This document shows, piece by piece, positions 1-64,000 of a DNA stretch of 64,000 nucleotides. The stretch covers positions 1 through 64,000 of the forward strand of contig NZ_MPDK01000005.1 of assembly GCF_003144315.1 (NCBI RefSeq), in the 5' to 3' direction. Under the pieces are notes generated by a model. The model did no database searches. It was not told where the DNA came from and saw only the letters and a program-made list of their open reading frames with translations. The translations under genes and the position numbers were made by a program. Within the stretch, counting starts at the first letter, position 1. Each line of letters starts with the position of its first letter. The stretch comes from Sulfoacidibacillus thermotolerans. Its GTDB lineage: Bacteria > Bacillota > Bacilli > Alicyclobacillales > SLC66.

Positions 1-71
1 GAGTAGCCAAGTGGTAAGGCAACGGACTTTGACTCCGTCATTCGTAGGTTCGATCCCTACCTCCCCAGCCA
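1..71 (+). tRNA. tRNA-Gln (TTG), 5' end cut by window edge
   Basis: The 3' acceptor strand ctcccca, discriminator g and encoded CCA end at 71. The 5' strand would be tggggag, of which only the last three bases (gag) lie in the window, so about four bases are missing. The anticodon loop ctttgac gives anticodon TTG (Gln). A T-arm with GGTTCGATCC is present. It is the first gene of a five-tRNA cluster. Confidence 0.93.
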
Positions 72-83
72 TACAGGGTTGAT

Positions 84-159
84 GCTCCCATAGCTCAGTC
101 GGCAGAGCGCATCCATGGTAAGGATGAGGTCACCAGTTCGATTCTGGTTGGGAGCTCCA
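84..159 (+). tRNA. tRNA-Thr (GGT)
   Basis: The acceptor stem gctccca pairs with tgggagc, followed by discriminator t and an encoded CCA. The anticodon stem catcc/ggatg encloses loop atggtaa, anticodon GGT (Thr). The D-arm (TAGCTCAGTCGGCAGAGC) and T-arm (CAGTTCGATTCTG) are standard. Confidence 0.93.
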
Positions 160-168
160 GTATATTAT

Positions 169-244
169 CGCGGGGTGGAGCAGTTGGCAGCTCGTCGGGC
201 TCATAACCCGAAGGTCGCAGGTTCAAGTCCTGCCCCCGCAACCA
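169..244 (+). tRNA. Initiator tRNA-fMet (CAT)
   Basis: The anticodon loop ctcataa gives CAT. The anticodon stem carries the three consecutive G:C pairs (ggg/ccc) that mark initiator tRNA, and the first acceptor position is a C facing A (mismatch), also typical of bacterial initiators. CCA is encoded. It is therefore the initiator rather than an elongator Met or Ile2 tRNA. Confidence 0.94.
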
Positions 245-323
245 ACATTGTTTGAGGTCGGAAGATCATGAGTAGTGTATATTTACATATCGGCAGTATT
301 TTTTATGGTTGATATGTTTTTTC

Positions 324-399
<76 letters not shown>

Positions 400-405
400 T
401 GTATT

Positions 406-480
406 GGCGCCATAGCCAAGTGGTAAGGCCAAGGTCTGCAAAACCTTCATTCCCCGGTTCGAATCCGGGTGGCGCCTCCA
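406..480 (+). tRNA. tRNA-Cys (GCA)
   Basis: The acceptor stem ggcgcca pairs with tggcgcc, then discriminator t and CCA. The anticodon stem aaggt/acctt encloses loop ctgcaaa, anticodon GCA (Cys). It is the last gene of the cluster, six bases after tRNA-Phe. Confidence 0.93.
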
Positions 481-577
481 TTTACATAGATATAGACCTA
501 AAGGTTTCTCTCTGAGAAACTTTTTATATTTTATAATGCAAAGGATATACTAAATGGGTAGAACATTTTCTCCTCCT

Positions 578-608
578 AGCATAGCCGCATTTACCATGCG
601 GCTATGCT
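578..608. terminator. Perfect inverted repeat between the tRNA cluster and the lacI-type gene
   Basis: A perfect 13-bp stem (agcatagccgcat / atgcggctatgct) with a 5-base loop lies between two convergent units. On the plus strand it is followed by a weakly T-rich stretch (tgtttgcgtttc). It could terminate the tRNA transcript and, less clearly, the minus-strand regulator gene. Confidence 0.55.
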
Positions 609-632
609 TGTTTGCGTTTCAGCAAATCTGGT

Positions 633-1625
633 CTAGTGATTACAGCCACAACTATTTCTCAAAACGAGACGGGATGACAATACATCATTTTCCAGTCTTG
701 TGTTTTCGGTTTCTATGATTTGAATAAGTTTTTGCGCTGCTAAATCTCCTAGTTGTTGTGTGGGTTGTTGTACAGATGTCAATGGGGGTGAGATTAATTC
801 ACTTGTTGGAATGTCATCCCACCCTGTTACAGCAATTTCATCGGGTATGCGTATATTGTTTTCACGCAATGCTTGATACACGCCAAATGCTACTTCATCG
901 TTTGCACAGAGTAAACATTGAGGGAGTGTGCCTTGTGTTAATAGTTTTTGTGCTGCTTGATAACCGTCTTGCTGACGATACCCGCAGCGGATTAATTTAG
1001 GTCTAGCTAGATTCTGTTCATGAGCAACTTTATTTACAGCACGCCATCTTTCAGTGACGTCATAGGCGATTTGCGGATCACCTAAAAAGGCAAAACTGCG
1101 ATAGCCATGATCCTTTGTCAAGTGGGTCATAAGTTCAATTGCTGGGATCTGATTTTCAGAACGAACACTTGGTAAGTCTCCAATGGCAGAACGGGCTAAA
1201 AGGACGATTGGAATTCCTGAATCTGCAATAGCGGAAATAGTGGAGTCGCTTACTGTTCGATCCATAATCACCATACCGTCTACACGGCTTGATAATTCGG
1301 TGATCAATCGTGCACTTTCTTGGCGTCTATGGGTAGCGAGCACAAGAACACTATATCCAGCTGTGACCGCTTGATTTTCAAGTCCAAGAAGAACTCCGCC
1401 ATAATATGGACCGGAAAAGTCGGGGAATACAATTCCTAATGCGCCATGACGTTGTTTTTGTAAGGCTTGACCAATTCTGTTGGGGACGTAGTTAAGCTGA
1501 CGGATGGCCGCTAGCACTTTCGCTTTCGTTTCGGGAGATACTTGCCCGACACCGTTTTGTACGCGTGATACAGTTGCGATCGATACACCTGCAAGTTTTG
1601 CGACGTTTTTAATCGTGACTGTCAC
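633..1625 (-). CDS. LacI/GalR-family transcriptional repressor
   Basis: The 330-residue product has an N-terminal LacI-type helix-turn-helix (about residues 4-24, VAKLAGVSIATVSRVQNG) and hinge helix, followed by a periplasmic-binding-protein-like effector domain (about 60-325). The start is a GTG with gaggcg about eight bases upstream. It diverges from the GH39/ABC transporter operon, and a perfect palindrome of the LacI/CcpA operator class lies at that operon's predicted start site. It is therefore probably the local repressor, released by a sugar or oligosaccharide taken up by the transporter. The effector cannot be read from the sequence. The C-terminus ends in an unusual CGCNH. Confidence 0.88.
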   Translation of the reverse strand: MTVTIKNVAKLAGVSIATVSRVQNGVGQVSPETKAKVLAAIRQLNYVPNRIGQALQKQRHGALGIVFPDFSGPYYGGVLLGLENQAVTAGYSVLVLATHRRQESARLITELSSRVDGMVIMDRTVSDSTISAIADSGIPIVLLARSAIGDLPSVRSENQIPAIELMTHLTKDHGYRSFAFLGDPQIAYDVTERWRAVNKVAHEQNLARPKLIRCGYRQQDGYQAAQKLLTQGTLPQCLLCANDEVAFGVYQALRENNIRIPDEIAVTGWDDIPTSELISPPLTSVQQPTQQLGDLAAQKLIQIIETENTRLENDVLSSRLVLRNSCGCNH

Positions 1626-1685
1626 AGAAATCGCCTCACTTTAAAGATTGCAATTTTTCTTAAAGTCAATAGGCCGATTGGATGA

Positions 1686-1714
1686 TTGACATCTGGTTGA
1701 TTGCGCGTTATCCT
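1686..1714 (+). promoter_or_regulatory. SigA-type promoter of the GH39/ABC operon
   Basis: A perfect -35 TTGACA (1686-1691) and a -10-like TATCCT (1709-1714) are separated by exactly 17 bases. They lie about 90 bases upstream of the GTG start of the glycosidase gene and are immediately followed by the operator palindrome. Confidence 0.65.
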
Positions 1715-1726
1715 GTAAACGTTTAC
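1715..1726. promoter_or_regulatory. LacI-family operator palindrome at the transcription start
   Basis: GTAAACGTTTAC is a perfect 12-bp palindrome with the central CG typical of LacI-family operators and close to the catabolite-responsive element consensus. It abuts the -10 box, so a bound repressor would cover the start site. Either the adjacent LacI-type protein or CcpA could bind it, and the sequence alone does not decide. Confidence 0.72.
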
Positions 1727-1802
1727 GATACAATCTACTTTTATAATCATAACAAAAAGTAGATTGATATGCCAGGCCATTCTGTGGAGTGGGGGATAAT
1801 TA

Positions 1803-3653
1803 GTGAAAAAATTTGTAGCTCAGTGGGATCGAGTAGATCTCCAGAATTCTGAGAATGCAGGCAGAAAGGATCATTCTGAGAGTTTATCGGGGGATCTTCC
1901 CGCTCCTGCTGAAGTTTTTGTGCAATCTGGTTTGGGTCAAGTGACGCTTCGATGGAGTGATGTGCCTGGAGCGTCAGGATATTTAATTTTCCGTGCGGAT
2001 GCTAAGGAGGGGCCTTACGAAGTTGTTGATCACAAAGGCGGGGATAGTGTTAAAACGGTGCCCGGCCCCGTCTATGTTGATACGACTGGGGAACTAGGAA
2101 AGATCTATTGGTATGCAGTGGCGTCTGTTCGTGTTCCGGATCACGAGGCGGGACCCATGTCCATGCCTGTACAGGCTGGTGCACGTATATCTGGGGATTC
2201 GGAAATTCGCTTGGATGTGAAAGCAGATCAAATAGATTCTCCAATTCGGCCTGTCTGGCACATGATCGGCAGTGAACATCTTTCGCAAATTTTCTCAAAG
2301 GAGGTGATGGGCGGTAGAGAGATCGGATCTGAATTTCTTGCGTCGCTCGCAATTGCGCACAGTGAGCTTGGTGCAACCCATGTAAGAGCTCACGGGATTT
2401 TCCTTGATGAACTCGAACTGTTTCGCAGTGTCTCTGGGCAAGTGCCACAATACAATTTTCAAAAAGTTGATTTTATTTACGATCAAATTTTGGCGATCGG
2501 TCTAAAGCCTATTGTGGAATTGTCGTTTATGCCAAAAGAGCTTGCTCTCGATCAGGAGCCAACTGTTTTCCACTATCAGGCTTGTATCTCAAAGCCTCGT
2601 TCGTGGGCGCAATGGGCTGATCTTGTAAAAGAATTTGTTCGTCACCTTTTAGATCGTTACGGGGTAGATGAAGTCGGTCAGTGGGGTTTTGAAGTATGGA
2701 ATGAACCTAATTTATCCGCATTTTGGGTAGATGCAAGTGAAGATTATTTTACTATGTACAAGGAAACGGTTCGAGCGATTAAAGAAGTAGATGCACATCT
2801 ATTGGTGGGGGGACCAGCGACTGCTGCTGCAGGATGGGTGTTGGAGTTCATAAAGTTTGTCAGTGCAGAAAATCTTCCACTCGATTTTTTGGCGACACAT
2901 CTCTATGGTAATTTGCCTGTAGATTTTCGTTCATTGCTGCACTCGGAGGGATTTCCTAACACAAAAATTTGGTGGACTGAGTGGGGAGTTACACCTACGC
3001 ACTTCGCCCCCATTAATGACTCGGTGTTTGGAGCGCCCTTTATTTTACACGGAATAAAACGTTCTCAGGCAAGTCTTGATGCACTCGCATATTGGGTGAT
3101 CAGTGATTATTTTGAGGAGCTTGGACGTGGCAAAAAGTTGTTTCATGGTGGATTTGGTTTATTGACAGTGGGTAACCTGCGCAAACCGCGTTTTTGGGCT
3201 TTGAAATTCGTTGAGGAGCTTGGACTTGAAGCACTTCAGATAGAACTGAATGGAGATGGTGCTGGTTCTCTTGTCGATGCGTGGGCGACACGGAAAGAAT
3301 CTGGGGAGGTGGATGTATTGATCTGGAATGGCACATTAAATCAAGATCAACAAAATGGCCATCCCCTACTGGATCGAACGATTGAATTGCGGATTACAAA
3401 TCTGCCTCAGGCAACCTATCAGGTGTCGCTAGCACGTATTGACGCATTGCATTCGAATCTATTGCGCGCGTGGTCGGGTGAACAAGAATGGCCAGACGAT
3501 AAACAGTGGGAGATTCTTCAGTCGATGGATAAGCTTTCTGAAGTCATCATTTTTGATGAGTTTGTCAGCGACCTATGTGTTTTTGAACATAAAGTTGATT
3601 TGCCGATGCCAGGAGTAGCAAGATTGCGTCTTACACCAAAGATTGCTAGATAA
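1803..3653 (+). CDS. Glycoside hydrolase family 39-like protein with N-terminal fibronectin-III-like domain
   Basis: The 616-residue protein starts at GTG behind a purine-rich site (gtgggggat). Residues about 30-115 resemble a fibronectin type III domain. From about residue 135 onward a (beta/alpha)8 clan GH-A hydrolase is visible. EVWNEPNL carries the putative acid/base Glu301 and WWTEWG the putative nucleophile Glu393, the arrangement found in GH39 beta-xylosidases and alpha-L-iduronidases. No signal peptide is seen, so it should act in the cytoplasm on imported oligosaccharides. It is the first gene of an operon with a complete Opp-type ABC transporter under a LacI-type operator. Xylo-oligosaccharide use is plausible, but the substrate is inferred. 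Confidence 0.83.
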   Translation: MKKFVAQWDRVDLQNSENAGRKDHSESLSGDLPAPAEVFVQSGLGQVTLRWSDVPGASGYLIFRADAKEGPYEVVDHKGGDSVKTVPGPVYVDTTGELGKIYWYAVASVRVPDHEAGPMSMPVQAGARISGDSEIRLDVKADQIDSPIRPVWHMIGSEHLSQIFSKEVMGGREIGSEFLASLAIAHSELGATHVRAHGIFLDELELFRSVSGQVPQYNFQKVDFIYDQILAIGLKPIVELSFMPKELALDQEPTVFHYQACISKPRSWAQWADLVKEFVRHLLDRYGVDEVGQWGFEVWNEPNLSAFWVDASEDYFTMYKETVRAIKEVDAHLLVGGPATAAAGWVLEFIKFVSAENLPLDFLATHLYGNLPVDFRSLLHSEGFPNTKIWWTEWGVTPTHFAPINDSVFGAPFILHGIKRSQASLDALAYWVISDYFEELGRGKKLFHGGFGLLTVGNLRKPRFWALKFVEELGLEALQIELNGDGAGSLVDAWATRKESGEVDVLIWNGTLNQDQQNGHPLLDRTIELRITNLPQATYQVSLARIDALHSNLLRAWSGEQEWPDDKQWEILQSMDKLSEVIIFDEFVSDLCVFEHKVDLPMPGVARLRLTPKIAR

Positions 3654-3682
3654 ACAGAGCAGTTGATCAGAATGGGGGCGGA

Positions 3683-5356
3683 ATGATGAAAAAGATTGTA
3701 AAATATGCGGCGATGGTTTTGGCTATGGGGATATCAGTCACTTCCCTCACTGCTTGTGCTTCAAATACAAATAGTGCAACGAGCACTCCTTCCTCACGTG
3801 TAAATGCTTCGCAACTCGTTATCGGGGTAGATAATGGGTCGCCCACATTTACAGACAATTTCAATCCCTTTGGGCCGGGGAATCGAATTGGCACGAGCTA
3901 TATCTATGAACCGTTATTTTTTATTAATACAATCAATGGGCAAGTGGTTCCATGGTTAGCGACTGCGTACAAATGGGAAGGGAATGAAAAATTAGTTTTC
4001 ACAATACGCAGTGGTGTTAAGTGGAATGATGGGCAACCCTTTAGCGCAAAAGATGTAGCCTTTACTTTTAATTACATGAAATTACATCCCTCTCTAGATT
4101 GGCAAGGTTTGTGGCAAGTTCTTCAGAGTGTAACGGCGAATGGGAATAAAGTGACGTTTATTTTTAAACAACCAGATGTACCTGCATTTTACGAAATTTC
4201 CACTTCAATCATTATTCCTCAACATATCTGGGCTGCGATTGTGCATCCAACAAAAGGGATGAACATGAATCCGGTCGGTACAGGTCCTTACGAAGTAGCA
4301 AGTTTTACTCCTTACCAATATACACTCAAGAAAAATCCTTACTATTGGCAAGCGAGCAATGTACATGTTGAGAAGATTGTTTTCCCTGTACTGGGTAACA
4401 ATCAGACGGCTGCTTTAAAACTCTCTTCTGGTCAATGGGACTGGGCTACTTTGTTTTTGCCGAATGTTCAACAGACCTATGTCAGTAAAGACCCACAGTA
4501 CAATCAATATTGGTTTCCGCCCGGTGGGATTATTGCTCTAGAACTCAATTTAGGGAAGGCGCCTTTTCGTGATGTTCATTTCCGTGAGGCGTTAGCTTAT
4601 GCGATTGACAAACAGAAAATTGCGCAACAAGCAGAAGATGGATACGTTTCTGCAGCAAGCCAAGTGGGACTCGTTTTACCAGGTCAACAACAATGGCTAA
4701 ACCCCGCTCTTCCTAATCAAGGAGCCTACGGGTACAACGTGCAGATGGCAAAACAAATTCTCACGCAGGCAGGATATCACACAAACACACAAGGAGATTT
4801 GTTAGATCCGAGTGGGAAACCGGTTTCATTTAGCCTCGAAGTTCCTAGTGGATGGACAGACTGGATTCAAGCGGCGCAAATCATACAGGAAGATTTGAAA
4901 CAGCTAGGGATTCAAGTGAATGTTTCAACTCCACAATACGGGGCTTACAGTCAAAGCCAGGCAATGGGGCAGTATGATGCGGCACTGATGGCATATGGTG
5001 GTACGCCAACGCCTTTTACTTCTTATGATTCACTGCTTGACAGCAAGTATACAGCGCCGGTAGGGCAAAATGCAAACGCAAACCAAGAGCGCTGGCATGA
5101 TGCAAAAACGGATCAATTGTTAAATAATTGGCGACAAGCGACAAGCCAACAGACGCAGTTGCAAGATGCTTATCAGATTGAGTCGATTATGTACAAACAA
5201 TTACCGGTGATTGATCTGTTTTATGGAGCAACGTGGAGTGAATTTAGCAGTAAAAAATTCATCGGATGGCCAAGTGCAAGCAATCCGTATGCTCCACCAG
5301 CTCCCTATGGGCAAGCGCCGCTCATGATCATGACTCACTTACAACCGCGCTCCTAG
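3683..5356 (+). CDS. ABC transporter substrate-binding lipoprotein, SBP_bac_5 (Opp/Dpp) family
   Basis: The 557-residue product has a lipoprotein signal peptide (basic MMKK, hydrophobic stretch, lipobox LTAC with Cys25), so it is anchored outside the membrane. The mature part has the family 5 solute-binding architecture, including a conserved segment around WNDGQPFSAKDVAFTFNY. Members bind peptides, nickel or, in several thermophiles and Bacilli, oligosaccharides. The location between a GH39 gene and two Opp-type permeases favours oligosaccharide. Two adjacent ATGs (3683, 3686) follow a gggggcgg site. Confidence 0.9.
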   Translation: MMKKIVKYAAMVLAMGISVTSLTACASNTNSATSTPSSRVNASQLVIGVDNGSPTFTDNFNPFGPGNRIGTSYIYEPLFFINTINGQVVPWLATAYKWEGNEKLVFTIRSGVKWNDGQPFSAKDVAFTFNYMKLHPSLDWQGLWQVLQSVTANGNKVTFIFKQPDVPAFYEISTSIIIPQHIWAAIVHPTKGMNMNPVGTGPYEVASFTPYQYTLKKNPYYWQASNVHVEKIVFPVLGNNQTAALKLSSGQWDWATLFLPNVQQTYVSKDPQYNQYWFPPGGIIALELNLGKAPFRDVHFREALAYAIDKQKIAQQAEDGYVSAASQVGLVLPGQQQWLNPALPNQGAYGYNVQMAKQILTQAGYHTNTQGDLLDPSGKPVSFSLEVPSGWTDWIQAAQIIQEDLKQLGIQVNVSTPQYGAYSQSQAMGQYDAALMAYGGTPTPFTSYDSLLDSKYTAPVGQNANANQERWHDAKTDQLLNNWRQATSQQTQLQDAYQIESIMYKQLPVIDLFYGATWSEFSSKKFIGWPSASNPYAPPAPYGQAPLMIMTHLQPRS

Positions 5357-5385
5357 GATGTATGATGAGGAAAATTTTTTCTTGT

Positions 5386-5429
5386 ATGCCCTTCATTGGC
5401 TTTTCTTGGGTCGGTGGAGGGCATCCACC
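5386..5429 (+). other. Small inverted repeats between binding-protein and permease genes
   Basis: ATGCCCT (5386-5392) can pair with AGGGCAT (5418-5424), or GGTGG (5413-5417) with CCACC (5425-5429). These mutually exclusive stems lie between the substrate-binding gene and the first permease. Such intercistronic stems commonly stabilise the upstream message or reduce downstream expression, but that role is inferred here. Confidence 0.3.
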
Positions 5430-5453
5430 CTTGATAAAGGAGTTCGGTAGCTG

Positions 5454-6446
5454 ATGAAGTATTTTGTGCGCAAAACGGGCTTTTTACTTCTTACACTATG
5501 GATTGCGATCACACTTAACTTTATTTTGCCGCGACTGATGCCGGGTAATCCAGCACAGGCTATGATGGCAAAATATGCACAGCGTGGGCCGATTACACCA
5601 ACAGAAGAACACGCGCTAGCTCTGATGTTGGGGCTCCCCACTGGATCGCTGTGGAGTCAATACTGGCAATATTTAAGTAATATTTTACACGGGAATTTTG
5701 GTGTTTCTTATTCATTCTATCCATTGTCTGTTATGGCTGTTATAGCAAATGCTTTACCATGGACTCTTATACTTGTTGGCTTGGTGACAATCTTGCAGTT
5801 TATCGTTGGTACACTCCTTGGTATTTATGCAGCTTGGCATCGTGGAAAAAAATTTGATTCGAGTGCGACCGTGTTGTTTTCTTTTACGTCTGCACTTCCG
5901 TATTTTTGGGTTGCCCTCATGTTTATTTATGTGTTTGGCTATATCCTCAATTGGTTCCCTATTTCTGGTGGATATTCTGGCTCATTGTCGCCCACATTGA
6001 ATTGGAATTTCGCGGGAAGTGCTATTTATCACAGTGTTTTGCCTGCATTAACAATTTTTATCACTAGTATTGGCGGATCATTACTTGGGATGCGCAATAA
6101 CATGATTAATACTTTGGGTGAAGATTACATTCTGCTTGCAAGAGCTGAAGGGTTATCAGAGACGACAGTGGCAATTCGTTATGCTGCACGCAATGCGTTA
6201 TTACCTATTGTTACGAATTTCGCTATGTCATTAGGGATGGTTGTTGGCGGTTCACTTTTGATGGAAACGGTATTTGCTTATCCAGGAATGGGGTATCTCT
6301 TAGCCACTGCACTGAACAATCAAGATTATCCATTATTACAAGCCTTATTCTTCTTTATTACGCTAAGTGTATTACTCGCAAATTTTATGGCTGACGTGAT
6401 CTATGGAGTTTTAGATCCACGAGTACGTAAGGGAGGTGCTCGGTAA
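5454..6446 (+). CDS. ABC transporter permease, DppB/OppB type
   Basis: The 330-residue integral membrane protein has an N-terminal TM segment (about 8-28), an extracellular loop, and five further TM segments typical of BPD_transp_1. The cytoplasmic coupling-loop region RAEGLSETTVAIRYAARNAL matches the EAA-type motif of OppB/DppB. The ATG follows AAAGGAG at a spacing of 11 bases. It forms the translocation pore with the next gene product. Confidence 0.9.
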   Translation: MKYFVRKTGFLLLTLWIAITLNFILPRLMPGNPAQAMMAKYAQRGPITPTEEHALALMLGLPTGSLWSQYWQYLSNILHGNFGVSYSFYPLSVMAVIANALPWTLILVGLVTILQFIVGTLLGIYAAWHRGKKFDSSATVLFSFTSALPYFWVALMFIYVFGYILNWFPISGGYSGSLSPTLNWNFAGSAIYHSVLPALTIFITSIGGSLLGMRNNMINTLGEDYILLARAEGLSETTVAIRYAARNALLPIVTNFAMSLGMVVGGSLLMETVFAYPGMGYLLATALNNQDYPLLQALFFFITLSVLLANFMADVIYGVLDPRVRKGGAR

Positions 6447-6447
6447 G

Positions 6448-7362
6448 ATGTTGTGGAATCCATTAAAACCATCGGTGACCCCAATTCGATTACAGTCGGA
6501 TCGCGAGGATACACTGCGTAAACCACCCAATTTTTTCGTTCTTTTATGGTCAAATCGCAAAGCTCGTATTGGTATCACCATGCTGTTTTTTTTCTTTGCA
6601 ATGGCTGTATTTGGTCCGCTTGTAGCACCGTATTCTCTCTCAGATACAGACTTTGCCACTTCGCAACCTCCAACTTTAGCACATTGGTTGGGCACGACAC
6701 AAAGTGGTCAAGATGTGCTTACTCAACTTTTATATGGGGCGCGGGTTTCTCTATTTGTTGGTTTTGTCGCTGGGGCGCTCGTGATTGTCATTGCCATGTT
6801 CATTGGTTTCGTTGCTGGATATTTTCGTGGGTGGGTAGATGATTTATTGTCCTTATTGATGAATATCGTCTTAGTCTTACCTGGCTTGCCATTGATGATT
6901 TTAATTGCTGCCTATATTCCATCGCATGGAATTGGTGAGATTATACTCGTTATGTCAATTACTGGTTGGGCCTTTGGGGGAAGGACTCTGCGAGCACAAA
7001 TGTTTACGATGGTCCAACAAGATTACGTGATTGCTGCAAAGTTTGCCGGTGAAAAGTCTCTATGGATTATTTTTCGGGAAATTGTCCCTAACATGTTGTC
7101 TTATATTATTGCCAATTTTTTTGGTGCAGTGATTGGCGCTGTATTGGCAGAAGCAGGTCTTGAGTTCCTAGGTTTAGGGAATCCAAGCATTACAAGTTGG
7201 GGTACCATGATTTATTGGGCACAAAGTAGTGATGCGATGCTAAGTGGGCAATGGGCGTGGATTTTAGCACCGGGTCTCTGTATTGCGGGATTGGCAGCAT
7301 CTCTTACTTTTATAAATTTTGGCATTGATGCAGTGGCCAATCCGCGTTTACAGGAGGAGTGA
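6448..7362 (+). CDS. ABC transporter permease, DppC/OppC type
   Basis: The 304-residue membrane protein has a cytoplasmic N-terminal tail with the OppC_N-like region, then six TM segments. The coupling region AAKFAGEKSLWIIFREIVPN is of EAA type. The ATG at 6448 is chosen because GGGAGGTG ends nine bases upstream; the upstream in-frame GTG at 6436 lies within that site. It is one base downstream of the previous stop, so translational coupling is likely. Confidence 0.9.
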   Translation: MLWNPLKPSVTPIRLQSDREDTLRKPPNFFVLLWSNRKARIGITMLFFFFAMAVFGPLVAPYSLSDTDFATSQPPTLAHWLGTTQSGQDVLTQLLYGARVSLFVGFVAGALVIVIAMFIGFVAGYFRGWVDDLLSLLMNIVLVLPGLPLMILIAAYIPSHGIGEIILVMSITGWAFGGRTLRAQMFTMVQQDYVIAAKFAGEKSLWIIFREIVPNMLSYIIANFFGAVIGAVLAEAGLEFLGLGNPSITSWGTMIYWAQSSDAMLSGQWAWILAPGLCIAGLAASLTFINFGIDAVANPRLQEE

Positions 7363-7369
7363 TAGCACA

Positions 7370-8341
7370 ATGTTAGAAGTTAAGGATTTATGGGTGAAGT
7401 ATAGATCACAACATGGACGATCCGTGTCTGCTGTGCGTGGGGTGAATTTTTCGATCCCCGACGGTACCTTCATGGGTTTAGTTGGGGAATCTGGATGTGG
7501 CAAATCAACGCTTGGCTTTGCGATCGCAAGACTCTTAAATTCGCAACAATTAGAGATCTCAGGAAGTGTATTGCTAAATGGTGAAGATCTGATAAAGATG
7601 TCCTCTCGTGAATTGCGCAAGTTGCGATGGGATAAAATCGCGATTGTTTTACAAGGAGGGATGAATGCATTTAATCCTGTACTTAAAATCAAGCAGCAAT
7701 TTACGGATGTCATGAAGGCGCATGGACAGGGACGAGCGGAAGATAGGGATCAGCGCATTGCTGAGTTGCTGCGCCATGTGCAATTAGATCCAGCGTTGCT
7801 GGAAGCTTATCCACATGAGTTGTCAGGAGGGATGAAACAGCGAGTGGCGATCGCTTTGTCTTTGGTTTTAAATCCTGAATTGGTGATTTTAGATGAACCG
7901 ACAACAGCACTTGACGTTATCGTGCAAAAAGCAATTGTCGAGATGCTGCAGGAACTACAACGACATATGAAATTCTCTGTGTTATTTATTAGTCATGATT
8001 TGGGACTTGTGTTAGAAGCGGCAGAACGTGTGATGGTGATGTATGCGGGTAAGATTGTGGAAGAGGAGCCTGTGGAAGTTTTACTCGAAGGGGCTAAGCA
8101 CCCATACACAGAAGCACTATTAAGCTGTTATGGGGATCCACAAGCAAAGGAGTTGCGATTTAAAGGAATTCCTGGATCTCCTCCTGATCTTTCAAAACCT
8201 CTACAAGGTTGTTCTTTTGTGCCCCGTTGTTCAAAAGCGATGAGTGCTTGCAGGGAACTTGAACCACAGCGATTGGAATTAGAGAGAGGAGCGGTCGCGT
8301 GTCACTTATATACCAAAATGCAAGGAGGAATTGGAAAATGA
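7370..8341 (+). CDS. ABC transporter ATP-binding protein, DppD/OppD type
   Basis: The 323-residue ATPase has Walker A GESGCGKST, signature ELSGGMKQR, Walker B LVILDEPTTALD and the H-loop FISHDLG. The C-terminal oligopeptide-transporter extension with a Cys-rich stretch (CSFVPRC) is present. The ATG at 7370 follows AGGAGG (7352-7357). The upstream in-frame codons belong to the end of the permease gene. Confidence 0.92.
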   Translation: MLEVKDLWVKYRSQHGRSVSAVRGVNFSIPDGTFMGLVGESGCGKSTLGFAIARLLNSQQLEISGSVLLNGEDLIKMSSRELRKLRWDKIAIVLQGGMNAFNPVLKIKQQFTDVMKAHGQGRAEDRDQRIAELLRHVQLDPALLEAYPHELSGGMKQRVAIALSLVLNPELVILDEPTTALDVIVQKAIVEMLQELQRHMKFSVLFISHDLGLVLEAAERVMVMYAGKIVEEEPVEVLLEGAKHPYTEALLSCYGDPQAKELRFKGIPGSPPDLSKPLQGCSFVPRCSKAMSACRELEPQRLELERGAVACHLYTKMQGGIGK

Positions 8342-9372
8342 AGCTTGATGAGCAAACGTTCTCGTCGCATAAAACCGCAATGTTAACCTTAAAAGAGGTA
8401 ACCAAAGTTTTCAAAAATCGCGCAAGAACAACAGTAGCTCTGCATCGCGTAACTTTCACAGTGGCTCCTGGTCGCATTGTTGCATTAGTTGGAGAAAGCG
8501 GGAGTGGGAAAACGACTTTGGCTCGTATTGTGACAGGGATTGAGAAACCCACTGAGGGAAGTGTGACACTTGGTGAATGGCAGGTTGACCGCTTGCGTTC
8601 AAGTCAATTGCGAGTGTATCGGCGTTATGTACAGATGGTCTTTCAAGACCCTTTTTCATCATTGAATCCTCATAACACGGTATTACAAACAATTGTGCGT
8701 CCGCTTATGAATCACTTGCATTTGAATGTAAAGCAAGCGCGACTTCAAGCATTAGAAATTATGAATACGGTGCGTTTAACTCCAACTGATCAGTTTGCGC
8801 ATAAAAAGCCGCATCAATTGTCTGGAGGGCAGCGGCAAAGACTTGTCATCGCGCGCGCAATTGCTCCAAATCCGGAATTGATTGTGGCGGATGAACCTGT
8901 ATCTATGTTAGATGTTTCTATACGTGCAGATATTTTGGAACTTATCGATCAACTGCGCAAACGTACAGGCATGTCCGTGCTTTATATTACACACGATCTA
9001 TATAGTGCTCGAGCGATGGCCGACGAAGTGGTTGTCCTGTATAAAGGTCATGTCGTTGAACGAGGCAACATTGAAGAAGTAATAAGTCATGCGCAACATC
9101 CATACACGCAATTACTGTTACAGGCAATTCCAAATCCGTGGAAAAAAAGGCAACCTACCGCACATCGTGTAGATGGTTCAGAGAGTGCTCCTCATTTTGC
9201 AGAGATTCCTGCAAAAGATGAGATCACTCTTTATGGTAGGTTACATGCGGGAGACAAGGGGTGTCCCTTTGCTGCACGATGTGAACTTGTCAGTGGGGAG
9301 TGTTTGCAAGCAAAACCTAGCTTGAAAGGGACAGAAGTACATCAAGTGAGTTGTTGGAACCGTCAAGTGTGA
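8338..9372 (+). CDS. ABC transporter ATP-binding protein, DppF/OppF type
   Basis: The 344-residue ATPase has Walker A GESGSGKTT, Q-loop VFQDPFSSLNP, signature QLSGGQRQR and Walker B LIVADEPVSMLD. The C-terminal Opp extension carries CPFAARC. The start ATG overlaps the previous stop (ATGA) and AAGGAGGA lies nine bases upstream. It heterodimerises with the preceding ATPase to energise uptake and closes the operon. Confidence 0.92.
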   Translation: MKLDEQTFSSHKTAMLTLKEVTKVFKNRARTTVALHRVTFTVAPGRIVALVGESGSGKTTLARIVTGIEKPTEGSVTLGEWQVDRLRSSQLRVYRRYVQMVFQDPFSSLNPHNTVLQTIVRPLMNHLHLNVKQARLQALEIMNTVRLTPTDQFAHKKPHQLSGGQRQRLVIARAIAPNPELIVADEPVSMLDVSIRADILELIDQLRKRTGMSVLYITHDLYSARAMADEVVVLYKGHVVERGNIEEVISHAQHPYTQLLLQAIPNPWKKRQPTAHRVDGSESAPHFAEIPAKDEITLYGRLHAGDKGCPFAARCELVSGECLQAKPSLKGTEVHQVSCWNRQV

Positions 9373-9423
9373 GTACAGTTTCTTCAACTTTCACGCTTTC
9401 TTTTTTCCTTAAGAAAAGTGTGC

Positions 9424-9483
9424 CAAGATAATGACGGTCGTCTTTTTTGAACAAGGGTATAGAGATTGTCATTATCTTGTTTT
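9424..9483. terminator. Long-loop inverted repeat between convergent units
   Basis: CAAGATAATGAC (9424-9435) is perfectly complementary to GTCATTATCTTG (9468-9479), followed by a short T-run. The 32-base loop is long for an intrinsic terminator. It lies between the ABC operon and the convergent cotJC gene and probably ends the ABC transcript. Confidence 0.5.
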
Positions 9484-9497
9484 GACTAGATGGGGAG

Positions 9498-10067
9498 TTA
9501 GAATATTTTTTTTTCTTCTTGGTAGTCTTTTAGAATCTCTACAGCCTCACGAAAACGTATCGCATGGATGATTTCTCGTTGACGTAAAAACGAGAGACTA
9601 TCTTTCAGGTCCACATCGTCAGTGAGATTGATGAGCCATTGATAGGTTGCACGTGCTTTTTCTTCAGCGGCAATGTCTTCGTATAAATCGGTGATTGGAT
9701 CTCCTTTGCTTTGAATATAAGTCGCTGTAAATGGATTTCCTGCGGCATTTTCATAAAATAAAGAAACGCCGTGATTCGCATAATGTTCTCCTAACCCAGC
9801 AACTCGAAGTTGTTCTGGAGTAGCGTCTTTGGTTAGTTTGTAAATCATCGTAGCAATCATTTCAAGATGTGCAAGTTCTTCAGTACCAATGTCTGTAAGT
9901 AATGCGATGATTTTATCGGGAATCGTATAACGTTGATTCAGATAACGCAGGGCTGCAGCTAGTTCTCCATCTGCTCCGCCGTACTGTTCGATTAGATACT
10001 TGGCCATCTGAGGATCACATTTGCTCACTTTGACGGGGTATTGGAGTTTTTTTTCATAAATCCACAC
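9498..10067 (-). CDS. cotJC: CotJC, spore coat protein of the manganese-catalase family
   Basis: The 189-residue protein is closely similar to B. subtilis CotJC (conserved segments EKKLQYPVKVSKCDP, EQYGGADGELAAALRYLNQR, LYEDIAAEEKARATYQWLI). Glu and His residues in the helical core (TEELAHLEM, AAEEKA) fit the di-manganese catalase fold. The GTG at 10067 gives the usual (M)WIYEKK start with gaggtg six bases upstream. A GTG three codons earlier overlaps that site. It is the last gene of the cotJ operon, expressed in the mother cell in known species. Confidence 0.93.
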   Translation of the reverse strand: MWIYEKKLQYPVKVSKCDPQMAKYLIEQYGGADGELAAALRYLNQRYTIPDKIIALLTDIGTEELAHLEMIATMIYKLTKDATPEQLRVAGLGEHYANHGVSLFYENAAGNPFTATYIQSKGDPITDLYEDIAAEEKARATYQWLINLTDDVDLKDSLSFLRQREIIHAIRFREAVEILKDYQEEKKIF

Positions 10068-10091
10068 AGCACTCACCTCGTATAGGATGCA

Positions 10092-10355
10092 TTACATTTG
10101 CCATGGCCAAGGACTTTCTATCCACTGCCAGGCTGTTTGTGTCATTTGCTGGCTGTATGATGTAAGGGGACCGAAAATTTGTTCAAATTGTCGTTCGATC
10201 GATTCTTTGCGTTGTAAAAATTGTTCGAATTGGGCAATTGCTTGTGTATCTGTGGGATGGGTATCGAGATAGAGAGTGAGTTCGCTAAGTACAAAGTCAA
10301 GAGATTGCAATTCTTGTAACTGATTGTAAAACTGTGGTGGCAATGGGTTAGTCAT
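10092..10355 (-). CDS. cotJB: CotJB, spore coat assembly protein
   Basis: The 87-residue protein matches CotJB (LQELQSLDFVLSELTLYLDTHP, then a Gln/Phe-rich helix and a Trp-containing tail). Its ATG overlaps the cotJA stop (ATGA) and it sits directly upstream of cotJC. CotJA and CotJC interact and are incorporated into the inner coat in B. subtilis; the role of CotJB is less clear. Confidence 0.92.
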   Translation of the reverse strand: MTNPLPPQFYNQLQELQSLDFVLSELTLYLDTHPTDTQAIAQFEQFLQRKESIERQFEQIFGPLTSYSQQMTQTAWQWIESPWPWQM

Positions 10356-10561
10356 GAATCTGTCCCTCCAGTATATGGACTATAAAGATCGGGCCAAAGT
10401 ACTCCATGGCGCAAGGCTTCGCGGTAAGCGAACTGCTTGAGACGACGGGGTTGAACCGTGAAAAACTGATTGACTGGGATAATAAATCGGCGTGTTTCTA
10501 AGACAGGGCAGGGATCGTTAGGACTTTTATAGGCAGAGTAGGTTTGCCAACGAGGTACCAT
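10352..10561 (-). CDS. cotJA: CotJA, spore coat-associated protein
   Basis: The 69-residue protein is rich in Pro, Tyr and Arg, with the family features RFIIPVNQFFTVQPRRLKQF and a WPDLYSPY tail. The ATG at 10561 is preferred because AAGGAGGA lies seven bases upstream. An in-frame TTG two codons earlier is too close to the site. It is first in cotJABC. The region just upstream (minus strand) contains CATATCGT, about 10-14 bases after an A/T-rich -35-like stretch, only weakly resembling a SigE promoter. Confidence 0.9.
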   Translation of the reverse strand: MVPRWQTYSAYKSPNDPCPVLETRRFIIPVNQFFTVQPRRLKQFAYREALRHGVLWPDLYSPYTGGTDS

Positions 10562-10874
10562 ATGCAATCCTCCTTCTCACACAGGAGATATGGAGAACGA
10601 TATGCAAGTGGGACAAAAAATAGGTTAAAAAAATTCATGGAAATAAATAGTTGCTATGCTTCGGGAGCTTATTGAGATGACGAGTGCATAGGGGGAGATA
10701 AGTGTCGCTTCTGACTCAATTGACTCTTTGTAACATGATCTTTGTTAAAGATAGTTCACTATATCTTATTCTAAATCGTTGTGAACTTCTAGGATGTGGG
10801 CAGCGTGTATTGTACAATTGTGGGGCGATACAGATGGATCATGTCGCAGTGTTTTTGGGTGGGGGGATAAACAG
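10562..10874. promoter_or_regulatory. Divergent intergenic region between cotJA and the HD-GYP gene
   Basis: I see no gene in this stretch. On the plus strand TTGACT (10720-10725) with TGTTAA 17 bases later (10743-10748) is a weak SigA-like promoter for the PAS-HD-GYP gene. On the minus strand a possible SigE-like site serves cotJ. Neither is certain. Confidence 0.3.
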
Positions 10875-11939
10875 TTGAATGCAGAACAAGAACATCCTTT
10901 TATTCCAGAAGTTTTGCATCCTTTTTTGCGATTAGGAGAAGCGGTGTCAATTACTGATGAGAAGCATATCTTCTTAGCAGTTAATAAAGAGTTTACCAGA
11001 CTAACTGGCTATCGATCAAAACAGGTAATTGGGCAAAAGGCAAGTTTATTGCGGTCAACGATGACACCGCGATACGTATATCAGACGATGTATCACCGAT
11101 TAAAAGAACAAGGATCATTTTCCGGTGTAATGACAAATCGCCGTCCGAGTGGTGAACTCTATTCAGTAAATCTAGGTATCACAAAATTTACAATTCAAGA
11201 GCGCGTGTTCTATGTAGGGATTTTCTGGGCTCTTGATCATCTCATGCGTGGTATGTACCTATCAAATGATCAATTAGAAAATTGGCGGCGCCGAATTTTA
11301 ATGCAGTTAGCGTATGTCGCAGAGAGTTCAGATCCAAATATTGTAGATCATATACATCAAGTGGAACATTATACATTGACTCTATCACATGTATGGTTGA
11401 GAAAACATCCGATGTTTGCTTCTGAGCAGTGGCTTAAATCGATGGGGATTGCCGCTATGTTGCATGACGTTGGGAAGGCACATATCCCCTCTTCCTTACT
11501 TTATAAACCTGGCAAACTAAATACAACCGAGTTTGCATTAGTAAAACAGCATGTCGTTTATGGAGAGGAGATGCTACGAGAAATCGAGTTAGAGGGAATT
11601 TTAGCACCCGATGAGCAACTTAACGAAAATGTTTTTCAACTTGCCAAAGAGATCGCTCGTGCACACCATGAGTGGTGGAATGGGACAGGCTATCCAGATG
11701 GTTTACGCGGGGAAGAAATTCCGCTGTCTGCTCGCATTGTGGCGGTTGCAGACGTGTTAGACGCACTGCGCTCACAGCGTCCTTATAAACTGCCGTGGGC
11801 AGACCATGAGATTCAAAGTTATTTTTTAGCGCGTAAAGAAGTGCAATTTGACCCGGAATTGGTCGATCTGCTGATGGAAAATTGGTCACTTTTTCGCCCC
11901 TTAGAAGATGCACAGCGAAACTATAGGAACGTAGATTGA
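10875..11939 (+). CDS. PAS domain-HD-GYP phosphodiesterase-like signalling protein
   Basis: The 354-residue protein has an N-terminal PAS domain (about residues 20-130, with RLTGYRSKQVIGQKASLL and a PAC-like SGELYSVNLG). The HD-GYP domain (about 150-345) carries the catalytic HD pair (His197-Asp198 in LHDVGKAHIP), the HHEWWNGTGYPDGL signature and the downstream DVLDALRSQRPY. HD-GYP proteins hydrolyse c-di-GMP or related dinucleotides. No TM segment is seen, so the PAS ligand should be cytosolic. The TTG at 10875 is chosen because ggggggat lies just upstream. An in-frame ATG at 10794 would extend it by 27 unconserved residues. It may be co-transcribed with the next two genes. Confidence 0.85.
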   Translation: MNAEQEHPFIPEVLHPFLRLGEAVSITDEKHIFLAVNKEFTRLTGYRSKQVIGQKASLLRSTMTPRYVYQTMYHRLKEQGSFSGVMTNRRPSGELYSVNLGITKFTIQERVFYVGIFWALDHLMRGMYLSNDQLENWRRRILMQLAYVAESSDPNIVDHIHQVEHYTLTLSHVWLRKHPMFASEQWLKSMGIAAMLHDVGKAHIPSSLLYKPGKLNTTEFALVKQHVVYGEEMLREIELEGILAPDEQLNENVFQLAKEIARAHHEWWNGTGYPDGLRGEEIPLSARIVAVADVLDALRSQRPYKLPWADHEIQSYFLARKEVQFDPELVDLLMENWSLFRPLEDAQRNYRNVD

Positions 11940-11959
11940 TTCAAAGTGAGAAAGGCGGA

Positions 11960-12790
11960 ATGGCCCCTACCATGCCAGAATATGATTGGATGAAATGGTT
12001 TATTGAGGGAAATACATCTCGCTCATTGATTCAAGCCTTTCGAGATCTAACTTGTGTACGTATTCATTCGCAGCATCAGCTAGTGATTGCAACTGATTCC
12101 GTCGGTGGCATTGGGATGAAAGCGGCAGATGCTGTGCGCGTCTTACCAGAAGTTGTGGGATATTTCGCTCTGCGTGTCCCATTGATGGAAATTTTGGCGA
12201 TTGGAGCGACTCCATTTCTTGTGGTGAATACGCAATGTCAAACATCTGATGAATATAGTGACGCTATTTTACACGGAATGAAAATGCTTGCACAGGAAGT
12301 TGGAATGGAAGAACGTCTGCAGTTTAATGGAAGCACGGAGGATAATGTTCCCACAATACAGACGGGTGTTGGAGTCACGGTGGTAGGAATCGTATCTGAT
12401 GAGAAATTTTATGGCGGCACAATTCGTGCAGGGCAAATAGCGCTTGTCGCGGGGCTGCCCAAAAGTGCACCCACTCACGAAATTCAGGTGGATGATCAGG
12501 AAATTTTATCGATCCGAGATTTACAAACGTTGCGTTCACATCCACAAGTTTCAGATATTCTGCCAGTCGGATCAAAGGGAATTCTATACGAGGCAAATCA
12601 ACTAGCTTCTACTTCTGGACTTTCATTTCAACTAGAAGATTCGCCCATCTCATTCACATCATCTGCAGGACCAAGTACTTGTGTGGTGTTTGCTTGTGAT
12701 GAATGGGGAGCAATCGATGTTATGCGACAGATTACGGCTCCAGTTACGCGAATTGGGACGTTTATCGCGCTTGATGCAAAGGAAGAATGA
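11960..12790 (+). CDS. PurM-superfamily (AIR synthase-like) ATP-dependent enzyme, possibly a kinase
   Basis: The 276-residue protein (ATG 11960; start uncertain, with a TTG at 11936 overlapping the HD-GYP stop) has the AIR synthase-related N-terminal fold. Visible motifs are an acidic nucleotide/Mg site in IATDSVGGIG, PLMEILAIGATPFLV (compare the DLAAMGA region of ThiL/HypE), and a strand with GVGVTVVGIV. The C-terminal half is a PurM_C-like domain. Family members include PurM, SelD, HypE, ThiL and, in some Firmicutes, alpha-ribazole kinase (CblS). It is too short and too different to be PurM. The adjacent NCS1 permease argues for a kinase acting on an imported base, nucleoside or vitamin precursor. 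The substrate is unknown. Confidence 0.7.
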   Translation: MAPTMPEYDWMKWFIEGNTSRSLIQAFRDLTCVRIHSQHQLVIATDSVGGIGMKAADAVRVLPEVVGYFALRVPLMEILAIGATPFLVVNTQCQTSDEYSDAILHGMKMLAQEVGMEERLQFNGSTEDNVPTIQTGVGVTVVGIVSDEKFYGGTIRAGQIALVAGLPKSAPTHEIQVDDQEILSIRDLQTLRSHPQVSDILPVGSKGILYEANQLASTSGLSFQLEDSPISFTSSAGPSTCVVFACDEWGAIDVMRQITAPVTRIGTFIALDAKEE

Positions 12791-12805
12791 GGAGATCGAC
12801 GAAGA

Positions 12806-14224
12806 ATGCAAATACAGGGGAATGAACGATGGAAGATTGAACAATATGGGATTGACCCAATTCCTTATCATGCGCGGCAGGATCGACCAATGGATTTGTT
12901 TTGGGTATGGTTTGCCGCGAACATCGGCATTTTAGGAATTCTATATGGCGGGGTGATTATCGGGTATCATTTGAGTTTCTTGCAATCACTCCTTGCAGCT
13001 TTTATAGGCGCAGCCTCTTTTTTGATTGTGGGCATTCTTAGTGTTGCTGGGAAGCAGAGACATGCACCCATGTTCATTTTATCACAAAGTGTTTTTGGTG
13101 CTAGAGGAAATCTGTTTCCGGCGACTGTCGGTTGGGTAAACTTGCTTGGATGGGAAGCGGTTACAGTCGTCACAGGAACTCTTTCGCTTGCAGCTTTATT
13201 ACAGGATATTTTTGTGCGAGCGAATCCGACCTATTTGGATCTCTTTGCTGTCACTTTATTTTCGGCTTGTGTCATTGTGCTTGGATTACTTGGACAGGCT
13301 ACTTTACTCCTTGTGCAAAAGGTTGCGACCTTTGTTTTTGGATCTTTAATTTTAATCGTGATGCTCTTTTTGTTGCAGCATGGAATTCCGTGGAAATCAT
13401 TGCTGGAGATGCCGACAGGGAATTGGCTGCAAGGGTTTCTTCCCGCAGTGGCAACCATTGCGGCAGGGACGAGCATTAGCTGGGGGCTTGTTGCAGCAGA
13501 TTACAGTCGCTATCAAGCTTCGCATGTTCGCTCTCGTACATTGGTTTTGGCAGTCACATTAGGTGGCAGTATTCCTTTGTTTATTCTCATGACAATTGGC
13601 ATTATACTCTGTGCACGAGATCCACAGCTTGTCATGAGTAGCAATCCGATTGCTGCAATTGGGTCGCTGTTGCCTCAATGGATGGTTATTCCCTATTTGC
13701 TAGCGGCGGTCGGAGGATTGATCGCGGAAGCAGATTTAAGTCTCTATTCTTCTGGACTGACGTTATTAGCGATAGGTGTACCTTTTAAACGGTATAAAAC
13801 GATATGGATTGATGCAGCGGTAATGCTTGGTGTTACGATCTATATTTTGTTTTTTAAGCAAAACTTTCTAGGTCCATTTACTTCATTTCTTACGTTTACG
13901 GGGATTTCTTTGGCGGCCTGGGAAGCTGTATTTATTACAGATCAATGGCTTGTTCGCAGAGAGGATCCCGATGTATTGCGCATTGATGGGACCCTTAAAA
14001 AACAGAACCCGTCTTTTTTTCGTACGTTGCATCGCTACGCATTTATTTCTTGGCTGGCGGGTCTGATCATAGGAAGTTTGTTTACGACTTCTACATTCTT
14101 TCAAGGGCCGTTTGCAAATGGAGTATTTGCTACTAGTAGTCTGGGTATTTTGATTACGGCGCTCGTGAGTGGAAGTTTCTATTTCCTCCTTTTGGTGATC
14201 CAGCGTGGTAATTGGGGTAGGTAA
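12806..14224 (+). CDS. NCS1-family permease (cytosine/purine/vitamin-precursor type)
   Basis: The 472-residue protein has about twelve TM segments. The N-terminal IEQYGIDPIPYHAR is the cytoplasmic signature of nucleobase:cation symporter-1 proteins. FWVWFAANIGILGILYG and SVFGARGNLFP correspond to the conserved first and third TM regions. A GGAG lies about 11 bases before the ATG, 15 bases after the PurM-like gene. NCS1 proteins take up cytosine, purines, allantoin, hydantoins, thiamine-type pyrimidines or nicotinamide riboside. The exact substrate cannot be told, but pairing with a kinase-like gene suggests uptake followed by phosphorylation trapping. Confidence 0.85.
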   Translation: MQIQGNERWKIEQYGIDPIPYHARQDRPMDLFWVWFAANIGILGILYGGVIIGYHLSFLQSLLAAFIGAASFLIVGILSVAGKQRHAPMFILSQSVFGARGNLFPATVGWVNLLGWEAVTVVTGTLSLAALLQDIFVRANPTYLDLFAVTLFSACVIVLGLLGQATLLLVQKVATFVFGSLILIVMLFLLQHGIPWKSLLEMPTGNWLQGFLPAVATIAAGTSISWGLVAADYSRYQASHVRSRTLVLAVTLGGSIPLFILMTIGIILCARDPQLVMSSNPIAAIGSLLPQWMVIPYLLAAVGGLIAEADLSLYSSGLTLLAIGVPFKRYKTIWIDAAVMLGVTIYILFFKQNFLGPFTSFLTFTGISLAAWEAVFITDQWLVRREDPDVLRIDGTLKKQNPSFFRTLHRYAFISWLAGLIIGSLFTTSTFFQGPFANGVFATSSLGILITALVSGSFYFLLLVIQRGNWGR

Positions 14225-14338
14225 ACACACGATCTTGCTTTTGCTCCGGCGAACGCCGTCAACGATATCACATTTTCAATGTACCTTATCTACATAGTAT
14301 AAGATGAACTGTGTTGCGGTTTGCGAGGGGGGAAAGAG

Positions 14339-15256
14339 TTGAAGGTGCAGGTGTACTCGGGGAAACATATGTGGATTTGGGAAGTTGATCAAACCTTCGC
14401 GGGGAATCTCTCGCTACTCATTCATACAGGTCAACAACTGGGGATCGATGGATTTTTAGTGAAAGCTCATGACGGCTCTACAATCTGGCCGCAATTTGCC
14501 AAAGTCATTGGCCCATTAAAGCAAGCAGGTTTTCATGTTGCCGCTTGGGGATACGTATATGGGACGGATGTTTTAGGTGAACTGAAGGCGGCACAAACGG
14601 TGATTGACCTCGGAGCGGATTGGTATGTACTCGATGCAGAGCAAAGTTTTAACGATCGGATGACTGCTGCAGAACAACTGTGCTCAGGACTACGCACGCA
14701 GTTTCCAGAGTTCATTATTGGGTATACGACATTTGCTTTTCCGAGTGATCACCCGCAATTTCCTTATACAACGTTTAGTCATTATTGTGATGTATGCTTG
14801 CCGCAAATTTATTGGGGAGATTTTGGTTTGGCACCTGCTCTTGCGGTACAACAGAGTTATTCTGAACTGCGCAACTTTGGAACCCCCATTGTTCCTGTGG
14901 GCCAGGCTTATGGAGCCGTAACGAGTGAGCAGATTGGGCAGTTTGCGCTGGCGGTTAGAGAGCAAGGGGGAATAGGGATAAGTTTTTGGGATATGCAATC
15001 GGCAAACTCAAAACAACTGCAGGCCATCGGACAAATTCGCCTTGGGAGGGAAAGCTACGTGAAAGACTCGCCAGCAGACATCCATCCAAATGATTGGTTC
15101 TATGGAGCAGTCAATGATCTACTTGCACGTGGAATCGTGACAGCGTATCAGGATGGACTCTTTAAGCCAGATGAGCCAATTACACGTGCACAAGCTGCAG
15201 ATTGGTTAAACCGATTGCGCATCTATATAGAAAAGCAAACAGGAAGAGTCACATAG
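14339..15256 (+). CDS. TIM-barrel glycosidase-like protein with one C-terminal SLH domain, no signal peptide
   Basis: The 305-residue protein starts at a TTG six bases after gagggggga. Residues about 1-240 look like a GH25- or DUF4015-like barrel (DGFLVKAHDGSTIW, ADWYVLDAEQSF with acidic residues at a strand end, DVCLPQIYWGDF, GIGISFWDMQSA). Residues about 250-300 form one S-layer homology domain (DWFYGAVNDLLARGIVTAY, then FKPDEPITRAQAADWL). SLH domains normally bind secondary wall polymer, usually in threes and on exported proteins, yet no signal peptide is visible. The catalytic class is not established. Confidence 0.6.
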   Translation: MKVQVYSGKHMWIWEVDQTFAGNLSLLIHTGQQLGIDGFLVKAHDGSTIWPQFAKVIGPLKQAGFHVAAWGYVYGTDVLGELKAAQTVIDLGADWYVLDAEQSFNDRMTAAEQLCSGLRTQFPEFIIGYTTFAFPSDHPQFPYTTFSHYCDVCLPQIYWGDFGLAPALAVQQSYSELRNFGTPIVPVGQAYGAVTSEQIGQFALAVREQGGIGISFWDMQSANSKQLQAIGQIRLGRESYVKDSPADIHPNDWFYGAVNDLLARGIVTAYQDGLFKPDEPITRAQAADWLNRLRIYIEKQTGRVT

Positions 15257-15286
15257 AGGCGGATTCATCCTCCTCTATGTGATTTT
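15249..15286. terminator. Intrinsic terminator between convergent genes
   Basis: TCACATAGAGG (15249-15259) pairs perfectly with CCTCTATGTGA (15272-15282), followed by TTTT. It spans the end of the SLH gene and reaches the stop codon of the convergent aminotransferase gene, so it probably serves the plus-strand transcript and perhaps both. Confidence 0.75.
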
Positions 15287-16448
15287 AGAACGCAGCTGCT
15301 ATAAGTTTTGCAGCTTCTTGAAGGATTTGTTCAGACTGAACAAGGGCAAAACGCACGTAGTATTCTCCTTCAGGTCCAAATCCAACACCTGGAACGCAAG
15401 CGACTCCTGTTTTCTCAAGAAGTTGCCGCGAAAATTCTCGGGATTTCATGTGATTGGGTGTTTTTAGCCAGATAAACATTGTCGCTAAAGAAGGCTCGAT
15501 CTCCCATCCTGCTTCTTGTAATGGTTGTAAAAAGGCATCACGTCGCGCTTGGTATAATTTACGGACATGGGTTATATGCGTTTCAGGGTGTTCTTTTAAT
15601 GCAACTGTTCCAGCGAGTTGTGTAGCTCGAAAGACACCGTAATCGATGTTTGATTTGACGATGCGCAAGGCAGACAAAATTTCCCGATTGCCAGCGGCAA
15701 ATGCCAGTCTTGGTCCTGCAAAATTGAATGTTTTTGAGAGCGAGTGAAGTTCAATGCCAACTTCTTTTGCTCCAGGTGTCGCCAAAAATGAAGGGGATGT
15801 CCGGCCATCAAATGTCAATTCAATATATGCCGCATCGTGAAGGACAAGGATCTCATGCTGTTTTGCGAATTCTACAACTTCCGCAAAAAAAGAATGAGTC
15901 GCAACTGCTGTTACAGGATTGCTTGGGTAATTTAAAATCATGAGCTTGGCTTTGTGCAAAATATCACTTGGAATTGCTGAAAAATCGGGTAGGAAGTTAT
16001 TTTCTTTGCGCAAGGGCATGCGATAAGGTATTGCTCCGACAAGTAGAGCCGTTACTTCATAAATAGGGTAACAAGGATCTGGAATTAGAATGACATCTCC
16101 AGGATCGACAACGGCAACAGAAATATGTGACAATGCATCTTGAGCTCCCATGACAGTGAGTACTTCTGTATCAGGGTCAACTTTAGCCCCATAGCGGGAT
16201 TCCAAGAAGTTGGCAGCTGCAGATCGAAATTCTTCTGTTCCTTCGGTTGTCGCATATCCGAAAACCCTCGGGTCTTTTAGAGCATTTTGAAACGCGGTTT
16301 GCACGTGGGAAGCTGGCGGCATATCTGGGGATCCAATTCCTAGATCGATGATACGAACTCCGCGCTTTGCTATTTCGGACTTGAGTTGTGTCATTTCAAA
16401 AAAAACTGCAGATGAAATTGCGGTCAGTCGTTTCGCTTTAACTTGCAA
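15285..16448 (-). CDS. PLP-dependent aminotransferase, class I/II (fold type I)
   Basis: The 387-residue protein has the PLP-binding lysine in HSLSKTFNFAGPR, an upstream Asp-Ala-Ala-Tyr motif (LHDAAYIE) and NYPSNPV, the classic Asn-Pro of subgroup I aminotransferases. The sequence resembles DapL/PatA-type enzymes (IDLGIGSPDMPP near the start), which act on LL-diaminopimelate or aromatic and aspartate-type donors. Substrate specificity is not readable. It is monocistronic and divergent from the flavoprotein gene. Confidence 0.87.
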   Translation of the reverse strand: MQVKAKRLTAISSAVFFEMTQLKSEIAKRGVRIIDLGIGSPDMPPASHVQTAFQNALKDPRVFGYATTEGTEEFRSAAANFLESRYGAKVDPDTEVLTVMGAQDALSHISVAVVDPGDVILIPDPCYPIYEVTALLVGAIPYRMPLRKENNFLPDFSAIPSDILHKAKLMILNYPSNPVTAVATHSFFAEVVEFAKQHEILVLHDAAYIELTFDGRTSPSFLATPGAKEVGIELHSLSKTFNFAGPRLAFAAGNREILSALRIVKSNIDYGVFRATQLAGTVALKEHPETHITHVRKLYQARRDAFLQPLQEAGWEIEPSLATMFIWLKTPNHMKSREFSRQLLEKTGVACVPGVGFGPEGEYYVRFALVQSEQILQEAAKLIAAAF

Positions 16449-16546
16449 CTCGATCCCTCCGAGACGTTATAATGTATATCCTACTATACTATGTTTTGGG
16501 GCGAAAGCCATGATTACACGTAAATGAACAATCGGAGATGGAATGA

Positions 16547-17842
16547 GTGGGGAATCACACAAATCCTTCAGTACTTGTGATTGGTGGAGGGCCAGCAGGA
16601 CTTATGGCAGCGATCAGTGCGGCACGCTTAGGCGCCCAAGTGACATTGCTGGAAAAGGGCAATCGATTAGGCCGCAAGTTACTGATTTCTGGTGGAGGTC
16701 GCTGCAACGTTACGAATGCTCGTGGAATTGATCACATCATAGAGAATATACCTGGAAACGGGAAATTTTTGCATAGTGTGTTGCATCAATGGTCGAACCA
16801 AGATATTATTCAATTTTTCCGTGATTTAGGTGTCGAACTCAAAGAAGAGGACCGCGGGCGGATGTTTCCAGTGACAAATCGCGCTTCGACTGTTCTTGAT
16901 GCATTATTGCAAGAACTGCATACACAAGGGGTGCGAATTGTATTTGAAGCATCCGTACAAGCTATTTCATATCGTAGCCAAACCTGCGATTTCGAAATTT
17001 TTATGCAAGGCGGTGGCACCTTTACTGGAGATTCTGTTGTAATAGCAGTCGGTGGATGCTCTGTCCCTGAAACGGGGTCAACTGGTGATGGTTATCACTT
17101 TGCTCGTACCTTTTCGCATACGATTGTAGAGCCTTATCCAACATCGGTCGCTTTAGTTATGCATGACCCTGTGATTCAAAATAAGACGCTTCAAGGCGTG
17201 TCTTTACGTCAAGCCGTCTTGCGGTTATATGACAGGAAAAAAAGACTTCTGACGACAGAGGAAGGAGATGTCTTATTTACTCATTTTGGATTATCGGGGC
17301 CGGCAGCGTTACGTGTAAGCCAATATGCGGTGAGAAGTTGGATGAAGGATGGGAAGGAACCACTCTTATTGACGATTGACGCAGATCCAACAAATACAGC
17401 AATGGAACTGAAGGAAAAAATCTTTGCTCTGTGTGAAATGATGCCAAAACGTGTGTTTCGTACTGTAGTTAAGGAGGTTACTGCAGTTAGTTTGTCGAAT
17501 TTTATTTTGGAATCGTGTAATCTCCCTGGTGATCGACTTGCTGCGCAGGTGAGCAAGCGGGACATTGAACAGTTTGTTCGATGTCTTAAGGAGATTGAAT
17601 TACATGTCGCAGATACGCTCGGACTTTCACGTGCAACGGTGACAGGAGGGGGGATAGCGATTAAAGAAATTGATCCGCGCACGATGGAATCGCGCAAACA
17701 GCGTGGGTTATTTTTTGCCGGAGAAGTGATGGACGTACACGCACATACAGGTGGTTATAATATCACTGTGGCGTTCTCTACAGGTTATGTAGCAGGTAAA
17801 CATGCAGCGTTGCATTCGGCTCTTATGCGAGAACAATGTTAG
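16547..17842 (+). CDS. HI0933/YhiN-family FAD-dependent flavoprotein
   Basis: The 431-residue protein has an N-terminal dinucleotide-binding motif VIGGGPAGLMAA (about residues 10-21), the family hallmark GRKLLISGGGRCNVTN, and a C-terminal GGYNITVAFSTG segment that closes the FAD site. It is full length for the family. The GTG start is nine bases after GGAG. Members bind FAD but their physiological reaction is generally unknown. It is followed closely by folB and probably co-transcribed. Confidence 0.88.
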   Translation: MGNHTNPSVLVIGGGPAGLMAAISAARLGAQVTLLEKGNRLGRKLLISGGGRCNVTNARGIDHIIENIPGNGKFLHSVLHQWSNQDIIQFFRDLGVELKEEDRGRMFPVTNRASTVLDALLQELHTQGVRIVFEASVQAISYRSQTCDFEIFMQGGGTFTGDSVVIAVGGCSVPETGSTGDGYHFARTFSHTIVEPYPTSVALVMHDPVIQNKTLQGVSLRQAVLRLYDRKKRLLTTEEGDVLFTHFGLSGPAALRVSQYAVRSWMKDGKEPLLLTIDADPTNTAMELKEKIFALCEMMPKRVFRTVVKEVTAVSLSNFILESCNLPGDRLAAQVSKRDIEQFVRCLKEIELHVADTLGLSRATVTGGGIAIKEIDPRTMESRKQRGLFFAGEVMDVHAHTGGYNITVAFSTGYVAGKHAALHSALMREQC

Positions 17843-17865
17843 GTTGCGGGGAAGAAGGCGATGGA

Positions 17866-18237
17866 ATGGGCGACTCCATCTTCATACGCAATATGGAGTT
17901 TTATGGATATCATGGGGTATATCCAGAAGAGCGCCGCTTGGGGCAAAAATTTATCATCTCATTGTCACTAGGTTGTGATTTGCGAGCTGCTGGGAGGATG
18001 GATGATCTTACGCTTACAGTCGACTATGGAGACGTGTATAATAGAGTAAAAGCAATAGTGGAAGGGCGCCCGCGCAAACTAGTGGAGGCAGTTGCAGAAG
18101 AGATTGCGAACCATCTTTTGCGATCGTATCCGATTGTACATACAGTCACTGTACACCTAGAAAAACCAGCTGCGCCAATTTCAGGGATATTTGAAACGGT
18201 GGGGATTGAATTGGTTCGCTCCCGGGTAAATAGTTAA
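17866..18237 (+). CDS. folB: Dihydroneopterin aldolase
   Basis: The 123-residue protein has the FolB hallmarks: the N-terminal FYGYHGVYPEERRLGQKF, with the catalytic-region Glu and Tyr, LTVDYGDVY, and VTVHLEKPAAPI near the end. It converts 7,8-dihydroneopterin to 6-hydroxymethyl-7,8-dihydropterin in folate synthesis. The ATG at 17866 sits about eight bases after ggggaagaagg; an in-frame ATG at 17836 would overlap the flavoprotein gene. No other folate genes are adjacent, unlike the folP-folB-folK order of B. subtilis. Confidence 0.9.
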   Translation: MGDSIFIRNMEFYGYHGVYPEERRLGQKFIISLSLGCDLRAAGRMDDLTLTVDYGDVYNRVKAIVEGRPRKLVEAVAEEIANHLLRSYPIVHTVTVHLEKPAAPISGIFETVGIELVRSRVNS

Positions 18238-18256
18238 GAGATTGGGGGATTAAAAT

Positions 18257-18373
18257 ATGCAAAAAGCAATGTGGGTCTTCATGGCTATTCTTGTGGTGAT
18301 CGTGGGCTATTATACGTTTACTTCACCTCAATGGGCAAACATTTCTGTATTGCAGATGTTGCTGAGGGGTTAA
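18257..18373 (+). CDS. 38-residue single-pass membrane peptide, unknown function
   Basis: ATG at 18257 follows ttggggga and opens a 38-codon frame that ends in TAA sharing its last A with the thioesterase ATG (TAATG), a translational-coupling arrangement. The predicted peptide begins MQKAMWVFMAILVVIVGYYT, giving one TM helix, then a short polar tail. No family recognised. The good ribosome-binding site and stop/start overlap support a real gene. Confidence 0.5.
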   Translation: MQKAMWVFMAILVVIVGYYTFTSPQWANISVLQMLLRG

Positions 18374-18873
18374 TGATGGAAGCAAAACGAGTGAGTGAGT
18401 CACGCACTTTTATGACGGATCTTGTATTGCCACCTGATACAAATGTGCATGGCACGATTTTTGGCGGGCGTGTAATGGCATATATCGATAAGATCGCGAG
18501 TATCACGGCAATGCGTCACTGTCGACGCGCAGTTGTGACTGCATCGAGCGACAGTCTGGATTTTCTTGCTCCTATTAAAGTTGGTGAGGCAATTCAACTC
18601 GAGGCGTTTGTGACTTGGACTCACCAAACTTCTATGGAAATTTTTTGCCGCATTCAATCCGAGAACTTACTTACAGGGGAGCAGAGACTAACAGCTACTT
18701 CATATCTGACTTTTGTCGCTCTTGACGATCAGGGAAAACCTGTTGTAGTTCCGCCTGTTTTGCCTGAGACGGATGAAGAGTGGTGGCATTATAATACGGC
18801 AGCCGAGCGTCGGGAAACCCGTTTGAAACGGCGCAAAGAGCGATCCGCCGCTGCTATTTCATACGCCCACTAG
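18373..18873 (+). CDS. Acyl-CoA thioesterase, hotdog fold (YkhA/BFIT type)
   Basis: The 166-residue protein contains the single-hotdog acyl-CoA hydrolase signature (LPPDTNVHGTIFGGRVMAYIDK, with catalytic Asn and Asp positions, then ASSDSLDFLAPIKVGEAIQL). A basic C-terminal tail (RRETRLKRRKERS) follows. The start at 18373 (or the next codon, also ATG) has gagggg just upstream and overlaps the stop of the 38-codon ORF. It hydrolyses acyl-CoA, probably medium or long chain by family analogy. Confidence 0.87.
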   Translation: MMEAKRVSESRTFMTDLVLPPDTNVHGTIFGGRVMAYIDKIASITAMRHCRRAVVTASSDSLDFLAPIKVGEAIQLEAFVTWTHQTSMEIFCRIQSENLLTGEQRLTATSYLTFVALDDQGKPVVVPPVLPETDEEWWHYNTAAERRETRLKRRKERSAAAISYAH

Positions 18874-18920
18874 AATGAGTGGGCGTATGTGTTTCGTCGG
18901 TGAGGGGGCTGCAACGCATC

Positions 18921-20375
18921 ATGAAGTTGTCCGATCGTTATGAAGTGCAGACTGTCATTGCAACTTGTGCTGGGTGGAGTATTGCGCGCGGATTTGACGT
19001 GCGATTAGGCCGCCCGGTGTTAGTTGCCACACAATCTGGACGTGCTTTTGATCGTTATGCAGTAGATACGTGGCTTGCAAGGCGCGTGAGCATCTCGCAT
19101 GCTTATGTAGCGGAGTTATTTGACGCACTACCGACTGATGATGGATTTTACTGTGTATTTGAGAGTAGAAAAAATGACTTACTTGGATTCCCTGATCTCT
19201 CGCGCTATGAGCTTTTGTCCGCATGTGTAAAAATCACAGAGGCAGTTGAATGTCTTGTTCAGGCAGGAATTGCATTTGCTTTTTCAGATCAGCAAATCAT
19301 TTGGGATGGCGAATATCCGCATGTACTCGGACTTTTGTCAATCCCCTCAGAAGAGAGATCTGGGGCAGTTGAAATGCACGTGAATGCACTTAGTCAGTAT
19401 ATCGCCGATCGCTTGCAAAAACGTATAAATTTGTCAAATGATCCTGGTCGAATTCTTGAGCGTTCACCCGTATTACGTGTTGGGTTACAACGATTGCGTG
19501 GTGAAGTTGCATCCTGTACTACGTTTGCGGATCTTCGAATGATTCTTGAGGCGATGCTCATTGCAGAGCAGCGACGAAAAATGGCGTTACAGTCGAATCA
19601 AGAGCAAGCTGGCGAGGAATTTGCACGTCCAAGTCAAATCGACGAAGAGAAATTTCATAAGATGGAAACTCTTGAGTTTCAAGCTCCCACTCGCGCTCAT
19701 CACGTTGCTAAAGAGGGATTCGCTGCGGGGAAATGGGATGTTTACGCAAATAACCGTTCGCAGTTGCCCCAAAAGAGTGTGGAGAGAGAGGAAGAACATG
19801 AGGACAATGGCGTGTTGTCGCGTAATTTGCGCATGCGTACTGTGCTTATCGTAATTTTAAGCGTAATCGCTGCACTTGCGATCATTTATGGTGGGGTGCG
19901 GGCAATGCGCAATGGGATGTTTGGAGCCAATACTCCTCGCCCATCAATAGAAACCTCAGGACAGATGCCAAAGAAGGAGATAAAAGTGCTTGGATTATCA
20001 CCAAGCGCTGCTATTTCTTTGCTTACTTCACACGGAATTCACGTGGTTCGGGTCGAGGCTGTAAAGCTAATGAGTGGCGAGATTGCAGATACGGTAGTTG
20101 GTTCGCAGCCAGCGCTGCAAAGCGTCGCATCCCCTGTACGTCAAGTGACTTTACAAGTCGCGATTCCAAGTGGATATAAACTTGTGCCTAATCTTTTGAC
20201 ACGCACTTTGCAAGAAGCGCAGCAACAGCTTTTGGCTGATCACTTTCCCTATTCCTATGTCATTCAAAATGATCCAGGGGCAGTATCTGGTGAGGTGATT
20301 AAGCAAAATCCAATGCCGTTTACGATGCAGCTTGAGCAATCAAATGTCACTTTCATCGTTGCGCAAAATTCGTAA
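18921..20375 (+). CDS. Kinase-like (apparently catalytically dead) membrane protein with two extracellular PASTA domains
   Basis: The 484-residue protein begins like PrkC/PknB (KLSDRYEV, then GFDVRLGRPVLVA) but lacks the Gly-rich loop, the VAIK lysine, HRD and DFG motifs. The kinase-like part (about 1-230) is followed by a charged linker, one TM segment (about 305-328) and two PASTA repeats (about 352-415 and 416-484; the second has VPNLLTRTLQEAQQQL). PASTA domains bind muropeptides or beta-lactam-like ligands in related receptors. The ATG at 18921 corresponds to the usual start; an in-frame upstream start at 18879 adds unrelated residues. It probably acts as a non-catalytic wall sensor or scaffold; this is inferred. 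Confidence 0.72.
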   Translation: MKLSDRYEVQTVIATCAGWSIARGFDVRLGRPVLVATQSGRAFDRYAVDTWLARRVSISHAYVAELFDALPTDDGFYCVFESRKNDLLGFPDLSRYELLSACVKITEAVECLVQAGIAFAFSDQQIIWDGEYPHVLGLLSIPSEERSGAVEMHVNALSQYIADRLQKRINLSNDPGRILERSPVLRVGLQRLRGEVASCTTFADLRMILEAMLIAEQRRKMALQSNQEQAGEEFARPSQIDEEKFHKMETLEFQAPTRAHHVAKEGFAAGKWDVYANNRSQLPQKSVEREEEHEDNGVLSRNLRMRTVLIVILSVIAALAIIYGGVRAMRNGMFGANTPRPSIETSGQMPKKEIKVLGLSPSAAISLLTSHGIHVVRVEAVKLMSGEIADTVVGSQPALQSVASPVRQVTLQVAIPSGYKLVPNLLTRTLQEAQQQLLADHFPYSYVIQNDPGAVSGEVIKQNPMPFTMQLEQSNVTFIVAQNS

Positions 20376-20451
20376 ACAAGAAAACTATGATTCTATCATT
20401 GACAGACTTCCTCCGGCATCGACATAATAGGTGCTGGAGGGGAAAACACGC

Positions 20452-22746
20452 ATGGTTCGACAGCACTCGACGATCTTAGCCTTGTTTCTTACAGGTGTCA
20501 TGGCAATTGGTGTGCCAGTAAGCGCCAAGGCGAATGTGATATCTGCGCAGAATGTTCCGATTTGGCACATTTCATCACATGGAGATTTTGCGCAAAGTAG
20601 AGATGGAAATCCCTCTATAAGCGATGTCGCTTACATTGTGACCTATTCGTCTGGGGGAACTCGTAAACAGCAGACTTTTACAACACTTAACCAAGCAAAA
20701 GCTTTTGCCTCAGGGGTTACGGATGCAGTCGTCGTGGATGGGAAATTCGGATCTGTAGTATATTCGAATATTCGCCGTCCTTATGCTGTGGTACCGCAAC
20801 AATCTGTATTTTCTGCAGGATCGTTTCTAAAATCCTCTACATACTCTTCGATTCAGGCGGCTATTGCTGCCGCAAAAAATATTCCCGGACAGGTTGTATT
20901 CAATCGCATAAGTCGTGCAGTGGTTTGGAGTGATGGGAACAACTACGAAGTGATTGGGCAGGGAGCCACCACTTCGTATCAAACGCTTGAGGCAGCTATG
21001 ACAGCTGCACGGGGCATGCAGTCTGCTGCAGTGGTTAGTATCGATACACAGCAAACGCTGTGGAAGGCAGCTTATCGCGTATTGATCGATCAACAGTTTG
21101 CAGAGTCATTTTCCAGTTTTGCAAATGCGAAAGCGTATGCGACGCAAAATCCGCAAAGTGAAGTCATTGACATCGCAAATGGACAGGATGTTTGGGACAA
21201 TATACCGCGCTTTAATGTCTATCAAAATGGCGTCTTGCTCAAGCAGTTTAGCAAGAAAAGCGATGCGCTTGCTTTTGCCAAAGGATTAAATAATGTCACG
21301 GTAGAAGAGATTGCGACGCAAACTGTGATTTACACAAATGTTCCTGCGTATGCCGTTGAAGTGGGCAATAAAACGATCCAATCTTTCGTGGATGAAGCGT
21401 CTGCAATCGCACTGGCTAAAACATTACCGGGTTCCGTTGTAGTACAATTGAGTACCAATCATATCGTTTGGACGTCAGCTGCAACGTACGGAGTTTATCA
21501 ATATCTCCAATTAGTGCGCTCATTTAACAATGAGGCTGATGCAATTGCTTATGCACAAACTCTGCAAGATGTGCAGGTCATCGACAGCGCGAATAATCAA
21601 ATTGTCTATTCGAATTATCCTACAGATGTAAAATCTCCTTATGGTGATACATTTACCGTACAAAATGGAATGGTTGTGGATAACTGGGGATCTATAAGCA
21701 TCCCTCTGGCACCGGCGCCTTCCTTTATGACACCAGGTCAGACGTACGTATCCAATGATTACGATCATTGGTATGAAGTTCTTCCCACTGGCGATGTGTA
21801 TGTCGGACAATGGGAAAATCCTTATCAAACGATGAATTTAGAGACACAGTCGACACTTACTGCTGCACAAATTAATAATTTTATCGCGCAAAACGCAGCT
21901 CCCAATAGTGTTTTGCAAAATACCGGACAGTATTTTATTGAAGCGCAAAATACATACGGAGTAAATGCACAATATTTAGTTGCGCATGCGATCATTGAAT
22001 CTGCTTGGGGAACTTCTTATTTTGCCATGAATCGGGATAATTTGTTTGGTTACATGGCGTATACAAACAATCCAGATGCAGCAGCAACATTTCGTTCTAT
22101 TGAATATGACATCAATTTTCAGGCGTGGTTTGTGCGCAATTCTTATCTGAATGCAAACGGCGCATTTTTTAATGGTCCTAATTTAGACGGAATGAATGTC
22201 GATTATGCGACAGATCCGTATTGGGCAAATAGTATTGCGCGGATCATGTCAGAGATTCAACCTTATAGTTCAAGTATTGGGGATCAGTCGCTTTTAGGAG
22301 AACAGGCAACGCGAAAAGTTTTTCCTTATCCTAAAGGTGCGATGGGACAAGCCACTTCTGACCTGACTGTTTATTCTGCACCAGATGATGCTACGACGGC
22401 GCAACCAACCGTACTAGGTACAATTCCTAGCGGAACTGATTTTCCTGTGTTAGGCGATTCGCCAGGGTGGGATCAAGTGCAATTGCCAAATGGACAGGTG
22501 GGATTTGTGAATTGGAATGGTGTTAGTTTGCAAAATGTTATGGAGGTAGTCGGGATTGATTATGGAAGTTTCTTGGCGGTCAACTCTGTAGATAATCCGA
22601 CAACGACAGCTGATACAATCGATAAATTAACGAACGGTGTTTATGTTGTTTTAATCCAGTCTTCGTCTGACGGCTGGGATGAGATCATGGATGGCAATGG
22701 AATCGAAGGTTGGGTCAGTGCAAAGTATGTTCAGGTTATTCATTGA
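20452..22746 (+). CDS. Secreted glucosaminidase (peptidoglycan hydrolase) with N-terminal tandem repeats and C-terminal SH3-like domains
   Basis: The 764-residue protein has a signal peptide (hydrophobic ILALFLTGVMAIGV, cleavage likely after SAKA). Residues about 55-390 form seven divergent repeats of about 46 residues, each with a Y-x-V strand, an F/A-rich helix (A.A.AK) and a closing V[VI]W/Y. A glucosaminidase domain follows (about 470-615), with catalytic Glu516 in HAIIESAWGTS and downstream NLFGYMAY. Two SH3b-like modules end the protein. It should cleave N-acetylglucosaminyl bonds in peptidoglycan. The ATG at 20452 follows ggagggg at about ten bases. It is directly downstream of the PASTA protein. 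Confidence 0.85.
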   Translation: MVRQHSTILALFLTGVMAIGVPVSAKANVISAQNVPIWHISSHGDFAQSRDGNPSISDVAYIVTYSSGGTRKQQTFTTLNQAKAFASGVTDAVVVDGKFGSVVYSNIRRPYAVVPQQSVFSAGSFLKSSTYSSIQAAIAAAKNIPGQVVFNRISRAVVWSDGNNYEVIGQGATTSYQTLEAAMTAARGMQSAAVVSIDTQQTLWKAAYRVLIDQQFAESFSSFANAKAYATQNPQSEVIDIANGQDVWDNIPRFNVYQNGVLLKQFSKKSDALAFAKGLNNVTVEEIATQTVIYTNVPAYAVEVGNKTIQSFVDEASAIALAKTLPGSVVVQLSTNHIVWTSAATYGVYQYLQLVRSFNNEADAIAYAQTLQDVQVIDSANNQIVYSNYPTDVKSPYGDTFTVQNGMVVDNWGSISIPLAPAPSFMTPGQTYVSNDYDHWYEVLPTGDVYVGQWENPYQTMNLETQSTLTAAQINNFIAQNAAPNSVLQNTGQYFIEAQNTYGVNAQYLVAHAIIESAWGTSYFAMNRDNLFGYMAYTNNPDAAATFRSIEYDINFQAWFVRNSYLNANGAFFNGPNLDGMNVDYATDPYWANSIARIMSEIQPYSSSIGDQSLLGEQATRKVFPYPKGAMGQATSDLTVYSAPDDATTAQPTVLGTIPSGTDFPVLGDSPGWDQVQLPNGQVGFVNWNGVSLQNVMEVVGIDYGSFLAVNSVDNPTTTADTIDKLTNGVYVVLIQSSSDGWDEIMDGNGIEGWVSAKYVQVIH
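20570..21640 (+). repeat. Seven tandem divergent protein repeats of about 46 residues
   Basis: Within the glucosaminidase gene, seven units share the pattern Y-x-V, a 10-15 residue variable turn, F-x-S/N-x-x-x-A-x-A-x-A, then V-x-x-x-x-x-x-x-V-W/Y. Examples of the closing strand are AVVWSDG, TLWKA, DVWDNI, VIYTNV, IVWTSA and IVYSNY. They are diverged at the DNA level, so they are old. They resemble SPOR-like or wall-binding repeats in spacing, but I cannot assign a family. Confidence 0.65.
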
Positions 22747-22754
22747 GCATGTGA

Positions 22755-22824
22755 TATAATATGGCGTGTCCGAAAACGCACAGGCAATTTTTTTTACAAC
22801 ATTTGTCGTTTTCGGATCGCCTGT
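22755..22824 (+). promoter_or_regulatory. Extended -10 promoter followed by interleaved inverted repeats (possible pseudoknot leader)
   Basis: TATAAT (22755-22760), preceded by TGA, is an extended -10. The predicted RNA would start near 22767 with TCCGAAAACG (22769-22778), complementary to CGTTTTCGGA (22807-22816), while ACAGGC (22780-22785) is complementary to GCCTGT (22819-22824). The order A-B-A'-B' is that of an H-type pseudoknot. The loop holds eight consecutive T. About 115 bases then remain before the TTG start of the next gene. Function unknown. Confidence 0.4.
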
Positions 22825-22940
22825 TCTATTTTAAGGTGAAATAAAGGTGACTTCATTTGAAAAAGGCGCTTGTCCTCTATACGTGAAAGTGACTGATTTC
22901 AGATGTAGCACGCATTTGAAATGATCTGGGGTGAAACCAT

Positions 22941-24161
22941 TTGGGGGAAAGTGTTTTGCCGCTGCGGCTGAAATGGCCGCTTTACCTCTTAGCGGCCTTT
23001 CCGGTAGCTGACTATTTCTTGCATATTTATCCTTGGGGCATCATCGGTGCCGCATGGGACAAATTGGTCTTTATTTTGCTCGCTTTTTACGCGATTCGCG
23101 CGCGCATGGCGGGCGTGCAAAGAAAGTTTTATCCGACACAGCGCTATATTATCTTTATCGCTGTGCTGGGACTCGCATATATGCTGATGGATGTAGGCTA
23201 TTTGACAGTCGCTTTTGCTGGTTGGCGAGTTGACTTTCTTTATATGTTATTCGCATTAGTTCTTCCGTATGTCGTTGAGAAGGAAGATATTGTGCCACTT
23301 TTGAAATTCATGGTGCTCATTGGATTCTTGATGGCGATTCACGGAGTTTATGAGTATATTATGCGGGCACCGATCCCAAGTGCTTGGATAAATTTAGGTG
23401 AGCATGTTCGTACGCGCGTTTACTCACTTTTTGGTAGCCCAAATATCTTTGGTTCCTATATGGCGTTTATTGCGCCAAATGCTATGGGATTAGCTCTATA
23501 CGAAAAAAAGCGCGGTCCGCGTTTGTTTTACGGAGCAGCCGCAATCGTAAGTATGATGACGCTTGTCTTTACCTTTACACGGGGTGCATGGGTTGCCTTT
23601 TTTGTTGGCGCGCTGGTCTTCACATGGTTGCTTGACAAGCGTTTGACCATTATCGCAATCGTCTTGACGGTGCTTGCGATCTTTTTTGTGCCACCTATTC
23701 ATGCGCGTATGGATCAATTTCTGTCGCCTGTGTATTGGGTTAAAACAGAGCAAAGTGGACGCATCGCGCGCTGGGGGCATGCTTACGATCAAATGTTAAA
23801 AAACCCGCTATTTGGCGCTGGACTTGGCCGCTATGGAGGCGCTGTTGCTTCCAAATATTTCGGGATTATCTATGTTGATAATTACTATGCGAAGACCTTG
23901 GCTGAAACTGGCCTGATCGGCATTCTCGCTTTTTTTGGCCTCCTATTCGTTTATTTACGAGATGTTTGGCGGGTTCTTAAACGGACGGCGGATACGAGGA
24001 TGAAATATTTGTTTATTGGGGTGTTTAGTTCGCTCGTGGTGTTGGTGTCCCATAATGCGGTTGAAAATATTTTTGAGGTACCCTCTATGAACTTCTTGTT
24101 TTGGATGGTTGGCACGCTAGTGCTAATCTATGGGGCGGAAGGGGAGATGAATCGTGACTGA
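22941..24161 (+). CDS. O-antigen ligase/polymerase-like (Wzy/WaaL) membrane protein
   Basis: The 406-residue protein has about ten to eleven TM segments and a large periplasmic-type loop. FGSPNIFGSYMA, FTFTRGAWVAFFVGAL and NPLFGAGLGRYGG are typical of the Wzy_C/O-antigen ligase family, whose members transfer or polymerise lipid-linked glycans. The start is TTG at 22941 with tggggtg upstream. It overlaps the next gene by eight bases. In a monoderm this would act in wall glycopolymer or exopolysaccharide assembly, but no glycosyltransferases are nearby. Confidence 0.82.
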   Translation: MGESVLPLRLKWPLYLLAAFPVADYFLHIYPWGIIGAAWDKLVFILLAFYAIRARMAGVQRKFYPTQRYIIFIAVLGLAYMLMDVGYLTVAFAGWRVDFLYMLFALVLPYVVEKEDIVPLLKFMVLIGFLMAIHGVYEYIMRAPIPSAWINLGEHVRTRVYSLFGSPNIFGSYMAFIAPNAMGLALYEKKRGPRLFYGAAAIVSMMTLVFTFTRGAWVAFFVGALVFTWLLDKRLTIIAIVLTVLAIFFVPPIHARMDQFLSPVYWVKTEQSGRIARWGHAYDQMLKNPLFGAGLGRYGGAVASKYFGIIYVDNYYAKTLAETGLIGILAFFGLLFVYLRDVWRVLKRTADTRMKYLFIGVFSSLVVLVSHNAVENIFEVPSMNFLFWMVGTLVLIYGAEGEMNRD

Positions 24162-25821
24162 ATCGACGTGGCGACGTTGGCTTTCTGTTCCGTTTCTGAT
24201 CCTTTATGCGCTTTGGGTGATGGTTTTTTATCAGTTGGTTTTTACGGCTTGGACTTTGCAATACTCTTACTTTGGCATTTTATTGGTGATTGCGGCGAGT
24301 TTGCTTTTTATGTATGCGTTCCCGCTGCGTGATCGCAGGCTCGTGGTAAGGCTCACTTTGTTTTGCTTGATGGCCAGTATAGGAATCGCAAGTTTTGCTG
24401 GTGAATCATTGATTTGGCGGATTATTGATTTTATTGTCTTTGTTGGACTTGCGTTGACTCTTGGTCGAGTTCTCGTTGGTGTGAGAACACTGCGCCTGTT
24501 TTTTATTATTGTCGCGCTTACAATTGTTCAGATTTTTATTCCGCTGCATGATCTGCGCAACCTAGCTTTTTTTAATGTGCGGTATATCGGGCATTTGGCG
24601 AGCCCTGATCCGCAGGTTCCGAGTTTACCTGTAGCTGCTGTCTCAGATCCAGTCCGTCCAGGGATGCAGGAAATTGTTACTTTGCGCGGGCATCGTCCAA
24701 TTAAGGACGAAGCGCAAGACTTAGTTCATTTGATGAACCAGAATCCTCAAGCGGGAACTACGATTGAATCTGCAATTCAGGAGTTACAGCACTCGTATGA
24801 CGTTGTTGCGATTCGCCCTGGTCGTTTGCGCTTCATCACACATTATGCGACGCAACGCGAATTGAGCCAGTTGCCATTTTGGTCGTTAGGGTTGATGGAC
24901 TTTCCATTTACAACGTCGCATTTTCTCAATTTGCAAGATCGAACGCGTATGTATGTCTCCCTTTCAGCTGATCCAGGAACCCTTTTATCAATGTTGTTAA
25001 GTCCCGGAACTGTTGCACAATCCATGGCTGATTTGAGCTTGAAAACAGCGAGTACGGAAGCTCAAAACTGGAAACAGGTAACCGGTCATCAAATCGACGT
25101 GACCGATGGGCTTTCCTTGCAAGGAGGATATTTAACAGGGACCTACCAAGGGTTACCTGTGCACGTTCGCACGCGTGGCGTCGCAATTTTAGGTGTTTAT
25201 CACCTATTGCCGCAAAACGTCGATGCAAATCCGCAAGTAGTTGTTGAAGGCAACAACGTGATACAAGTGCTTTCTCTGCCGCCAGAAAGGCCGCATGTGA
25301 TTGCGACCTTAAAAGGCTCCTATCTTCATCCTTTGACGACTGACGTGGTCTTTGCGGATCTCACTGGCAAACATCGCGATGCATTATTAGTTAACACAGT
25401 GCCAGCGCAAATTTTTCAGTTGACCAGTGCTGGAGAGTGGCAACGATTATGGGTGAGTGGGCGCGATTCATTTCGCTTTGAGACCGTCTTTCCACGCAAA
25501 GGGGGGGATTTGTTGATTGCAAATGCTCCGAGTTTGATCAACACTTCTCCTACCCGCTATTTAGGTGGTTACATCTATCATAATGGGCAATTGCAGCGTG
25601 TCTTTCGCGTGTACTATCCTAACTATGTCGATTTACAAACGGTACATGTCACTTCTGCTACACGGCCTGAATTGTTGACTTCTGTTTTCGCACATCAAGA
25701 AATCGTCTTGCTAGGTTTACAAAGAGTGCCTTGGTTATGGCTCATAGAAGCTGGTTATGTGTTAGCTATTGCCGTAGGTCTCGCCCGTCGCCTGCAATTG
25801 CGAAGGAGGGTTCTGCGATGA
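24154..25821 (+). CDS. Unknown membrane protein with a large extracellular domain
   Basis: The 555-residue protein is not recognised. Residues 1-150 contain about five hydrophobic segments. About 155-525 is a soluble region, probably outside the cell, rich in beta-forming segments (for example a VVFADLTGKHRDALLVNTVP stretch resembling an FG-GAP/VCBS-like strand pair). One TM helix (about 530-548) and a basic tail end it. The GTG start lies inside the previous gene, and its stop overlaps the lipoprotein ATG, so all three genes form one translationally coupled unit. Confidence 0.7.
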   Translation: MTESTWRRWLSVPFLILYALWVMVFYQLVFTAWTLQYSYFGILLVIAASLLFMYAFPLRDRRLVVRLTLFCLMASIGIASFAGESLIWRIIDFIVFVGLALTLGRVLVGVRTLRLFFIIVALTIVQIFIPLHDLRNLAFFNVRYIGHLASPDPQVPSLPVAAVSDPVRPGMQEIVTLRGHRPIKDEAQDLVHLMNQNPQAGTTIESAIQELQHSYDVVAIRPGRLRFITHYATQRELSQLPFWSLGLMDFPFTTSHFLNLQDRTRMYVSLSADPGTLLSMLLSPGTVAQSMADLSLKTASTEAQNWKQVTGHQIDVTDGLSLQGGYLTGTYQGLPVHVRTRGVAILGVYHLLPQNVDANPQVVVEGNNVIQVLSLPPERPHVIATLKGSYLHPLTTDVVFADLTGKHRDALLVNTVPAQIFQLTSAGEWQRLWVSGRDSFRFETVFPRKGGDLLIANAPSLINTSPTRYLGGYIYHNGQLQRVFRVYYPNYVDLQTVHVTSATRPELLTSVFAHQEIVLLGLQRVPWLWLIEAGYVLAIAVGLARRLQLRRRVLR

Positions 25822-26570
25822 AAAAGAAGCGGATGATGTGGTTATCCGTACTTGCATCTGCGATGCTGTTAACGGGGTGCAACCTCGTCTCTGACCCTGC
25901 GCTTTATAATCAGGAAACGGTGCAGCGGTCAGTGACTCCAGATGGCTTGAATCAGGTTTCTACAGCCCTTTCGAGTATGGCGGATGTAAAATCCTATGAA
26001 TTGAAAGCTTCCATGCAGGCGCATACAGGACGTTTCGTTCAAACTGTGCAATTTTATGGGTCGGTAAAGTTGCCAAGTGAGGTGTCGATGGATGAGACGA
26101 TTGGTGGAGCAAACTACCTGATTTATCAAGATGGGTCATTTGCCTATGAAAAAGATGGAAATCGGTGGTCGCCCATGCAACCACTCACTGCTCTCACGCC
26201 GTGGCAGTCTCTTTCCAGCTTATTAAGTGTAAGTCCGCCTAAAGTGGTTTATCAATTACCGCAACAAACGGTCGTTTCGTGGTTGTGTGACGTATATCAA
26301 TTTAAGACTGTTGCGAGTGGGACACTGCTTGGTGGAATGGGAGCAACATCGAATATGAACCAACGTACAGTTCCGCGCGAAGCGCTATATACAGTTTGGG
26401 TCGATACGACGGATGGTAAATTACGCCAGATTGAAGTGCAATCAACCGTTGGTGTTCCAGGTCTTGGGACGACAGCGTTTGATGCAAAAGAATTATTTTT
26501 TGGGTTTAATAATCCTAAATTAAAGTTTAAAATTCCAACTGATTTATTGTCCCAAATTGAAAGACCATAG
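25818..26570 (+). CDS. Lipoprotein with LolA/LppX-like fold prediction
   Basis: The 250-residue product begins with a lipoprotein signal (MKKKRMM, hydrophobic core, lipobox LLTGC with Cys21). The mature part has alternating strand pattern segments (VKSYELKASMQAHTG, FYGSVKLPSEVSM, YTVWVDTTDGKLRQIEVQ) like the half-barrel lipoproteins LppX/LprG/LolA and DUF6612-type proteins. The ATG overlaps the preceding stop (ATGA) and AAGGAGGG lies eight bases upstream. It may carry or sense a lipid-linked glycan intermediate; this is inferred. Confidence 0.7.
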   Translation: MKKKRMMWLSVLASAMLLTGCNLVSDPALYNQETVQRSVTPDGLNQVSTALSSMADVKSYELKASMQAHTGRFVQTVQFYGSVKLPSEVSMDETIGGANYLIYQDGSFAYEKDGNRWSPMQPLTALTPWQSLSSLLSVSPPKVVYQLPQQTVVSWLCDVYQFKTVASGTLLGGMGATSNMNQRTVPREALYTVWVDTTDGKLRQIEVQSTVGVPGLGTTAFDAKELFFGFNNPKLKFKIPTDLLSQIERP

Positions 26571-26619
26571 GGTGCAAATTCGCTCGGAGGATTCTGTTGG
26601 GGCATAAACGTTTGCTAAG

Positions 26620-26649
26620 TTGGCATTTCAGAAATCAATGTGGTACAAT
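26620..26649 (+). promoter_or_regulatory. SigA promoter of rplS with extended -10
   Basis: TTGGCA (26620-26625), an 18-base spacer and TACAAT (26644-26649) preceded by TGG form a good SigA promoter. The roughly 60-base leader that follows ends in a strong gggaggagg site. Firmicute rplS genes often carry a structured L19-binding leader, and this one could be such an element, but I cannot confirm its fold. Confidence 0.65.
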
Positions 26650-26716
26650 GGCGACTGGTATCAGGGTGGTCCGCTGCTGCAATCGAGCATGAACACCTGT
26701 CGGGAGGAGGGGTTTT

Positions 26717-27061
26717 ATGCATCCATTAATTCGTGAGATCGCTTCTGAACAATTGCGCAGTGATCTTCCAAAGTTTCGTCCTGGTGACACGATTCGCGTT
26801 CATGTGAAAGTACGAGAAGGTTCGCGGGAACGGATTCAGGTATTTGAAGGCGTCGTTATCAAACGTCGCGGTACAGGGATCAGTGAGACGTTCACTGTAC
26901 GTAAGATTTCGTATGGGGTAGGTGTAGAGCGAACATTTCCTTTCCATACTCCAAAGATTGACAAGTTAGAAGTTGTCCGTCGCGGGAAAGTTCGCCGTGC
27001 AAAATTGTATTATCTGCGCAATTTGCGTGGTAAGGCAGCTCGTATTAAAGAGTTGCTGTAG
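26717..27061 (+). CDS. rplS: 50S ribosomal protein L19
   Basis: The 114-residue protein is full length for L19. Family segments are [28 protein letters not shown] and a C-terminal [20 protein letters not shown]19 sits at the 30S-50S interface. Its own promoter and a terminator-like hairpin after it show it can be expressed separately from rbgA. Confidence 0.97.
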
Positions 27062-27078
27062 GCAACTGAACAAACCGG

Positions 27079-27106
27079 GGACTTGGAAAAACCAAGTCCT
27101 CGCTTT
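27079..27106 (+). terminator. Intrinsic terminator or attenuator after rplS
   Basis: GGACTTGG (27079-27086) pairs with CCAAGTCC (27092-27099) around an AAAAA loop, followed by tcgctttt. The T-run is short, so some read-through into rbgA is likely. Confidence 0.7.
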
Positions 27107-27125
27107 TGTATGTGGAGGTTACAAA

Positions 27126-27971
27126 GTGAGTATTCAATGGTTCCCAGGTCACATGGCAAAAGCGCGCAAAGAAGTTCTCGAACAATTAAAATTGGTCGAC
27201 GTGGTACTCGAAGTTGTCGATGCGAGACTGCCGAATTCTAGTCGTAACCCCATGATGGAAGAGCTTACCCGTGCGAAGCCTACTGTGCGTGTGCTCGCAA
27301 AAGCTGATTTAGCGGATGACGAAGTGACCCAGCGCTTTTTAGCGTTTTGGAATCAGGGAGAAGCGTCTCGAGCCGTCGCGGTTAATATTTTAAAGGGAGA
27401 CGGAGTATCAGGGATATTACGTGCTGCGCGGGAGGTCACTGTTCCCACCTTTAAAAAATTAGAAAAGAAAGGGATCCGTAGAAAGACAATTCGCGCGATG
27501 GTCCTCGGTATACCGAATGTCGGGAAATCTTCTCTCATTAATCGTCTTGTCGGAAAAAAAGTGGTGAAAACGGGAGACCAGCCAGGAATCACTCGTCAAC
27601 AGCAATGGATTCGAACAGGAAAAGAGTTTGAGTTGCTTGATACGCCAGGAATTTTATGGCCAAAATTCGAAGATCCTGATGTCGCGAAACGACTTGCATG
27701 GTCTGGGGCAATTAAATCATCTTTACTGAAGGTAGACGAATTGGCGAAGGATCTACTTTTGTGGTTAGCTACAAATTATCCGGATGAATTGTCTAAGCGC
27801 TACAATATTACATTAGATGAACAGGATCCAGAGATTTTATTGACTCAAGTTGCACTGAGTCGGGGAGCACTTGCGCAAGGCGGAGTGCCCGATACGCTGC
27901 TTGCTGCAGAATTGCTTTTGCGTGATGTACAATCCGGTTTAGTTGGGAAAATCTCGTTTGATCGTTTATGA
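27126..27971 (+). CDS. rbgA: Ribosome biogenesis GTPase RbgA (YlqF)
   Basis: The 281-residue circularly permuted GTPase has the N-terminal IQWFPGHMAKA hallmark, G4 (AKADL) before G1 (GIPNVGKSS), then G3 (DTPG) and a C-terminal ANTAR-like helical domain. It acts late in 50S assembly, with L6/L16 incorporation, in B. subtilis. The GTG at 27126 follows GGAGGT. It is next to rplS and rnhB as in Bacillus. Confidence 0.95.
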   Translation: MSIQWFPGHMAKARKEVLEQLKLVDVVLEVVDARLPNSSRNPMMEELTRAKPTVRVLAKADLADDEVTQRFLAFWNQGEASRAVAVNILKGDGVSGILRAAREVTVPTFKKLEKKGIRRKTIRAMVLGIPNVGKSSLINRLVGKKVVKTGDQPGITRQQQWIRTGKEFELLDTPGILWPKFEDPDVAKRLAWSGAIKSSLLKVDELAKDLLLWLATNYPDELSKRYNITLDEQDPEILLTQVALSRGALAQGGVPDTLLAAELLLRDVQSGLVGKISFDRL

Positions 27972-28018
27972 TCGTACGTCTTTGCGGGCTGTGTGAACTG
28001 GGTGTGGGGGTTTTCGCG

Positions 28019-29062
28019 ATGAAGGTAAAACGGGCGTTGCAAATGGAAAATTTATGTACACAAGCTTATTTGTACGATCAAATGGCACGCAGAGAATTCG
28101 GCCCTTTTCTATGTGGGATCGACGAGGCGGGAAGAGGACCATTAGCAGGGCCGGTGGTTGCCGCGGCAGTCATTTTACCGGATACGTTGAACCAGGAATG
28201 GATTTATGATTCGAAAAAGCTAAAGCCAGCTGAGCGTGAGGAACTTTATCAGGTTATCGTGGAACGCGCCCTTGCTCATGGCGTTGGAGTTATTGACCAT
28301 ACATACATTGACCAGTACAATGTGTTGCAGGCGACTTATGAGGCAATGCGCACGGCACTGCGTCAAGTGGCGACAACCATGCCACAAATTGACATGGTTA
28401 TGGTCGATGGTGCAACCATCCCGAATGTACAATATTTGCAGCGAAAGTTGATTCGTGGGGATCACTTAAGTCAATCGATTGCAGCTGCTTCTATTGTAGC
28501 GAAAGTAACGCGTGATCGGATCATGGAGAATTATTCGAAAATATTTCCGGATTACGGATTTGAAAGACACATGGGCTATGGTACCCCTGAACATTTACAG
28601 GCACTTGCACAATTTGGCCCAAGTCCAATCCATCGATTAACTTTTGCTCCAGTTAAAGCGGCAGTAGAGCGGTCTGCATCTAGTAGTAAGTGCGGTGACC
28701 GACGTAAGGAGACGGGAAGGCAAGCTGAAAATTTAGCAATTTCCAACCTCCTTGAAAAGGGTTATCACTTACTTGTGCAAAACTGGCGCTCTATGTTTGG
28801 AGAGATCGATGCGATTATGAAAGATGGGGATACCCTTGTTATTGTTGAGGTGCGGTCGCGAGTAGGGTATTGTAAGGAAAGAAATCTGAGCACGGCGGCT
28901 GAATCAATCAATGGTCAAAAGCAACAAAAATTGCGTCGGCTGGCCGAAGCTTATTTGCAACAAGTATCTAGTTTTAATCAAGTTCGTTTTGATGTGGTTG
29001 TCGTATCGTTTAAGGAGAATGCCAAAGAGGCACAGATTGAACATTATATATCTGCGTTTTAA
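28019..29062 (+). CDS. rnhB: Ribonuclease HII fused to a YraN/UPF0102-family domain
   Basis: The 347-residue protein joins two normally separate gene products. Residues about 25-225 are RNase HII: GIDEAGRGPLAGPV with the catalytic Asp and Glu, MVDGA with the third acidic residue, and SIVAKVTRDR. A charged linker (about 222-230) leads to a YraN-like domain (about 230-347): GRQAEN, NWRSMFGEIDAI and VIVEVRSR, the restriction-endonuclease-like core. RNase HII removes ribonucleotides from DNA; YraN is a nuclease-fold protein of poorly known role. The ATG at 28019 has gtgggggt upstream. Confidence 0.9.
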   Translation: MKVKRALQMENLCTQAYLYDQMARREFGPFLCGIDEAGRGPLAGPVVAAAVILPDTLNQEWIYDSKKLKPAEREELYQVIVERALAHGVGVIDHTYIDQYNVLQATYEAMRTALRQVATTMPQIDMVMVDGATIPNVQYLQRKLIRGDHLSQSIAAASIVAKVTRDRIMENYSKIFPDYGFERHMGYGTPEHLQALAQFGPSPIHRLTFAPVKAAVERSASSSKCGDRRKETGRQAENLAISNLLEKGYHLLVQNWRSMFGEIDAIMKDGDTLVIVEVRSRVGYCKERNLSTAAESINGQKQQKLRRLAEAYLQQVSSFNQVRFDVVVVSFKENAKEAQIEHYISAF

Positions 29063-29088
29063 TGTTCGCACAAAAGGAGAGATAGCCA

Positions 29089-29358
29089 ATGCAATGGTGG
29101 TTTTTGGTAATCGGATTAATTGTCGGGCTTGTTGCTGGGTTTTTCTTAGCCGCTTGGTATCTTCGCCGCAGTATGGCGAATATGGAATGGGAAGATAAGG
29201 ACATTGCACAAATGGCCAAGCGCATGGGTATGAATTTAAATCCGCGCCAACTACAGCTTGTTAAACAACAGATGAAAAAAGCGAGCGCAAAACCTGCTCC
29301 ACTATTTGGAGGTGTAAAGAAGAAGAACTCAAAGCGTGAGCCAGCGAAAAAACGTTAA
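29089..29358 (+). CDS. yneF: YneF-family (UPF0154) small membrane protein
   Basis: The 89-residue protein has one N-terminal TM helix (LVIGLIVGLVAGFFLAAWYL), then a cytoplasmic region with AKRMGMNLNPRQLQLVKQQMKKA matching the UPF0154 motif, and a basic tail longer than in B. subtilis YneF. The position after rnhB is unlike B. subtilis, where yneF is elsewhere. Function unknown. Confidence 0.8.
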   Translation: MQWWFLVIGLIVGLVAGFFLAAWYLRRSMANMEWEDKDIAQMAKRMGMNLNPRQLQLVKQQMKKASAKPAPLFGGVKKKNSKREPAKKR

Positions 29359-29433
29359 ATCTGTGCGTGTAGGTTCACCTCCTCTTCATAAAATGATGGT
29401 TTTACAGGTAAACATGAACAGAGTTCAGACGAT

Positions 29434-30312
29434 TCACGTTCGCAAGGAAAGCGCATGAAGAATGTATGGAATGCGCTTTTTTGTATATTCATAGCCTAAT
29501 TCTGCGACAGAGGCTAGGCGCGGAAAATCGAGAGCACCAATAGGGCCGACTGGGGGTGCTAGAAATAAATCGGCTTGTAGTGCACTTAGTGCAGCATGTC
29601 TACCAAGCCCAATATTGATTACTTGCTGTGCTAAAGTTCGCGCTTTAAGAAGTAATTTTCCGCGTAATCGTAAAAATGGCGTGATCGTATCTACTGCAAT
29701 TACAAGATCTGCTCCCATTGTACGCACAGGCAAAACAGGGCAATTATCTACCAGCCCACCATCTGCAAGAATCATTTCATTAAATTCGATGGGCTGAAAG
29801 ACAAATGGAATGCTAATACTTGCACGGATTGCTTTTGCAAGTGAGATATCAGTAATTGTTTCCCAAAGCGGAAAATGAAACTCATCTGCAATTCCTCGGA
29901 CATTTGGTGCAATACACGGATGAGATGAGAAGATCACTTCGCGTCCCGTTTGCAGGTTTGTCGCTGCAATTGCGAGGGGAATGCGCACATTGCTCATAGA
30001 CTGTTCTTGTACAGCAGATCGGATAAATTGATATAAGCGGTCGCCGCGGAGCAATCCACCAGGGTATTTTCTCGTAAAGATGCGAGGCAATAGTGTAAAA
30101 TCTATGTCGATGTGCCGCCGCGTAAGAGAAGGAAGCAGGCGCAACATATCGCTTGTAGTGACTCCAGCTGCGTAAAGTCCCGCGACCATGGCACCACTGC
30201 TTGTTCCGCCGATCAAATCGATGGGGATCTGTGCCTCTTCTAATGCGCGCAGCACGCCAATGTGAGCGCCGCCAGACGCACCTCCACCAGCTAGTGCTAA
30301 TCCGATTTTCAT
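29434..30312 (-). CDS. Patatin-like phospholipase (RssA/YlbK type)
   Basis: The 292-residue protein has the patatin oxyanion motif GGGASGGAHIGVL, the nucleophile elbow GGTSSGA (catalytic Ser) and the dyad Asp in ILADGGLVDN. No signal peptide is present, so it is cytosolic. The ATG at 30312 follows gaggag; a start five codons earlier lacks a site. Members are serine lipid acyl hydrolases whose substrates in Bacilli are not known. Confidence 0.88.
   Translation of the reverse strand: MKIGLALAGGGASGGAHIGVLRALEEAQIPIDLIGGTSSGAMVAGLYAAGVTTSDMLRLLPSLTRRHIDIDFTLLPRIFTRKYPGGLLRGDRLYQFIRSAVQEQSMSNVRIPLAIAATNLQTGREVIFSSHPCIAPNVRGIADEFHFPLWETITDISLAKAIRASISIPFVFQPIEFNEMILADGGLVDNCPVLPVRTMGADLVIAVDTITPFLRLRGKLLLKARTLAQQVINIGLGRHAALSALQADLFLAPPVGPIGALDFPRLASVAELGYEYTKKRIPYILHALSLRT
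29448..29482 (+). terminator. Intrinsic terminator ending the rplS-yneF unit
   Basis: AAAGCGCAT (29448-29456) pairs with ATGCGCTTT (29471-29479), followed by T residues to 29482. It lies inside the 3' end of the convergent patatin-like gene, so the same DNA is both coding (minus strand) and terminator (plus strand). Confidence 0.75.
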
Positions 30313-30443
30313 GGCACAGCTCCTCATGCGGAAAGTGTATGACCATTGCTCAAATAAAGTATAGCCAATGTACGCTTTTCTCTCTACACTTGCTTCATGG
30401 GAAAAACTGTGCCTTTTTCATCAGTGAATAGAGTATGATGTGA

Positions 30444-31997
30444 TCAGGTATAGGATCGATATTGTAGCGCTTCAGCAACATGTTCGACGCGTACGATGAT
30501 ACTATGTTCAAGGTCAGCAATGGAGCGAGCAACCTCAGTAATTTTTCGGAGGCTGCGGTTTGACAAATGTAAACGATTTGCTGCTGAAAGGAGTAGGTCT
30601 TGACTCGCCTTATCAAAAGCAAACATAGACCATACCGTTTCTTGAGGAAAAGAAGAATTTGTAAAATGCGAACTGCTTTCTCTTTCGTTTTTAAACTCAA
30701 TGGCTTCTTGTACCATCACACGCATGACTTCAGACGATAATTCATTTGTTCCTGTAAAATTACTCCACGCTGTTTGCGGTGTGGGCGTAACCCATAAAGT
30801 CATATCGATGCGGTCAAGAACGGGCCCGGAAATTTTTGCTCGATATCGATCGATGTCACGGATACTACAACGGCAATGGTGTATTTTAGAAGAATATCCA
30901 TGATAGCCACACGGACAGGGATTCATGGCTGCTATAAAATAGAAATTACAAGGGAAAGTCATTGTATACGAAGAACGACTTACTGTAATTTTTTTAGCTT
31001 CCAAAGGCTGACGCAATCCTTCAAGTGCTTTTCTTGAAAACTCGGGAAGCTCATCTAAGAAAAGTATGCCGTGATGCGCTAAAGAAATTTCACCGGGGCG
31101 AGGTTGGGAACCTCCTCCTAAGAGTCCTTGTGCGGTGATGGTATGATGTGGAGAGCGAAATGGACGTTTTGGTTGTTCTGGAAGTGAGAAGCCTGCAATA
31201 CTGTATATGTGTCTGAGTTCAGCGTACTCAATTCGCGTGAGGTTTGGTAAAATAGAGGCAAAACGTTCTGCAAGCATACTTTTTCCGGATCCTGGTGGGC
31301 CATAGAGTAAAAGATGGTGCCCTCCAATTGCACTGATTAACATTGCTCGTTTGGCATGTTCTTGTCCTACGATGTCATGAAAATCCGGAAATTGGTCATC
31401 TAATTGGCTTATTATTTCATGACGAGGAGTTTTTGCACCAATTAATACACTACTTCGGGGAGTGTTTAAGTCGTCTCTGTGGATGGCATGTCCCTTTAGT
31501 ATTTGTACAGTCTCAAGTAAACTGGCGATTTGAACGGTTAAAATCGAATCGCAAGGAGGATCGAATTCTATCCCCTCTGTAATTGGGAAAATGATTCGTT
31601 CAGCCCCAAGATCAGATGCACATTTGACTGATGCGTATAATCCTTTAAAAGTCCGCACGCTGCCGTCTAAAGCAAGTTCGCCAAGCAATACCGTTGTATG
31701 TGGGATCGGCGCCAGTTGTTCTGATGCAATCAAGATGGCAATTGCAATCGGAAGGTCTAACCCACTTCCCTCCTTTTTCCAATCAGCCGGAGTTAAGCTT
31801 ACTGTAATCCGGCTGCGTGGCCAAGTAAAGCCACTATTAACTAGGGCGGCACGCACACGTTCTTTTGCTTCGCGAATTGAGGATGCAGGAAGTCCAACCA
31901 TCTCAAAGCTAGGTAGGCCAGTTTGCACATCCGTTTCTATGCCAATGACTAATCCTTCAATACCATAAAGAGCAATACCATACGTAACAGCATACAA
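30444..31997 (-). CDS. YifB/ComM-family AAA+ ATPase (magnesium-chelatase-like)
   Basis: The 517-residue protein has the N-terminal Lon-protease-like fold typical of YifB (IALYGIEGLVIGIETDV, GLPSFEMVGLP, KERVRAALVNSGF), then a AAA+ module with Walker A GPPGSGKSM and Walker B LFLDELPEF, a zinc-binding Cys cluster (CPCGYHG, HHCRCS), and a C-terminal helical domain. ComM is a branch-migration helicase used in natural transformation. The TTG at 31997 is chosen because cgaggtg lies six bases upstream and YifB proteins begin here. An in-frame extension of 62 residues is unsupported. Confidence 0.9.
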   Translation of the reverse strand: MYAVTYGIALYGIEGLVIGIETDVQTGLPSFEMVGLPASSIREAKERVRAALVNSGFTWPRSRITVSLTPADWKKEGSGLDLPIAIAILIASEQLAPIPHTTVLLGELALDGSVRTFKGLYASVKCASDLGAERIIFPITEGIEFDPPCDSILTVQIASLLETVQILKGHAIHRDDLNTPRSSVLIGAKTPRHEIISQLDDQFPDFHDIVGQEHAKRAMLISAIGGHHLLLYGPPGSGKSMLAERFASILPNLTRIEYAELRHIYSIAGFSLPEQPKRPFRSPHHTITAQGLLGGGSQPRPGEISLAHHGILFLDELPEFSRKALEGLRQPLEAKKITVSRSSYTMTFPCNFYFIAAMNPCPCGYHGYSSKIHHCRCSIRDIDRYRAKISGPVLDRIDMTLWVTPTPQTAWSNFTGTNELSSEVMRVMVQEAIEFKNERESSSHFTNSSFPQETVWSMFAFDKASQDLLLSAANRLHLSNRSLRKITEVARSIADLEHSIIVRVEHVAEALQYRSYT

Positions 31998-32268
31998 AAG
32001 AAACACCTCGAATTTCGCAGAATATAAAGCGCAGCTAGGAATTTGGAGACAAGACTGAGCTTGCGATTCTGGTCGATGTGCATCCTTTTGTCTGTTGTAT
32101 AACACAAGACCACATTCACACTCATCTCGATCACAGCCAGGGAAAAGGGGGAAACGTTTACGCCGATTTTTTGCGTCAAACATTCTAACCCTTTTCCATC
32201 CCAGCCAATCAAGTTTTTTCGTGTTGTGTGGTCATTTTACGAGATTAATTTGTATGTTGCCATTAACT

Positions 32269-32691
32269 TTAGGATTGTGGTTGTAACAATTGACTCTGTG
32301 AGTGAACTTTATGCAATTTGATTAAAGCTGCTTTGATCTCTTCAATCCATTCAAGATCATTAATTTGTTTTGCAAAATTCCATACGTCAAGCATATGGTC
32401 AATTTGTTCTTTCGTGACGATAGGATGTGCAGGGCCTTCAAACAGTGGATACTCTGCGATGATCGCTTGTAGTTTTTCCTTGCTGATCACGTCGTAGATA
32501 CTCGCTTGTTTTACTCCGTCGGTGTCGCAATAGTGTGTGTACATTGTCACGTCGAACTCAACTTCGGGAGCGACAACCGTGTGTCCGCAAGTCTGGCAAT
32601 ACAGGAAGGGAACATCGGTGATCTGCGCGCCCCCATCTGTAGTAAGTGGTGCTAATCGTAATGTCATCGTAGTGCCGCAACAGAAATCCAT
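32269..32691 (-). CDS. YgiT-type zinc-ribbon protein, unknown function
   Basis: The 140-residue protein starts with a putative zinc ribbon (MDFCCG then YCQTCGHTVVAPEV), like YgiT/MqsA-type N-terminal fingers, followed by a helical region with no recognised motif. No HTH is seen, so it is not a standard MqsA antitoxin. It lies upstream of yifB on the same strand with a 271-base gap in which I see no other gene. Confidence 0.65.
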   Translation of the reverse strand: MDFCCGTTMTLRLAPLTTDGGAQITDVPFLYCQTCGHTVVAPEVEFDVTMYTHYCDTDGVKQASIYDVISKEKLQAIIAEYPLFEGPAHPIVTKEQIDHMLDVWNFAKQINDLEWIEEIKAALIKLHKVHSQSQLLQPQS

Positions 32692-32843
32692 ACAACTTCC
32701 CCTCCCCTTTTTTGTATTATAACAGGCTTTGCATGAATTACAATGTGATAGATGCGAAAAAACAAAAAAATTAGATTTTTAATTGGAATAGATTAGAAAT
32801 GGAGAAAAATCATCTTATTGAATCGATCAGGAGAGGAATACAT

Positions 32844-34058
32844 TTGTATATTGCAAACTATTGGAAGAGAGTAAAAAGCCTGCCGCCAGATATGTTGCGA
32901 TTTCTTTGGACGGATGGAATCTATGGTTTTTCCATTGGAGTCATTGGTGTCTTATTCAATTTGCATTTAACCGCGTTGGGTTATCATGCAACCGCAATTA
33001 CTTGGATCACTTCGATAAATCCCATTGCAACAACTGTTCTTTCGGTATTGATGGGTGGTTTAGCCGATCGTTTTGGACGCACGCGCATGTTGGTCTTAGG
33101 TACGACACTTCTTGCGTTTGGAGCGTTATTACTTCCTGTATTTTCAAGTTTTGCATTAATATGTGCAGCTCAACTACTCTTCTCAATTGGGCAAGCGATG
33201 ATTGGTGCAACTGAATTCGCGGTTGTGGCAGCTTATGTATCTGAAAAAGAGCGGGATTTTGCGATTTCCTTAATTTTCGCCAACTTTATGCTGATGATCG
33301 GGGTGGGAAGTATTGCAGGAGGGTGGCTTCCTCACTGGTTGCCACAAATGCGCACACCGTATGAATCAACTTTGTTACTCAGTGGATTAATTTTTTGTAT
33401 TGCTCCGCTTGCTCGGCGCAAACTAAAAGCTGTAGGAGAAGCGGGAATCTCCCGCGATATACACGGAGGATTCCTTAGGCCATCACGACCTGTTGTGTTT
33501 TACAGTGTATTTGCGTTCCTGTCGGGCCTGTCGTATGGGTTGGTCATGCCTTATTTAAATTTGATCTTAGCCGGCCAATTCGGCTTATCTGTCACTATGA
33601 TTGGAATTGTGATGGCAATTAACGAGTTCGCATTGTTTCTCGGTTCATTTATGACTCCTTGGGTACTTGATCGTTTTTCTGTACATCGAGCGTTAGGACC
33701 ACTTTTATTTTTTGCTTTTCTCGTCAATTTTGCTTTGTCTATTCATATTGACTTGATCGTGTTTGTTATCTTATTGGCTTTACGTTCCTTGGTAAACATG
33801 ATGTACGCCCCTGCAATTGATAGTTTAGCATTGGGGGTGGTAACAGATATGGAAAGAACGATCATGCAATCTTATAGAGGATTCATGAGGGGGATTGGAA
33901 ATATTGTGTCTGTATGGTTTGGGGGTGAGTTGCTAACATTTAAAATGTATGGATTTTCATTTGCAATAACAGGACTGATTATTTTGGGGATGACTGTCTT
34001 TTACAGACGAGGATTAAAAGGGATTGCCTCTGTACCGATGTCATCAACGTATGAGTAA
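32844..34058 (+). CDS. Major facilitator superfamily transporter
   Basis: The protein has about 404 residues and twelve TM segments. The loop 2-3 signature GGLADRFGRTRML is the MFS motif A, and a partial copy occurs in the second half (PWVLDRFS). The TTG at 32844 has AGGAGAGG seven bases upstream. An ATG at 32799 would add 15 residues but lacks a clear site. Substrate unknown; a drug/sugar-type exporter is possible. Confidence 0.82.
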   Translation: MYIANYWKRVKSLPPDMLRFLWTDGIYGFSIGVIGVLFNLHLTALGYHATAITWITSINPIATTVLSVLMGGLADRFGRTRMLVLGTTLLAFGALLLPVFSSFALICAAQLLFSIGQAMIGATEFAVVAAYVSEKERDFAISLIFANFMLMIGVGSIAGGWLPHWLPQMRTPYESTLLLSGLIFCIAPLARRKLKAVGEAGISRDIHGGFLRPSRPVVFYSVFAFLSGLSYGLVMPYLNLILAGQFGLSVTMIGIVMAINEFALFLGSFMTPWVLDRFSVHRALGPLLFFAFLVNFALSIHIDLIVFVILLALRSLVNMMYAPAIDSLALGVVTDMERTIMQSYRGFMRGIGNIVSVWFGGELLTFKMYGFSFAITGLIILGMTVFYRRGLKGIASVPMSSTYE

Positions 34059-34156
34059 GATCTGGTTCCGCAGATTAAAACAAAGTCTTATTCAGTGAAA
34101 ATCGAGTTGAATTCCGCCACTTAGTAGTCTATCTTTTAAGTTGTGCAAATGGACCT

Positions 34157-34189
34157 GGATTCCTTCGGGTGTGATCACTAAAGGAATCC
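34157..34189 (+). other. Hairpin upstream of sucC
   Basis: GGATTCCTT (34157-34165) pairs perfectly with AAGGAATCC (34181-34189) around a 15-base loop containing the palindrome GTGATCAC. It lies about ten bases before the sucC ribosome-binding site and has no T-run, so it may be a regulatory or stabilising leader hairpin. Confidence 0.35.
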
Positions 34190-34212
34190 GAAACAGGTTG
34201 GGAGGAAGCATC

Positions 34213-35370
34213 GTGAATATTCATGAATATCAAGCCAAAATGGTTTTGCGCAAATATGGCGTAGCAGTTCCAGAAGGGGAAGTAGCATTTACTCCTGATG
34301 AAGCGGTCAAAGTCGCTGAGCGATTTGGTGGACGGGCTGTCGTTAAAGCGCAAATTCATGCAGGGGGTCGCGGGAAGGCTGGAGGCGTAAAGCTTGCAAA
34401 ATCATTGGATGAAGTCCGCACCTATGCAAAAGAATTATTGGGCAAAACATTAGTCACTCATCAAACGGGACCAGAAGGGAAAGTGGTTCGTCGACTTTTA
34501 ATTGAATCCCTTACAGATATTAAAAAAGAGTATTATGTAGGGGTTGTGGTAGACCGTCAAACTGGGCGTGTAGTTATGATGGCTTCAGAAGAAGGCGGTA
34601 TGGAAATTGAGGAAGTTGCGGCTAAAAGTCCAGAAAAGATTTTTCGGGAAGTAATTGATCCTGCAGTTGGACTTCGTCCCTATCAAGCCCGCAAACTCGC
34701 ATATGCCATACATATTCCAAGCGAACTCATAAACAAAGCTGCAGCGTTTATGGTGGCACTTTATCGTGCGTTTGTGGATAACGATTGTTCCATTGCGGAA
34801 ATTAATCCGCTTGTCGTTACAGGCGATGGGAATGTGTTGGCGTTAGATGCGAAGCTAAATTTCGACGATAATGCGCTTTTTCGTCACAAAGATATTGTGG
34901 AATTTCGCGATTTTGAAGAAGAAGATCCACGCGAAGTCGAGGCTTCGAAATTTGATCTCAGTTACATTGGTCTTCAGGGAAATATTGGATGCATGGTGAA
35001 TGGTGCGGGACTTGCTATGGCAACGATGGATACCATTAAGTATTTTGGTGGGGAACCAGCAAATTTCCTTGATGTAGGTGGCGGTGCTTCTGAGCAGAAG
35101 GTGACAGAAGCGTTTAAAATCATCCTTTCTGATTCTGGAGTTAAAGGAATCTTGGTCAATATTTTTGGCGGGATTATGAAGTGTGATGTCATTGCAAATG
35201 CTGTCGTTGCAGCAGCTCGGCAAGTGGGAATAGATCGTCCACTGGTCGTGCGTTTGGAAGGAACAAATGTGCAACTCGGGAAAGAAATTTTAAATAAATC
35301 AGGGCTTGACATTGTTGGTGCGGATTCCTTGGCGGAGGCAGCACAAAAAATTGTTGAACTCGTGAAGTAG
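34213..35370 (+). CDS. sucC: Succinyl-CoA synthetase (ADP-forming) beta subunit
   Basis: The 385-residue protein begins (M)[16 protein letters not shown] and has the ATP-grasp nucleotide site ([20 protein letters not shown]), ending in a ligase-CoA domain ([13 protein letters not shown]). It pairs with SucD to make succinate and ATP from succinyl-CoA in the TCA cycle. The GTG at 34213 follows gggagga; an ORF extension upstream is not conserved. Confidence 0.96.
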
Positions 35371-35382
35371 GAGGAGTATCTC

Positions 35383-36282
35383 ATGAGTATTTTAGTGAAT
35401 AAAGACACGCGTGTCATTACCCAAGGAATTACAGGTGCTACCGGTTTGTTTCATACGAAACAGGCAATTGAATATGGAACAAAAATGGTTGGCGGAGTGA
35501 CCCCTGGAAAAGGTGGAACACTCGTCGAAGGGGTTCCCGTTTTTGATACTGTAGAAGCGGCTGTAAAAGAGACTGGAGCGAATGCCTCCGTCATTTATGT
35601 TCCCCCTGCATTTGCCGCAGACGCGATCTTAGAAGCCGCAGACGCTGGGTTAGAACTCGTCATTTGTATCACAGAAGGTATCCCTATTCTTGATATGGTT
35701 ACGGTGAAGCGTTACTTAGAGGGAAAAGGGACGCGATTGATTGGCCCGAATTGCCCAGGAGTCATCACGCCAGAAGAGTGTAAAATAGGAATTATGCCTG
35801 GTTATATTCACAAACGTGGACATGTGGGCGTAGTTAGTCGCAGCGGAACTCTTACGTACGAAGCTGTGTATCAATTGACCGTTCAAGGCGTGGGACAATC
35901 GACTGCAGTTGGTATCGGTGGCGATCCTGTGAATGGGACAAATTTCGTAGACATTTTGAAAATGTTCAATGAAGACCCGGATACGGAAGCTGTCATCATG
36001 ATTGGTGAAATTGGTGGAACGGCCGAAGAGGAAGCAGCAAAATACGTAAAAGAACACATGAAAAAACCTGTAGCAGGATTTATTGCTGGTCGTAGCGCTC
36101 CTCCCGGCAAGCGTATGGGGCATGCAGGTGCAATTATTTCTGGTGGGAAAGGGACTGCGGAAGAGAAAGTGGCTGCAATGGAGGCTGCTGGAATTCGAGT
36201 GGCAAATACCCCCTCTGAAATGGGCTCTACACTTGTAAAAATGTTAGAAGAACGCAATCTGTTGGAAAAATGTCGTTCTTAA
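35383..36282 (+). CDS. sucD: Succinyl-CoA synthetase alpha subunit
   Basis: The 299-residue protein has an N-terminal CoA-binding Rossmann domain ([20 protein letters not shown]) and the catalytic phosphohistidine segment ([17 protein letters not shown]). It is 12 bases after sucC with aggaggag between, so the two subunits are co-expressed. Confidence 0.96.
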
Positions 36283-36320
36283 TGTGAATCAAATCGCTTT
36301 CATCGTTTATCGATGCTTGT

Positions 36321-36349
36321 GCCGACTTCATTTGAAGTCGGCATTTTTT
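36321..36349 (+). terminator. Intrinsic terminator after sucD
   Basis: GCCGACTTC and GAAGTCGGC form a perfect 9-bp stem with loop ATTT, followed by A and six T. It is a strong factor-independent terminator. Confidence 0.9.
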
Positions 36350-36457
36350 AGTACAAAGTTTACAATTCAGCATTCTTTTTAGCAATAGGAGTGGTGTTTT
36401 AGGAAGTAAACATGGGACAATGTTGACACTGGGGGCTTCTGTGAGGGGTGTTACCCA

Positions 36458-37585
36458 ATGCGGGTGAATCAGCTGTTGTATTGGCTTTCTTTGCTTGGAG
36501 TAAAGGGGATTGGACCACGTAAAGCATGGAAGATACACTCGAAAGTTTCAACATTTGAAGAGGCACTCACAATGACGAACCAGGATTGGTCAGCGTGTGG
36601 GTTATCTACTAGTCAATCGGAGGAATTACATGCTGCATTAGTACTGAAAAGGCATTACAAAAATGCTGAAAGGATCATGATGGGGTATCAGTTTGTTTTA
36701 ATAGATGACCCCGAGTACCCTGGTTTATTGCGCCATATAACCACACCTCCACCCATTTTATTTTATAAGGGTCAGTTTCGCGAACTGACAAAGAGTGTTG
36801 CGGTAGTTGGCACAAGAAAATGCACGACATATGGGAAGAATGTCGCTTTTGCAATAGCACGTTTGTTGGCTTATGGAGAATATGGTGTTGTTTCTGGTTT
36901 GGCCCAAGGAATTGATCAAGCGGCGCATGAAGGTGCGCTCGAAGCGGGTGGAGTGACGTTTGCTGTACTAGGTTCTGGGATTGACTATATTTATCCTAGG
37001 CAGAACCAGTTGTTGGCAGATCGGATTTTGGCTAACGGTGGTGCGGTGGTAAGTGAATTTCTACCTTGGACTGGTCCGGAGCGTCATCGTTTTCCCATGC
37101 GCAATCGGATCATTAGCGGTCTGTCTCAGGCTGTTGTTATCGTTGAGGCGGGAGTGCGCAGTGGGGCACTTATTACAGCGGATTTTGCGCTTGAGCAGAA
37201 TCGCGAGGTCTATGCCGTTCCAGGATCAATTTTTAGCTCGGCATCTGCTGGGACCAATGCATTGATTGCCTGTGGTGCCATACCACTTATACATCCTGCA
37301 GCGATGATGACTGAGTTTGTCACGCCTGAAAAGAATATGGAACGTATTGCACATGAGTGGGAAGCTAAAGAGAGTGATACAAAGGAAGAAGTCGTTTTAG
37401 CACGTCATATTGTCCATGAGTTGCAGGCAGCACCCATGAGAATCGAGGAACTTATAAATTCACTTAGGAAGAGCGGTTTTTCAATGAAGTTAATTCAAAC
37501 TTCAATTGCTCAAATGGAAGTGTCAAATGCCATTCAGCGAACGGATGATGGGCAGTATGTTTTAGTGGGGAATTCACACGAATAG
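36458..37585 (+). CDS. dprA: DNA-processing protein DprA (Smf)
   Basis: The 375-residue protein has an N-terminal helix-hairpin-helix/SAM-like domain (GVKGIGPRKAWKI), a Rossmann DprA core (VAVVGTRKCTTYG, SGLAQGIDQAAHEGAL, GSGIDYIYPRQN, SEFLPWTGPERHRFPMRNRIISG as separate stretches), and a C-terminal winged-helix-like DML1 domain (MRIEELINSL). It loads RecA on incoming single-stranded DNA. gaggggtg lies seven bases before the ATG. Confidence 0.95.
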   Translation: MRVNQLLYWLSLLGVKGIGPRKAWKIHSKVSTFEEALTMTNQDWSACGLSTSQSEELHAALVLKRHYKNAERIMMGYQFVLIDDPEYPGLLRHITTPPPILFYKGQFRELTKSVAVVGTRKCTTYGKNVAFAIARLLAYGEYGVVSGLAQGIDQAAHEGALEAGGVTFAVLGSGIDYIYPRQNQLLADRILANGGAVVSEFLPWTGPERHRFPMRNRIISGLSQAVVIVEAGVRSGALITADFALEQNREVYAVPGSIFSSASAGTNALIACGAIPLIHPAAMMTEFVTPEKNMERIAHEWEAKESDTKEEVVLARHIVHELQAAPMRIEELINSLRKSGFSMKLIQTSIAQMEVSNAIQRTDDGQYVLVGNSHE

Positions 37586-37698
37586 TAGATCAGGAATTTA
37601 CAGAGAGGATGATTGTCAACCTCTTTTTCAAAGGATTTGCATACTCTTAGAGGAGAGTGATAAGATGTGGTGAACTTAGGGAGGCGAGGAGGAGAACG

Positions 37699-39786
37699 AT
37701 GGCAGACTATCTCGTCATCGTCGAGTCGCCAGCAAAGGCTAAAACCATTGGGAAATATCTTGGGGCTCGATACGTGGTTAAGGCGTCAATGGGGCATGTG
37801 CGCGATTTGCCCAAAAGCCAACTTGGTGTTGATGTTTCACATCACTTTGAACCGAAATATATTACGATCCGCGGAAAAGGCGATGTATTAAAACAATTGC
37901 GCGAGTCAAGCAAAAAAGTAAAGGCGGTCTATCTTGCCGCCGACCCTGATCGAGAAGGCGAAGCGATCGCATGGCATCTTGCGCAAAGTCTTGAAATTGA
38001 TCCGAATCAGCCATGCCGTGTCGTTTTCAATGAAATTACTAAACAAGCAGTAAAAGAAGCGTTTAAACACCCGCGTAAAGTGAATATGGATTTAGTACAT
38101 GCGCAACAGGCACGACGCATCCTCGATCGTCTTGTGGGGTATAGGATTAGTCCACTCCTATGGAAGAAAGTGAAGCGTGGGCTTTCTGCTGGGCGGGTAC
38201 AATCTGTTGCTGTTCGACTGGTTGTCGATAGGGAGCGTGAGATTCGCGCCTTTGTTCCTGAAGAATATTGGACAGTGACGGCATTTTGTCAAAGTAATGG
38301 AGAAAATTTTAAAGCACAGTTTCATGGGTATGGAAAAAATAAGGTGGAATTGCATTCCGAGCAAGAGGTTGCAGAACTTCTTTCACGCCTTTGCGAATCT
38401 TAATTTGTTGTAAAAAGTGTAAAAGCATCAGAGCGCAAACGCAATCCTGCTGCTCCTTTTATTACGAGCAGTCTACAGCAAGAAGCCGCTCGTAAATTAT
38501 CTTTTCGCTCGCAAAAAACGATGGCTGTAGCTCAGCAATTGTATGAAGGGGTGGAATTGCCTGCAGAAGGGGCTGTAGGTTTGATCACATACATGCGCAC
38601 AGATTCTACACGCATTTCTGAAACAGCCATTGCTGAGGTGCGAGAGTATATCAAAAACGTTTACGGCGATGTATATGTACCAGAAAAACCACGGGAATAC
38701 AGTGTAAAGAAAAATGCTCAAGATGCGCACGAAGCGATTCGTCCGACGTCAGTCAAACGGCATCCAGATGATCTAAAAGATGTGCTATCGCGCGATCAAT
38801 TACGTCTTTACCGATTGATTTATGATCGGTTTGTTGCTAGTCAAATGACATCAGCCATCCTAGATACTCTCAGTGTAGATTTGGCTGCGGGAGATGCTAT
38901 TTTTCGAGCGACAGGTTCCAAAATCAAATTCCCGGGATTTATGAAAGTTTATACCGAATCAACAGATGATCAGCAAGATGAGCAAGGCTATTTGCCGGAT
39001 CTGACGGTGGATCAAGTTCTTGTTCCGCGTCCCACATTAAAACCGGAACAACATTTCACCCAACCACCTCCCCGGTATTCAGAAGCTCGACTGATCAAGG
39101 CGATGGAGGAACTTGGTATTGGTCGACCGAGTACATATGCTCCTACGGTAGATACCATTCAAAAAAGGGGCTATGTGTTACTTGAAGAAAAACGATTTGT
39201 ACCTACAGAGTTGGGCGAAATTGTAGTCGACTTGCTCAAGGAATTTTTTCCGACCATCGTGGATGTTGATTTTACAGCGCAATTGGAAAAACAGCTTGAT
39301 CAGGTGGAAGAAGGAGAAAGTGATTTTGTTCAAATGCTCGAGCAATTTTACAGTGGCTTAGAAGGCTATCTTGAAGTTGCGGAAAAAAGTATGGAGCATG
39401 TGCAACTTGAAGAAGAGTATGCTGATGAGTACTGTGAAAAATGTGGTCGTCAGATGGTATATAAACATGGTCGATTCGGAAAATTTCTCGCGTGCCCTGG
39501 ATTTCCTGAGTGTCGCAATGCTAAGCCGATTGTAAAAGAGGTTGGTGTAAATTGTCCGCGTTGTGGGAAGCCGTTGGTTGAGCGAAGAGGGAAAAAACGC
39601 AAAGTTTTCTATGGTTGTAGTGGATATCCTGAATGCAATTACGTGCTCTGGGATCAACCGACAGGGGAGTTGTGTAAATTTTGCGGAGAACCTTTAGTGC
39701 GAAAGCGTAAGGGGAAATCGAACCAAGATGTGGTAGCGTGTTCCAATCCGAATTGCCATTACGAGGAAGCGACAAACGATGCATAG
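37699..39786 (+). pseudogene. topA: DNA topoisomerase I, reading frame interrupted by one in-frame TAA
   Basis: The 5' part (codons 1-234) encodes the Toprim domain ([31 protein letters not shown]) and the 3' part holds the active-site Tyr298 (ITYMRTDSTRIS), GRPSTYAPTV and three C-terminal zinc ribbons. Between them, codon 235 (38401-38403) is TAA; the codons on both sides are in the same frame and match TopA (ERKRNPAAPFITSSLQQEA), so no bases are lost. Restoring a sense codon would give 695 residues, the normal length. No in-frame start precedes the ATG at 38521. TopA is essential in Bacilli, so this may be a sequencing error, a recent mutation or read-through. The ATG at 37699 follows gaggaggag. 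Confidence 0.9.
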
Positions 39787-39830
39787 ATGCATTCGTGTGT
39801 TTGTACTGTAAAGAGGTGGATGAGGTGCAG

Positions 39831-41141
39831 ATGTGGGATCGCGTTATTGTTATTGGTGCCGGACTTGCTGGCTCTGAAGCGGCTTGGCAAATCGCTCGCC
39901 GCGGGGTCGATGTAACACTTTATGAAATGCGTGGGGTGAAGTCTACGCCTGCTCACCGCGGTGCAGATTTTGCTGAATTGGTATGTTCAAACAGCTTGCG
40001 CGCGGCAGCATTAACAAATGCGGTGGGATTATTAAAAGAAGAAATGCGGCGACTTGATTCGTTGATTATGCGTGCCGCTGATTTACATGCTGTTCCTGCT
40101 GGTGGTGCTCTGGCGGTTGATCGCGAAGCTTTTTCACGCTTTATTACAGACACGCTCATTCATCATCCGCATATTACTGTAAAGCGAGAGGAAATCACAG
40201 AGTTGCCTGAAGGCCTTGTCGTTGTGGCGACGGGGCCACTGACAGCAGAACGGCTAAGCGAATCAATCTTATCGTTTACTGGGCGCGACTCACTCTATTT
40301 TTATGATGCTGCAGCTCCTATCATAGAACGTGACAGCATTGATGAAAGGATCGTTTTTAGGGCTTCACGATACGAGAAAGGCGATCCGGCTTACCTCAAT
40401 TGTCCGATGACAGAAGAGCAATTTGATCATTTTTATGAAGCGTTAATTGTGGCTGAAGTAACAGAACTGAAAAATTTCGAAAAAGAAGTTTACTTTGAAG
40501 GTTGCATGCCTATTGAGGTGATGGCCAAACGCGGACGACAAACAATGCTCTTTGGACCCCTAAAACCAGTTGGTCTGATTGATCCGCGTACGGGACGACA
40601 GCCGTTTGCCGTTGTTCAATTACGTCAGGACAATGCGGCAGCGACGCTTTATAATATGGTTGGATTTCAAACACATCTTAAGTGGGGAGAACAAGCACGT
40701 GTTTTTCGCATGATCCCTGGGTTAGAGAATGCACAATTTGCGCGTTATGGCGTTATACATCGTAATACATTTATTAATTCTCCTGAAATTCTACACTCCA
40801 CGTACCAGACAAGAAAGCGAGAGACGCTATTTTTTGCTGGTCAGATGACAGGAGTAGAGGGATATGTAGAGTCTGCTGCTTCTGGATTGGTTGCTGGGAT
40901 CAATGCTGCGCGTTTAGCAAAAGGGGAGCAACCGTTTGTATTTCCCCAAACGACAGTGATCGGTAGCCTTGCACATTATATTACGCATGCAGAGGCATCC
41001 AATTTTCAACCTATGAATGCAACATTTGGGTTATTACCTCTACCGGATGAGAAGTTTCGAAGCAAAAAGGAAAAAAATGAAAAGATTGTGACGAAGGCGC
41101 TGGATACAATTCAGAATCTTATGCAGATCTTAGCTGTTTAG
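39831..41141 (+). CDS. trmFO: tRNA (uracil-54,C5) methyltransferase, folate-dependent
   Basis: The 436-residue FAD protein has the dinucleotide motif [14 protein letters not shown] at its start and TrmFO segments [18 protein letters not shown] and [16 protein letters not shown], including the Cys implicated in FAD/tRNA chemistry. It methylates U54 of tRNAs using methylene-THF. The ATG at 39831 follows a gaggtg only two bases away; an in-frame GTG at 39825 behind aagaggtgg may be the true start. Confidence 0.95.
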
Positions 41142-41227
41142 CTTGCGATATGAACTGTTTACGTGGTACGATACGAATGCTGACTTTTAAGATGCGTCTG
41201 GCGAACAAAGGGGCGAAACTCGATCGA

Positions 41228-42133
41228 ATGTCCAACGCGCAAGCGCAATTACAAGTAGATTGGCAACGGGCGTTGCATGCGTTTGCTCAGTATCTCGAAG
41301 TTGAGCGCAATCTCTCTGGCCATACTGTTTCTGCCTATGTCCACGATGTGTTTGCATTTGCTATATGGGTTGGAGATTTGCCATTTAACGTGACGGCGAC
41401 GATTATTCGAAAGTATTTGGCACAGCTTGTTGATCGTAAACTTAGCAAGCGATCCATCGCGCGTCAGATGAGTGCACTGCGATCCTTCTATCGGTTCTTA
41501 AGGACGGTTGAAGGTGCAAAGATCGCAGCGGTGGAATCAGTTCGCTCACCACGACTGGAAAAACGATTGCCATCGTTTTTGTATGTTGATGAAATGCTTG
41601 AACTGCTAAATGCACCAGATCTATCTCAGCCATTAGGAATACGTGATCGGGCTATTCTCGAATTTCTATACGCTTCAGGTGTGCGTGTCGCAGAATGTGT
41701 CGCATTAGATGTTTCGGACTTACGTGTTGAAAGTGGCTTAGTGTCTGTCATTGGTAAGGGCAATCGAGAGCGCATCGTCCTTTTTGGGACAGATGCAAAA
41801 AATGCAATGCGCAACTATTTGCAACTGTCAAGGCCGAAATTACTTCGCAAAGAGGAGCGTGCGCTTTTCTTAAACCACCGTGGAACGCGACTGAGCGATC
41901 GCTCAGTAAGGAGAATTGTAGATCGGTATGTTCAACAAGTTGCATTAAGTAAAAATGTCACACCGCACACTTTTCGTCATACATTTGCTACACATTTACT
42001 TGAGGGCGGAGCTGATTTGCGCGTCGTGCAAGAGTTGCTCGGTCATCAAAGCCTCTCTTCAACGCAAATATACACTCATACCGCAAAGGAACACTTAATG
42101 CGAGTATATGAATTATCTCACCCGCGCGCATAA
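41228..42133 (+). CDS. xerC: Tyrosine recombinase XerC
   Basis: The protein has about 301 residues: an N-terminal SAM-like core-binding domain (AFAQYLEVERNLSGHTVSAY), then a catalytic domain with Arg in ASGVRVAE, Lys in GKGNRER, HTFRHTFATHLL, GHQSLSSTQ and the nucleophile Tyr in IYTHT. It resolves chromosome dimers at dif with a partner. The ATG at 41228 lies 14 bases after AAAGGGG; other in-frame ATGs upstream (41150, 41177, 41192) have weaker sites. Confidence 0.92.
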   Translation: MSNAQAQLQVDWQRALHAFAQYLEVERNLSGHTVSAYVHDVFAFAIWVGDLPFNVTATIIRKYLAQLVDRKLSKRSIARQMSALRSFYRFLRTVEGAKIAAVESVRSPRLEKRLPSFLYVDEMLELLNAPDLSQPLGIRDRAILEFLYASGVRVAECVALDVSDLRVESGLVSVIGKGNRERIVLFGTDAKNAMRNYLQLSRPKLLRKEERALFLNHRGTRLSDRSVRRIVDRYVQQVALSKNVTPHTFRHTFATHLLEGGADLRVVQELLGHQSLSSTQIYTHTAKEHLMRVYELSHPRA

Positions 42134-42151
42134 GTGGAGGAGGGGATAGCA

Positions 42152-42688
42152 ATGGCAGATTTCCACGCTACAACGATCTTTGCCATTAAAACGGCAACTG
42201 GCGGGGCAATGGCGGGAGATGGGCAAGTGACCTTCGGAAATGCCATGATCATGAAGAAGACAGCAAAAAAAGTGCGTAGATTGTATCGCGATCAGGTGAT
42301 TGTAGGGTTTGCCGGGAGTGTCGCGGATGCGTTTGCACTTTCGGAGCATTTTGAGAAAAAATTAGAAGAGTATCACGGGAATGTCCCGCGTGCAGCGGTG
42401 GAATTAGCTAAAATGTGGCGAACGGACCGCATGCTAAGTAAACTTGAGGCAATGTTGATCGCTTTATCCAAAGAGCATCTGTTACTGATCTCTGGCACCG
42501 GTGAAGTAATTGAACCAGACGATGGCATTTGTGCAATTGGTTCCGGTGGCGGATATGCTTTGGCAGCAGGGCGTGCTCTCATTCGTCATGCTTCATTGAC
42601 GCCAAGCCAAGTGGCGCGTGCGGCACTTGAGATTGCTGGAGAGATTTGTGTCTTTACAAATGATCAAATCGTCTTAGAAGAGATCTAG
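42152..42688 (+). CDS. hslV: HslV (ClpQ/CodW) protease subunit
   Basis: The 178-residue peptidase of the N-terminal-nucleophile family has [10 protein letters not shown] (Thr active-site region), [18 protein letters not shown] and [19 protein letters not shown]. With HslU it forms an ATP-dependent protease. In B. subtilis ClpQ the nucleophile is an N-terminal serine; here the residues between Met1 and HATT are Ala-Asp-Phe, so the mature N-terminus is not obvious. ATG 42152 follows ggaggagggg. Confidence 0.95.
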
Positions 42689-42706
42689 GGACCGGGGGAA
42701 ATGCGA

Positions 42707-44080
42707 ATGCAAAATTTAACTCCGACTCAAATCGTTGCGGAACTTGACAAATATGTCGTCGGTCAAAAAGAAGCAAAGCGCTCTGTTGCGGTCGCATTGC
42801 GCAATCGGTATCGACGTTCTCGTCTCTCTGAAGAATTGCGCAATGAAGTGACGCCTAAAAACATTTTGATGATTGGCCCGACGGGGGTTGGGAAAACTGA
42901 AATTGCCAGGCGAATTGCAAAATTGACGGGCGCTCCATTTATTAAAGTGGAAGCGACCAAGTATACAGAAGTCGGCTATGTCGGACGGGATGTAGATTCA
43001 ATGGTTCGCGATCTAGTGGAAACATCAGTTCGCATGGTGAAAATTGAACGTTTACAAGAAGCTTCTGTCCGTGTTGACGATTTAGTCAATGAGCGTCTAT
43101 TAGAAGCACTCGTTCCTAACCCGAATATAAATCGTTTTCGCAATCCACTAGATGTGCTCTATTATGGGAATCCTGATAAAAACGCGCGTGTGCCAGATGA
43201 GGTTGTCCGCCAAAGGGAGCAGTTGCGTCCAGATTTATTGGCTGGTCGATTGGAGTCGCGAGTCGTTGAGATTGAGATGGATGGTCCTCCTGCTCCTGCG
43301 CTTGAGATGATTCCTGGAATGGTTGCTGAAAACTTGGGGAATTTGCAAGATATGCTAGAGAGTTTTGCGCAACGACGAAAAAAGCATCGCAAATTGAAGG
43401 TTTCGGAAGCGCGAAAATTGTTAGCTCAAGAGGAAGCGCAAAAATTGATTGATATGGATGATGTCGTGAGAGAGGCAATCCGTCGCGCCGAAGAGAGCGG
43501 GATCATCTTTATTGATGAGTTTGACAAAATTGCAGTTCAATCAGGCGGTTCTGGTGGATTTGTATCTCGTGAAGGTGTGCAACGCGACATTCTTCCGATT
43601 GTTGAAGGATCGACGGTTATCACGAAGCACGGTCCTGTGAAGACAGATTATATGTTGTTTATTGCAGCGGGTGCTTTTCACATGGCAAAGCCGTCGGATT
43701 TAATTCCGGAATTACAAGGAAGGTTTCCGATCCGCGTTGAATTAGACAGTCTCACTGCAGATGATTTTGAGCGAATTTTGACAGAGCCCGAGCATGCGTT
43801 ATTGACACAATACACCGCATTGCTTGAGACTGAAGGCATAGAGGTTCGCTTTACACCTGATGCAGTACGCACTCTTGCCGAGTTTGCTACAGAAGTGAAT
43901 GCGAATACAGAGAATATTGGAGCTCGTCGGCTACATACGTTGGTCGAACGCGTCCTCGGTGATCTGTTGTTTGCTGCACCAGACATTGGCGAAACTGAAG
44001 TAGTGATCACACCTGAATACGTACGAGAAAAACTGGGCCGAATTGCTCAAAATCGCGATTTAAGTCAATACATTCTATGA
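42707..44080 (+). CDS. hslU: HslU (ClpY) ATPase subunit
   Basis: The 457-residue AAA+ unfoldase has the Walker [10 protein letters not shown], the HslU pore motif region ([20 protein letters not shown]), an inserted I-domain (about 105-235) and Walker [12 protein letters not shown]. The ATG at 42707 lies eight bases after GGGGG; an ATG two codons earlier is too close. It is 18 bases after hslV. Confidence 0.95.
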
Positions 44081-44095
44081 ACGGAGGAATATGAA

Positions 44096-44875
44096 ATGGA
44101 TTTATTAGCAAAAACAAGAAGAATTAATCGGTTGTTGCAACGTGCGGGACAGTTTGTGGATTTTGTAGAAATGGCTGAAGTGATGCGTGAGGTTATTGCA
44201 GCTAACGTGTTTGTTGTCTCTCGTTCGGGTAAAATTTTGGGGTATGCGATTGTTCACGAATTTGAGAAGTCTGTAACGAATGAAGAGGTCCTTTCGCAAC
44301 GCGTATTCCCTCGGGATTATAATACCGATTTGTTGCGGCATGACGTAACTGCGGCGAATATCGATGACGAAAACCCGTTTTGTGTGTTTCCGGAAGCGAT
44401 CACACAAATGTTCCCGCGCAAGTTTGTAACCATCGTCCCGATTATTGGTGGAGGTGAGCGCCTTGGAACTTTGATCTTGGCTCGCTTTAACTCTGAATTC
44501 ACGGATGAAGACTTGTTGCTTGGTGAATACGGAGCTACTGTAGTTGGGATGGAAATTTTGCGTTCGCGGGCTCATGAGATGGAAGAGGAAACACGGGCGC
44601 GCGCAGTCGTGCAGATGGCAGTTGATTCGCTTTCTTTTAGTGAACTCGAGGCGATCGAACACATTTTTGAGGAACTAGATGGGCGAGAAGGGTTGCTCGT
44701 CGCAAGTAAAGTTGCGGATCGCGTAGGCATCACACGTTCAGTCATTGTCAATGCACTGCGCAAATTAGAGAGCGCTGGCGTAATCGAATCGCGATCGCTT
44801 GGGATGAAGGGTACGTATATTCGCATTCTCAATGATAAACTGTTGCCGCAATTGGATAAAGTTCGCAATCGGTAA
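44096..44875 (+). CDS. codY: Transcriptional repressor CodY
   Basis: The 259-residue protein has the N-terminal GAF domain ([11 protein letters not shown] at start; branched-chain amino acid pocket) and C-terminal winged HTH ([26 protein letters not shown]). CodY senses branched-chain amino acids and GTP and represses starvation genes including fla/che in B. subtilis. It follows cggaggaat and lies just before the flagellar operon. Confidence 0.96.
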
Positions 44876-44965
44876 ACTGATCATCGTTTATGGGGATCAT
44901 AAGTGCGGTTCCGTGTTCTCTGGCTAAAGTGAGCTTTTCATAAACAAGGAATTGCACATAAATCA

Positions 44966-45002
44966 GTCGCCTTCTCGGGTGTTAGGAGAGGGCGGCTTTT
45001 TT
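44966..45002 (+). terminator. Intrinsic terminator after codY
   Basis: GTCGCCTTCTC pairs with GAGAGGGCGGC (44986-44996, with G-T wobbles), loop of nine bases, followed by six T. It separates codY from tlp and the flagellar genes. Confidence 0.88.
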
Positions 45003-45073
45003 ATGTCACTTGTATATGGATGGGGGGTCAGGCGCACGCTACATATGTTTATGATTGATTGAGGAGGGATTTC

Positions 45074-45283
45074 ATGGCGCATCCAAATGGTCAAAATGAT
45101 CGAGTGGGCAAACTAAAAGAAATCATTGCAAACACAGAACAAAACATGGAGCAAGCAGAAGAAATCCTGCAAACGCAAGCTCTTTCAGAGCAACAGCGAG
45201 AGCAACTGGAATTCACGAATTCCCATCGCCAAGCGAGTCTTCGTGAATTTAAAGAGGAATTAGATGAAGAATTTAAACATTGA
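45074..45283 (+). CDS. tlp: Small acid-soluble spore protein, Tlp family
   Basis: The 69-residue product is hydrophilic and helical, with the Tlp motifs NDRVGKLKEIIANTEQNM and EEILQTQALSEQQREQL, matching Tlp in length and spacing. The ATG at 45074 follows gaggaggg. Spores of Bacilli contain Tlp made in the forespore. It is flanked by terminators on both sides, so it is monocistronic. Confidence 0.85.
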   Translation: MAHPNGQNDRVGKLKEIIANTEQNMEQAEEILQTQALSEQQREQLEFTNSHRQASLREFKEELDEEFKH

Positions 45284-45293
45284 GGCGATGTTG

Positions 45294-45331
45294 ACGCGCC
45301 ACTCACTCTTACTGTGAGGGCGCGTTTTGTT
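45294..45331 (+). terminator. Intrinsic terminator after tlp
   Basis: ACGCGCC (45294-45300) with ggcgcgt (45319-45325), and CTCAC (45302-45306) with GTGAG (45314-45318), form one long stem with a single bulged A, followed by a T-rich run (ttttgtttt). It isolates tlp from the flagellar operon. Confidence 0.88.
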
Positions 45332-45466
45332 TTGATTTTGTGATCATTCACTAGAAAAAACTACAGAGTCAATTTTTGTCGGATTTCGTCGAGGACGATG
45401 CAGGATTTTGATGAACTGTGTTGAATATAAGATGTGGGAATTTTGTTCTACGGAGGTGTATGCAAA

Positions 45467-45904
45467 GTGACGATGCTGGATTCGCTATATATGAATGCAA
45501 TGCAATCCGCTTTAAATGCCAGTTTAGTACGTCAACAGGTTTATGCAAACAACATCGCGAATGTCAATACGCCGGGATATAAGCGGGAACAAGTGCATTT
45601 TGACAGCTTACTGCAGAGTCAGTTGGCGGCTTCTGGATTCTCGGGTAGTGGAAGCGCGAAGCTGCCTCTAGAGGCAAATAACCCTCGTGATTTAGGTGGC
45701 AATTACTTTACGCCCGCTTCGTTGGGGGCAGTTGCTCCAGTTATTTCAACAGATACTTCGACAGCGGTTGGCCCTAATGGAAACAACGTCAATGTCGATG
45801 CAGAAATGAGCGCCTTGGCTGAAAATCAAATTGGCTATGGTGCGCTGGTTCAGGATATGAACGATCAATTTACAATGTTGCGAACAGCAATTTTAGGGAG
45901 TTGA
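45467..45904 (+). CDS. flgB: Flagellar proximal rod protein FlgB
   Basis: The 145-residue protein has the rod-protein N-terminus (SALNASLVRQQVYANNIANVNTPGYK) and a C-terminal helix. The GTG at 45467 lies nine bases after GGAGGT. It is the first gene of the fla/che-type operon and builds the proximal rod with FlgC. Confidence 0.95.
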   Translation: MTMLDSLYMNAMQSALNASLVRQQVYANNIANVNTPGYKREQVHFDSLLQSQLAASGFSGSGSAKLPLEANNPRDLGGNYFTPASLGAVAPVISTDTSTAVGPNGNNVNVDAEMSALAENQIGYGALVQDMNDQFTMLRTAILGS

Positions 45905-45909
45905 TCAAG

Positions 45910-46344
45910 ATGGGGTTATTTGATGGGATGTCCATAAGTAGCTCTGGGCTTACTGCGAATAGGACATGGCTGGATGTGATTGCAAACAATATTGCGAATG
46001 CGAACACGACGCGCACTCCGCAAGGAGGGCCTTATCGGGCTGAAGAGGTTGTGTTTAGTCCAATTCCAAATGCCGGAGGTTTCTCGTCTGCGCTGACTCG
46101 CGCATCTGGTGCGGTCGGGCAAGGTGTGCAAGTTGCAGCTGTGGTTCAGGATCCCTCGCCGTTTAAACTGGTCTATGACCCGAGCAGCCCGGATGCTGTC
46201 AATGGATATGTACAAATGCCGAATGTTAATATTGCAACTCAGATGGTGGATATGATTTCAGCATCACGAGCGTACGAAGCAAATGTAACGGCTTTTAATG
46301 CCGCAAAGACGATGGATACACAGTCAATTTCACTCGGAAAGTAG
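45910..46344 (+). CDS. flgC: Flagellar proximal rod protein FlgC
   Basis: The 144-residue protein has the rod signature LTANRTWLDVIANNIANANTT and the C-terminal NIATQMVDMISASRAYEANVTAFN. The ATG at 45910 is five bases after the flgB stop. Confidence 0.95.
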   Translation: MGLFDGMSISSSGLTANRTWLDVIANNIANANTTRTPQGGPYRAEEVVFSPIPNAGGFSSALTRASGAVGQGVQVAAVVQDPSPFKLVYDPSSPDAVNGYVQMPNVNIATQMVDMISASRAYEANVTAFNAAKTMDTQSISLGK

Positions 46345-46352
46345 GGGCTTAA

Positions 46353-46643
46353 ATGATTCAGGCGGTGAGCGCGGTAGGAGGACTTACAGCAAATTCGTCG
46401 GGGACTTCTGCGTCGGCAGCTTCTGGTGGGTTTTCGTCTATGCTTGGACACGCTTTGCAAACACTCGATCAATCGGTAGCGCAAGCAGAACAGCAAGGGA
46501 TTAATTTGGCGAGTGGCACCGCGCCAAATATTGCGACGGTGATGACGACTGCGACGAAAGCGGAGTTGGCCGTAGATCTTGCAGTGCAGGTGCGTAATCG
46601 GGCGATTTCTGCGTACAACCAAATGATGAATATGCAAATTTGA
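46353..46643 (+). CDS. fliE: Flagellar hook-basal body protein FliE
   Basis: The 96-residue protein has FSSMLGHALQTLDQSVAQAEQ and a C-terminal AVDLAVQVRNRAISAYNQMMNMQI, both typical of FliE. It links the MS ring to the rod. It sits between flgC and fliF as in B. subtilis. Confidence 0.93.
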   Translation: MIQAVSAVGGLTANSSGTSASAASGGFSSMLGHALQTLDQSVAQAEQQGINLASGTAPNIATVMTTATKAELAVDLAVQVRNRAISAYNQMMNMQI

Positions 46644-46670
46644 GGCTGGCACTAAGGTGGATATAAACAA

Positions 46671-48209
46671 ATGAATGAATTCCTGACGAACCTGGTGGGC
46701 CGCCTAAAAAACTACTATCAGGGGTTAGAGTCGCGGCAACGTCGAAATCTTTTGTTGATCGCTATATTTTTTCTTCTAACAATCCTTATTCTTTCGTTTA
46801 TTTTTCTAAACCCAAACTATCAGGTGGTCTTTTCTAATCTTGGGGCTAAATCTGCAGGAGAAATCACGCAAAAACTCGATCAAATGAAGATTCCGTATCA
46901 GTTACAAGGCAACAGTATTCTAGTTCCTGCTGCAGATGCGGATAAGGTTCGGATTGACATGGCGATGGATGGATTACCGGCAAGCGGGATGATTCAGTAT
47001 TCGTCCATTTTTGATCAAGGGAATTTATTTGGGATGACCTCGCAGGAGTTGAATTTGCAGACTCTGGATGTTCTAGAACAACGCATTGCACAGTCGCTGG
47101 AGCTCATTAATGGGGTGGAAAATGCGCAAGTAAATGTTGTATTTCCACAGCAGCAGACATTTCTTGATCCAAGCGCTGACATGGGCGCAAAAGCTTCAGT
47201 CGTGATTACAGTCGGTGCAGGAGCTGCGCTTACCCCAAGTCAAGTGTTTGGCATTCAGCAACTTGTCGCACATGCTGTGCAAGGATTAAGTGCGAATCAA
47301 GTTACTGTAATCGATCAGTATGGAAACGATCTGTCATCCTCTGTTCCGAGTGCACTTGGCACGGCGGGTTTGACCAGTCAACTGGCAAATGAAATCAGTA
47401 TGCGCACGGCGCTGGAACAATCGATGGCGAGTGAATTAAAAGCGAGTTTGACGAAGCTTGTAGGTCCAGGCAATGTGGAGGTTGTCGTACATGCCAATGT
47501 CACATTTAATCGCGTACAGCAACAGCAACATATTGTAAAACAAGGACCGATTTTATCAAACCAAGCACAGTCTTCCTCAAGTACGGGGGGGGCGAGTGGA
47601 GTGGGGGGGATCGCTGGTCAAGCGACTCAGAATCCAAACATTCCTACGTATGGATCTCCGGGTGCGGGTACAGGATCTTCTTCGACAGACCGTTCCTCGA
47701 CTACGAATTATGATAACAGTTATACGAATACCTCGACCTCGTTTGATCCGATGCAAATTCAGGGGTACACAGTCAGTGTGTTGATTAACTCGAATGCAAT
47801 TCCCTTGACGAAGACCTTGTCGCAAAGCATTCAGTCTTATGTGTTAACTGCGATGGGACAACAAGCGACGGGGAAGGTCTCACCGAGTGTCACCGTGCTT
47901 GGCGTTCCTTTTGCTCCTGGTCAAGGGAATCTACCTGTCGCGCCGAGTTGGTACAATTCCCCACTTGCGCTTGGTGGCTTGGCAACGTTATTGCTTGGTG
48001 GAATGGGGACTGCTGTCTTTATGGTGCTGCGTTCGCGCAACCGCAAGCGGTTGACAGAGGATGCATTAGATTCTCTATCGGTCGCTTCATTGGCGAGTCC
48101 ACCTCCAGAACCTGAAGACGTGACATTGACAAAAATGTTGCAAGAACTAGCAGTGAAAAAACCAGACGCATTTGCTTCGCTTTTGCGTACATGGTTGTCT
48201 GACGAATAG
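46671..48209 (+). CDS. fliF: Flagellar MS-ring protein FliF
   Basis: The 512-residue protein has two TM segments (about 25-45 and about 430-455) flanking a periplasmic YscJ/FliF region (QGNSILVPAADADKVRIDMA, SQELNLQTLDVLEQRIAQSL). A Ser/Gly-rich low-complexity stretch is at about 300-355. The C-terminal cytoplasmic tail (ALDSLSVAS onward) would bind FliG. It is standard length. Confidence 0.96.
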   Translation: MNEFLTNLVGRLKNYYQGLESRQRRNLLLIAIFFLLTILILSFIFLNPNYQVVFSNLGAKSAGEITQKLDQMKIPYQLQGNSILVPAADADKVRIDMAMDGLPASGMIQYSSIFDQGNLFGMTSQELNLQTLDVLEQRIAQSLELINGVENAQVNVVFPQQQTFLDPSADMGAKASVVITVGAGAALTPSQVFGIQQLVAHAVQGLSANQVTVIDQYGNDLSSSVPSALGTAGLTSQLANEISMRTALEQSMASELKASLTKLVGPGNVEVVVHANVTFNRVQQQQHIVKQGPILSNQAQSSSSTGGASGVGGIAGQATQNPNIPTYGSPGAGTGSSSTDRSSTTNYDNSYTNTSTSFDPMQIQGYTVSVLINSNAIPLTKTLSQSIQSYVLTAMGQQATGKVSPSVTVLGVPFAPGQGNLPVAPSWYNSPLALGGLATLLLGGMGTAVFMVLRSRNRKRLTEDALDSLSVASLASPPPEPEDVTLTKMLQELAVKKPDAFASLLRTWLSDE

Positions 48210-48221
48210 GGGTGTGGGGCG

Positions 48222-49232
48222 ATGGCGAGAACTGATCACTTCACAAACCGTCAAAAAGCGGCAATCTTGCTTATTTCACTAGGGCCAGAAGTAGCATCTA
48301 CGATCTATCATCATCTGCGCGAGGATGAAATTGAAGAGTTGACTTTAGAGATTGCTGCTTTGCGTCGCGTGGAAAGTGAAGAACGCTCTAGTATTTTAAA
48401 GGAATTTCATGAGTTGGCGGTGGCTCAAGATTACATAACTCAAGGCGGGATTGAGTATGCCCGCGAGATCTTACAAAAAGCGCTCGGTGCGGAACGCGCC
48501 GTCGCGATTATTGACCGCTTAACTGCATCCTTGCAAGTGAGACCGTTTGAGTTTGCGAGAAAAGCGAATCCTAGCCAAGTTCTTGGGTTTATCCAAAATG
48601 AACATCCTCAGACGATTGCGCTTGTTCTTTCCTATCTAGATGCCGCGCAAGCATCTACTATTCTCGGAGCATTGCCGACCGCTTTGCGAACCGAAGTTGC
48701 CCGGCGCATCGCGACGATGGATGCGATGAGTCCAGAAGTCGTTTCCACTGTGGAACGCGTGCTTGAAAATAAACTCGCTCAGACCGCTTCTCCTGATTCG
48801 ATGAATGTAGGGGGTCTTGATGCGATTGTACAAATTATTAACGGAGTGGATCGCGCGACAGAGAAAAGTATCTTAGAACAACTCGAAGAGAGCGATCCGG
48901 AACTTGCTGAAGAAATTAAAAAGCGCATGTTCGTATTTGAAGATATTGTATTTCTTGACAATCGTGCGATTCAGCGTGTCATACGCGATGTCGAACAAAG
49001 TGATTTGCAACTTGCCTTACGCACTGCGAGTGAAGACGTGCAAGAAGCCATCTATCGCAACATGTCCAAGCGCATGGTGGAAACGTTCAAACAAGATATG
49101 GAGTTTGCAGGACCAGTGCGGTTGCGCGATGTAGAGGATGCACAGCAGCGGATTGTCGCCCAAATTCGTCAGCTCGAAGATATGGGTGAAATAGTGATTA
49201 GTCGCGGTGGAGGGGATGACATCCTTGTCTAA
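48222..49232 (+). CDS. fliG: Flagellar motor switch protein FliG
   Basis: The 336-residue protein has the N, middle and C armadillo-type domains: NRQKAAILLISLGPEVASTIY, EHPQTIALVLSYLDAAQAS and the C-terminal torque helix (MFVFEDIVFLDNRAIQRVIRDV). It forms the C-ring face contacting MotA/stator. The ATG follows gtgtggggcg, and its 3' end overlaps the fliH start. Confidence 0.96.
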   Translation: MARTDHFTNRQKAAILLISLGPEVASTIYHHLREDEIEELTLEIAALRRVESEERSSILKEFHELAVAQDYITQGGIEYAREILQKALGAERAVAIIDRLTASLQVRPFEFARKANPSQVLGFIQNEHPQTIALVLSYLDAAQASTILGALPTALRTEVARRIATMDAMSPEVVSTVERVLENKLAQTASPDSMNVGGLDAIVQIINGVDRATEKSILEQLEESDPELAEEIKKRMFVFEDIVFLDNRAIQRVIRDVEQSDLQLALRTASEDVQEAIYRNMSKRMVETFKQDMEFAGPVRLRDVEDAQQRIVAQIRQLEDMGEIVISRGGGDDILV

Positions 49233-50046
49233 AATTCTGCGTCCACGATCTCAAAATTTTCCTTCTCGTAAGATCGAAGCACAAGCTGATCGATCGGTCG
49301 TGCAGGGATCAAATTTGGAAGATGCTGCGAAAGGACCAGATGTGCTGGGTTTTGATCAAGTGGCCGCAAAGGAAAGGCAGATTGCCTCTCTCGAAACGCA
49401 AATCCACGAGTATGAGGACAAGCTTGAAGAATTAAAAGCAAAAGCAAAGGATGCGTTGGAACAAAATCGCGTTGCGGCGCAACAATTGCTTGATCAGGCG
49501 CAACAAGAGGCGCAGGTACTTCTTGCACAGGCAAAAAAGACAGGGGAAGCAGCTGGTTATCAGGCGGGGGAAATAGCGGCCAGAGAAGCTTGGGAAGATC
49601 TTCTTGCACAAGCGAGACGGACTTTGGAATTTGCAGAACAAGAACGCAGGGAGAGAGTGCGCAGTTCTGAGGCGATGATTGTAGCGTTGGCGATTGAGAT
49701 TGCGCAAAAAATAGTTGAGTTACACTTGGAAGTTGACGGAAAACTGGTGTCGCGCTTACTCAGTGATTTATTGCTTGAAGTTGACAAAGCAAAACGAATT
49801 GAAGTGCGAGTCGCGCCAAGCGATTTGGAACAGACACTCGAACAGCGTGGTGCCTATGAGCGAATCTTAAGTCACCAAGCAGAACTATTGATCGTGCCAG
49901 ATGGTGGACTGAGCAAAGGGGACGTCGTAATCGTCTCGGAGCATGGCACAGTAGATAGTCGCATATCAACGCGCTTTGCAGAAGTCGAGCGCGTTTTAAC
50001 ACAGTGCGTGCGCGACTGGGAGAAGAGTGGCGAATCAGATGGATAA
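49225..50046 (+). CDS. fliH: Flagellar export ATPase regulator FliH
   Basis: The 273-residue protein has an extended central coiled coil (about 50-130, Glu/Lys/Gln-rich with GEAAGYQAGEIAARE) and a C-terminal FliH/V-ATPase E-subunit-like domain (ALAIEIAQKIVELHL, VPDGGLSKGDVVI). The start TTG at 49225 lies eight bases after GGAGGGG; an ATG at 49216 is inside the ribosome-binding site. The overlap with fliG suggests coupling. Confidence 0.9.
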   Translation: MSKILRPRSQNFPSRKIEAQADRSVVQGSNLEDAAKGPDVLGFDQVAAKERQIASLETQIHEYEDKLEELKAKAKDALEQNRVAAQQLLDQAQQEAQVLLAQAKKTGEAAGYQAGEIAAREAWEDLLAQARRTLEFAEQERRERVRSSEAMIVALAIEIAQKIVELHLEVDGKLVSRLLSDLLLEVDKAKRIEVRVAPSDLEQTLEQRGAYERILSHQAELLIVPDGGLSKGDVVIVSEHGTVDSRISTRFAEVERVLTQCVRDWEKSGESDG

Positions 50047-51361
50047 GCGATTGGCATTTTATCGACGATGTCTTGCGGATGTAAAACTGCATCGGATTCA
50101 CGGCCGAATTGAAAAGGTGATCGGTTTAACGATTGAATCAAGAGGCCCAGTAGCCCGCATAGGGGATGTTTGTATTGTTAAGTCTGGGACGGGAAAAGAA
50201 TCGTTGTGTGAAGTGGTTGGATTTCGTCGAGATGATGTTTTGCTCATGCCGCTTGGTTCAGTAGAAGGGCTAGGTCCTGGAAGTGAGGTTAGGGCGACGG
50301 GGGAGTCGTTAAAAATTCGCGTGGGGCCAGAACTGTTAGGGCGTGTTGTCGATGGCTTAGGCAACCCGATTGACGACTTGGAACCCCTACCAGACAGGGA
50401 ATGGAGGCCGCTTCACCGAGATCCTCCTTCTCCACTGTCGCGTCCGCGCATTAATACTCCGCTATGTACAGGTGTGCGTGTGATTGATGGCCTGCTAACT
50501 GTAGGACAGGGGCAACGCATCGGGCTGTTTGCGGGCAGTGGAGTTGGAAAAAGCACACTGCTAGGAATGATCGCGAAAAATAGTGAGGCAGATGTGAACG
50601 TGATCGCTCTTATCGGTGAAAGAGGTCGTGAGGTGCGTGAATTTATTGAGCGCGATCTTGGAGAAGAAGGGCGTAAGCGTTCTGTGGTTGTTGTCGCTAC
50701 GTCCGATCAACCAGCGCTTGTCCGCGTCAAAGGTGCATTTACGGCGACCGCTATCGCTGAGTATTTCCGTGATCAAGGGCTTCAAGTGGCACTGATGATG
50801 GATTCAGTGACGCGTTTTGCAATGGCACAACGTGAACTTGGGTTGGCCGTCGGTGAACCGCCAACAGCGCGCGGTTATACGCCTTCGGTGTTTAACCTGT
50901 TGCCAAAGTTACTAGAGCGTGCAGGACGAGCCAAACGTGGGGCCATCACAGCAATTTATACGGTTCTGGTAGACGGTGATGATTTGCAAGACCCGATTGC
51001 TGATGCGGTGCGAGGAATTTTGGATGGTCACTTTGTTTTGACGCGGGAACTTGCAAATAGGGGACATTTTCCTGCCTTAGATCCACTGCAAAGTGTCAGT
51101 CGTTTGATGAGTGATTTAGTGTCGGATGAACATCTTCAATCTGCGGTTCAAGTACGTGCACTACTTGCTGCAAAACGCGAGGTGGAGGATCTCATCCGTA
51201 TTGGGGCTTATCAAAAAGGGACTGATCGCTTGGCGGACTTGGCGATTACTGTCGAACCGCAGTTATTGACATTTTTGCGACAGAGCCGCGATGAAAGCAC
51301 CGATTTTGCATCGACCCTGCAAGTGCTTCAGGCGATTGCAAGAGGGGTGGTTGCAGAGTGA
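50027..51361 (+). CDS. fliI: Flagellum-specific export ATPase FliI
   Basis: The 444-residue ATPase has Walker A AGSGVGKST, the GERGREVREFIE stretch, Walker B-like VALMMDSVTRFA and the export motif region GYTPSVFNLLPKLLERAG. It energises type III export with FliH and FliJ. The GTG at 50027 overlaps fliH; an ATG at 50039 is an alternative. Confidence 0.95.
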   Translation: MANQMDKRLAFYRRCLADVKLHRIHGRIEKVIGLTIESRGPVARIGDVCIVKSGTGKESLCEVVGFRRDDVLLMPLGSVEGLGPGSEVRATGESLKIRVGPELLGRVVDGLGNPIDDLEPLPDREWRPLHRDPPSPLSRPRINTPLCTGVRVIDGLLTVGQGQRIGLFAGSGVGKSTLLGMIAKNSEADVNVIALIGERGREVREFIERDLGEEGRKRSVVVVATSDQPALVRVKGAFTATAIAEYFRDQGLQVALMMDSVTRFAMAQRELGLAVGEPPTARGYTPSVFNLLPKLLERAGRAKRGAITAIYTVLVDGDDLQDPIADAVRGILDGHFVLTRELANRGHFPALDPLQSVSRLMSDLVSDEHLQSAVQVRALLAAKREVEDLIRIGAYQKGTDRLADLAITVEPQLLTFLRQSRDESTDFASTLQVLQAIARGVVAE

Positions 51362-51801
51362 AAAACTCGAATAGAATTCAGCGGATGGGACGTTTGTATG
51401 CACAGCTATTAAAAGCAAAAGAACAAGAGCAACAGCATATCCGTCTGCAGGCAGAAGTGCAACGTGAACAATTGATTGGAGCGAGAGAGGCATTTGATGA
51501 GATTTTTGCAACTTGGCAGGAAACGGCTGCCGATGGGGCTGACGTTTTGCAATGGCATCGTTATGAGGCCCTTTTAGAGGGGCGAATCATGCAACAGGAA
51601 CAAGCGGTTGTGACACTCGAAGGAGAGTTAAAAATAGCCGTGGAAAAGACGAAGTCAGCCTATCAGCAATCTGAAAAGTGGAATCGCTTTGAGGAACGAG
51701 TGCAAGCAATGGAACAGCGTCAAAAAGAGCGAACGAGGATGGCCGTCAATGATGAGTTAGCACTGAATCAAAAGCGTGTAGGGGTCGATCATGAAGAGTA
51801 A
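51358..51801 (+). CDS. fliJ: Flagellar export chaperone FliJ
   Basis: The 147-residue protein is almost entirely helical and charged, a coiled coil as in FliJ (QRMGRLYAQLLKAKEQEQQ at start). The identification rests mainly on position between fliI and the MotE-like gene. The GTG start overlaps the fliI stop (GTGA). Confidence 0.85.
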   Translation: MKNSNRIQRMGRLYAQLLKAKEQEQQHIRLQAEVQREQLIGAREAFDEIFATWQETAADGADVLQWHRYEALLEGRIMQQEQAVVTLEGELKIAVEKTKSAYQQSEKWNRFEERVQAMEQRQKERTRMAVNDELALNQKRVGVDHEE

Positions 51802-52387
51802 AGGAAAGGTTTCCGTCAATAAGGCGGAGGGAGAACGGCGCTTTCGTCCACTGTCATGGATCTTTTATTATGTTTTACTTCCGATCATAGCGACTGCGCT
51901 TTTTGCGGCTGTGGCCTTGCAAATTCTCGGCTATAACGTAATCGGAACACTAGAATCGCGCATTACCCGGATTGCAGGTACTCACCAATTGCTAAATCAT
52001 GGGGCGGGTTCCACGTCATCAGCGCAAACTGCCGCTTTGCGTATCGAAGTAGCACAAAAACAGTTGACGATCGAAACTCTAAATCGTAAAGTTGCGGCTC
52101 TTTCTCAGCAGGTAGCATTGTCAACTCGCCAAATACAGTCAGAAAAAACTGCGATTCAAGCGTTACAAGCAAAACTTGCACAAAAGCAAAGTGCTGCTGC
52201 AATTGCTGCAAAGCAAGCTGCGATTTATACCAACATGTCATCACAACAAGCAGCGGTTATCTTACTTCAACTTTCGCAAAGTGAACAGGTCGCGATCTTA
52301 AAAGATATGAGTTCGGCAGATGCGGCGTCAATCCTTGCGGATATGCCTGCGAAACAAGCAGCGCAATTACTTCAAGCAGGGGCATAA
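51791..52387 (+). CDS. MotE/YlxF-like flagellar membrane protein
   Basis: The 198-residue protein has one TM helix (about 24-46), a long coiled coil (about 80-130) and a C-terminal MgtE N-terminal-like helical repeat (ILLQLSQSEQVAILKDMSSADAASILADMPAKQ with AAVI before). This is the layout of YlxF and of MotE, a chaperone of MotC in proteobacteria. It is encoded at the ylxF position, before fliK. The role in Bacilli is not established. Confidence 0.8.
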   Translation: MKSKGKVSVNKAEGERRFRPLSWIFYYVLLPIIATALFAAVALQILGYNVIGTLESRITRIAGTHQLLNHGAGSTSSAQTAALRIEVAQKQLTIETLNRKVAALSQQVALSTRQIQSEKTAIQALQAKLAQKQSAAAIAAKQAAIYTNMSSQQAAVILLQLSQSEQVAILKDMSSADAASILADMPAKQAAQLLQAGA

Positions 52388-52492
52388 AGCGATCTTCAAA
52401 TGTGGTTTTGGAAGTGAGGTGATGCTAGGCGCCTAGAGATTGCGTGTTGCTATGTGAGAGGCTGCGTTGGGGGAAGGAGGTGACTAAGACTT

Positions 52493-53941
52493 TTGAACGG
52501 TGGAATCGATCTGCTTTCTAGCTTGACAAGTATGCAGATGGGAAAAACAAAGAGTGGATCGTCTAAACAGCATGATCGACAAAAAGTGGAATCAGCGAGT
52601 AAAGTGCAACAAGATTTTCGTGCGCTCATGCAAACTCATGTAGCAATTCGTGTAGCAACTCGGGAGGTTCGCAAACCACCCGTTGTGTCGGTAGGTGTAA
52701 AGGGGAAGAAACAAAACAAGGATTCCAAAGTCAAGGATGCTAATACATTGACCCTTGGAGCGCCAATTGTTGTTCATGAGAGCAAACAACATCTTCCCAC
52801 TTCCCCAATTGTCACAGGCTCGCGAGATCTACGTGTGCATGAGCATAAGATGCAAAATGGTTTTTTGTCTGATCGCTATTTATCAGGCGAATCTAATGCT
52901 CAAGGAGTTAGTAGGCAAAAAAATGTGACAGGTGGGGTGAGGCAAGAAAGCAGGGTGCCAGTTGCTCAGTCACATCTTGCCCGCCAGCAGGTGAAAACAC
53001 CGATTTCTTATTCGAGGATTGTCACAAGTGAGAGACATTTGACTCAACTTTCCTTGGAAATGCCTTCGCGCTCACGTTTGAACGGTTCTAGAAACACGGA
53101 TCGGGTTTTAAAAAGTGTTTTGCCTCAAACTCAACAAATGGCTTACCCTATTTCGCGTGCTCCAGTCTCTTTACGCTTGGTGCAAGGAACGACAATTGAG
53201 AAAAAAATGCGCCTTGACGCGCCCGTTTCTCACAAACACATCGAAGTCATTAAACGCGGTGCATGGGGCGACAAACAAAAACCAAGCGGCGAAACACCTC
53301 GATTTGTTCAGGCGAGAATGGCTTCTTCGATCGCGAAGAATCACGATGTGATGGGGAGGCACTCTTCCTCATCTGGTCGCGAACAAAAGAACGGTGGCAC
53401 TTCAATCGCTCGTGCTGTCCAGCAAGATGGCGCCTATCAAGTGGGGCAGTTGGCGCCACCATCTACCACAAATAGCGCTGCTGGATTGGGGCAAGAGCCG
53501 GTTTTTGCACAGCAGATTGTATATGCAACGACACAGTGGATTTCTCGACAAATTGCGCAGCGCAATTTATTGGGCCGTTCGACAGTTGTGATGACACTTG
53601 TACCCGCACATTTAGGGAAGTTACATTTGAGCATCACTGCTTCAAAAAATGGCGTTCTACAAGTAAGTTTCACAACCTCAAATGGAGAAGCGCAGTCTTT
53701 GATACATGATCAGATGTCCACACTCTTAAACCAGTTGCAGTTGCAAGGGTTTCAATCAGTTGCAATCGACGTTCGCACAGATTTAGGGCAGCAAAATCAA
53801 ACGTCTTCACAACAAACGGCACCGTCGTACAAAACGAACTCACTTGGTAGCAATGAACGTGCTTTTAATGCAAGAACAGCAGTGCATTTTGAGCGAGTTG
53901 ATCAAGCGTTGCTTTACGATGGTTTTTATGCGGAGGCGTAG
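52493..53941 (+). CDS. fliK: Flagellar hook-length control protein FliK
   Basis: The 482-residue protein has a low-complexity basic N-terminal two thirds (secreted ruler) and the FliK C-terminal domain (TLVPAHLGKLHLSITASKNG, then LQLQGFQSVAIDV). The start TTG at 52493 follows the strong aaggaggtga. Sequence upstream of the C-terminal domain is poorly conserved in this family. Confidence 0.88.
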   Translation: MNGGIDLLSSLTSMQMGKTKSGSSKQHDRQKVESASKVQQDFRALMQTHVAIRVATREVRKPPVVSVGVKGKKQNKDSKVKDANTLTLGAPIVVHESKQHLPTSPIVTGSRDLRVHEHKMQNGFLSDRYLSGESNAQGVSRQKNVTGGVRQESRVPVAQSHLARQQVKTPISYSRIVTSERHLTQLSLEMPSRSRLNGSRNTDRVLKSVLPQTQQMAYPISRAPVSLRLVQGTTIEKKMRLDAPVSHKHIEVIKRGAWGDKQKPSGETPRFVQARMASSIAKNHDVMGRHSSSSGREQKNGGTSIARAVQQDGAYQVGQLAPPSTTNSAAGLGQEPVFAQQIVYATTQWISRQIAQRNLLGRSTVVMTLVPAHLGKLHLSITASKNGVLQVSFTTSNGEAQSLIHDQMSTLLNQLQLQGFQSVAIDVRTDLGQQNQTSSQQTAPSYKTNSLGSNERAFNARTAVHFERVDQALLYDGFYAEA

Positions 53942-53955
53942 GAGGAGGGTTTATT

Positions 53956-54417
53956 CTGAGTACAACGACGACGCAGACAGGGATTTCACCTGTTTCCTAT
54001 TCTACTTCAACGTCAGGCACAACATCGACTTCGACGACGAGTACCACAAGTACGGATCAATTAGGGAAGAATGCCTTTTTGCAATTGCTTGTGACACAAA
54101 TGAAGTATCAAGATCCATTATCGCCGCAGAGTAACACACAATTTATTGCTCAATTGGCACAGTTTTCGTCGCTCGAGCAAATGACAAATGTGGCGCAGGG
54201 AGAGCAAAATCTGATCGCAGATTTGCAAGCTTTACAAACTTCACAGTCTTTGACGGGTGCTTTACAGTTGCTCGGTGCGACCGTAACGGTTATGACTAGC
54301 AATGGATCGCAGACTTCCGGTACTGTAACCGCTGTGCAAACGTCGGGAAGTGCACCGACTGTCATGATAAACGGTACAGCGTATCCAATCTCCTCTATCC
54401 AATCTGTTACTCGCTAA
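53956..54417 (+). CDS. flgD: Hook-cap scaffold protein FlgD, CTG start
   Basis: The 153-residue frame runs upstream of the first conventional start. The conserved FlgD N-terminal segment (DQLGKNAFLQLLVTQMKYQDPL) begins before any ATG, GTG or TTG that would keep it, so translation probably starts at the CTG at 53956, six bases after GGAGGAGGG (ATT at 53953 is the alternative). A Ser/Thr-rich linker (about 2-33) precedes the FlgD core and ends in an Ig-like domain (LLGATVTVMTSNGSQTSGTV). It caps the growing hook. Confidence 0.85.
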   Translation: MSTTTTQTGISPVSYSTSTSGTTSTSTTSTTSTDQLGKNAFLQLLVTQMKYQDPLSPQSNTQFIAQLAQFSSLEQMTNVAQGEQNLIADLQALQTSQSLTGALQLLGATVTVMTSNGSQTSGTVTAVQTSGSAPTVMINGTAYPISSIQSVTR

Positions 54418-54622
54418 GGTCAAAAGTACCGTTGTACTGTGTGAGCGGGTCTCGATGTTCTAAAGTGACGATGCTGCGCAATTTCGACAGGAATTTGCGC
54501 AGCGGTGTCGAATCATAGTATGCGAGAATCCTTCGCGGGTTGCAAAGCGGTTGTTTTGCTCAACCTCGGGCCTTTCACCGCGGCAAACGCTGCGAGAACT
54601 CGCAGTTTGGTGGTGAGGGTAA
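54418..54622 (+). other. Intergenic region where flgE is expected, with hairpins
   Basis: No hook gene is found between flgD and swrD. The 205 bases contain a stem (GCTGCGCAA near 54473 pairing with TTGCGCAGC near 54500) and a second (CTGCGA/TCGCAG near 54588-54605). Neither has a T-run. No frame shows FlgE-like sequence, so there is no obvious remnant. Confidence 0.5.
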
Positions 54623-54847
54623 GTGATTCATTTGACGCGTATGAACGGCATTTCATTCCACTTAAATGCGATCATGATCGAGGTCATCGAAGCTACACCA
54701 GATACGGTGATCACATTGGTTTCGGGTCGTAAGTACATAGTTCGCGAACATGCAGATGAAGTGATCGATCAGATCACACGTTATTACAGATCGATTGGAT
54801 TAGTGGGTAATATTGCGTCACAAGTGGGGGGTGGTCATCTGGAATGA
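54623..54847 (+). CDS. swrD: SwrD (FlbD) flagellar protein
   Basis: The 74-residue protein has the FlbD/SwrD core (IHLTRMNGISFHLNA, then EATPDTVITLVSGRKYIV). In B. subtilis SwrD raises motor torque. GTG at 54623 follows gtgaggg. The tail is longer than usual. Its identity places flgE just upstream in the standard order, though flgE is missing here. Confidence 0.9.
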   Translation: MIHLTRMNGISFHLNAIMIEVIEATPDTVITLVSGRKYIVREHADEVIDQITRYYRSIGLVGNIASQVGGGHLE

Positions 54848-55263
54848 ATCGCAAGCGTGTGGTTCTAATTGGAATTCTAGCGATTGGGGTGATCGTGGTC
54901 GGAGGAGCTGCGGCTTATGAGTTTGTGATTAAACCGATGGATAGTGGACCTCCAAGTGCCGCACAACTTGCAGCTTGGCAGTATAGTGTCCCTAAAATCA
55001 CGACAAATTTGCAGGATAATGGCATCATCGAGATGCAAGTGACCCTACAAGCACCAAGTGCTGCTGTGGCTGCGGAGTTATCAGATCGCGCAGCACAGGT
55101 TGAGGATGCTGTGATCGCTGTGTTGCATGGCCTCAGTGGTCAACAAATCATGCAACCGGGCGGCCGCCATCTAGTAAAATTACTTGTTTTAAAACGAATT
55201 AATTCATTTTTAACGTCAGGAAAAGTTACTGAGGTTTATATTGATTCTTTAATCGTGCAATAA
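54844..55263 (+). CDS. fliL: Flagellar basal body-associated protein FliL
   Basis: The 139-residue protein has an N-terminal TM helix (VVLIGILAIGVIVVGGAAAY) and the FliL domain ending in VTEVYIDSLIVQ. The ATG overlaps the swrD stop (ATGA). FliL associates with the stator around the motor. Confidence 0.92.
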   Translation: MNRKRVVLIGILAIGVIVVGGAAAYEFVIKPMDSGPPSAAQLAAWQYSVPKITTNLQDNGIIEMQVTLQAPSAAVAAELSDRAAQVEDAVIAVLHGLSGQQIMQPGGRHLVKLLVLKRINSFLTSGKVTEVYIDSLIVQ

Positions 55264-55275
55264 GGAGGCATGGGG

Positions 55276-56280
55276 ATGCCGGAGGTATTATCCCAAGGTG
55301 AAATTGACGCCTTGTTATCCGCGCTCACTTCCGGCGAATTGTCAGCGGAGGAGATCAAGCGCGACGATGCGCAAATGCGCGTTCGCACGTATGATTTTAA
55401 GCGGGCGATGCGCTTTTCTAAGGAACATTTGCGAACGATCTCGCGCATTTACGAACACTATTCGCGACTGTTAGCGAATTATCTCTCTGCGCAAACGCGA
55501 ACAGTGGTACAAATTACGGTAACCTCTGTCGATCAAGTGCCGTTTGAAGAATTTGTGCGGTCCATTCCTTCTGTGACAGTGATTCACGTAGTCGACGTAC
55601 AACCGCTTGGCGGAAAGTTTCTTCTTGAGATGGGGACGGATTTGTCTTTCGCGACGCTTGATCGCTTGTTTGGTGGAACTGGGCGTTCAACAATCGAGGG
55701 ACATAAACTTACAGAGATTGACACGATGGTTCTTGAGCGGTTGTTTTCGCGGTCCTTGTCAACTTTGACCACCGCCTGGTCGGGAATTGCTGATTTAAAA
55801 CTTAGTTACGATAGTCTAGAGATTAATCCACAATTTATACAGATTGTCAATCCTAATGATATCGTACTCGTGGTGTCTCTATCCGTAACAATGGGTTCTG
55901 TCCATGGAATGATCAATGTTTGTATGCCTCATGTTGTCCTAGAATCTGTGATGCCACGATTGAGCGCCCGCTTCGCTTTTTCTGGGACAAGTCACGCGGA
56001 CAGTGAAGCAAATCGAGGGAAAGTGGAACTGCTCGCAAAGCACATGGATCGGGTCGCCGTGGTGATGACGGCTGAATTGGGGCGTACTGAGATTCAAGTC
56101 AATGATTTATTGAATTTACAAATCGGGGATGTGCTTACACTGGATCAAGCAATCTCAGAACCGCTCGCGATTCGTGTGGGAGATGAGGTTAAATATCGTG
56201 GGTTCCCTGGAAAAGTAAGAGGGCATTACGCTTTGAAGATTACGCAAGTTGTGGAAGAAGGTGCGGAAAATGGCGAGTGA
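55276..56280 (+). CDS. fliM: Flagellar motor switch protein FliM
   Basis: The 334-residue protein begins with the CheY-binding segment (VLSQGEIDALLSALT) and continues with the CheC-like middle domain (RSIPSVTVIHVVDVQPLGGK, EIDTMVLERLFSR) and a SpoA-type C-terminus. The ATG at 55276 lies seven bases after AAGGAGG; an ATG two codons earlier is too close. Standard length. Confidence 0.96.
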   Translation: MPEVLSQGEIDALLSALTSGELSAEEIKRDDAQMRVRTYDFKRAMRFSKEHLRTISRIYEHYSRLLANYLSAQTRTVVQITVTSVDQVPFEEFVRSIPSVTVIHVVDVQPLGGKFLLEMGTDLSFATLDRLFGGTGRSTIEGHKLTEIDTMVLERLFSRSLSTLTTAWSGIADLKLSYDSLEINPQFIQIVNPNDIVLVVSLSVTMGSVHGMINVCMPHVVLESVMPRLSARFAFSGTSHADSEANRGKVELLAKHMDRVAVVMTAELGRTEIQVNDLLNLQIGDVLTLDQAISEPLAIRVGDEVKYRGFPGKVRGHYALKITQVVEEGAENGE

Positions 56281-57460
56281 TTTTCTCTCGCAAGAAGAAA
56301 TCGATGCACTGCTTGCAGGAAATGGCAGTCAAGCGAGTGATGCAGTAACTCCGGAGCCTTCGGATGAGGATCTTTTATCTTTATTTGATCGCGATGCACT
56401 CGGAGAGATAGGCAATATATCCTTTGGAACAGCAGCAACGGCATTATCAACTTTACTGCGCCAAAAGGTTAATATTACGACCCCGCAGGTCAGATTATTA
56501 AAACCGAATCAATTAAACCAAGACTTTCCTGTCCCGCACGTAGCGGCGCGCGTGGAATATACAGAAGGCCTATCTGGCAGCAATATCCTCATGATTCTTG
56601 TCGATGATGCAAAGATTATCGCAGATCTCATGTTAGGCGGTGATGGGACAGCTCCCTCAGAAGAACTGAATGAATTGCACATTAGTGCAGTGGCTGAAGC
56701 GATGAATCAAATGATGGGTTCAGCTTCGACTTCGATGTCTACAATGTTTCATCGCACCGTGAATATTTCCCCCCCGGTGGTAGAAGTTGTCGATTTAAAG
56801 CAGGAAACGGATCATTTATTTACTGGATTTGCAGAAGAGTTGCTTGTCGAAGTTTCTTTTCACCTGCAAGTCGGTAACTTAATCGATTCAAATATCATGC
56901 AGATGTTGCCATTGTCATTTGCAAAGTTATTAGTACAAATGCTCATGGGGACAACGGAGCAGGCGGCGCAAGCTCCAACGTCTGCTCCTGTAGCAACTGC
57001 CGCGGCAGAAGTCGCAACAGCAGCGGCAACACAAGCTTACGCTGGCAGTGGGCAAGCCACATCGCAGCAGCTGAGGGGAGGAACAAAATCATCTAGTGCA
57101 GCGGTTGATCCAGAGCCAAAGATTACTTCGCAACGCGAGCAACCAGTTGTAGAACGGGCTGTTTTTAGCGCGTTTGATGAGGCGCCTGCAACGCATGCCG
57201 GAAGAAATCTTGATTTATTATTAGATATTCCTCTGGGGTTGACGGTCGAGTTAGGTCGTACAAAAAAATTAATCCGAGATATTTTAGATCTTGCTCCGGG
57301 TTCGATCATTGAACTTGAAGCTTTAGCTGGCGAACCCGTCGATATCTTGGTGAATAACAAGTTGATTGCACGTGGCGAGGTGGTTGTCATTGATGAAAAA
57401 TTCGGAGTGCGAGTGACTGATATTTTAAGTCCAGCAGAGCGAATCAAAAGACTACAATAA
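56270..57460 (+). CDS. fliY: Flagellar motor switch phosphatase FliY (FliN-fused CheC type)
   Basis: The 396-residue protein has an N-terminal CheY-binding peptide (FLSQEEIDALLAG), a CheC-like phosphatase domain (about 40-230, including EIGNISFGTAATALS and SAVAEAMNQMMGSAST with the active Glu/Asn pair), an Ala/Gln-rich linker (about 230-310) and a C-terminal FliN SpoA domain (LDIPLGLTVELGRTKKLIRD). It dephosphorylates CheY-P and forms the C-ring base. The ATG at 56270 lies inside fliM. Confidence 0.95.
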   Translation: MASDFLSQEEIDALLAGNGSQASDAVTPEPSDEDLLSLFDRDALGEIGNISFGTAATALSTLLRQKVNITTPQVRLLKPNQLNQDFPVPHVAARVEYTEGLSGSNILMILVDDAKIIADLMLGGDGTAPSEELNELHISAVAEAMNQMMGSASTSMSTMFHRTVNISPPVVEVVDLKQETDHLFTGFAEELLVEVSFHLQVGNLIDSNIMQMLPLSFAKLLVQMLMGTTEQAAQAPTSAPVATAAAEVATAAATQAYAGSGQATSQQLRGGTKSSSAAVDPEPKITSQREQPVVERAVFSAFDEAPATHAGRNLDLLLDIPLGLTVELGRTKKLIRDILDLAPGSIIELEALAGEPVDILVNNKLIARGEVVVIDEKFGVRVTDILSPAERIKRLQ

Positions 57461-57502
57461 CTAATCAACTGATTTTTTACTGGGAAGGGAAGGGGATTCG
57501 AT

Positions 57503-57868
57503 ATGTCTAAAAATGTACTTATTGTAGATGATGCCGCCTTTATGCGGATGATGATTAGAGAAATATTGACAAAAAACGGATATCAGGTTGTGGGGGAAGC
57601 GGGCGACGGACAACAAGCAGTTGATAAATATAAGGAACTTCGTCCGGATCTTGTAACTATGGATATCACCATGCCAGAGAAAGATGGGATTCAGGCACTC
57701 AAAGAGATTCGCGCGTTAGACCCTGCGGCTCGGATCATTATGTGTTCTGCAATGGGACAACAAGGGATGGTTATTGAGGCGATTCAAGCGGGAGCTAAAG
57801 ACTTTATCGTTAAACCCTTTCAAGCGGATCGAGTTCTTGAAGCTGTCCGAAAAACGTTGGGGTTGTAA
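57503..57868 (+). CDS. cheY: Chemotaxis response regulator CheY
   Basis: The 121-residue single-domain receiver has the phosphoacceptor Asp in LVTMDITMPEKDG, the acidic pair (VDDAAF), the Thr/Ser switch residue near IMCSAMG and the conserved Lys (FIVKPF). Phosphorylated CheY binds FliM. It is encoded between fliY and fliO as in B. subtilis. Confidence 0.96.
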   Translation: MSKNVLIVDDAAFMRMMIREILTKNGYQVVGEAGDGQQAVDKYKELRPDLVTMDITMPEKDGIQALKEIRALDPAARIIMCSAMGQQGMVIEAIQAGAKDFIVKPFQADRVLEAVRKTLGL

Positions 57869-58392
57869 TGAACGGTTTTGCGAGTGCGTTTGAATTTTTA
57901 CTCAGTCTTCTATTCATCATTTTTTTGGCGATCGTCTCAATACGGCTGCTAGGGAAAAAGACGCTTGATCTCTCTGGGAATCGTTATGTGCGCATTATCT
58001 CTGCGCAATCTCTCGGGCAAAACAAGTCTTTGCATACAGTGGTGGTAGATGACAAGACCGTTCTTTTAGTAGGTGTGGGGACACATGTAGAGTTAGTTGC
58101 GCGATTTGACGACACCGCGTTGGCTGAGAAACTCTTAGCTGCAGATAAGGGGCGGCGTGAGACAGCAAACTCAATGTTTTATCCCGCATTTTCGTGGTTG
58201 GATGCGAAGTGGCGAAAGGTTCGATCTGTTGATCAGGATGAGGTAAAACCTGATTTCTCCGTTTTTTTGCGCGATCGGTTTGAACTGCTGAAAAGTAAAC
58301 GACAGGAAGCGCTGGGGGCAGAGGAAGAAAAGTCAATACCAGATGAGAGGATCCAAGCTTCGGAAGTTACCCATCAGGAGAAACAGTTATGA
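57868..58392 (+). CDS. fliO: Flagellar biosynthetic protein FliO/FliZ
   Basis: The 174-residue protein has an N-terminal TM helix (FLLSLLFIIFLAIVSIRLLG) and a conserved FliO stretch (SAQSLGQNKSLHTVVVDDKTVLLVG in shorter blocks). It assists FliP assembly into the export gate. The ATG overlaps the cheY stop (TAATG). Confidence 0.9.
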   Translation: MNGFASAFEFLLSLLFIIFLAIVSIRLLGKKTLDLSGNRYVRIISAQSLGQNKSLHTVVVDDKTVLLVGVGTHVELVARFDDTALAEKLLAADKGRRETANSMFYPAFSWLDAKWRKVRSVDQDEVKPDFSVFLRDRFELLKSKRQEALGAEEEKSIPDERIQASEVTHQEKQL

Positions 58393-59147
58393 GATTGCGT
58401 GGACGTTCTGTGATTGTCGCTCTATTGCTCGCTCTGTTTGTACCTCATCTTGCTTTTGCCGCGACGAATATTGGGGTTCCAGGACTCTCAGTGTCCGTTT
58501 CACCGACAACGAGCCCTTCTGGGGTTGTCAGTGTGGTACAAATTCTCGTTTTATTGACGGTGTTGAGCCTCGCGCCAGCGATCCTCATTATGATGACTGC
58601 CTTTACCCGTATCGTTGTGGTGCTGTCATTTGTACGCAGTGCCCTCGCATTGCAAACCACACCGCCAAATCAGGTCATTATTGGCCTCGCGTTGTTTCTT
58701 ACCTTATTTGTGATGGGGCCGACGTTTCAAACCGTGAACAAAGATGCAGTTCAACCCTATTTGGCGGGACGTATCAGTCAAACAGCGGCTATTTCGCGTG
58801 CGGAGTATCCATTTAAAGTCTTTATGGCCAAGCAAACGAGGATTCAAGATGTGGATCTATTTTTGCAATACGAACATGAAGCACCGCCTAAATCACTAGC
58901 TAGCCTGCCGTTGACTACGCTTGTACCTGCCTTTGCGATTAGTGAACTAAAGACGGCATTTCAAATTGGTGTAATGATCTATATTCCTTTCCTTATCATT
59001 GATTTGGTTGTCGCGACGACGTTGATGTCGATGGGAATGATGATGTTGCCCCCTGTCCTCATTTCACTGCCTTTTAAGTTGCTATTATTTGTAATGGTGA
59101 ATGGGTGGTATTTAGTAGTTAAATCTTTGCTTGCTGGATTTCATTGA
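58389..59147 (+). CDS. fliP: Flagellar export gate protein FliP
   Basis: The 252-residue protein has a signal sequence (VIVALLLALFVPHLAFA), then four TM segments and the family motifs TAFTRIVVVLSFVRSAL, PPNQVIIGLALFLT and the DLVVATTLMSMGMMMLPP stretch. It overlaps the fliO stop. It forms the gate ring with FliQ and FliR. Confidence 0.95.
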   Translation: MRLRGRSVIVALLLALFVPHLAFAATNIGVPGLSVSVSPTTSPSGVVSVVQILVLLTVLSLAPAILIMMTAFTRIVVVLSFVRSALALQTTPPNQVIIGLALFLTLFVMGPTFQTVNKDAVQPYLAGRISQTAAISRAEYPFKVFMAKQTRIQDVDLFLQYEHEAPPKSLASLPLTTLVPAFAISELKTAFQIGVMIYIPFLIIDLVVATTLMSMGMMMLPPVLISLPFKLLLFVMVNGWYLVVKSLLAGFH

Positions 59148-59162
59148 TTAGGAGGGGATCGT

Positions 59163-59432
59163 CTGAACGGCAACTTTGTGATTGGGTTAGGTCAACAGGT
59201 GATCTTTATTGTATTGGAATTGACAGGTCCCATTTTGATCGTAGGAATGCTTGTGGGCTTAATCATAAGTATTTTCCAAGCGACTACGCAGATTCAGGAA
59301 CAAACTTTGACCTTTGTTCCTAAAATTGCTGCGATTATTGTCATTCTATTTTTGGCAGGACCGTGGATGTTAGGAACATTAACCCACTTTACATCAGATG
59401 TTTTAGGAAATTTACAGCGCTATATACAATAA
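59163..59432 (+). CDS. fliQ: Flagellar export gate protein FliQ, CTG start
   Basis: With a CTG start at 59163, six bases after GGAGGGG, the protein is 89 residues, the usual FliQ length, and gains the N-terminal residues (M)NGNFVIGLGQQ. The first GTG (59178) would delete five residues and leave 20 bases to the ribosome-binding site. Two TM segments and the FQATTQIQEQTLTFVPKI motif are clear. Part of the FliPQR gate. Confidence 0.88.
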   Translation: MNGNFVIGLGQQVIFIVLELTGPILIVGMLVGLIISIFQATTQIQEQTLTFVPKIAAIIVILFLAGPWMLGTLTHFTSDVLGNLQRYIQ

Positions 59433-60224
59433 ATGATGATTGGGATAACTTCTATACTCATTTTCCTGTTGATCTTCGTACGTGCAACTGGTGTTGTATT
59501 TGCATCTCCGATTTTTGGGAATCTGCAGATTCCGACTTTAGTGAAAATCGGATTGTCGTTTTACTTGTCTGTCATCATAGTGGAAAGTTTGCCTAAAACA
59601 ACGCTGCTTGCACATGGAGTTCTTGTCAATGCGACGACTTTTGTCCTCTTGCTTTTGCAAGAGGCGCTTGTCGGGATTGCTCTTGGCTTGATTGCAAACT
59701 TTATTTTTTATGCGATTCAGTTTGCGGGTGCGTTGCTCGATTTGCAAATCGGATTTTCGATGGTAAATCTAGTGAATCCTGGATTTTCGACCCCATCGAC
59801 ACCCCTTGCGAATCTGCTCTACATTTTATTTGCCCTATTTTTTCTCGGAGTTCACGGCGATTACAGTGTCATATTGGCTATCTTACAAAGTTATCGCTAT
59901 GTTCCGATCGGTTCTGCCCACTTTGGGGGGCCGGTAGCGGATGTTTTTTTACATGCGACGATCACTTTGTTCCTGATTGCCGTAGAGATTGCTGCTCCGG
60001 TTATGTTAGCTATTTTCTTGACAAATATTGCTTTTGCTGTGGCGTCACGTGCGGTTCCGCAAATGAATGTATTTTTTGTTGGGCTTCCCATTACGCTGTT
60101 TTTAGGGTTAGGACTTGTAGGTGTTCTCATGCCAGCATTTGTCGCTTTGATGCGTGAATTGATTTATACAATGGATCAACAGTTGAATCAACTTTTACTG
60201 GCTTTGGGGAGTGGCAGCGCCTGA
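59433..60224 (+). CDS. fliR: Flagellar export gate protein FliR
   Basis: The 263-residue protein has about six TM segments and FliR motifs (IFVRATGVVFASPIFGN, LVGIALGLIANFIFYAIQFAG, FSTPSTPLANLLY, RAVPQMNVFFVGLP). The ATG directly abuts the fliQ stop, and the stop overlaps the flhB ATG. Confidence 0.95.
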   Translation: MMIGITSILIFLLIFVRATGVVFASPIFGNLQIPTLVKIGLSFYLSVIIVESLPKTTLLAHGVLVNATTFVLLLLQEALVGIALGLIANFIFYAIQFAGALLDLQIGFSMVNLVNPGFSTPSTPLANLLYILFALFFLGVHGDYSVILAILQSYRYVPIGSAHFGGPVADVFLHATITLFLIAVEIAAPVMLAIFLTNIAFAVASRAVPQMNVFFVGLPITLFLGLGLVGVLMPAFVALMRELIYTMDQQLNQLLLALGSGSA

Positions 60225-61297
60225 TGCAATGGAATTTACAGCTTTTTGCTGAAAAAACGGAGCAACCCACAGCACGGCGCAAGACGGAGGCTAAGCGAAA
60301 AGGACAAGTTGCAAGAAGTCCCGATTTGACGGCTGCTGTCGGATTTTTAGCGTTAGTGGGCAGCCTTTGGTTGTTTGGTGGAGGGCTTTTGTCAGCACTC
60401 TGGCAAGCGATGATCTTGTTATTAGGTCAAGGCACCTTGCAAGCAGCGCATGTAACACTTGATCGTGGGGATGTGCAATTTGCCTTCATACATGTTTTTT
60501 CAGCATTAATACCGATTGTTCTAACTGGACTTGGAGTGGGGTTATTGACAGCTTTTGCGCAAGTTGGCCCTATGTTTGTGCCGAGTTTACTTGTTCCAGA
60601 TTTTACACGAATCGATTTTTTAAAAGGAGTTGCGCGGTTTTTCTCAGTGCGTTCGATTGAAGAGTTAATTAAATCGATGATCAAATTGGGAATTATCGCG
60701 ATTGCAGTCTATCTTGCCATCATGGCGAGTGCGCCTCAGGTCTTGATGTTGGTTGGAGCTGATCCTGCTCAATTGTTTGCATTATTTATAAACAGTGCAT
60801 TGATGATCTTTTTGTATGTTGCAGTTGCTTTTCTTGTCTTGTCGTTTGCTGACTTTTTGTTTCAGCGCTTTCAATTTAATCGCAATATCAAGATGACGAA
60901 ACAGGAAGTCAAAGATGAGATGAAACAAGCAGAGGGGAATCCAGCAATTAAACGTAAGATTCGTGAACGCGGTCGCGCAATCGCTCGTCGACGGATGTTA
61001 CATAAAGTTCCAACAGCCGATGTAATCATTACCAATCCCACGCATTATGCGGTTGCACTGCGATATGACGCGAAAACCATGCATGCTCCACAGGTCATTG
61101 CGAAAGGCAGCGACCAGTTGGCGCATAAAATTCGCGAAATTGCGATCCAACATGATGTGCCTATCGTTGAGAACCGACCATTAGCACGATCGCTTTATCA
61201 GTTGACAGAGATTGACGAGTTTGTGCCGCCTGAGTTATTTGCAGCCGTCGCAGAAGTTCTTGCTTATGTTTATCGCCTGCAAAAGCGTAACGTCTAA
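60224..61297 (+). CDS. flhB: Flagellar export switch protein FlhB
   Basis: The 357-residue protein begins AEKTEQPTARRKTEAKRKGQ, has four TM segments and the self-cleavage site VIITNPTHYAVALRYD (NPTH), followed by the autocleaved C-terminal domain. It switches export from rod/hook to filament substrates after hook-length measurement by FliK. Confidence 0.96.
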   Translation: MQWNLQLFAEKTEQPTARRKTEAKRKGQVARSPDLTAAVGFLALVGSLWLFGGGLLSALWQAMILLLGQGTLQAAHVTLDRGDVQFAFIHVFSALIPIVLTGLGVGLLTAFAQVGPMFVPSLLVPDFTRIDFLKGVARFFSVRSIEELIKSMIKLGIIAIAVYLAIMASAPQVLMLVGADPAQLFALFINSALMIFLYVAVAFLVLSFADFLFQRFQFNRNIKMTKQEVKDEMKQAEGNPAIKRKIRERGRAIARRRMLHKVPTADVIITNPTHYAVALRYDAKTMHAPQVIAKGSDQLAHKIREIAIQHDVPIVENRPLARSLYQLTEIDEFVPPELFAAVAEVLAYVYRLQKRNV

Positions 61298-61351
61298 CTG
61301 CGTGAGTCAAGTTTTTAGCTCATTTTGTTGTGAAAGGGAGGGACGCAGCGA

Positions 61352-63388
61352 GTGAAAAAATTGACGTTGCTTCCCATTGTCGTTGTCATTGGTATTATTG
61401 CGATGTTAGTGATTCCGATATCGCCAGTTCTACTTAGCTTTTTGCTCATCTTAAACTTAGCGATCTCACTGACGATTCTGATGGTGGCGATGACGACGAA
61501 GGAGCCGCTGCAGTTTTCTATTTTCCCCTCGTTGTTATTGATCACGACTTTGTTTCGGCTTGCTTTGAATATCTCTTCAACGCGGCTGATCCTTACGCAA
61601 GGGTACGCGGGTCAGGTGATCGAAACGTTTGGCAGTTTTGTGATCAGTAGCAATGCGGTCGTAGGTGTCATCGTATTTGTTATTTTGATTATTATCCAGT
61701 TTATCGTCATTACAAAAGGCGCAGAGCGGGTTGCGGAGGTGGCTGCACGTTTTACCCTCGATGCGATGCCTGGTAAGCAAATCAGCATTGATGCAGACAT
61801 GAACTCTGGGCTAATTACAGAAGCGCAGGCGCGAGCACGTAGAAAAGCGATTGAACAAGAAGCGGATTTTTACGGTGCCATGGACGGGGCAAGCAAATTT
61901 GTGAAAGGCGATGCGATTGCTTCCATGATTATTGTTGCAGTCAATATCGTCGGTGGATTTATTATTGGCATGGCGCAGCAAGGACTCCCTTTTCAGACAG
62001 CGATCTCGACTTATACTGTGCTTTCTGTTGGCGATGGGTTAGTCAGTCAGATTCCAGCGCTGTTATTGTCCACTGCAACGGGTTTGATCGTCACGCGCTC
62101 ATCAAGTAGTGATGATTTTGGCGGCGATATCATGGTTCAAGTGTTTTCATCTCCCAAAACCCTCTACATTGTGGCAGTAGTGCTTTTTATGTTAGGAGCA
62201 TTTTCTCCCATTGGAATTTTGATCACAGGTCCGATCGCTGCCGTTCTCGCTTATTCAGCCTATCGAATGACACGCGTTCGCGCTGCACAACTCAAAGAAA
62301 CGAAACAAAAAGCTGAGATTGAGCGTGCAAAGACGGTGAAGAGCCCAGAGAGCATGTATCAATTGATTCAAGTAGAACCGATTGAATTTGAGTTTGGCTA
62401 TGCAATTGTTCCCTTAGCAGATTCAAAGCAAGGAGGCGACTTGCTGGAGCGGGTTGCTTTAATTCGCCGTCAAATTGCGCTTGACTTGGGTATTGTGGTG
62501 CCGATGATCCGCTTTCGTGACGATATTCAATTGCGACCGAGTGAATATGTAGTACGCATTCGTGGGACAGAAGTGGCACGTTATGAACTCATGATCGGTC
62601 ACTATCTTGCTATGAGTGGGGGGGTGACTGATCCTGCAGTTGTTGGGATTCCAACAAAAGAACCGGCGTTTTCGCTGCCGGCTGAATGGATCAGTGAATC
62701 GATGCGGGAGAAAGCACTGATTGCTGGGTATACGGTAGTCGATGCGCCTTCTGTGATTGCTACGCATCTTACGGAAATTATCAAACGAAATGCGCGCGAA
62801 TTGCTCGGGCGTCAAGAGGTAAAGACGCTGCTTGACACTGTAAAGGAGCGTCAGCCCGTCTTAGTTGAAGAATTGGTTCCACAACTATTGACAGTCGGAG
62901 ATGTGCAAAAAGTACTTGGTAATCTGCTCGATGAACAAGTTTCCATTCGCGACTTGCCGACGATTTTGGAAGTGTTAGCTGATCAAGCGCGTTACACAAA
63001 AGACCCGGATGTGCTCACAGAGTTTGTTCGACAAAGATTAAGTCGCCAGATTACAGCGCAAGTGCGCGCAGGTGCTTTTTCGGCCATCACTGCGATTACG
63101 CTAAGTCAACCTACTGAACGGCGCCTTGAAGAACATCTGCACCACACGGAACACGGTACGCATTTGGCACTTGATCCGCGATTGACGCAACAGTTATTAA
63201 AGGCCGTGAGCGACCATACGGGACGCTTGGCTGCACTTGGGAAAACTGCAATATTGCTCGTGTCGCCACAAATACGCGCACATTTGCGACGGCTTTTGCA
63301 ACGATCGCTTCCTGATCTATCCGTTTTGTCATATGCCGAATTAGATCCAGATACTCCAGTTGAAAATGGAGGGGTGGTGAATCTATAG
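61352..63388 (+). CDS. flhA: Flagellar export apparatus protein FlhA
   Basis: The 678-residue protein has about eight TM segments in its first half, the FHIPEP-type segments (ARFTLDAMPGKQISIDADMN, GLITEAQARARR, EADFYGAMDGASKFVKGDA) and a large cytoplasmic C-terminal domain. It is the substrate docking platform for FliH/I and export chaperones. The GTG at 61352 follows gggaggg. Confidence 0.96.
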   Translation: MKKLTLLPIVVVIGIIAMLVIPISPVLLSFLLILNLAISLTILMVAMTTKEPLQFSIFPSLLLITTLFRLALNISSTRLILTQGYAGQVIETFGSFVISSNAVVGVIVFVILIIIQFIVITKGAERVAEVAARFTLDAMPGKQISIDADMNSGLITEAQARARRKAIEQEADFYGAMDGASKFVKGDAIASMIIVAVNIVGGFIIGMAQQGLPFQTAISTYTVLSVGDGLVSQIPALLLSTATGLIVTRSSSSDDFGGDIMVQVFSSPKTLYIVAVVLFMLGAFSPIGILITGPIAAVLAYSAYRMTRVRAAQLKETKQKAEIERAKTVKSPESMYQLIQVEPIEFEFGYAIVPLADSKQGGDLLERVALIRRQIALDLGIVVPMIRFRDDIQLRPSEYVVRIRGTEVARYELMIGHYLAMSGGVTDPAVVGIPTKEPAFSLPAEWISESMREKALIAGYTVVDAPSVIATHLTEIIKRNARELLGRQEVKTLLDTVKERQPVLVEELVPQLLTVGDVQKVLGNLLDEQVSIRDLPTILEVLADQARYTKDPDVLTEFVRQRLSRQITAQVRAGAFSAITAITLSQPTERRLEEHLHHTEHGTHLALDPRLTQQLLKAVSDHTGRLAALGKTAILLVSPQIRAHLRRLLQRSLPDLSVLSYAELDPDTPVENGGVVNL

Positions 63389-64000
63389 ATGTTTATCAAA
63401 CGCTATGTGGCTAAAACAGTAAATGAAGCCCTCCAACAAATCCGTTCGGAACTTGGTCGTGACGCTGTGATTTTATCGCAAAAAAAAATCAAGGCTCGTG
63501 GCCTCGCAGGTTTGTTTGGACAACGGGTAGTGGAAATCGTGGCGGGGATTGATGAGGCAGGGAGTAAGAATTCCGGGCAAATGGAAAAAGTGGTTTCTCC
63601 CCCTCTTGCATCCTCATCTCCCGTTGTGTCTGTAAGCGAAACCCCAGCACCTCATATTGAAGCAAAGCGTTTACAATCACAGGAACAGCAATTGCAAGAA
63701 CCTGCGACACTTCTTCAAGCAGCATCTGTACAAGCGGAATTACAAGATATTCGAGCACTGCTCGGCACTCTGCTGATAGGTGAGATCGATGGTGTGCGAT
63801 CGCGCGAACTAGCAATGACTATGCAACAATTAACAGGAACTAGTTTATCGCAGACCCTGCTCCAGCGCTTTTTGCGTTTGCATGCAGAATCTGTAGGAAC
63901 AAATCCTGCGACTGCAACTACGGCAGCTTTACGCAGATTGGTTTCAGAAGTAATCGAGGAAGCAGGCAGTATTCGCGCACTTGATCCTAAGGATCGCTTG
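63389..64000 (+). CDS. flhF: Flagellar biosynthesis SRP-like GTPase FlhF, 3' end outside window
   Basis: The ATG at 63389 directly follows the flhA stop and the frame stays open for 204 codons to the window end. The N-terminus (MFIKRYVAKTVNEALQQIRS, then DAVILSQKKIK) matches FlhF. A Pro/Gln-rich linker (about 60-120) follows, and the visible end lies in the NB-helical region before the GTPase core, which is not in the window. It sets flagellar number and position. Confidence 0.92.
   Translation, partial: MFIKRYVAKTVNEALQQIRSELGRDAVILSQKKIKARGLAGLFGQRVVEIVAGIDEAGSKNSGQMEKVVSPPLASSSPVVSVSETPAPHIEAKRLQSQEQQLQEPATLLQAASVQAELQDIRALLGTLLIGEIDGVRSRELAMTMQQLTGTSLSQTLLQRFLRLHAESVGTNPATATTAALRRLVSEVIEEAGSIRALDPKDRL

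Follow-up and report, generated by a model that had tools for sequence, protein, structure and literature searches.

The locus considered here raises the question of what a Wzy/WaaL-like membrane protein, a large membrane protein without a family name (hereafter U) and a LolA-like lipoprotein do together at the surface of Sulfoacidibacillus thermotolerans. Their three genes lie in the 64,000-nucleotide stretch of DNA that was analysed (the window), and an earlier note had read them as a set that could polymerise or ligate a lipid-linked glycan outside the membrane. The computed coordinates (Table 1) agree with those of the note, including both start-to-stop overlaps (24154/24161 and 25818/25821), which measure 8 bp between genes 1 and 2 and 4 bp (ATGA) between genes 2 and 3. 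SD-like motifs occur 5' of gene 1 (GGGGTGA) and 5' of gene 3 (AGGAGGG); a longer TTG ORF starting at 25731 for gene 3 is mechanical. Across 17 loci of the family, the first junction is -8 (or -4/-14) and the second -4 (or +2/-14), and because identical overlaps recur in relatives, translational coupling is a conserved trait. As the note had also remarked, no glycosyltransferase or flippase gene adjoins the trio within the window, nor does a wall-polysaccharide gene cluster lie beside it there; GT2, TagO-type, TagA-type and LCP genes are located elsewhere in the genome (see below).

Table 1. Features of the locus, with positions in the window
Feature	Position	Strand	Length and start codon	Basis or remark
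Gene 1, Wzy_C (O-antigen ligase/polymerase superfamily) membrane protein	22941..24161	+	406 aa, TTG	PF04932
Gene 2, U, no Pfam/NCBIfam name	24154..25821	+	555 aa, GTG	AF2 and VIA fold
Gene 3, lipoprotein, LolA/LprG/LppX-type fold	25818..26570	+	250 aa, ATG	lipobox LTGC (Cys21)
Glucosaminidase with SH3 domains (context only)	20431..22746	+		PF01832/PF08239 and synteny
rplS, ribosomal protein L19 (context only)	26717..27061	+		tblastn synteny
SLH protein, neighbour of the trio	14321-15256			

Nearly every genome of the Alicyclobacillus/Ferroacidibacillus order, and of one other class, carries the trio. U was found in 17 of the 18 genomes of the window's family and in 57 of the 59 genomes of the order, which includes Alicyclobacillus. 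It was detected in only 8 of 398 genomes sampled phylum-wide, the window's own genome included, while none of the listed same-class genomes of that sample matched; the other phylum-wide matches belong to a second class, in which 9 of 10 genomes carry U. Hydrogenibacillus schlegelii and an uncultured Firmicutes bacterium also possess it. The conservation across Bacilli that the earlier note had proposed to examine is thus very high in the order and the second class, but the idea of a trio general in Bacilli was rejected on the phylum-wide count. A scan of the genome contigs with the single U sequence gave no match.

The Wzy gene lies immediately upstream of U in 57 of 60 distinct cases, so that the genes do co-occur in relatives, and in all 60 the lipoprotein gene follows immediately or is fused to U (59 by threshold, and L107 from inspection of its ORF). 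An adjacent Wzy gene is absent in three genomes (G035, G047, where a remnant is kept, and G055), and in a fourth that is counted among the 57 (G037) it consists only of fragments with stop codons; each of the four has an intact Wzy gene elsewhere in its genome. In the window's family the gene order is PASTA protein, glucosaminidase, trio and rplS, the upstream glucosaminidase being conserved mainly within this family. In Alicyclobacillus a 4HBT gene is often found 5' of the trio and rplS 3' of it, the latter being the usual downstream neighbour in the order. Unrelated genes flank the trio in the second class and in Hydrogenibacillus. Since the neighbours differ between groups, the togetherness of the trio does not merely come from a static region.

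Duplications and fusions tie the three genes together further. Two genomes of one genus harbour a second, diverged copy of the entire trio (L018, L019), which was thus once duplicated as a unit. In six loci (L050, L055, L056, L092, L103 and L107), U and the lipoprotein are encoded by a single ORF, and on the supported branches of the U tree this state must have changed at least four times: such fusions arose several times. Some of them could be recent or assembly-derived, for example that of L050, which retains a lipobox at its junction and has unfused close relatives. The junctions of L092, L103 and L107 show no lipobox Cys, and the LolA-like domain would therefore be held there by a membrane helix. 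In several Alicyclobacillus genomes, a paralogous Wzy is fused to the N-terminal membrane part of U without the propeller described below (L091, L095, L109, L122 and L123). Co-occurrence, coupling, block duplication and fusions show that the three genes form a genuine unit, which bears out the earlier view of them as a set working together.

The nature of that work depends first on gene 1, the only PF04932 protein of the genome, which scores 56.8 bits against this family for a cut-off of 31.7, in keeping with its initial description as Wzy/WaaL-like. A sub-threshold NCBIfam match to TIGR00947 (E 7.7e-21) would fit bicarbonate transport of the IctB type, but with 74.6 bits against a cut-off of 366.4, and with diphosphate-binding arginines and an acidic active-site residue that are invariant, such a role is hardly credible and was rejected on its score. 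A profile of the Wzy proteins matches WaaL (7tpg, E 1.2e-5), and in the profile alignment R191, R265 and H313 of WaaL correspond to R214, R274 and D313 of gene 1. Between R274 and the next W, and between D313 and G324, the alignment has no gaps, and the spacing between D313 and the G of ExGxxG is identical in both proteins; the equivalence of D313 and H313 comes from a single profile alignment, modest in local confidence but gapless in spacing. All 69 homologues share R214, R274 and D313 of gene 1. In WaaL, R191 and R265 bind Und-PP and H313 activates the acceptor (PMC10920833). Within the GT-C1 clan, O-ligases have a His at the H313 position while SEDS has an Asp (Meitil et al., PMC10920833), and the polymerase families carry Asp or Glu there with the single exception of GT127 (PMC10920833). 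Gene 1 therefore has the two Und-PP-binding arginines of the GT121 O-antigen ligases but an invariant Asp in place of their acceptor-activating His, and it combines the conserved Arg with the acidic residue of GT-C1 polymerases of the SEDS/BP-Pol type. With an Asp at the ligase His position, gene 1 may be read as a polymerase of an undecaprenyl-linked glycan and not as a ligase; by the rule of PMC10920833, these residues favour a polymerase-like rather than ligase-like clade.

The alternative, in which Wzy_C would transfer a finished lipid-linked glycan to the wall, to a lipid or to an S-layer protein in the manner of WaaL or of an S-layer-glycan ligase and the choice of acceptor would fall to U and the lipoprotein, draws on the presence of ligases in PF04932, on WaaL being the best solved relative and on the SLH protein and wall glucosaminidase neighbouring the trio. 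We consider it unlikely, as the invariant Asp replaces the ligase His and separate LCP proteins for wall attachment are present. Action of the trio on a lipid-linked glycan outside the membrane stays plausible, and of the two activities first suggested ligation is disfavoured.

The product of gene 2 matches no Pfam or NCBIfam family, and a profile search of solved structures with it returned no meaningful match. The refuting possibility named in the earlier note, that U belongs to an unrelated characterised family, was therefore not encountered for the window member, and what the note had called an unknown membrane protein is a family so far undescribed. The AF2 model (pLDDT 81) places five TM helices at the N-terminus, followed by an ectodomain and by one C-terminal TM helix (527-554), the last being an addition to the N-terminal membrane segments and large extracellular domain recognised initially. 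The ectodomain (approximately residues 138-526) superimposes on the integrin alphaM beta-propeller (VIA Z 14.7, 276 residues, rmsd 5.7). Pfam detected FG-GAP matches in diverged members of the U family, above the cut-off in one of them (L103), and none in the window's U. The protein is thus predicted to be an integrin-alpha-like beta-propeller set between membrane helices. It resembles integrin alpha and FG-GAP propellers in the predicted fold of its ectodomain but differs from them in being bacterial, in its 5+1 membrane helices, in a long helical insert and in its location in a glycan operon. The odd number of N-terminal helices together with the final helix would place the propeller outside and both ends inside, and in the fusions a further helix would carry the LolA-like domain back outside. 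No catalytic motif was recognised among the conserved residues of U, and an enzymatic role was rejected on this ground.

As to gene 3, no Pfam family was detected for the window protein and none is shared among 20 members, and a profile search of solved structures gave no meaningful match. Its AF2 model, of moderate confidence (pLDDT 63), has its highest VIA scores with LprF (Z 13.3), LprG (13.1) and LppX (12.9), ahead of LolA and RseB, and Foldseek likewise retrieves LprG (E 3.8e-6). The model thus agrees with the fold of the LolA/LprG/LppX superfamily (helix, antiparallel half-barrel and lipid-binding cavity), an assignment that concerns the fold only. Together with a lipobox whose Cys is invariant in 20 homologues, this supports the first description of the protein as a LolA/LppX-like lipoprotein. 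It is alike in predicted fold to the mycobacterial LprG, LprF and LppX (Z about 13) and differs from them in having no Pfam match and in having as partner a membrane propeller protein, to which it is sometimes fused, and not an MFS transporter.

This likeness is a ground for a reading in which Wzy makes a lipid-anchored glycan (lipoglycan) that U and the LprG-like lipoprotein then shift or display, the unit serving mainly to export or position it on the model of mycobacterial LprG and Rv1410, which transport triacylglycerides (PMC10576003). Such a role appears improbable, since no MFS or ABC transporter belongs to the unit and the lipoprotein is fused to U in several lineages; in L092, L103 and L107 it would be unable to travel. 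The same fusions disfavour the free-moving carrier that had been envisaged for the lipoprotein. A second parallel is GerS, like the present protein a LolA-like lipoprotein of a spore-former that would work beside a wall enzyme, which activates the CwlD amidase; it differs in that its partner is soluble and in that GerS is a domain-swapped dimer (PMC8496864). By analogy, the LolA-fold lipoprotein and the propeller might be allosteric activators of a membrane enzyme with a spore-specific target glycan. A regulator acting locally would be in keeping with the fusions and the constant adjacency of the genes, but the upstream wall glucosaminidase and PASTA protein are of a general type, and we regard this possibility as quite remote.

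Searches of the genome, made family by family, further indicate which glycan might be concerned. Three PF00953 (TagO-type) proteins are encoded, one of them in the mur cluster, and a TagA-type gene (PF03808) is flanked by two LCP genes (PF03816), with a third LCP gene elsewhere; the TagO, TagA and LCP genes of an SCWP pathway are thus all present. No CsaB pyruvyl transferase gene (PF04230) was found in this genome, and a CsaB-dependent pyruvylated SCWP was accordingly rejected for the host. There are 16 PF00535 matches. Flippase-family matches (PF01943) measure 536-567 aa, the one examined lying in a spoVT-yabM-like (SpoVB/YabM) context, and no dedicated Wzx flippase was recognised among them. 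The GT2 clusters of the genome (contigs C24 and C114), inspected as possible wall-polysaccharide loci, showed no recognisable polymerase or dedicated flippase among their listed ORFs. A GT2 glycosyltransferase gene adjoins the paralogous Wzy genes of Alicyclobacillus, whether these stand alone or are fused to the membrane part of U, and it has an unlinked homologue (42% identity) in the window's genome. In Hydrogenibacillus, the trio is located between a CsaB-type gene, which occurs beside it only there, and genes for a GT4 and a UDP-sugar dehydrogenase. This context suggests a surface polysaccharide, a wall polysaccharide of the TagO/TagA/LCP type being the leading candidate.

Taken together, we consider it moderately probable that the trio forms one extracytoplasmic glycan-polymerising complex, in which Wzy_C would be the catalyst and the other two proteins fixed accessory subunits. 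The polymerase activity, complex formation and division of labour that we infer would proceed as follows. After arrival of a lipid-linked repeat at the outer face, Wzy would bind the diphosphate of the undecaprenyl-PP-glycan via R214 and R274, and D313 would activate the acceptor hydroxyl, so that the surface polysaccharide chain is extended as by an inverting GT-C1-type polymerase. U would dock on Wzy through its membrane helices, its propeller holding the growing glycan or organising partners, much as an accessory or chain-length subunit does. Fixed in place on U, the lipoprotein would locally shield or sense a lipid tail or switch activity, and not serve as a free shuttle, and the finished polymer would probably be attached to the wall by LCP proteins. 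The Wzy half of this scheme is based on residues and homology, and the half concerning U and the lipoprotein is deduced from fusions, adjacency and fold. A more specific version is only tentative and rather doubtful: a three-subunit polymerase in which the propeller and the LolA-fold module replace a Wzz-type regulator, link chain growth to release of the lipid or attachment to the wall, and polymerise the wall polysaccharide of the Alicyclobacillus order.

Compared with known systems, Wzy_C shares with GT-C1 polymerases and ligases (PF04932; WaaL, GT121, 7TPG; SEDS, GT119) a common superfamily and the two diphosphate-binding arginines. Its acidic acceptor-activating residue is as in SEDS and most BP-Pol families, whereas WaaL has a His, and it is encoded with U and the lipoprotein where known GT-C1 systems have Wzz/Wzx or a class B PBP. 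With WpaA/WpaB of Bacillus anthracis, also Gram-positive, it has in common the Pfam clan that includes Wzy and WaaL. These proteins have been proposed to act in the extracytoplasmic assembly of a TagO/TagA-initiated wall polysaccharide as SCWP polymerase/ligase (PMC6030368), an activity that is proposed as it is here. They differ in belonging to a sister Pfam family (PF13425), which gene 1 does not match, only PF04932 being listed at E up to 1, and in that no propeller or LolA-fold partner is mentioned for them. No polymerase with such partners was found in the open-access literature searched, in agreement with the remark that no system of this composition was described, and no relevant description of O-antigen ligases in Alicyclobacillus was found in that literature. 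Neither partner of Wzy belongs to a described family: Wzy-type polymerisation is known, and the two partner families are unnamed.

These data indicate that a putative surface-glycan module, core and almost universal in an entire bacterial order, has hitherto been without a name. The trio ties two protein classes not previously placed together to a Wzy-type polymerase, a link that the fusions of U with the lipoprotein show directly. SCWP polymerisation and ligation, and more generally the polymerisation and attachment of wall polysaccharide repeats in Gram-positives, are open questions (PMC6030368), which the trio makes testable.

The PASTA-domain protein encoded two genes upstream of the trio (the overlapping Wzy, U and lipoprotein genes) carries its PASTA repeats at the C-terminus, while its N-terminal ca. 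260 residues gave no Pfam kinase match, an arrangement reminiscent of a PASTA kinase whose kinase domain has become degenerate. This protein and the adjacent SH3-domain glucosaminidase are kept together in the family. The glucosaminidase and Wzy genes are separated by 194 bp, and within this spacer lies a perfect inverted repeat with 10-bp arms (TCCGAAAACG/CGTTTTCGGA), possibly an operator or a terminator. No PF04230 (CsaB-type) gene was found in the genome, despite the SLH protein encoded near the trio.

Features in the window and at compared loci
Feature	Location	Strand	Remark
Protein with one recognised SLH domain	14321-15256	+	near trio
PASTA-domain protein	18879-20375	+	two genes upstream of trio
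Inverted repeat, 28-nt loop	22769-22816	+	
Fragmented trio Wzy gene	L133 (G037) 7577-8180		pieces with stop codons
Glucosaminidase with SH3 domains	L132 (G055) 7030-8721		usual Wzy place, immediately upstream of U
Second lipoprotein of same genome	L142 12517-13506	+	before alr
Paralogous two-gene unit, Alicyclobacillus	L089, L091, L095, L097, L104 (~9900-13250), L109 (7311-10599)		

The Wzy gene next to U is not always intact or present. In genome G037, U and the lipoprotein are intact beside the broken Wzy, and another, intact Wzy occurs elsewhere in the genome; in G055 the usual Wzy place is taken by a glucosaminidase. The second lipoprotein at L142, whose sequence and position are suggestive of YdcC, is possibly a LolA-like relative. 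Finally, the paralogous unit of Alicyclobacillus is composed of a Wzy, either stand-alone or fused to the membrane part of U without the propeller, followed by a GT2 glycosyltransferase, and apparently represents a second glycan system.

Follow-up and report, generated by a model that had tools for sequence, protein, structure and literature searches.

An in-frame TAA in the topA gene of a Sulfoacidibacillus thermotolerans draft genome, probably an error of the consensus

In the stretch of 64,000 nucleotides analysed here (the window), the topA gene of Sulfoacidibacillus thermotolerans is read in one frame on both sides of a single internal TAA. This TAA is probably a single wrong base in the draft consensus, or a base from a minority strain that was taken into the consensus, in an organism that would make full-length TopA. 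It is most likely a private base-level accident and not a novel form of decoding. That the base itself is wrong is our inference.

The topA frame and its internal stop

The topA frame (37699-39786, plus strand) counts 695 codons with a single internal stop, TAA at 38401-38403 (codon 235). Both the one in-frame stop and the restored length of 695 had been described in an earlier reading made from the letters of this DNA (hereafter the sequence-only reading), and both were recovered when the frame was read. The features of the locus are the following:

37699..38403, plus strand: upstream open part of topA, 234 codons and the TAA, with Toprim and the beginning of Topoisom_bac (frame and Pfam)
38401..38403, plus strand: in-frame TAA, codon 235, absent from the relatives examined (frame and comparison with relatives)
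38404..39786, plus strand: downstream part of topA in the same frame, with the rest of Topoisom_bac and its active tyrosine, the zinc ribbons and the natural stop (Pfam and structure alignment)
38521..39786, plus strand: first ATG-started in-frame ORF past the TAA, 421 aa, without Toprim (ORF list and Pfam)

With the TAA read as X, the Toprim, Topoisom_bac and zinc-ribbon domains were all found in one frame, and Pfam placed them at residues 5-113 (Toprim), 128-547 (Topoisom_bac, PF01131) and 577-613 (best zinc-ribbon stretch) of the read-through protein. Each part of the gene, upstream or downstream of the TAA, gave by itself a strong match to TopA families, and the read-through TopA is 89% identical to both TopAs of the same genus (genomes G001 and G002); this frame is therefore more than a chance open frame. 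The protein is collinear with the TopA of relatives on both sides of the TAA, in agreement with the earlier statement that no base had been gained or lost. The best-scoring solved structure, 6ozw_A, aligns to residues 5-558, straight across the TAA site, and a tyrosine, which we take to be the active-site tyrosine, was counted on this alignment at residue 298 of the read-through numbering. The sequence-only reading had also divided the domains between the two parts: Toprim does lie upstream and the zinc ribbons downstream, but the TAA cuts inside Topoisom_bac and not between domains. The uninterrupted frame of TopA is thus broken in this assembly of S. thermotolerans by the TAA at codon 235.

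As the sequence-only reading had stated, ATG, GTG and TTG are absent in frame from the TAA up to the ATG at 38521, and among the rarer starts checked (CTG, ATT, ATC and ATA) only one ATT, at 38461, is present. No Shine-Dalgarno-like sequence was seen by eye directly upstream of ATG 38521. Restart downstream of the TAA was rejected, there being no suitable start before 38521. Gene order from 34141 to 36282 and from 39738 onward is the same in G001 and G002, and the ORF directly upstream of topA (36458-37585) had no match above the 55% identity cut in this gene-order comparison.

Comparison of TopA with relatives

TopA was surveyed in 60 other genomes, 58 of which gave a match, the two others being 73% and 60% complete. 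In all 58 the best TopA match is free of internal stops, that of G058 covering residues 1-493 only. Stops do occur in some weaker matches (G037, G043), secondary ones the size of a zinc ribbon, and these are not TopA. The column of codon 235 was read in 109 rows other than S. thermotolerans, drawn from 30 loci of the TopA survey and the best 80 of 413 candidates, so that some genomes are counted twice; it holds 13 kinds of residues (E 34, D 17, A 17, R 9, S 8, P 7, Q 6, T 3, N 2, K 2, G 2, F 1 and H 1) and no stop. Comparison of the site in related genomes, one of the checks proposed in the sequence-only reading, thus shows that the TAA is private to this S. thermotolerans assembly as far as seen (0/58 relatives with a TopA match, 0/109 rows), at a freely variable site tolerating almost any residue. 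A stop at the same codon in relatives, the mark of a conserved programmed read-through, is consequently found in none of these genomes or rows. A pattern search for viral copies of topA gave no match, and in the plasmid collection the best match to the upstream part of topA is 70.6% identical.

Changes past the stop were compared within the genus. Lineage-specific changes past the TAA number 13/337 in S. thermotolerans, 19/343 in G001 and 18/342 in G002, and the TopA residues unique against eight relatives are 2, 7 and 2 respectively. Nonsynonymous distances past the TAA are 0.096 between S. thermotolerans and G001, 0.090 between S. thermotolerans and G002 and 0.084 between G001 and G002; for the last 135 codons they are 0.103, 0.081 and 0.067 in the same order. 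The slightly higher distances of S. thermotolerans represent a small difference toward relaxed constraint, which does not appear in the distances to G008 past the TAA, where S. thermotolerans is the nearest (0.151, compared with 0.158 for G001 and 0.170 for G002). The marks of a pseudogene were therefore not found in topA, which has no further break and whose changes are comparable with those of intact relatives, with slightly higher distances past the TAA. An old pseudogene was ruled out by the substitution and unique-residue counts, in which there is no clear decay. The gene is otherwise under normal purifying selection and is not clearly decayed. No mark would be expected from an event of very recent date; the TAA, if real, is very young.

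Close to the stop, residue 231 of S. thermotolerans differs from all 15 aligned family relatives, which have I or V there, and its Cys at 232 is found in none of the 15. These private residues within four codons of the TAA fit a locally poor consensus, but the hint is weak, because the stretch 221-240 varies in all three same-genus comparisons.

Frequency of broken genes in the assembly

A survey of broken genes was carried out on 343.8 kb of the S. thermotolerans genome (C48:1-200000 and all of C81) against stretches of G001. Interior in-frame stops were accepted in 2 of 229 non-overlapping gene matches, namely topA and a HAD-family hydrolase, and no frameshift was accepted anywhere in this stretch; on the 143.8 kb contig of topA, no other gene has an accepted interior stop. 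Ten rows had been flagged on this side, and the eight set aside consisted of six whose stop lies no further than codon 36 of the G001 frame, taken as probable over-extended starts, one partial match without a stop and one 92-codon frame whose frameshift flag was judged spurious. The reverse comparison, with 230 matches, gave a single clear break, a frameshifted FlhB-family gene in G001. This was the one row counted out of 12, the rest being six near-start stops, four frames of fewer than 130 codons (two of which overlie a tRNA cluster) and the partner of the HAD case. The FlhB-family gene is intact in the window (60224-61297), its homologue on contig C5 of G001 being frameshifted in the assembly.

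The HAD-family hydrolase (L182:4715-5776, on C48) has an in-frame TAG at 5573 with HAD matches on both sides, the G001 frame being open. This break may be a genuine pseudogene and is for that reason no clean control for error. A coding-potential scan of 743.8 kb returned 55 candidates with three recognised interior stops (topA, the HAD-family hydrolase and a peroxiredoxin); the remaining ones were judged gene ends by eye, the comparison by homology having covered 343.8 kb. In the other 400 kb one candidate was looked at and is a natural end by eye. Since about 5% of the single-base substitutions in topA create a stop (311/6246), two nonsense breaks would imply, as an estimate, that substitution errors in the stretch surveyed number some tens.

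Decoding of UAA and a contrasting TGA

The S. thermotolerans genome gave 42 tRNA matches to RF00005, 41 of which were named by ARAGORN. No TTA, CTA or TCA anticodon is present among these 41, a set that is incomplete, having no Glu and tRNA-Sec only through its own model; the 42nd match, cut off at a contig start, has a Gln-type anticodon by eye. The suppressor tRNA that the sequence-only reading had proposed to search for was thus not encountered, none of the 42 matches, a set without Glu, having a TTA anticodon. As to the contigs themselves, that of the window starts inside a tRNA gene (window 1-63, the anticodon being of Gln type by eye), with tRNAs for Thr, Met, Phe and Cys after it, and a Lys-Leu-Pro tRNA trio occurs twice in the genome (C54:33678-33942 and C81:137183-137447), within about 8 kb of contig ends, and is perhaps a repeat breaking the assembly.

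Two RF-1-family factors, not typed as RF1 or RF2, were found in the genome, and 39 ORFs picked in the window (38 with a counterpart in G001 or G002) end with TAA (15), TGA (14) or TAG (10). Reassignment of UAA was ruled out on these two grounds. The base after the topA TAA is a T, and UAAU has been put forward as the stop signal of highest efficiency in bacteria (PMC5289835). No unusual fold was found around the TAA (z -1.52, 12/200 shuffles as stable), and structure-driven read-through was set aside. With no TTA anticodon in the incomplete set of 42 tRNAs, TAA a normal terminator and TAA-T a strong one, the suppressor-mediated read-through put forward in the sequence-only reading is left unsupported.

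The same genome offers a different kind of internal stop. A peroxiredoxin gene of the AhpC/TSA family (C48:388292-388756, minus strand; L229:8292-8756), presumably Bcp-like, has an in-frame TGA at 388622-388624, at the TPG*T position, which we take to be that of the catalytic Cys of the family; the same codon is TGA in G001, G002 and G005. The best peroxiredoxin matches contain a TGA in 8 of 21 genomes, S. thermotolerans included, the position having been checked in four. A SelB match above the cut-off and a tRNA-Sec with anticodon TCA, the latter found by its own model, are present in the genome, and no SECIS-like Rfam match was found near the TGA. No paper joining selenoproteins, peroxiredoxin and Alicyclobacillus was found. 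Judged on these features of the genome, the peroxiredoxin is a probable selenoprotein with the conserved TGA as selenocysteine site. It would thus present a real recoded stop in the same genome, conserved and accompanied by its machinery, marks which the topA TAA is without. Another peroxiredoxin-like match, interrupted by a single in-frame TGA in S. thermotolerans (C70:133992-134384) as well as in G001 (C7:144034-144417), is possibly a further selenoprotein.

Other topoisomerases and gyrase

The S. thermotolerans assembly (2.87 Mb, 135 contigs, 99.86% complete, 1.43% contamination) was searched for other topoisomerases. No second type IA enzyme was found in it, the one PF01131 match being the topA of the window, and no ParE or topoisomerase IV, the one PF00204 match being GyrB. 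The sequence-only reading had suggested that another topoisomerase might cover the loss and that a second topA or topB be looked for: none was found, and within the limits of the assembly such cover is contradicted. A Toprim survey of the genome gave six matches, not each identified. In several relatives, including the same-genus G001, there is a further type IA match, weaker and about 700 codons long, which is TopB-like by our reading.

Compensation by gyrase was first hinted at by GyrA, which has 55 differences specific to S. thermotolerans compared with 21 for G001 and 14 for G002 when no outgroup is used, and this candidate was then rejected. Residues of GyrA and GyrB unique against unanimous relatives number 4 and 0 in S. 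thermotolerans, 6 and 1 in G001, and 4 and 2 in G002, one row of the GyrB comparison set, that of G007 (586 aa), being an outlier at a distance of about 29-30%. GyrA distances are 10.1% between S. thermotolerans and G001, 9.4% between S. thermotolerans and G002 and 5.4% between G001 and G002. Of five outgroups, G005 (21.0 compared with 19.1 and 19.8) is the only one from which S. thermotolerans is farther than G001 and G002 are; to each of the remaining four it is the nearest of the three. The GyrA and GyrB sequences thus give no sign of gyrase compensation in S. thermotolerans.

Discussion

According to the explanation that we favour, S. thermotolerans cells would most likely make ordinary full-length TopA, and the TAA would be one wrong consensus base of a draft genome in 135 contigs, or a minority-strain base absorbed into the consensus. 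The private TAA, the freely variable site, the purifying selection, the lack of a detected backup topoisomerase and the interior stops in 2/229 matches count for a base error. On the other hand, no frameshift was accepted in this genome, topA is the sole accepted stop on its contig, the assembly is not visibly bad and the nonsynonymous distances of S. thermotolerans to G001 and G002 past the TAA slightly exceed the G001-G002 distance. A base error in the assembly, which the sequence-only reading had listed among its explanations, is consequently the one that fits best and is still unproven. The assembly is presumably metagenome-derived, judging from the titles of the records of its nearest titled relatives, the nine best of which (L032-L040) are metagenome assemblies with coverages of 1.3-5.2 in eight titles and 55 in one. 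Draft genomes do contain isolated in-frame stops that stem from errors of the consensus or from strain variation. Literature was searched for stops or pseudogenes arising from metagenome-assembly errors, and no paper combining all these subjects was found.

A genuine and very recent nonsense variant in the sequenced population, borne either by a lineage that survives through an unseen compensatory change or by dying or slow cells that form a minority, is possible though rather unlikely. Its TAA would be expected to be private and the rest of topA not clearly decayed, as observed. According to a review (PMC7140829), topA null mutants of E. coli and B. subtilis survive via gyrase changes or topoisomerase IV amplification, and Shigella flexneri null mutants are reported to grow, though slowly, with no compensation; these known routes of compensation are, however, at odds with a genome in which no ParE was found and GyrA and GyrB are unremarkable, and the same review reports that topA null mutants were not obtainable in M. 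tuberculosis and H. pylori, which are without topoisomerase IV. Read-through, in which ribosomes would decode the UAA as an amino acid and full-length TopA would be produced in sufficient amount, is improbable. The 13 kinds of residues tolerated at the site in relatives mean that almost any insertion could give a working TopA, and the genome seems to recode another stop, TGA, as selenocysteine, but the 42 tRNA matches (without Glu and with tRNA-Sec unlisted, so that a missed gene is possible) contain no TTA anticodon, the two RF-1-family factors are present with TAA ending 15/39 of the window ORFs checked, UAAU is the stop signal proposed as most efficient (PMC5289835), the fold is not unusual and the stop is not common to relatives.

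The recognisable domains retained by both parts of topA would suit a split enzyme, with polypeptides from 37699 and 38521 assembling into an active topoisomerase. Restart at 38521 (codon 275) would however drop residues 235-274 of Topoisom_bac, this ATG has neither a Shine-Dalgarno-like sequence by eye nor a nearer ATG, GTG or TTG before it, and the best TopA matches of relatives are never broken by a stop, which leaves this arrangement barely credible. Hardly more can be said for a dispensable topA whose role another topoisomerase has taken over: several relatives, G001 among them, do carry the second, weaker type IA match, but the S. thermotolerans genome, 99.86% complete, has one PF01131 and one PF00204 match. 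That a natural bacterium lives with its sole type IA gene cut by a UAA and with gyrase as the only other detected topoisomerase, whether by reading efficiently through a strong stop signal or without topoisomerase I, is judged very improbable. If the TAA is real and fixed, the organism has either no working type IA topoisomerase and no detected topoisomerase IV or an efficient read-through of UAA, a surprising situation in both cases. The case serves as a caution: when a draft assembly shows an isolated stop in an essential gene, relatives and reads should be consulted before any biology is built on it.

Taken together, S. thermotolerans TopA is alike to bacterial TopA (PF01751, PF01131 and PF01396) in domain order, active tyrosine, zinc ribbons and collinearity, and differs from it by one in-frame TAA at codon 235 found in this assembly only. 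It shares with programmed selenocysteine recoding a stop inside an otherwise intact frame; however, this stop is a TAA and not a TGA and is unconserved, whereas the probable selenocysteine TGA of the same genome is common to G001, G002 and G005. With the stops that consensus errors or strain variants leave in draft genomes, of which that of the HAD-family hydrolase may be another case in the same assembly, the topA TAA has in common that it is single, private and unconserved with intact flanks. It differs from them in that topA should be an essential gene, so that a true loss is less likely.
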